Part shown: positions 1 through 19,590 of the stretch, piece by piece
Layout of the letters: every line of letters starts with the position of its first letter
Position numbering within the stretch: position 1 is the first letter of the stretch
Assembly (NCBI GenBank): GCA_022563275.1
Contig: JADFNR010000064.1
Coordinates: 1-19,590 of the forward strand
Direction of reading: 5' to 3'
DNA length: 19,590 nt
DNA from: Chloroflexota bacterium
GTDB lineage: Bacteria; Chloroflexota; Dehalococcoidia; UBA3495
Position numbers and translations under genes: made by a program
Notes under the pieces: model-generated
The model's input: only the letters and a program-made list of their open reading frames with translations
Told to the model about the DNA's origin: nothing
The model's database searches: none

Positions 1-329
1 ATCATGCCGCCGCCAAGCCCGGTCACCACCCTCAGGGCCATCAAGATTCCGAGATTGGGCGCGAAAGCCGATGCCAAGACCCCGATAGAAAGCAATGAAA
101 GCCCGATCAATGCCACCGGCCTCCTGCCGAAGGAGTCGGACAATGGCCCCACGGATACCACGGACACGGCCCATGCCGAAAACGTGGCGGTGGCGAGTTG
201 TCCGGCGACCGCCACGGAGGTGTCGAACTCAGCGGCAATGGCGACCAACAACGGAGCCAACATCAACGACGCGCTCATGGTGACGAACAGCCCCACGGCC
301 ACGGCGGCCAGGAAACGAAATTGGTTCAT
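1..329 (-). CDS. MFS transporter 1, N-terminal part (cut by window edge)
   Basis: Reading leftward from an ATG at 329, the frame stays open to the window edge (109 codons). It encodes a hydrophobic protein beginning MNQFRFLAAVAVGLFVTMSA. It contains SDSFGRRPVAL, the loop 2-3 'motif A' signature of major facilitator superfamily transporters. The product should be an inner-membrane carrier; the substrate cannot be told. The N-terminus is very similar to that of the neighbouring MFS gene, including the shared stretch EFDTSVAVAGQL, so the two are tandem paralogues. It starts about 37 bases after the neighbour's stop codon on the same strand and is probably co-transcribed. An ATG at 337 is in another frame and meets a stop after three codons, so 329 is the start. 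The C-terminal part lies outside the window. Confidence 0.88.
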   Translation of the reverse strand, partial: MNQFRFLAAVAVGLFVTMSASLMLAPLLVAIAAEFDTSVAVAGQLATATFSAWAVSVVSVGPLSDSFGRRPVALIGLSLLSIGVLASAFAPNLGILMALRVVTGLGGGM

Positions 330-366
330 TGGTTCATCGGGAAGAGGACCGGTGGTCTGTGTTCAA

Positions 367-1560
367 TTAAGCCACTTTCTCCGGCTCCCGCATCGCCAGG
401 CGCATCACCAACGAGGAGAAAACCACCGCCGCCAGGCAGAATACCCCGATCGCGGAAAACCCGCCAATGGCCAGAAACGCCCCGCCCATGGCTGATCCGA
501 TGACGCCTCCCATGCGGTTGCTGGCGCCCATCATCCCTATCCCGGTGGCCCGGGACTGACCGGCCACGTCGGTTGCGAAGGTGATGAACACCGGCCATCC
601 GATGCTCAGCACGCAGACCGCTCCGAAGGCGATGGCGACCGTCGCCCAGATGGACGGGTCGATGGCGAAAACAATGGCCACCGCCGCCCCTCCGGCCAAA
701 GCGGTGCCGGCCACGAAGTTGAGCCGCTTCGGGTGACTGGCGATGACCCCGCCCCAGAGGCTGCCGATCACTGCTCCGGAACCGACTACGGCCAGGGGAA
801 GGGCGGTCTCGCCGACGCTCATTCCGTAGGTGTCGATAAGATAGGCCGCGATGTAACCAATGATGGCGTAGAACGCGATCCGTTGGGAGAAATTGGCCAG
901 CATACCGACGCGAAACACTGGGATCGAGCCCAGTTTCTTGAACCGGCTGAGATAGGAGAACGACCGTGGTCCGGTGGCCGGGCCCTTGGGGTACCACAAC
1001 CAGGAGCAGGCGAATGTGGCCAGCAACAGCCCGCCGACCACCAGGAACGGCAACCGCCAGTTGGCAACGCTGGCCAAAACGGCGACCACGGGAACGCCAA
1101 TCACCACCGCCGATTGCATGATGCCCTGAGCAGCCCCGATGGCCCGGCCCTTTTGCTCCGGAGATACCGCGTCGGAGATCGCGGCCATGCTATTGGGCGG
1201 GATCATGGCTCCGCCAAGTCCGGTGCCGATGAGCAGGACCATCAGAACGATGAAGTTCGGAGCGAAGGCGGCACCGAGTATGCAGACCGCCATCAACGCC
1301 AGGCCCGTCAGAGCCACCAAACGGCGTCCGAATGAATCAGAAAAGGGGCCGATCAACGGAGTAAAGATAGCCCAAGAAAGGAACGTGGCCGCGGTCAATT
1401 GCCCGGCCACCGCCACCGAGGTGTCGAACTCTTCGGCGATGTCCACCAACAACGGCCCCAGCATCAGGGCGACCGTGTTGTTCAGGAATAACGCCGCGGC
1501 GATGATGGAGAAAGTCCTCGCCTGGTTCGCCGCTGAAAGGCTGGTGGTCTCTGTGGTCAT
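367..1560 (-). CDS. MFS transporter 2
   Basis: A 397-residue polytopic membrane protein of normal length for a 12-helix major facilitator superfamily carrier. After the first helix (about residues 17-38) comes EFDTSVAVAGQLTAATF, then GPFSDSFGRRLVAL, which matches MFS motif A between helices 2 and 3. GTGLGGAMIPPN follows near residue 120. A polar central loop (about 195-212, KGPATGPRSFSYLSRFKK) separates the two halves. It resembles drug/metabolite efflux-type MFS proteins, but no substrate can be assigned. The ATG at 1560 has no clear Shine-Dalgarno. The gene lies upstream of the truncated paralogue at the window start, with a short gap, so the pair is probably one transcript. Confidence 0.9.
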   Translation of the reverse strand: MTTETTSLSAANQARTFSIIAAALFLNNTVALMLGPLLVDIAEEFDTSVAVAGQLTAATFLSWAIFTPLIGPFSDSFGRRLVALTGLALMAVCILGAAFAPNFIVLMVLLIGTGLGGAMIPPNSMAAISDAVSPEQKGRAIGAAQGIMQSAVVIGVPVVAVLASVANWRLPFLVVGGLLLATFACSWLWYPKGPATGPRSFSYLSRFKKLGSIPVFRVGMLANFSQRIAFYAIIGYIAAYLIDTYGMSVGETALPLAVVGSGAVIGSLWGGVIASHPKRLNFVAGTALAGGAAVAIVFAIDPSIWATVAIAFGAVCVLSIGWPVFITFATDVAGQSRATGIGMMGASNRMGGVIGSAMGGAFLAIGGFSAIGVFCLAAVVFSSLVMRLAMREPEKVA

Positions 1561-1649
1561 TGGAAGTTATAAGAAGTGAAACTAACCCAGTAGCCACGGA
1601 GAGCAAATGACAACTTGTGGTGCAAGGGGTAACGTGGAAGGAACCGGAT
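1561..1649. other. short intergenic stretch, nothing recognised
   Basis: This lies between the MFS 2 start and the degenerate tRNA-like copy. It should hold the MFS promoter on minus, but no convincing -35/-10 pair is visible. Confidence 0.4.
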
Positions 1650-1728
1650 TGGTGGAGCTGCGCCCCGATTCATCGGGGGAACCCCGTGCCTTCCCGATGG
1701 CGATCGGGACGCTCTCCCGGATGAGCTA
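1650..1728 (-). pseudogene. degenerate tRNA-Ala-like copy A with palindromic arms
   Basis: On minus this begins TAGCTCATC, matching the D arm of the intact tRNA-Ala at 1986-2061, and ends in the tRNA-Ala acceptor sequence GCAGCTCCACCA followed by AATCC. The first seven acceptor bases are missing. The anticodon arm is replaced by a palindrome (TCCCGAT 1692-1698 and ATCGGGA 1703-1709). The T arm is enlarged by a second one (CCCCGAT 1663-1669 and ATCGGGG 1672-1678). It cannot fold as a working tRNA. Its first bases form the stop codon of the GIY-YIG ORF. The 17 bases at 1646-1662 are an exact direct repeat of 1982-1998, at the 3' end of the real tRNA. Confidence 0.75.
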
Positions 1729-1974
1729 GGTATCGAGGTGCAATTGCGACTCTAGATAAGAGCGGCTCTTCCAAGATTTTAACTGTGATTCTCTTTGTCT
1801 GGCCTCAGATAGGGAGTCAAATTCTTCTTGATGGACCAACCGCCAAGGGCGAAAACTTTTCGTTGATTTTGTCATTCCAGCATTGTGCTGCTCTACCCGA
1901 TTCTGTATATCTCCGGTACTCCCTATGTAATAACGACCGGTGCGTTCACTACGGAGAAGGTAGACATAGAACAT
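1726..1974 (-). CDS. GIY-YIG nuclease-domain protein (copy 1)
   Basis: An 82-residue single-domain GIY-YIG endonuclease of the small UPF0213/YhbQ-like type. YVY at residues 3-5 and YIG at 16-18 form the signature. Arg26, His30 and Glu62 (in RESQLKSW) are the expected catalytic or metal-binding positions. The C-terminus is basic, then short. Proteins of this family cut DNA using one divalent metal; the target here is unknown. The start codon lies only 11 bases downstream of the encoded CCA end of tRNA-Ala, without a Shine-Dalgarno, so it would be read from the tRNA transcript. The stop codon TAG is the first homologous base triplet of the degenerate tRNA-like copy A. The ORF is thus inserted exactly between two tRNA-Ala-related sequences, as expected for a mobile or homing element. 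Confidence 0.85.
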   Translation of the reverse strand: MFYVYLLRSERTGRYYIGSTGDIQNRVEQHNAGMTKSTKSFRPWRLVHQEEFDSLSEARQRESQLKSWKSRSYLESQLHLDT

Positions 1975-1985
1975 GAATGGAGGAT

Positions 1986-2061
1986 TGGTGGAGCTGCGGG
2001 GACTCGAACCCCGTGCCTCTTCAATGCCATTGAAGCGCTCTCCCAGATGAGCTACAGCCCC
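1986..2061 (-). tRNA. tRNA-Ala (anticodon GGC)
   Basis: A complete 76-base cloverleaf on minus with encoded CCA. The acceptor arm pairs GGGGCTG with CAGCTCC (one G-U pair). The D arm is GCTC/GAGC and the anticodon stem CTTCA/TGAAG. The seven-base loop ATGGCAT gives anticodon GGC, which decodes alanine GCC. The T arm is CGGGG/CCCCG with loop TTCGAGT. The copies in the neighbouring repeats have lost these pairings, so this is the only functional tRNA here. The 5' flank (2062-2100) is conserved in front of copy C as well and may carry the promoter, although no good -35 box is visible. Confidence 0.96.
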
Positions 2062-2167
2062 ACTATTAAAGTATGCCGTTTTTCCAAAACTGCAGTCCTG
2101 ATCTATCGGGAAACCCAGCGCCTTCCCGATGGCAATCGGGACGCTCTCCCAGATGAGCTACAGCCCC
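2062..2167 (-). repeat. 106-bp tandem unit 1: degenerate tRNA-Ala-like copy C plus spacer
   Basis: On minus the unit opens with the exact tRNA-Ala 5' part, from GGGGCTG through the D arm to GAGAGCG. It then departs: the anticodon arm is the palindrome TCCCGAT (2124-2130) / ATCGGGA (2135-2141), followed by a decayed second palindrome and no acceptor 3' strand. The rest of the unit is a spacer, about 39 bases (2062-2100), that also precedes the real tRNA. It repeats nearly exactly as the next unit at a period of 106. Not a working tRNA. Confidence 0.8.
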
Positions 2168-2273
2168 ACTGTTAAAGTATGCCGTTTTTCCAAAACTGCA
2201 GTCCTGATATATCGGGGAAACCAGCGCCTTCCCGATGGCAATCGGGACGCTCTCCCAGATGAGCTACAGCCCC
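2168..2273 (-). repeat. 106-bp tandem unit 2: degenerate tRNA-Ala-like copy D plus spacer
   Basis: A near-identical copy of the unit at 2062-2167, differing at only a few bases (for example ATATATCGGGG against ATCTATCGGGA). It keeps the tRNA-Ala acceptor 5' strand and D arm (on minus from 2273). The palindrome at 2230-2236 / 2241-2247 sits where the anticodon arm should be. The near-identity suggests a recent tandem duplication. Confidence 0.8.
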
Positions 2274-2382
2274 ACGCGAGCCAACAGCGGCCAGCCTTCA
2301 GCTTTCAGCTAATAGGCTATTTGATCGCCGCAGTACAGCATAGCAAAACCGCTATCCAGGTACAATAACTTGCCCTTACTGA
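2274..2382. other. intergenic stretch, nothing recognised
   Basis: This lies between the tRNA-like array and the end of the NHL-propeller gene. It has a short duplicated CTTCAGCTTTCAGCT run near 2297 but no ORF, tRNA or clear terminator. Confidence 0.4.
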
Positions 2383-3300
2383 CTAGCCCTTGCGGGAGTG
2401 CTTGACGACCCGGCGTCCCTTGCCCCAATCGCCGGGAGTCACCACGTAAAGGTCTTTGTGCGAGTCCACCCAGATACCGTGGCAGGAACGGTACTTCAAC
2501 TCGCCCCACTGGGCCAGTCTCTCACCCTCCAGCGTGAGAACGCTGACCAGGCCGCCGTTATGCTCCGGGATGTAAACGATGTCCTCATTGTCGACGTACA
2601 TCAAGGCCGGGCCGATGAGCTTGGTGGGCCAGGTTTCTACGAACTCGCCGTTCTGGGTGAACACCTGGACCCGGTCGTTCTCCCGGTCGGAAACCAGGAC
2701 CCGGCCCTTGGCGTCGATCCAAACTCCGTGGGGCAGGTTGAACTGCCCGTCGCCGGAGCCGGGGTCGCCCCAGGACATGATCAGTTTGCCATCGGAGGTG
2801 AACTTGTGGACCCGGGCGTTGGCGTAGCCGTCGGCGATGAATATCTCGCCGGCGTCGTTCACGGCGATGCCCGCCGGCATGTTGAAGGGGGCGCCGCTGT
2901 GGGTCACGCTGGACCAGGTGGTGGAGCTGTAGTCGTCGGGGCCGACTCCGGTGTCGGAACGGGCCCCTTCTTCGCCGATGGTCATGAGGAGCTTGCCGTC
3001 ATTGGTGTACTTGAACACCTGATGCTTGTTCCGGTCCACCAGCCAAACGTTGTCCTGTTTGTCCAGATAGATGGCGTGGGCGAAGGAGATGAGGCCGCCG
3101 CCCCAGGACGAAACGAGATTGCCGTCCCGGTCGAAGATGCAGATCGGATGGTCCGGGTCTCGGTTGAAGCAGTAGACCCGGTCCTGGGAGTCGCCGTATA
3201 CAGCGGCCGCCGGCATCTCCCATCCCTCGGGCAGCTTGGCCCAGTCCTCGTTCACTTCGTAGGTGTATTTGCCGGTGCCCACGGTACTTATGGCAGCCAT
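2383..3300 (-). CDS. NHL-repeat beta-propeller protein (amidating-lyase-like)
   Basis: A 305-residue protein built of NHL-type beta-propeller blades. Typical repeats are FNLPHGVWIDAKGRVLVSD, FNMPAGIAVNDAGEIFIAD and FAHAIYLDKQDNVWLVD, each followed by a 'VQVFTQNGEFV'-like strand. Proteins of this kind include peptidyl-alpha-hydroxyglycine alpha-amidating lyase-like enzymes and uncharacterised NHL proteins. Propeller identity is secure but the reaction is not. No signal peptide is visible. AAGGAG lies six bases before the ATG. It follows the SMP-30-like gene by 30 bases on the same strand, so two propeller proteins form one operon, presumably reading from the promoter near 4281. Confidence 0.85.
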   Translation of the reverse strand: MAAISTVGTGKYTYEVNEDWAKLPEGWEMPAAAVYGDSQDRVYCFNRDPDHPICIFDRDGNLVSSWGGGLISFAHAIYLDKQDNVWLVDRNKHQVFKYTNDGKLLMTIGEEGARSDTGVGPDDYSSTTWSSVTHSGAPFNMPAGIAVNDAGEIFIADGYANARVHKFTSDGKLIMSWGDPGSGDGQFNLPHGVWIDAKGRVLVSDRENDRVQVFTQNGEFVETWPTKLIGPALMYVDNEDIVYIPEHNGGLVSVLTLEGERLAQWGELKYRSCHGIWVDSHKDLYVVTPGDWGKGRRVVKHSRKG

Positions 3301-3330
3301 GTTTTACTCCTTGATATTTAGCTGGGTGGT

Positions 3331-4230
3331 TCAGTAGGGCCGGATGCCCGGTGTCTTGACCCGGAAGCTGTACAAAGACACTCCGGGTGTGGTGTAAATG
3401 GTCCGGAAGTCGGGGCCGCCAAAGGCGATATTCCGGGGCACCTCGGGTCCCCTGATCACTCCCAGGTGGGTCCCGTCGGGGTCGAACACCCAGATGCCGC
3501 CGGAGCCGGTGCAGAATATCCGGCCCAGGGTATCAACCTTCATGCCGTCGGGCACTCCCACTTCGGCGGAGGCCATGCTGGCGAAGACCCGGTTGTTGCT
3601 CAGCGTGCCGTCGGCGGCGACATCGAAGGCCCTGATCTTGCGGTGTTCGCAGACAAGTCCTTTCTCCGCCTCTTCGAAGCAGACCTGGCTCTCCCGGCTG
3701 ATGGCGACGTATAGGACCGACTCGTCGGGTGAGAACGCCAGGCCGTTTGGATATTCACAGCCGTCGGTTGCGACCGAAATCTGGCCGCCGGGCGCGATGC
3801 GGAAAACGCCGGCGAAGTCGTACTCGCGCTCGGCTTCGGGCAGGCGCAGATGCGGGTCGGTGAAATAGATGCTTCCGTCAGAACGGCAGACCACGTCGTT
3901 GGGCTTGTGGAACCGTTTGCCGTCCCACCGGTCGGCGATGACGGTCACGGCGCCGTCGGCCTCCATGCGGGTGACACAGCGGTGGTCAGCGCCCTCGCAC
4001 ATCAAGAGACGGCCTTGGCGGTCGAAGGTGCAGCCGTTGCCCTCGCCGGTGTCCTCGCGCACAACACTCACTCCAGAAGTCTGGTCCCAGCGCTGCAGCC
4101 GGTTGCCAACAAGGTCAACGAAGGTCAGATACCCCTCGGGGTGCCAGAGCGGTCCCTCGGTGTTGCCCAGGTCGGTGGCCAACAGTGTGTGCTCCTGGGA
4201 TTCGAGAATCTCAGAAAGGTTGTCAGGCAT
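3331..4230 (-). CDS. SMP-30/gluconolactonase/LRE family protein
   Basis: A 299-residue six-bladed propeller of the SMP-30/gluconolactonase family, whose members hydrolyse sugar lactones or related esters with a bound divalent metal. The four expected metal ligands are in place: Glu25 (EGPLWHPEG), Asn111 (KPNDVV), Asn162 (YPNGLAFSPD) and Asp228 (VPDGMKVD). Length is normal. The start is supported by GGAG seven bases before the ATG. It is the first gene of a two-gene operon with the NHL protein and faces away from the amidase 1 unit across a 180-base divergent region. The substrate could be an aldonolactone or another lactone; the sequence does not decide. Confidence 0.92.
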   Translation of the reverse strand: MPDNLSEILESQEHTLLATDLGNTEGPLWHPEGYLTFVDLVGNRLQRWDQTSGVSVVREDTGEGNGCTFDRQGRLLMCEGADHRCVTRMEADGAVTVIADRWDGKRFHKPNDVVCRSDGSIYFTDPHLRLPEAEREYDFAGVFRIAPGGQISVATDGCEYPNGLAFSPDESVLYVAISRESQVCFEEAEKGLVCEHRKIRAFDVAADGTLSNNRVFASMASAEVGVPDGMKVDTLGRIFCTGSGGIWVFDPDGTHLGVIRGPEVPRNIAFGGPDFRTIYTTPGVSLYSFRVKTPGIRPY

Positions 4231-4280
4231 AGAAGACTCCGGAGGTTAAGTCGGGCAGGGCCTATCGATCGACAGGCGGG

Positions 4281-4289
4281 ATTATAGCA
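4281..4289 (-). promoter_or_regulatory. extended -10 promoter for the SMP-30/NHL operon
   Basis: On minus the sequence reads TGC-TATAAT, a perfect -10 hexamer with the TGN extension, about 50 bases before the SMP-30 start. No good -35 box is present at 16-18 bases upstream, which extended -10 promoters tolerate. Confidence 0.6.
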
Positions 4290-4326
4290 GCATGTTGTGC
4301 GTGGCGCACTCTCGCCAGATCATTGA

Positions 4327-4355
4327 TTGACCAGTCCGGGAGGCTTGATTAGAAT
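4327..4355 (+). promoter_or_regulatory. sigma70 promoter for the amidase 1 unit
   Basis: TTGACC at 4327-4332 and TAGAAT at 4350-4355 are separated by exactly 17 bases. The predicted transcript start is about 48 bases before the small ORF at 4410. With the minus-strand -10 at 4281-4286 it makes a divergent promoter pair. Confidence 0.7.
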
Positions 4356-4409
4356 GCCAATCACCCGCCCGGACCTAAACCCCGAAACCAACGTCAACTG
4401 GAGTACAAC

Positions 4410-4598
4410 ATGGTCAACATGAAGCCAGACGATCCTGTGGAAGAGATAGCTGTGCAGCTTCGCGCTCAGGCGGTCCGTCTCTGGGGCGAGCAGCGGGCCG
4501 GCGAACTGGAGGAGTCCCTGCGGCAGACCGCCCTCCAACTCTGGGAGGTGGGTCAAGAGACCGTTCACCGTGACTTGGAGCCTGGCTTTTACCAATAG
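4410..4598 (+). CDS. small AtzG/GatC-like protein preceding amidase
   Basis: A 62-residue protein, mostly helical, ending RDLEPGFYQ. A good ribosome site (GGAG, six bases before the ATG) and the promoter at 4327-4355 support it as real. It lies 45 bases before amidase 1 on the same strand. Length, two amphipathic helices and the acidic-Pro tail resemble small GatC/AtzG-type (DUF4089-like) partners, which wrap around amidase-signature enzymes such as AtzE and GatA and stabilise them. This family call is tentative: it rests on position, size and tail pattern, not on a clear signature. The other two amidases in the window have no such neighbour. Confidence 0.6.
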   Translation: MVNMKPDDPVEEIAVQLRAQAVRLWGEQRAGELEESLRQTALQLWEVGQETVHRDLEPGFYQ

Positions 4599-4643
4599 AC
4601 GAAATCCCGGCTCAAACCAACAAATCTTGAGTGAGGTCCGGCC

Positions 4644-6002
4644 ATGTCCCAGCCCTATGAATTAACGGTTTCCCAGGCAGCCAAGCAGATCAAAGAGAAG
4701 AAGTTGTCGCCCGTGGACCTGGCCCAGTCGCTTCTGGAGCGTATCGACGCCACGGATAAAGACCTCCAAGCTTGGGTGACCATCGACCGGGAAGAGGTAT
4801 TGACCACCGCCAAACAGCGGGAGGACGAAGCCCGGCAAGGGAAGTCCCGGGGCCTCCTCCACGGGGTGCCGGTGGGACTGAAAGACATCTTCTATACCGC
4901 CGGGATGAAAACCGCGGCAGGGTCTAAGGTCTACGCCGATTTCGTGCCTGATTTCGACGCCACCTCGGTGGCCAAGATCAAAGAGGCCGGCGGCATAATC
5001 CTGGGCAAGGCGGTGACCACCGAGTTCGCCACGTCGGACCCCTCGCCTACGTTTAACCCGTGGAACTTTGAACACACCCCCGGCGGCTCCAGCAGCGGTT
5101 CGTCGGTGGCCGTCGCCACCAAGACCGTGGGCGCGGCCCTGGGCTCCCAGACCGGCGGGTCCACCTGCCGCCCGGCTGCCTATAACGGCATCGTCGGGTT
5201 GAAGGCCACCTACGGCCGCATCAGCCGCTACGGGGTGGTGCCGGTGAGCTGGTCGCTTGATCATGTGGGCATCTTGGTGCGGACCGTTGAGGACGCAGCC
5301 CTGATGTTGCAGGTTATATCTGGTGAGGACATAAACGACCCCGGCTCGTCCAATGAGCCGGTGCCGGATTTCATCAAGCAGATGGCCGGTCACAGCCAGC
5401 CGCCCAGAATCGGCATCGTGAGCGAGTATTACTCGGATAAATCCACCCCGGAGGTCCGGGCCCACACGCAGGAAGTCACCAAGCGATTGGCCGCCGCCGG
5501 GGCGGAGATCGTGGAATTGAGTCTACCGGGCAGCTTCAAGTCGGCTCACAGCGCCCAGCGGATAGTCATGAACGTGGAGTGCGCCGCCTTCCACGAACAA
5601 TTTCACGCCACCCAGGCAGAAGACTACGGCCCCAGGGTCCGGTCAGGCATGGAGATGGGTATGCTGGTCCCGGCCACCAAATACCTGCAAGCCCAGCGGC
5701 TGCGCCGGCAGTTCCGCCAGGACATGGTCCAGATGGTGATGCAGGTGGATGTGGTCCTGACCCCCACCACCCCGGCCCCTGCCCCCAGAGACCGAAACAC
5801 CACCGGAGACGCTTCCTTCCAGGTTCCCTGGACCACCAGCGGCCTGCCGACCGTCACCCTGCCCTCGGGACTGAGTGAGGACGGGATGCCCTTGGCGGTG
5901 CAGTTGGGCGGCCTGCCCTTTGAAGAAGGCAAGTTATTGGGCGCCGCCAAGTGGTGCGAAACGGCTCTCGGAGTGCGGCTTTCACCGCCCAATTACAGCT
6001 AG
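4644..6002 (+). CDS. amidase 1 (amidase signature family)
   Basis: A 452-residue hydrolase of the amidase signature family (GatA, AtzE and AtzF relatives), which cleaves C-N amide bonds. The Ser-cisSer-Lys triad is visible: Lys80 (GVPVGLKDI), Ser149 (TPGGSSSGS) and nucleophile Ser173 (SQTGGSTCRPA). Length is normal and the protein looks cytosolic. GAGG lies seven bases before the ATG. It is the second gene after the AtzG-like small ORF. It is closely related to amidase 2: the triad falls at the same residue numbers and the N-termini align without gaps. Glutamyl-tRNA amidotransferase subunit A is a less likely reading because no gatB is nearby. The natural amide is unknown. Confidence 0.93.
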   Translation: MSQPYELTVSQAAKQIKEKKLSPVDLAQSLLERIDATDKDLQAWVTIDREEVLTTAKQREDEARQGKSRGLLHGVPVGLKDIFYTAGMKTAAGSKVYADFVPDFDATSVAKIKEAGGIILGKAVTTEFATSDPSPTFNPWNFEHTPGGSSSGSSVAVATKTVGAALGSQTGGSTCRPAAYNGIVGLKATYGRISRYGVVPVSWSLDHVGILVRTVEDAALMLQVISGEDINDPGSSNEPVPDFIKQMAGHSQPPRIGIVSEYYSDKSTPEVRAHTQEVTKRLAAAGAEIVELSLPGSFKSAHSAQRIVMNVECAAFHEQFHATQAEDYGPRVRSGMEMGMLVPATKYLQAQRLRRQFRQDMVQMVMQVDVVLTPTTPAPAPRDRNTTGDASFQVPWTTSGLPTVTLPSGLSEDGMPLAVQLGGLPFEEGKLLGAAKWCETALGVRLSPPNYS

Positions 6003-6080
6003 AGACGGACTTTCGTGTAAACCTCTACCTCGCCGGCCGGCATCATATCTCGTGATGTCATTAGTTAATAGCTGACAGCA

Positions 6081-6106
6081 CAAAAGCTGGCTCAGGTGAG
6101 CTTTTG
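6081..6106 (+). terminator. possible Rho-independent terminator after amidase 1
   Basis: CAAAAGCT (6081-6088) pairs with AGCTTTTG (6099-6106). The stem ends in TTTT. It is 79 bases after the amidase stop and abuts the REP-like repeat that begins at 6105. Confidence 0.5.
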
Positions 6107-6208
6107 TCATTCTGAGGCGTAAGCCGAAGAATCTCGTTGCTAGGCAACTTAGGCTGTGTGAGAACAAAAAGACCCTTCTCCCGACTCCAGTTGGGATCAG
6201 GGTGACAA
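6105..6208. repeat. REP/MITE-like element R1 (TGTCA...TGACA)
   Basis: It starts TTGTCATTCTGAGG and ends GGGTGACAA. The left end folds into a hairpin (6109-6132): ATTCT/AGAAT, then a tandem G-A mismatch, then GGC/GCC. CTCGTTGCT follows, as in R2. The right end has an ACCCT (6172-6176) / AGGGT (6199-6203) hairpin. It is related to R2-R5 but its right half is diverged. Confidence 0.7.
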
Positions 6209-6248
6209 CATGTCACCGGGGGTGGCAAGCTCGTGTTTGGGGGCAACG

Positions 6249-7667
6249 GTGAAGAAAGACTACGACCTGCTGGTCATTGGCGGGGGTTCCGCCGGGTTGA
6301 CCGCCGCCCGGTTCGCCCGGCAGATGGACCTGAGCGTGGCGTTGGTGGAGAAAGGACGTCTGGGCGGCGACTGCACCTGGACCGGGTGTGTGCCCAGCAA
6401 GACCCTGCTCAGAGCCGCCAAGTCCGCCCATGCCATCAAAGACGCCGCCCGCTTCGGAATAACCGCATCCGGACCGGCCATCGACTTCAGTTCTGTGATG
6501 GGCCGGGTCAACTCCGTGGTACGGCAGGTCTACGAGAGCGAGTCGCCGGAGACGCTGCAAGCTGAGGGTATAGACGTAATCCAAGGCGAGGCCCGTTTCG
6601 TCAGCCCTCGTTCTGTCCTGGTGGACGGCAGAGAGATCAGCGCCCGCCGGTTCCTGATTTGCACTGGGGCCGGGCCGATGATTCCGCCGATAGATGGTCT
6701 GGCCGAAGCCGGGTTCCTGACTTACGAGACCATCTGGGGCTTGGAAGAGTTGCCCTCGAGGCTGGCCGTTGTCGGCGGCGGACCCATCGGCTGCGAGTTG
6801 GCCCAGGCCTTCTGCCGATTGGGTTCATCCGTGACCTTGGTGGAGGCCGCCGGCCGCATCATGCTGCAGGACGAGCCGGAAGCGTCAGAAATTGTTGCCC
6901 AGCGGCTAATGCAAGATGGGGTGGACGTTCGGACCGATGCGGCCCTAGAGCGGGTGGGAAAAACCGCTAACGGCGTCCAGTTGATACTTGGCGGAGGAGT
7001 ACAGGTGGAAGCCGACGCGGTATTGGTCTGCGTCGGGCGGCGGCCTCAGGTCGACGGATTGGGCCTGGACGAGGCCAAGGTCGACTATGGCCTAGGTGGC
7101 ATCCAGGTCAATAAGTATCTGCGCACCAGCCGAGCGAACATCTACGCCGCCGGGGATTGCACCGGCGGATACCAATTCACCCACTACGCCGGTTATCAAG
7201 GGTTCATGGCGGTGCGGAACGCCTTCTTGCCCTTCAACAAGAGATCGGTGCTGGAACGGGTGCCCTGGGCCACGTTCACCGACCCCGAGGTGGCCCACGT
7301 TGGCCTTACCGAGGTCCAGGCCAGAGACCGCCATGGAGACAAGGTCAAGGCCGCCACCTGGCCCATGGACCAGACCGACCGCTGGCTGACGGAAGGAGAC
7401 TCGCCGGGCTTCTTGAAGGTGGTGCACCTACCCAATGGCAGCCTGCTGGGCGTGACCATCGTGGCCTCACGCGCCGGAGAGATGCTCCAAGAATGGACGC
7501 TGGCCCTGGACCAGGGCTTGAAGCTGTCTCACATGGCCGAGTCCATCCATATCTACCCGACGTATTCACTGGCCTCCCAGCAATTGGCCTCCAAGTTACG
7601 GGTGGACCAACTGCTCAGTGGGACGATGGGAAAGTTCATACGCAAATACGCCCGCATGGTCGGCTAA
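6249..7667 (+). CDS. FAD/NAD(P) disulfide oxidoreductase (MerA/Lpd-like)
   Basis: A 472-residue class I pyridine-nucleotide disulfide oxidoreductase. The FAD-binding motif is VIGGGSAGLTAARFA near residue 9. The redox disulfide is Cys42/Cys47 (GGDCTWTGCVPSK). The NAD(P) Rossmann motif is VVGGGPIGCELAQA near 170. The second FAD site is IYAAGDCTGGYQFTHYA, and a dimerisation domain closes the chain. The usual catalytic HxHPTxxE is altered to HIYPTYSLA near 434: the second His is Tyr and the Glu is not conserved. It is therefore probably not a dihydrolipoamide dehydrogenase; it looks like the uncharacterised 'mercuric reductase-like' group. There is no N-terminal heavy-metal domain. GTG at 6249 with GGGGG about six bases upstream is preferred. 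The longer ATG at 6210 begins inside the repeat palindrome. Confidence 0.9.
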   Translation: MKKDYDLLVIGGGSAGLTAARFARQMDLSVALVEKGRLGGDCTWTGCVPSKTLLRAAKSAHAIKDAARFGITASGPAIDFSSVMGRVNSVVRQVYESESPETLQAEGIDVIQGEARFVSPRSVLVDGREISARRFLICTGAGPMIPPIDGLAEAGFLTYETIWGLEELPSRLAVVGGGPIGCELAQAFCRLGSSVTLVEAAGRIMLQDEPEASEIVAQRLMQDGVDVRTDAALERVGKTANGVQLILGGGVQVEADAVLVCVGRRPQVDGLGLDEAKVDYGLGGIQVNKYLRTSRANIYAAGDCTGGYQFTHYAGYQGFMAVRNAFLPFNKRSVLERVPWATFTDPEVAHVGLTEVQARDRHGDKVKAATWPMDQTDRWLTEGDSPGFLKVVHLPNGSLLGVTIVASRAGEMLQEWTLALDQGLKLSHMAESIHIYPTYSLASQQLASKLRVDQLLSGTMGKFIRKYARMVG

Positions 7668-7668
7668 C

Positions 7669-7681
7669 CGGCATAGCCGGG
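7669..7681 (+). terminator. stem-loop directly after the reductase stop codon
   Basis: CCGGC-ATA-GCCGG begins two bases after the stop. It has no T-run, so it may slow or protect the transcript end rather than terminate by itself. A matching one follows the convergent cyclase gene. Confidence 0.35.
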
Positions 7682-7755
7682 GTAATACCTTCGGCACGCC
7701 GGTTGAGTTGCTTTCAATAAGCGGTTTGGAGCTTAAGTAGATGCTTCGCCCATAC

Positions 7756-7847
7756 TGTCACCCCGAGTGGAGCGAGGGGTCTCGTTGCTCTCGGCTGGCG
7801 TGGTACTCCCAGCAACGAGATTCCTAGGCTCACGCCTCGGAATGACA
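7756..7847. repeat. REP/MITE-like element R2 (92 bp)
   Basis: A clean short member of the repeat family. It starts TGTCACCCCGAG and ends CTCGGAATGACA. Inner arms TCTCGTTGCT and AGCAACGAGA are exact inverted repeats. Each end folds into its own hairpin: ACCCC/GGGGT on the left, ATTCC/GGAAT with an inner GGC/GCC on the right. It lies between convergent genes and has no ORF. Confidence 0.85.
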
Positions 7848-7974
7848 GGCCACGGGTAGTCATCGATTCCTGCGAAGCAAAATAGCGGCACAACGCCTAA
7901 TTTCCCGCCACCAGAGCTATCAAGACCCAGCCAAACCAGCGCGCCGAAGGTATTTGCTCCGGCTGCGCCGGCGG
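7848..7974. other. intergenic stretch beside R2; CCGGC stem-loop
   Basis: There is no ORF of interest. CCGGC-TGC-GCCGG at 7959-7971 follows the cyclase stop on minus by three bases, mirroring the stem-loop after the reductase gene. It lacks a T-run. Confidence 0.4.
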
Positions 7975-8925
7975 TTAGAAGATGGCTATGGGGTTTACCG
8001 GGGAGCCGGTGGTGTTGTGGAGGCGCAGCGGCCCGATGGAGATCATGAACTCCCAGCGGTTGCGCTCCTTGCAGGCCTCGGCCACCCCTTCCAAGTCAGC
8101 GTTGTCCAGGATCCAGATACCCATGGCCGTGATGCTGACCTGATGAATCGGACTGGGCACCTTCTCGTACTGGGGCGGGTTCACATCATTGCCGGTGTCC
8201 GAGCCCATCATCGCGATGCCACGCTCGTAGAACAAGGGCAGCACCGAAGCCTGGCATGCCGTTGAGCCGGCTGACCGCTCCACGGGACCCTCGACGTTGC
8301 GGCGGTGCAACTGCCCGGTCCGGATCAGCAGCACGTCGCCTTCCTCAACCTTGAAACCGCAACGCTCCTCGGCGGCCAGAATGTCGTCGATCATCACGCC
8401 CTCGCCCCGCTCCACCCAGTCGATGCCCCGGATCATGGGCACGTCAACCAGGACCGCCCGGGAGATGATGCCCTCTTTGGCTTCCTCTACCGAGCCGAAG
8501 GTCGCACCCAGGCTGGTGGAAACCAGGTGGGCCGGCTTGCCGTTGTAGGTCTTCCCGTTCCAGAAGAAGTGGGACAGCGCGTCGACGTGGGTCACCGTGA
8601 AACCGTGGAAGATCATGCCGAAGTAGTCGGTGGCGGCCGGGAAGGCGCGGGAGCTAACCTTATCTCCGCTGGCCCAGCCCTCGCCGCTCTCCACCATGAA
8701 ATGTACCGGCGGGGAGGGGGCGTCGAGGCTCGGCTCGAAGCTGATCGTCCGGGACATGGAGATGCGGACCCCATCCTGCACGGTGGCGATGGCCTGTTTC
8801 ACCTTGGCTGGGGTGATGTAATTAGGCGCGCCCAACTCGTCGTCATCGCCCCACTTCCCCCAATTGGAGAACTTGTCGAAATAACTTAGGACTTCCTCTT
8901 CGCTGGGAATATTCGCCTGCGGCAT
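7975..8925 (-). CDS. cyclase-family metal hydrolase (kynurenine formamidase-like)
   Basis: A 316-residue protein of the cyclase family (PF04199), which includes kynurenine formamidase and isatin hydrolase. HGFTVTHVDALSHF (residues 107-120) matches the metal-binding HxGTHxDxPxH signature, with His113, Asp115 and His119 kept and the Pro replaced by Leu. GDVLLIRTGQ near 208 and MGSDTGNDV near 252 are also typical. The enzyme probably opens a cyclic amide or formyl-amide bond; the substrate is not known. AGGAGG lies seven bases before the ATG. It follows amidase 2 by 51 bases on the same strand, with a hairpin between, so expression may be partly uncoupled. Confidence 0.9.
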   Translation of the reverse strand: MPQANIPSEEEVLSYFDKFSNWGKWGDDDELGAPNYITPAKVKQAIATVQDGVRISMSRTISFEPSLDAPSPPVHFMVESGEGWASGDKVSSRAFPAATDYFGMIFHGFTVTHVDALSHFFWNGKTYNGKPAHLVSTSLGATFGSVEEAKEGIISRAVLVDVPMIRGIDWVERGEGVMIDDILAAEERCGFKVEEGDVLLIRTGQLHRRNVEGPVERSAGSTACQASVLPLFYERGIAMMGSDTGNDVNPPQYEKVPSPIHQVSITAMGIWILDNADLEGVAEACKERNRWEFMISIGPLRLHNTTGSPVNPIAIF

Positions 8926-8957
8926 GGTCTTCCTCCTAAAAATAGCTGAATACTGAA

Positions 8958-8978
8958 AGCCCCGATTCTATCGGGGCT
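8958..8978 (-). terminator. hairpin at the end of amidase 2
   Basis: AGCCCCGAT (8958-8966) and ATCGGGGCT (8970-8978) form a perfect 9-bp stem with loop TCT. On minus it is followed by TTTCAG, so it may terminate or attenuate before the cyclase gene. It overlaps the amidase stop codon (8977-8979). The core CCCCGAT/ATCGGGG is the same palindrome found inside the tRNA-like copies near 1663. Confidence 0.55.
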
Positions 8979-10332
8979 AGCCCCCCACCGGGGGCGTCAA
9001 CTGGACGTCGATGACCTTCTCGCACCACCGGGCTATGGCCAAGAGCCGTGCCTCTTCGAAGGGCGGTGCAATCAACTGGATACCCACCGGCAACCCTGAT
9101 TCCGCAAGACCGGTGGGCAGCGTGATCGTGGGCAGACCGCACGAGGTCCACGGTCCCTGGAACCTGGTGTCGCCGGTGTTGGTCAGGTCGGCCAACGGCG
9201 CGGTGGGAGTGGAAGGCGTGAGCAGAACGTCGGCCTGCTCCGCCAGCAAACGCATGTCGGCGGAGAACCGCAGCCGTCGTTCCAGGGCCTTCGAGTAGGT
9301 TGTGGCGTCAGTCGCCAGTCCCTGGCGCAGCATCTCCCGCAGCTTGGGCCGGTAGTCCTGGGCCTGTTTCTCATACATCGGCTTGTGGAAGGCGGCGGCC
9401 TCGGCGCCCATGATAATCATCTGGTCTTGGAAGGCGGTGTTGAAACTCTCGGGCAGCGTCAATTCCACTACGGACGCGCCGGCCGACGATAATCTCTCCA
9501 ACACGGCTCTGGTCTGTTTCTGGGTTTCCTGGTCGGATTCCTCCATGAAGAACGAGGTGATGAGTCCGATCCGCGGCGGCCCCGACGACTCCAAGTCCGA
9601 AAGATAATCGCCGGCGGGCAGCCGTGAAGCGACCGGGTCTTGTTCGTCTGGTCCGGCCATCACCTGCAACAGCAACGCCATGTCTTCCACGGTTCGGCCC
9701 ATCCAACCCACGGTATCCAGCGACCAGCTTACCGGCACCACCCCCCGGCGGCTGACCCGACCGTAGGTCGGCTTAAAGCCGGTGACGCCGTTATATGACG
9801 CGGGCCGGAGCACCGAGCCAATGGTCTGAGACCCCATGGCCACCGGGCACATCCGGACGGCGACCGATACCGCCGAGCCGCTGCTGGACCCGCCGGGCGT
9901 GTGGGCCGGGTTCCAGGGGTTCTTGGTGTGAGAGGGGTCGAGGCAGGCAAACTCGGTGGTGACCGTCTTACCCAGGATGACCGCCCCGGCGTTCCGGAGC
10001 AGGTCGATGGTAACCGCGGTCTCATCCGGCACGTAGTCCGCGTAGACCTTGGAGCCGGCGGTGGTGGGTATTCCGGCGATGTGATAGATGTCTTTGATGC
10101 CGATGGGCACGCCGTGCAGCAGGCCGGTGGCAGCGCCACTTTCCAGTTCCTCTTGCCGTTGTTGGGCGTCGGCCAGAACGGTCTCCCGGTCGACCCGGAC
10201 CCAGGCTTCCAGTTGGGGTTCCAGGGCGTCCATCCGTTCCAGAAACGATCGCGCCACTTCCACCGGGGAGATGGTCCGCTGGCGGATCTGGCGGGCCAGT
10301 TCCGCCGCCGATAACTCATGGGTCTGGGGCAT
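8977..10332 (-). CDS. amidase 2 (amidase signature family)
   Basis: A 451-residue amidase-signature hydrolase, paralogous to amidase 1. The triad is Lys80 (GVPIGIKDI), Ser149 (TPGGSSSGS) and Ser173 (SQTIGSVLRPA), at the same numbers as in amidase 1. The nucleophile motif reads IGS instead of GGS, a variation that may change the oxyanion surroundings; the catalytic Ser is kept. The start is supported by AAGGAG five bases before the ATG. Downstream lies the cyclase-family hydrolase, so both may act on the same amide or cyclic-amide substrates. This is an inference from position. No small AtzG-like partner gene accompanies it. Confidence 0.92.
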   Translation of the reverse strand: MPQTHELSAAELARQIRQRTISPVEVARSFLERMDALEPQLEAWVRVDRETVLADAQQRQEELESGAATGLLHGVPIGIKDIYHIAGIPTTAGSKVYADYVPDETAVTIDLLRNAGAVILGKTVTTEFACLDPSHTKNPWNPAHTPGGSSSGSAVSVAVRMCPVAMGSQTIGSVLRPASYNGVTGFKPTYGRVSRRGVVPVSWSLDTVGWMGRTVEDMALLLQVMAGPDEQDPVASRLPAGDYLSDLESSGPPRIGLITSFFMEESDQETQKQTRAVLERLSSAGASVVELTLPESFNTAFQDQMIIMGAEAAAFHKPMYEKQAQDYRPKLREMLRQGLATDATTYSKALERRLRFSADMRLLAEQADVLLTPSTPTAPLADLTNTGDTRFQGPWTSCGLPTITLPTGLAESGLPVGIQLIAPPFEEARLLAIARWCEKVIDVQLTPPVGG

Positions 10333-10381
10333 GGCTGCTCCTTTAAGCCGGATACTGGGGGCTGGATAGGGTGTTTCAAAT

Positions 10382-10412
10382 ACTATACGAATGGTTTTCT
10401 TTAGAAGAGCAA
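10382..10412 (-). promoter_or_regulatory. possible promoter of amidase 2
   Basis: On minus, TTGCTC (10407-10412) and TATAGT (10382-10387) are 19 bases apart, which is longer than ideal. It lies about 50 bases before the amidase start and just inside the end of repeat R3. Confidence 0.4.
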
Positions 10413-10420
10413 ACTTGCGC

Positions 10421-10535
10421 TGTCACCCCGAGCGAAGCGAGGGGTCTCACCGCTTGCTGTAAACCGTCCATGCGAACCCCAGAACGGGCTTCCCGAGCAA
10501 CGTGATTTCTCGTCATTTCACTCCTCGGAATGACA
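10421..10535. repeat. REP/MITE-like element R3 (115 bp)
   Basis: It starts TGTCACCCCGAGCGAAGCGA and ends CTCGGAATGACA. The left end folds as CCCC-GA-GC-GAA-GC-GA-GGGG, with a tandem G-A mismatch. The interior of about 46 bases has no ORF. It repeats as R4 at exactly 141 bases. Confidence 0.85.
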
Positions 10536-10561
10536 GATAAGGTGGTGTTGTCCTCGCCTGC

Positions 10562-10676
10562 CGTCACCATGGGCGAAGCGAGTGGTCTCATTGCTCGCTG
10601 CAAACCGTCGGTGCGAATTCCAGAACGGTCTTCTTGAGCAACGAGATTCCTCGTCGTTTCACTCTTCGGAATGACA
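10562..10676. repeat. REP/MITE-like element R4 (115 bp)
   Basis: A copy of R3, offset by 141 bases and the same length, with scattered substitutions. A left-end change (CACCATGGGCGA for CACCCCGAGCGA) weakens its terminal hairpin. The spacers after R3 and R4 (GATA.GGTGGTGTTG...CTCGCCT) are also alike, so the whole 141-bp unit was duplicated. Confidence 0.85.
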
Positions 10677-10702
10677 GATAGGGTGGTGTTGCACTCGCCT
10701 AA

Positions 10703-11086
10703 TGTCACCCCGAGTGAAGCGAGGGGTCTCATTGCTGTGGACCTACCTTGTACCAGCCTTCGGACAGGTCTTTCCACCCGGGATTGGCCGCTTCAATCAG
10801 GTCTATCTTCTTAGAGCGTCTCCATCTCTTAATCTCCTTTTCGCGGGAGATTGCTCCTTCAACGTTGCTGGTAGTGTCGAAATAGACCAGACGATTGATC
10901 TTATATCGTTTGGTGAATCCTTCAGATGAACCTGACTTGTGTTCATAGACCCGTCGTTCCAAGTCGTTTGTTACCCCGACATAGAGAGTCCGTGACCGGT
11001 TGGTCATGATGTAGACATAGTATTGGCTAGCCATGGTGGGTTGTTCAGCAACGAGATTCCTCGTCATTTCACTCCTCGGAATGACA
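10703..11086. mobile_element. REP-flanked GIY-YIG element R5 (384 bp)
   Basis: The left end (10703-10735) is the same as in R3 and R4, in phase with the 141-bp period. The right end (about 11045-11086, AGCAACGAGATTCCTCGTC...GGAATGACA) is the same as the right ends of R3 and R4. Between them, in place of the roughly 46-base interior, is a GIY-YIG ORF on minus. The element therefore looks like the complete form of which R2-R4 are ORF-less derivatives. No target-site duplication can be called with confidence, because the termini are palindromic and the left flank is shared with R4. Confidence 0.7.
10729..11067 (-). CDS. GIY-YIG nuclease-domain protein (copy 2)
   Basis: Read from the ATG at 11067 this is a 112-residue single-domain GIY-YIG endonuclease. 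The signature is YVY at residues 17-19 and YVG at 29-31. Arg38/39, His43 and Glu76 (SREKEIKRW) are the expected active-site positions. The tail is basic, then Trp-rich. It is a different subtype from copy 1 at 1726-1974. The ATG at 11067 and a GAGGAG in front of it both lie in the right terminal repeat. An inner ATG at 11034 (MASQYYVYIM, 101 residues) has no Shine-Dalgarno but starts just before the domain. The last two codons and the stop (10729-10731) lie in the left terminal repeat. Function as the mobility enzyme of the repeat is inferred. Confidence 0.85.
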   Translation of the reverse strand: MTRNLVAEQPTMASQYYVYIMTNRSRTLYVGVTNDLERRVYEHKSGSSEGFTKRYKINRLVYFDTTSNVEGAISREKEIKRWRRSKKIDLIEAANPGWKDLSEGWYKVGPQQ

Positions 11087-11096
11087 TGGGGCGCGT

Positions 11097-12512
11097 CTAC
11101 ACCGGTGGACGGCGGGTGTGCCAGTCGGTGGCCTGCTCGTAGGCGTGGGCCACGCGGAAGACCGTTGCTTCGTCAAAGGGCCGGCCGGCGATCTGCAAGC
11201 CCACCGGCAGGTTTTCTGAAGTGAATCCGCAGTTTATGGACAGGGCGGGAACGCTGGCCAGGTTGAAGGGCGCGGTGAAGCTGCGGCGTCCGCCCAGCAT
11301 CTCCAGGAATTCCTCCTTGCTGGCGATCCCGGCCTTTTCGGGTATCGGCGAGGCGGGGATGGACGAAGTGGGCATCACCAAGACATCGACCTTCTCCAGG
11401 GCGTCCAATATCTGCTGGCGGAGCAGGTGCCGCAGGCGCACCGCTTTCTGGTGGGCCTGGGCCGGCAGGATAGCCCCGGTCAACAGCCGAAGCTGGATGT
11501 TGTAGTCGTACTCTTTCAGGTGTTCGTCAATGCCTTCCCGGTGGGCCGCGGAGACATCAGCGTAGGTCACCGCTGTTGATATGGCCGCCGACTGGGCGAT
11601 CAGCGGGATGTCGACTTCGGAAACAGCGGCGCCCAATTCTCCCAGTTGGGCGATGGCTTTGACCACCAGATCGCGGACCTGAGGATCGACGGCGTCACTT
11701 TGGACCCGTTCGGTGATGACGCCGATCTTCAAGCCTTGGACTCCACCTGATAGAGACGCCAGGTAATCGGGCACCGGGACGTCCCAGGTGTAGCCGTCCT
11801 TCGGGTCGTGTCCGGCGATGGCGGCCAGGGTCATGGCGCAATCGGACACGGTGCGTGAGATGGGGCCCACCTGGTCCATTGACCATGACGCCGCCAGGAC
11901 TCCGTGGCGGCTGACCCGTCCCCATGATGGCCGGATGCCCACCAGGCCGCAGAACGAGGCCGGCCCGCGGATGGACCCGCCGGTGTCTTCGCCCAGGGAT
12001 GTGGCGCACAGGAAAGCGGCCGTGGCGGCTCCGGAGCCGCTGCTGGAGGTGCCTGGGTTGCGGGAAAGGTCCCAGGGGTTGTGTGGCCGTCCGTAGGGAT
12101 GCTCGAATGCGTCTCCCATGGCGAATTCGCTCATGTTCAACTTGCCCAGGAGCACGGCGCCGGCCTCGTTCAGCTTACGGACCACGGTGGCGTCTTCATC
12201 GGGCACAAAGTCCTTTAAGATCGTGGAGCCGCCGGTGGTGAGGATACCCTTGGTGTAGACCTGGTCTTTGACCGCGATGGGCACGCCGTGCATCGGACCA
12301 CGGTACTTGCCGGAGACGATCTCCTGCTCGGCCCGGCGGGCGTCGGCCATGGCCCGGTCGGCGGTCACCGTGATGTAGGCGTTTAGCTTCCCGTCAACCT
12401 GGGGAATACGTTCCAGGTAGGCCTCGGTTGCTTCAACAGGGGAGACCTGACGGGACTTGATGAGCGATGCCAATTCGGTCGCTGAGAGAAATGGTAACTC
12501 TGATTTGTCCAT
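11097..12512 (-). CDS. amidase 3 (amidase signature family)
   Basis: A 471-residue amidase-signature hydrolase. The triad is Lys82 (GVPIAVKDQ), Ser156 (NPGTSSSGSG) and nucleophile Ser180 (EDTGGSIRGPAS). Unlike amidases 1 and 2 it has the common DTGGSIR form, and GT replaces GG before the cis-Ser, so it belongs to another branch, closer to GatA-like and aryl-acylamidase-like proteins. The start at 12512 is fixed by GGAGG seven bases upstream and by a promoter at 12553-12581. The frame stays open to 12632, but that extension would cross the promoter. The gene ends ten bases from the GIY-YIG repeat element. The substrate is unknown. Confidence 0.92.
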   Translation of the reverse strand: MDKSELPFLSATELASLIKSRQVSPVEATEAYLERIPQVDGKLNAYITVTADRAMADARRAEQEIVSGKYRGPMHGVPIAVKDQVYTKGILTTGGSTILKDFVPDEDATVVRKLNEAGAVLLGKLNMSEFAMGDAFEHPYGRPHNPWDLSRNPGTSSSGSGAATAAFLCATSLGEDTGGSIRGPASFCGLVGIRPSWGRVSRHGVLAASWSMDQVGPISRTVSDCAMTLAAIAGHDPKDGYTWDVPVPDYLASLSGGVQGLKIGVITERVQSDAVDPQVRDLVVKAIAQLGELGAAVSEVDIPLIAQSAAISTAVTYADVSAAHREGIDEHLKEYDYNIQLRLLTGAILPAQAHQKAVRLRHLLRQQILDALEKVDVLVMPTSSIPASPIPEKAGIASKEEFLEMLGGRRSFTAPFNLASVPALSINCGFTSENLPVGLQIAGRPFDEATVFRVAHAYEQATDWHTRRPPV

Positions 12513-12552
12513 CGGGTAGCCTCCGGAGAGCGGGCGAAGCCGAAGCACGGCC

Positions 12553-12581
12553 ATTTTGACTCCGGCAAGTCCTGTTGTCAA
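12553..12581 (-). promoter_or_regulatory. sigma70 promoter of amidase 3
   Basis: On minus, TTGACA (12576-12581), a 17-base spacer, then CAAAAT (12553-12558). The predicted start of transcription near 12546 leaves a leader of about 34 bases to the ATG at 12512. Confidence 0.7.
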
Positions 12582-12650
12582 CGTGAATCCGCCGATGGCC
12601 GGACGTGGCGCAAGGGGCTGGCGAGCAGGCACGGCGAGACCAAGTCACGC

Positions 12651-12659
12651 TGGTATAAT
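12651..12659 (+). promoter_or_regulatory. extended -10 promoter of glmU
   Basis: TGG-TATAAT is a perfect -10 box with the TGN extension, about 60 bases before the glmU start. No good -35 is seen. It faces away from the amidase 3 promoter. Confidence 0.6.
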
Positions 12660-12719
12660 CACCGCAGCGATCTGATCTTTTTAAGCCCAACTTTGATGGA
12701 CAACGGCAGGGGTGGAGAC

Positions 12720-14069
12720 ATGGACAATTTGGCAGGGATCATATTGGCCGCCGGAGAGGGAACCAGGATGAAGTCCCGGACTCCGAAGGTGCTGCATCGC
12801 CTCTGTGGGAAAGAGTTGATCCGGTATCCAGTGGAGCTGTTTCGCCGGGTGGGCGTGGACCGCGTCGTTGTCGTGGTGTCCCCCGCCAACCTGGATGCCG
12901 TGAAAGAGCTGTTGGGCGATTCCGTGGAATATGCCGTTCAATCCACCATGAATGGGACGGCCGGCGCAGTGGAATCCGCAGCCGCGATGCTCCGGGGACA
13001 GTGCCAACAGGTCGTTGTGATCGGCGGGGACTCTCCGCTGGTGGCCGAAGACTCGTTGCGGCGACTGATCGATGGACACTCGGAGAACGGCCGTCAGATG
13101 TCCATCCTTTCCGGCATCGTACAGAACAGCCAGGGTCTGGGACGCATCAGCCGCGGCCAAGGTGCCCGGCAAAACGTTCTTGGTATCATCGAGGCGAAAG
13201 ATGACGCTGAAAGGCACGGCCAATCAGTCGAGGTGAACTCCGGGGTCTACTGTTTCCAGGCCGATTGGCTTTGGGAAAACTTAGGGCAGGTGAAGGCAGG
13301 CAGTGGGCCAGAACGTTACCTGACGGACCTGGCGGGCATCGCCGCGGAGCAGGGGGATTCGCTTGTGGCCCTGCCGTCCAACGACCCTGACGAGGTCCTA
13401 GGGGTCAACAACCGGATTGAATTGGCCCGTCTTGAGGATGTCCAACGCCGGCGCATACGCGAACGTTGGATGTTGGAGGGCGTGACCATATCCGACCCGT
13501 CATCGGTGATGATCGACGCCGGTGTGACCATCGGCCAGGACACGGTGGTGTTGCCAAATACCATGCTATTGGGAAACACATCGATCGGGTCCGGCTGTGA
13601 GATCGGCCCCGGTTCGGTGCTCAAGGACTCAACCGTTGGGGACGATTGCCGGGTCACGTCGTCGGCGTTGGAGGACGCGGTCATGGAGGCGGGGGTGGAT
13701 ATCGGCCCCTTCAGCCATCTGCGGCAAGGGGCCTACTTGGAGTCCGGCGTGCACATAGGCAACTACGTTGAAGTGAAGGAGACCCGGTTTGCCGCCGGGG
13801 CCGTCATGGGCCATTTTGGCTACGTGGGCGACGCGTCCATCGGGGCCAATGTCAACATGGGGGCCGGCACGGTAACCTGCAACTACGACGGCAAGGAAAA
13901 ACTACGGACCGTGGTGGAGAAAGACGCGTTCATCGGCTGTGACACCATGCTGGTGGCGCCGGTCACCGTTGGCGCCGGAGCGGTCACCGGGGCGGGCGCG
14001 GTCATCACAAAAGACGTGCCACCCGCTAGACTAGCCGTCGGCGTTCCTGCTAAGATAGTAGATAGATAA
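12720..14069 (+). CDS. glmU: bifunctional GlmU (GlcNAc-1-P uridyltransferase / GlcN-1-P acetyltransferase)
   Basis: A 449-residue cytosolic enzyme making UDP-N-acetylglucosamine for cell-wall or surface glycans. The N-terminal nucleotidyltransferase has LAAGEGTRM (9-17), the PKVLH lysine at 23, NGTAGAV near 79-85, GGDSPLV with Asp104, and EVNSGVY. From about residue 245 it is a left-handed beta-helix with hexapeptide repeats. The acetyltransferase site is recognisable in GPFSHLRQGA, GNYVEVKET, GHFGYVGD (catalytic His) and CNYDGKEK. Both halves are complete and length is as in E. coli. The ATG at 12720 follows AGGGG by seven bases; upstream TTG/ATG options at 12693-12696 lack a ribosome site. 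The CBS membrane protein follows 88 bases later. Confidence 0.97.
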   Translation: MDNLAGIILAAGEGTRMKSRTPKVLHRLCGKELIRYPVELFRRVGVDRVVVVVSPANLDAVKELLGDSVEYAVQSTMNGTAGAVESAAAMLRGQCQQVVVIGGDSPLVAEDSLRRLIDGHSENGRQMSILSGIVQNSQGLGRISRGQGARQNVLGIIEAKDDAERHGQSVEVNSGVYCFQADWLWENLGQVKAGSGPERYLTDLAGIAAEQGDSLVALPSNDPDEVLGVNNRIELARLEDVQRRRIRERWMLEGVTISDPSSVMIDAGVTIGQDTVVLPNTMLLGNTSIGSGCEIGPGSVLKDSTVGDDCRVTSSALEDAVMEAGVDIGPFSHLRQGAYLESGVHIGNYVEVKETRFAAGAVMGHFGYVGDASIGANVNMGAGTVTCNYDGKEKLRTVVEKDAFIGCDTMLVAPVTVGAGAVTGAGAVITKDVPPARLAVGVPAKIVDR

Positions 14070-14157
14070 GTGGTTCCAACTGACCTCCCGGTAGCACTTC
14101 CCGCAGGCATCAATACCAGAGCAGCATATACGTGGGTTGACCGGGGGGACGGGGTGT

Positions 14158-15372
14158 TTGGATACAGATTATTTACCACAAACCTTAGTTTTTATAGCCT
14201 TCACTCTCTTGTTCTCATACCTGAGCCTTCTTCGCTCGGGCGGGTCTTCCGGTCCAACCGGCAGAGATGAGAAATCCTCGGCCCTCTCCGAACCGCTCCT
14301 CTTCTGGCTGAAAGCGGCCTGCTTTTTCGCAGTCGCCCTCTCCGGCGTGGCCTTGATTCAAAGCGTGATGACCACCGATTGGTGGCCCATTGCTTTCATG
14401 TCCATCGGACTTTTCGCCGGGTTATTCCTGATCGACCGGGCAGCGTCTTTCCTGAGCAAACGTTACCCTGGATTGTCCCGGCCGTGGACCCGTGTTGGTT
14501 ATGCCAACGGCCAACTTGGGGCCAGACCGGCGTTGGCTGTGAACGGCCAGTCGACAAATGGCAACGGACACGGCCGCCAGGCAAACAGCATGACGGCGGC
14601 TGAGCTTGAAGAACCAGCCATCACCGAGGAAGAGTTGACGGGCCTTGATGACCGGGACCGGGAGATGCTCCGTTCCATCATACGTTTGGACGCCACCACC
14701 GTTAGAGAGGTCATGGTGCCCCGGTTGGACATGGCCGCCGTGGAGGCTGACTCGCCCCTTAAAATCGTGGCTGAAACGATGGTGAGCGCGGGCCACAGCC
14801 GCCTGCCGGTTTACGAAGAAACCATGGACCGGATCCTGGGAATCATCCACGCCCGCGACGTTCTCGCTTCGCTGGCAGCATCCAGGTCCAAGGATTCCCT
14901 GCGCAGTTTGGTGCGTGAAGCGTTCATCGTCCCCGAGACCAAGCGGGTAGACGACCTGCTGGAAGAACTGCAAGAGCGCCGCACCCAGATCGCCATCGTG
15001 GTGGATGAATACGGCGGCACCGAGGGCTTGGTCACCATGGAGGACGTGCTGGAAGAGATCGTCGGCGAGATCGAGGACGAGTTCTCCCGCTCCCGGGACG
15101 CCCAGGTGATTCATCAGGACGACGGCAAGGTGCTGGTGGACGCCGGGGTAACCACGGAACACGTGGAGGAGATCTTTGGCGCCAGCATCGACAGCACCGA
15201 GGTGGACACGGTGGGCGGCTACGTCTACCACAGCCTGGGCCGGATACCCCAAACGGGGGACATAGTGAAAACCGACCACCTGCATATAGAGGTGGTATCC
15301 ATGCTGGGACGCCGTCTTAGGAAACTCCGCATCCACCGCATCGATGAGGGAGCGGCGAAGCAAAACCTGTAA
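14158..15372 (+). CDS. CBS-domain CorC/HlyC family membrane protein
   Basis: About 404 residues from a TTG at 14158 (GGGGGG nine bases upstream); a TTG at 14137 is the alternative start. The N-terminal part has three hydrophobic segments (about residues 11-24, 55-73 and 77-95). A polar Gly/Asn linker follows. Then come two CBS domains, beginning [15 protein letters not shown] and [20 protein letters not shown], and a C-terminal CorC_HlyC domain ([19 protein letters not shown]). Such proteins are linked to Mg2+/Co2+ transport or membrane integrity, with the CBS pair sensing adenine nucleotides. The membrane part is short and does not show the full DUF21 domain of classic CNNM/HlyC proteins. 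It lies just downstream of glmU and may share its transcript. Confidence 0.88.
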
Positions 15373-15410
15373 TAAACCCCTGAACGAAACACCTCGGCAG
15401 ATCGACGCCC

Positions 15411-15454
15411 GAAAAAGACCCCTCGCTTCACTGGTAGTGAAAACGAGGGGTCTT
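15411..15454 (-). terminator. terminator hairpin after sortase, built from REP-like sequence
   Basis: AAGACCCCTCG (15415-15425) pairs with CGAGGGGTCTT (15444-15454), extended by TTCACT (15427-15432) with AGTGAA (15436-15441). On minus it is followed by a TTTTT run, a good intrinsic terminator for the sortase gene; plus-strand termination of the CBS gene is weaker. GACCCCTCGCTTCACT is identical to a stretch of repeat R5 read on the other strand, so the terminator seems derived from that family. Confidence 0.75.
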
Positions 15455-15495
15455 GGCGGTTTGGCAGACCGCTGAAAGCTGGCAGCTCGACGCCG

Positions 15496-16299
15496 CTACC
15501 TGAGGGCGATCAAGACCCCTGACACCACCAGGCGGTGGTCGTAGACGAACCGGGGCACCGAAGACACCAGATTGATGTCCGCGTAGGGGGCCGTATCCAA
15601 CCGCAGGTCGTCTTGGTGCACCACCTTACTGGAGGTCGCCCGGTAGAGGAACTGGTTGAGTCCATTGTCAGTGATGATGAAGACGTCTTCGCCGTTCCGC
15701 AGTTTCTCTGGAATTTTTTGCAGATTGAAGAAGACCGATCCTTCCCGGCTGATGGGGCTCTCAGTGTGGCCAAAAAACCAGGAGGCGCCCGGCTGGCCGG
15801 CGTTGGCCGATTCGGGGATGTGGCCCACGGTGTTGTCCGGGCTCTCGTAGGACCGGCTGTCTCCCAGGTCCAAGATGGACAGTTCAGAGATGGTTGAGTC
15901 AACGCCGATGGCCGGAATCAGTATCCTGGTGGAAGGCGGGATGTCCGCGATGGTCACTCCGGTCTCGCCGACTGGTGAAAAGCCCTGGAGCAAAGATTGC
16001 TCCCTGAGGTAGCCGGGCTCGTAGCCGTAAAGGTTGTTCCAAGAATCGGCGGTTACAGCCTTGCCGGGGAACAGCCGGACGTTGGACGCAGAACTCCCAG
16101 TGATGGCATTGACCGTCCGCGGCTCGAAGACCGCCGCCAGATCGTCCAAGTTGGACTTGGCTTTGGCCGAGTATCCGTAGTAGGCGCCGCCCGACGCCAG
16201 CAGCAGAAGACCGAAGACTAGAAGAAATACTCCCGTGAAACTGGCGATACGCCGCTGCAGACGCCCACGGATAAGGAGATAATCGTAACCGGCTTCCAT
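15496..16299 (-). CDS. sortase-fold protein with catalytic Cys replaced by Ser
   Basis: A 267-residue protein with one N-terminal membrane helix (about 24-43) and a sortase domain (about 125-267), expected outside the membrane. The conserved His is at 178 (WFFGHTES) and the conserved Arg near the C-terminus is at 256 (YDHRLVV). The motif before the Arg, normally TLxTC, reads NLVSS (244-247), so Ser247 (codon 15559-15561) stands at the cysteine nucleophile position. A transpeptidase needs that Cys, so it may be inactive or have another role. The rest of the domain looks intact. The ATG at 16299 is preferred because AAGGAG lies six bases upstream; the longer GTG at 16320 has no such site. No LPXTG-type substrate gene is visible. 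Confidence 0.82.
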   Translation of the reverse strand: MEAGYDYLLIRGRLQRRIASFTGVFLLVFGLLLLASGGAYYGYSAKAKSNLDDLAAVFEPRTVNAITGSSASNVRLFPGKAVTADSWNNLYGYEPGYLREQSLLQGFSPVGETGVTIADIPPSTRILIPAIGVDSTISELSILDLGDSRSYESPDNTVGHIPESANAGQPGASWFFGHTESPISREGSVFFNLQKIPEKLRNGEDVFIITDNGLNQFLYRATSSKVVHQDDLRLDTAPYADINLVSSVPRFVYDHRLVVSGVLIALR

Positions 16300-16385
16300 G
16301 CCAACTCCTTCAACACTCACAACCCAACACTGATGCCCTTAGGGGCCGTAGGGAGAGCGCGGTACTGGGATCGTCTTAAGAAAGA

Positions 16386-16598
16386 CTAGCGTGCCCTGGG
16401 GGTGTTAGCGGCACCCGGGGAGATGGGTTCATTCAAGTAGATATCGCCGTTGCGAATCTTGATGTTAAACCCGCAGACCGGGTTGATGCAGACCCAGGCT
16501 TTGTAATGGACCGCAGCCCCTTGGCCGCCGTAATCCGAGAGAGGGACGAGAACCCCGATATCACAACTCAAACATTTGGGCATAGCCGTTTCTTCCAC
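16386..16598 (-). CDS. small zinc-ribbon protein
   Basis: A 70-residue protein with two Cys pairs, Cys9/Cys12 (PKCLSC) and Cys37/Cys42 (WVCINPVCGF), the pattern of a zinc ribbon. A GTG start at 16598 is supported by AGGAGG about six bases upstream; ATG at 16583 is possible. An extended -10 promoter lies 30 bases further upstream. It sits between rpoD and the sortase gene on the same strand. Its function is not known; it might bind nucleic acid or simply hold zinc. Confidence 0.7.
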   Translation of the reverse strand: MEETAMPKCLSCDIGVLVPLSDYGGQGAAVHYKAWVCINPVCGFNIKIRNGDIYLNEPISPGAANTPRAR

Positions 16599-16628
16599 GA
16601 ACTCCTCCTCCCAACTCGGAATGGGCCG

Positions 16629-16637
16629 AGTATACCA
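16629..16637 (-). promoter_or_regulatory. extended -10 promoter for the zinc-ribbon gene
   Basis: On minus the sequence reads TGG-TATACT, placing a transcript start about 25 bases before the GTG. The -35 region is weak. It suggests the zinc-ribbon gene, and perhaps the sortase, can be expressed apart from rpoD. Confidence 0.5.
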
Positions 16638-16762
16638 CCGGCAATTGCGCGGGAACTACAAGATTCGACGCGATTTTTACTAAAAATGACCGCGCCAGGC
16701 GGCATCGTTAAGGGATTCGTTATTATGTCACCTGGACGCATTCCTATTCTCGACGGCTATGT

Positions 16763-18379
16763 CTACTCTAAGAAGTCTTTAAGTTTCCGTGAGCGGGTGG
16801 GATGGCGCAATTTTCGTAACGCCTTGGCTTCGATCTGACGGATTCTTTCACGGGTCACGCCGAACTCACGTCCGACTTCTTCCAGTGTCCGGCTTCGTCC
16901 GTCTTCCAGGCCAAACCGAAGTTGGAGCACCCGGGCCTCGCGCTCGGTCAGGGTATGCAGGACCTCGCTAACCTGTTCCTTCAGCAGTTGGAAGGAGGCC
17001 GCGTCCGCCGGCGCCAGTGCGTTCCGGTCCTCGATGAAATCACCCAGATGAGAGTCTTCTTCTTCCCCGATTGGAGTTTCCAGGGACACGGGTTCCTGGG
17101 ATATCTTGAGGATCTCTTCAACCTTCTCCGGGCCGATCTCCATGGCTCTGCCGATCTCTTCTGGGGTGGGCTCGCGGCCGTACTCCTGAAGCAGCCGGCG
17201 GTGTTGGCGCATCAGCTTGTTGATGGTTTCCACCATGTGCACCGGGATCCGGATGGTCCGCGCCTGGTCGGCGATGGCCCTAGTGATGGCCTGCCGGATC
17301 CACCAAGTGGCGTAGGTGCTGAACTTGTATCCCTTGCGGTAGTCGAATTTCTCCACCGCCCGGATCAGGCCGATGTTCCCCTCTTGGATCATGTCCAACA
17401 GGGCCATGCCCCTTCCGATGTATTTCTTGGCCACGCTGACCACCAATCGGAGGTTGGCTTCGGTCAGGCGGGCCTGGGCCCGTTCGCTTTCGGCGTCTAT
17501 CCGCCGGAAGTAGGCGCGGAACAGCGGGTCCAGCTCTTGCAAGTCGGTGAAACTGTCCAACTCCGCTAATTTGGCGTCCAACTGGGCCAGGGTACAGTCT
17601 TGCAGCACATCCACGGCGTCGGGCGGGACCAGCCACGAGCTGAGAGAGAGGCCAATCACTTGTTGGTAAACGTCGTCTTGGTATTCGTCGAGGTCCTCGG
17701 CCATGGCCGCCAGCAGGTCCACCGAGACTTCGGCGTCGATGGCGTCCCTTAGTTTCTTGTGGTCCGTTATCTGGGAGATGGTCAGATTGGAAGGCAGGCC
17801 CAATTGCTCGGATAGAGACTTCACCAGAGGCTCCGCTTTGACCATTCGTTTCAGCAACCCGGCCGTGATCTCCCAAGGGCGCGGCTGGCGGCCTTCCAGC
17901 TCGGTCAATTCTTTCCTGAGACCCTCCAGGTGCTTGCCGCCCTCTATCTTTCGGGCAAGCGAGCGCTCATCCGCGGAGGTCAGGAGGCGGACCCGGCCGA
18001 TCTCACGCAGGTACATGCGCACTGGGTCGTCTAGGACTTCAACGGACTCAGTTTCGGGCTCCCACTCGGGCTCCTCATCGTCGGAAGAATCATCGGCAGC
18101 GCTGTCAGTGCCGCCATCGGTGGTGGTGGCGGTCCCCGTGGAATCGCCGTCTTTCTCGGCCGTTTGGGCGCTGTCCCATGGCGCTTCACTGGAGGTTTCG
18201 GTGATCGTAGCCGGCCTGGCGCCGGACATGCCTTCTCCGTCCGCGCCTTCTTCGTCCCGGGCCGCGTCAACGTTTCGGATTATGTCCAGTACGGGATTGG
18301 GGGAATCCGAGTCTTCCTGCCGGGATTCTAGGAAGTCCTCCGGGGTCAACTCGCTTGAACTGTCTCTTCTCTTGGCCAT
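16763..18379 (-). CDS. rpoD: primary sigma factor (RpoD/SigA)
   Basis: A 538-residue sigma70 of group 1. Residues 1-116 are an acidic, low-complexity N-terminus. Region 1.2 is at 117-150 ([18 protein letters not shown]) and region 2 at about 305-378 ([51 protein letters not shown]). Region 3 follows ([28 protein letters not shown]). Region 4 is at 465-538 with the helix-turn-helix [21 protein letters not shown] non-conserved insert of about 150 residues separates regions 1.2 and 2.1. GAGGAGG lies before the ATG. It begins nine bases after the dnaG stop, the conserved dnaG-rpoD macromolecular-synthesis operon order. Confidence 0.97.
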
Positions 18380-18388
18380 AACGCCTCC

Positions 18389-19590
18389 TCAGCCGGAGAT
18401 TTCTTGGACTTGGCCTCTCCGGAGGCCTTCATTTTTCTTGATCTGTTGATTCAATCGCAGGATATCGTCATGCTCACCGTCCTCAAGGTCGGGAGGCGAT
18501 TCGGCGAAACGTATCACTTCTTCAGATTTTAGGTTTCTTAGATTGCGCTCTTCCAGGCGGGACGCGACTTCCAGTAATGAGGCGGCACGGCTATTTGTGT
18601 CCAATGGGATCAACGGTTTTTCCGACAACAAGTCAAGTTGTCCGGTGACCTCATCATCGCCGTCCCGTCGAACTGCCGCCAATATTTCATCTTTACCCAA
18701 GCCGGGCCCTGCGTCCAGCCATCGGGAGAAGATTTCCCTGTTTTCATGCCGCTGGAAGAATTCGGCGCGTAATCCACCAGCCATCTCCCGCAGTTCTGGG
18801 AAACCGAAAAGCAACTGCAGGCAGTGTTCCTCCATCGGGTCATGGTCTAATTTGGCGAATGGCGACGCTGCCGCGGCCGCAGGACGCTGCTGCTCCGTCC
18901 GCCGGGCGCGCCGGTTAACCGATGGGCGGCTCAGAGCGGCCTTCACCGTGTCGATGGGGGTGCTTATGTTTTCTGCCAGGTATTCAATGGCACTCGCCTG
19001 CCGGATGCCCTCGCCGAGACCGAGAATGGTTTGGGCGCACTCAGCGACAATTTTGGCCTTACCTTCGGGAGTGGTTGTATCGCCTTGTTCAACATGCCCT
19101 TTAATCTGGAATCGATATGCCTGGATCGCGGAGTCTACCAATCTCGTCCAGTCGCTTGGTGATCGGTGGATGACTTCATCCGGGTCTTGCCCCGGAGGCA
19201 TCACAATGATCCTCAGATCTTCGTCTGCTGCTTGAGACGGGCCATCTGGATGTTGTTTCGTCACCTTGACCCGGAAATTCTGCTGGACCACGTCCAGGCT
19301 GCGCAGAGTGGCTGCCTGTCCGGCGGCATCTTGGTCCAGCGCCATGGTCATCTTGCTGGTTAGGCGTCTGATCTCATCGACCTGGAACTCGGTCAGCGCT
19401 GTTCCCATCTGGGCCACGACGTTCTTGAACCCGGCCTGATGGGCGGCGATGGCGTCCATGTAGCCTTCTACGATCACTGCGCCCTCTCTTCTGACGTCGG
19501 TCCGGGCCCGGTCCATGGCGTACAGGAGCCGGCTCTTGTCGAACATCGGCCCCTGGGGCGAGTTCAGGTACTTGGGCTCCGAACCGTCCA
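18389..19590 (-). CDS. dnaG: DNA primase DnaG, C-terminal part (cut by window edge)
   Basis: The last 399 residues of primase, which makes RNA primers at the replication fork. The frame continues past the window edge, starting DGSEPKYLNSPQGPMFDKSR, the well-conserved end of the catalytic core. The TOPRIM domain has VIVEGYMDAIAAHQAGF (catalytic Glu at 41 of the fragment) and the metal-binding ALDQDAAGQAA, where DQD replaces the usual DGD spacing residue. The C-terminal helicase-binding domain runs over roughly the last 130 residues (EEHCLQLLFGFPEL onward). The zinc-binding N-terminus is outside the window. It is the upstream gene of the dnaG-rpoD operon. Confidence 0.96.
   Translation of the reverse strand, partial: DGSEPKYLNSPQGPMFDKSRLLYAMDRARTDVRREGAVIVEGYMDAIAAHQAGFKNVVAQMGTALTEFQVDEIRRLTSKMTMALDQDAAGQAATLRSLDVVQQNFRVKVTKQHPDGPSQAADEDLRIIVMPPGQDPDEVIHRSPSDWTRLVDSAIQAYRFQIKGHVEQGDTTTPEGKAKIVAECAQTILGLGEGIRQASAIEYLAENISTPIDTVKAALSRPSVNRRARRTEQQRPAAAAASPFAKLDHDPMEEHCLQLLFGFPELREMAGGLRAEFFQRHENREIFSRWLDAGPGLGKDEILAAVRRDGDDEVTGQLDLLSEKPLIPLDTNSRAASLLEVASRLEERNLRNLKSEEVIRFAESPPDLEDGEHDDILRLNQQIKKNEGLRRGQVQEISG

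Follow-up and report, generated by a model that had tools for sequence, protein, structure and literature searches.

A small GIY-YIG nuclease gene between inverted palindromic repeats in a Chloroflexota contig and in relatives from many bacterial phyla

Ssn of Neisseria is reportedly a small GIY-YIG nuclease that has many homologs and takes as its target the NTS repeats, which are present in hundreds of copies; in work by Chenal, Veyrier and others (Nat Commun 2025) it is reported to be a site-specific single-strand nuclease that modulates transformation. Ssn and NTS are not known to have been described as a mobile nuclease-REPIN unit whose sites may be filled or empty. The nuclease considered here, like Ssn a small single-domain GIY-YIG protein, is one that we take to be a probable member of this family. 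A preliminary description of the locus knew of no established name for such a unit; one probably exists, since the Ssn family with its NTS repeats covers GIY-YIG nucleases and their cognate repeats. RAYTs carry an IS200/IS605-type transposase domain (PF01797) and their REPs consist of a GT(A/G)G head and a palindrome after it, and the authors who describe them report no change of place for RAYTs (PMC2817692, Nunvar et al. 2010). The dRS3 elements of Neisseria are 20-bp repeats with a 6-bp inverted repeat in nearly 700 copies, and the passage that describes them makes no mention of a nuclease (PMC10745880). Among the matches listed in our literature search, which were judged by title and the start of the abstract, no GIY-YIG-REP unit was recognised.

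The whole stretch of DNA analysed here, hereafter the window, is 19,590 nt long and looks like bacterial chromosomal DNA. The unit of interest, R5 (10703..11086, no strand assigned), is REPIN-like, 384 bp long and edged by TGTCA and TGACA, and is laid out as a TGTCA-headed left arm (10703..10736, plus strand, TGTCACCCCGAG..GAGGGGTCTCATTGCT), a GIY-YIG ORF on the minus strand and an inverted right arm (11046..11086, minus strand, TGTCATTCCGAG..GAGGAATCTCGTTGCT). The GIY-YIG ORF described earlier as the interior of R5 is confirmed by Pfam (PF01541, E 5.9e-15), and as this was the only Pfam domain found at E<=0.001 the product is a single-domain protein. Its coding sequence is likely to be 10729..11034 on the minus strand, giving 101 aa, with the start taken from ortholog comparison, and an alignment of 30 rows counts Y16, Y29, R38, R39, H43, E76 and N95 among its invariant columns. 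As had been described, the stop codon (10729-10731) and the last two codons (QQ) lie inside the left arm. The upstream ATG (11065-11067) with its GAGGAG, placed by the same account in the right repeat, is present in the window but is not conserved. A REP-borne start codon was rejected, with methionine at that position in none of six orthologs, four of which (L210, L211, L212 and L213) have an in-frame stop between the repeat and a conserved MxRQYY start.

Two amidase genes (PF01425) enclose R5 together with two gene-less REPINs, R3 (10421..10535) and R4 (10562..10676), which belong to the first and second of two tandem 141-bp units (10419-10559 and 10560-10700, 84%); the left head of R4 is degenerate and reads CGTCA. 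A further gene-less REPIN, R2 (7756..7847), has arms as in R5, and R1 (6105..6207) consists of two arms that face each other, related to those of R5 but less similar, with no gene (none of the four is assigned to a strand). The common inverted ends claimed for R5, R3 and R4 are therefore real, and extend to R2. The view that R5 is a full-length element and the shorter repeats its MITE-like derivatives fared less well: the arms are indeed common, but a test of the interiors of R2-R4 did not bear it out. Their origin as MITEs through deletion of the ORF was rejected, as the interiors align with the unit interior no better than 1,000 shuffles (p 0.92, 0.81 and 0.88 for R2, R3 and R4, and 0.35 for one REPIN in L213), and they are not demonstrably ORF-derived. 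The unit resembles an IS/MITE pair in having terminal inverted repeats as the edges of the moved block, and differs from one in that R2-R4 and the L213 REPIN are not recognisable as short elements made by internal deletion, though L212 does contain a truncated second copy comprising codons 1-39 and the right arm. The best relative of the window, a Chloroflexi MAG contig (L001), is orthologous to it over most of its length, at 76-83% identity in four long BLAST pieces. In that comparison R3 and R4 are absent from L001, R1 was not seen there and the place of R2 is taken by a different REPIN.

The architecture of R5 recurs in many phyla. Scanning genome contigs gave at least 559 confirmed relatives, of which the best 80 were analysed, so that the counts below describe nearest kin and not a random sample; by record title these 80 include Chloroflexi, Planctomycetes, Bacteroidetes, Cyanobacteria, Zixibacteria, Acidobacteria, Nitrospina and Patescibacteria. 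Ends matching TGTCA[TC][TC][CG] within 250 bp of the ORF were found on both sides in 59 of the 80 loci and on at least one side in 74, with full 250-bp flanks available in 75 loci and the other five kept in the count. Random placements in the same loci gave two-sided ends in 102 of 12,156 cases and other ORFs of 80-401 codons in 4 of 714, and end density was 5.98 per kb beside the ORF vs 0.41 per kb elsewhere, which bears out the association of repeats and ORF beyond chance. The two-sided loci divide by order into 29 '><', 13 '>>', 11 '<<' and 6 '<>', and the inverted order is thus seen in 29/59 vs 13/102 control cases; the inverted units are 347-567 bp long, with a median of 405. Of the 80 loci, the one richest in TGTCA-type ends for its length is a 12,291-bp stretch of a Nitrospina contig (L021), which has 55 of them.

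Chance would suffice if REPs gathered in intergenic space and a small intergenic gene simply fell among them. REPs are indeed intergenic and the controls above were unmatched for intergenic position, but we consider this explanation very improbable given 59/80 loci vs 4/714 other ORFs, the coincidence of homology edges with the arms (see below) and the behaviour of another GIY-YIG lineage that served as a control. In 19 of the 20 loci of that lineage (L248 was left out as it overlaps L238), two-sided ends occurred once and ends on any side twice. The two loci with ends (L249 and L244) and four others (L243, L245, L246 and L247) also match our A1 nuclease model, and once these six are set aside none of the 13 remaining loci has an end within 250 bp. 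The four other A1-type control loci, which have no ends, show that weaker A1-type members are often without such arms.

The arms themselves are coherent within a locus and covary in their stems. A full hairpin was found in 68 loci, the window counted, and on both sides in 49, across which the median arm distance was 0.07 within a locus vs 0.28 between loci. In 67 one-per-locus arms four stem pairs are Watson-Crick in 97-99% of cases, against shuffle means of 52-91%, with the observed pairing reached at the four positions by 0, 0, 10 and 0 of 2,000 shuffles; the search motif fixes a pyrimidine and a purine at stem positions but not which pair they form. Four window-type arms fold no better than shuffles, and a Winogradskyella arm folds strongly (z -4.78). 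Protein and REP distances are weakly correlated (Mantel r 0.15, p 0.025, 68 loci, relatedness uncontrolled). In one locus (L074) the arm reads ATTCCC-N8-GGGAAT, which probably fits the dRS3 consensus. Within-locus coherence, covariation and the co-occurrence described below lead us to infer that the arms are the targets of the nuclease.

Among 50 family genomes, the intergenic site that holds R5 in the window is filled in six (G001, G137, G140, G141, G146 and G147, with 23-82 REP pattern matches each) and empty in three (G144, G143 and G111, where the gap measures 18, 34 and 53 bp, respectively), sites being scored only where both flanks shared a contig and homology was clear. The empty orthologous sites that the preliminary description suggested looking for do, then, exist. 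In keeping with that description, the ORF was never seen at this site without arms, these being at least recognisable in all six filled relatives; the occurrence of the repeats in ORF-less genomes as well speaks against it. In G125 the site is a 115-bp gap with no REP, R3 and R4 were not seen in the six filled relatives, and L213 has another REPIN at this site. A tree of the right-hand amidase places the empty G143 within the filled clade (97/99 support), with G144 and G111 outside it. On this tree, presence of the unit at the site looks old, and loss of the unit is the most likely history for G143. G144 has two further A1-model matches elsewhere in its genome. Decay is also apparent in the gene itself. 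The ORF is broken in L213 and L214, and in L210 a W replaces the G of the YVG motif, a substitution that may leave that nuclease inactive.

That the unit is kept at one site across relatives would also suit a resident enzyme which, as reported for Neisseria Ssn, cuts REPs and so shapes recombination or DNA uptake, the REPs spreading otherwise and the gene lying among them through a functional link. This alternative, which we regard as unlikely though deserving of serious attention, is favoured by low nuclease copy number (1-6 per genome in 30 genomes), by REPs in up to 324 copies in genomes with no nuclease match and by low dN/dS (0.065, 0.060 and 0.187 for the window vs L212, L215 and L210), values that are poorly estimated because dS is 0.75-1.58. 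It sits less well with the loss or breakage of the unit in relatives, which is unexpected of a needed enzyme, and with the fact that the unit relocates and has the arms as its edges.

It is as a TGTCA-edged block that the unit is gained, lost and relocated, and this can be followed in a comparison of 68 Winogradskyella genomes. At the L062 site the ORF is present in G023, G086, G026 and G044 and probably in G056, where it lies at a contig end; by match, the genes on either side are separated by 86 bp in G047 and by 54 bp in G037, and a REP or REPIN remains in the gap. The ORF lies elsewhere in G037, G040, G073, G094 and G075. The units of G073 and G094, which occupy unrelated sites, match arm end to arm end at 83%, with homology at 1012-1411 and 941-1342 and arms at 1013-1411 and 942-1342, respectively, and there was no other same-strand match over 60 bp, the length to which the comparison was filtered, in the 2.3-2.4 kb compared. 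G073 and G075 have a common neighbourhood in which the unit lies on opposite sides of a stretch of ~360-400 bp. For the G094 unit, which sits where a DUF6090 gene begins, G031 provides a clean empty site. The unit is surrounded by a direct repeat of ~37 bp (86% alike) inside an array of DUF6090 paralogs, so recombination between nearby paralogs could also explain this repeat. By eye, a direct repeat of ~9 bp is seen at L169 and none is evident at L173. The repeated sequence next to the L172 unit proved to be the start of DUF6090 genes, and an integron was dropped as its explanation. REP ends numbered just 4 and 3 in 200 kb of each of two Winogradskyella species, mostly at the site of the unit, too few for duplication statistics on REPIN indels.

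Beyond Winogradskyella, one Eremiobacterota genome has two unit copies that share 621 bp at 84%, ORF and arms included. In Nostoc, G097 and G098 have the flanks, which there enclose a stretch that is larger and of different sequence. Separately, 27 places in G097, a Nostoc relative, match a stretch of ~100-140 bp just downstream of the L045 GIY-YIG ORF, and 4 places match its upstream side.

Set beside the RAYT-REP system, R5 is alike in the inverted order of its arms, an order found in 29 of the 59 two-sided relatives and so common rather than constant. It is also alike in that REPs occur alone and in clusters too and that there are few gene copies per genome. It differs in having a GIY-YIG nuclease (PF01541) in which the PF01797 transposase domain was not found, in a TGTCA head with an imperfect palindrome instead of GT(A/G)G and, unlike RAYTs as described in PMC2817692, in that the unit changes place. 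By analogy, R5 may be said to work like RAYT-REP with an unrelated nuclease, while lacking two of that system's defining features. Two other kinds of GIY-YIG protein are more distant. The UPF0213 proteins (PDB 1zg2 and 1ywl) share the domain and are the sole PDB sequence matches at E<=0.01 (9.8e-8 and 2.7e-4), but the match covers profile positions 4-82 of 100 and does not take in the tail NPxWxDLSxGW. The match to GIY-YIG homing endonucleases (TIGR01453, group I intron endonuclease) is weak and confined to the domain start, at 20.6 bits vs a cut-off of 56.05, and no intron was seen. On insertion into a recognition site that stays intact in the empty allele the sites are divided, those in G031, G144, G143 and G111 having no REP and some ORF-less Winogradskyella sites keeping a REP or REPIN.

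Co-occurrence of nuclease and repeats was followed across genomes. In a class sample of 197 genomes, in which relatedness was uncontrolled and many genomes are draft MAGs, the nuclease (E<=1e-10) was found in 82 and the REP pattern in 85, a backward control pattern giving no match in any of the 197. REPs were present in 54 of the 82 genomes with the nuclease vs 31 of the 115 without, and in 29/30 genomes with a close nuclease vs 56/167 others at a threshold (E<=1e-38) chosen afterwards. In the family sample of 49 genomes the nuclease (1e-15) was found in 26 and REPs in 32, with REPs in 21/26 genomes that have the nuclease vs 11/23 that do not (p 0.02), and at least 10 REPs in 11/11 genomes with a close nuclease vs 17/38 others. 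The pairing is not strict. Five of the 26 family genomes with a nuclease match have no REP of this pattern, and nine of the 49 have 19-324 REPs with no nuclease match at 1e-15, so a genome can keep its REPs while having no resident nuclease of the R5 type. Searching these nine genomes for any GIY-YIG gave 23 matches, of which 13 loci were inspected and the remaining ten lie mostly in UvrC-sized frames; none of the 13 is bracketed by ends on two sides, and one (L265) has one end on one side. REP counts of 324 (G149), 214 (G119), 194 (G122) and 101 (G130) are in genomes where no A1-type nuclease was found. The 2.2-Mb genome G157 has 16 matches to the nuclease model, several of which contain stops or lie at contig ends, and this may reflect a burst of copies or a mixed bin.

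REP-rich genomes of this kind may have lost the nuclease, or another agent may be at work in them. Were a RAYT or IS transposase, for example, to move the unit and the REPs in trans, the GIY-YIG gene would be cargo, and both the REP-rich genomes without this nuclease and the absence of bracketing at their 13 further GIY-YIG loci would fit. We nevertheless consider this improbable, as cargo would leave unexplained why the same nuclease family keeps appearing within such arms across many phyla, and as arms differ between loci and match within a locus. For the earlier proposal of a RAYT-like nuclease with inverted REPs the outcome is mixed: recurrence in many phyla, block presence and absence and relocation speak for it, but the genomes with 324, 214, 194 and 101 REPs and no such nuclease found count against the nuclease as the mover.

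On balance, we consider it somewhat more probable than the alternatives together that R5 is a compact nuclease-REP unit, in which a small GIY-YIG nuclease lies between inverted palindromes that are its likely recognition sites. The comparative data suggest that gene and repeats are gained, lost and relocated jointly, as a minimal mobile element would be. Low nuclease copy number, the few REP ends away from the unit in Winogradskyella, the weak correlation of protein and REP distances, the folding of window-type arms no better than shuffles, the varied order of the arms and the interiors of R2-R4 count against this reading, as do the REP-bearing genomes with no nuclease match and those with a match and no REP. 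For such a unit, the nuclease would recognise the REP hairpin, most likely in single-stranded DNA (the lagging strand or incoming DNA), and, by analogy with what is reported for Ssn, would cut the arms, most probably as single strands. Repair of the broken end, or copying from it, might then occasionally place a REP or REPIN, or even the entire unit, at another site, as the block behaviour suggests, this step being the least certain of the mechanism. Gene-less REPINs such as R2-R4 could be sites multiplied with the help of the nuclease or by plain tandem duplication, and in the lineage of the window the unit would have been inherited at one site, decaying or being lost in some members.

TGTCA-type palindromes are present in 85/197 class genomes, and a nuclease-repeat unit for which both filled and empty sites are known allows their origin to be tested directly. 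Action of the nuclease on its arms would mean that the RAYT-REP arrangement has arisen more than once, with unrelated nucleases. A broader proposal, which we put forward tentatively and with the balance against it, is a nuclease-driven REP system alongside RAYTs, in which a GIY-YIG nuclease and the palindromic targets that enclose it would make up a self-mobilising unit of ~350-570 bp, among the smallest, in many bacterial phyla. Such a unit would cut its hairpins in single-stranded DNA, leave a target duplication of variable length and seed gene-less REPINs across genomes, with a sister GIY-YIG lineage doing likewise with tRNA genes.

A second small GIY-YIG ORF is found in the window (1726-1974, minus strand, GIY-YIG match 1.9e-17), adjoining a tRNA-Ala(GGC) gene (1986-2061). 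Within 1653-2275 it lies between this gene and a degenerate partial tRNA copy, after which come two more tandem 106-bp copies. Its relatives (20 matches in 18/49 genomes) include seven loci beside tRNA-Ala and two near tRNA-Asn. On the far side, six of the seven tRNA-Ala loci have a partial tRNA copy at least ~50 bp long, and both tRNA-Asn loci have partial copies there too. In L237 (926-1805), which contains a run of N, and in L239 (766-1272) the GIY-YIG ORF is bracketed by tRNA-Asn and partial tRNA-Asn copies. By eye, the anticodon arm reads as another palindrome in several of the partial tRNA copies, among them those of L237 and L239. A separate palindrome in the window (15416-15455, AGACCCCTCG..CGAGGGGTCT) lies just downstream of a gene and may be a terminator; its outer letters are as in the REP arms.
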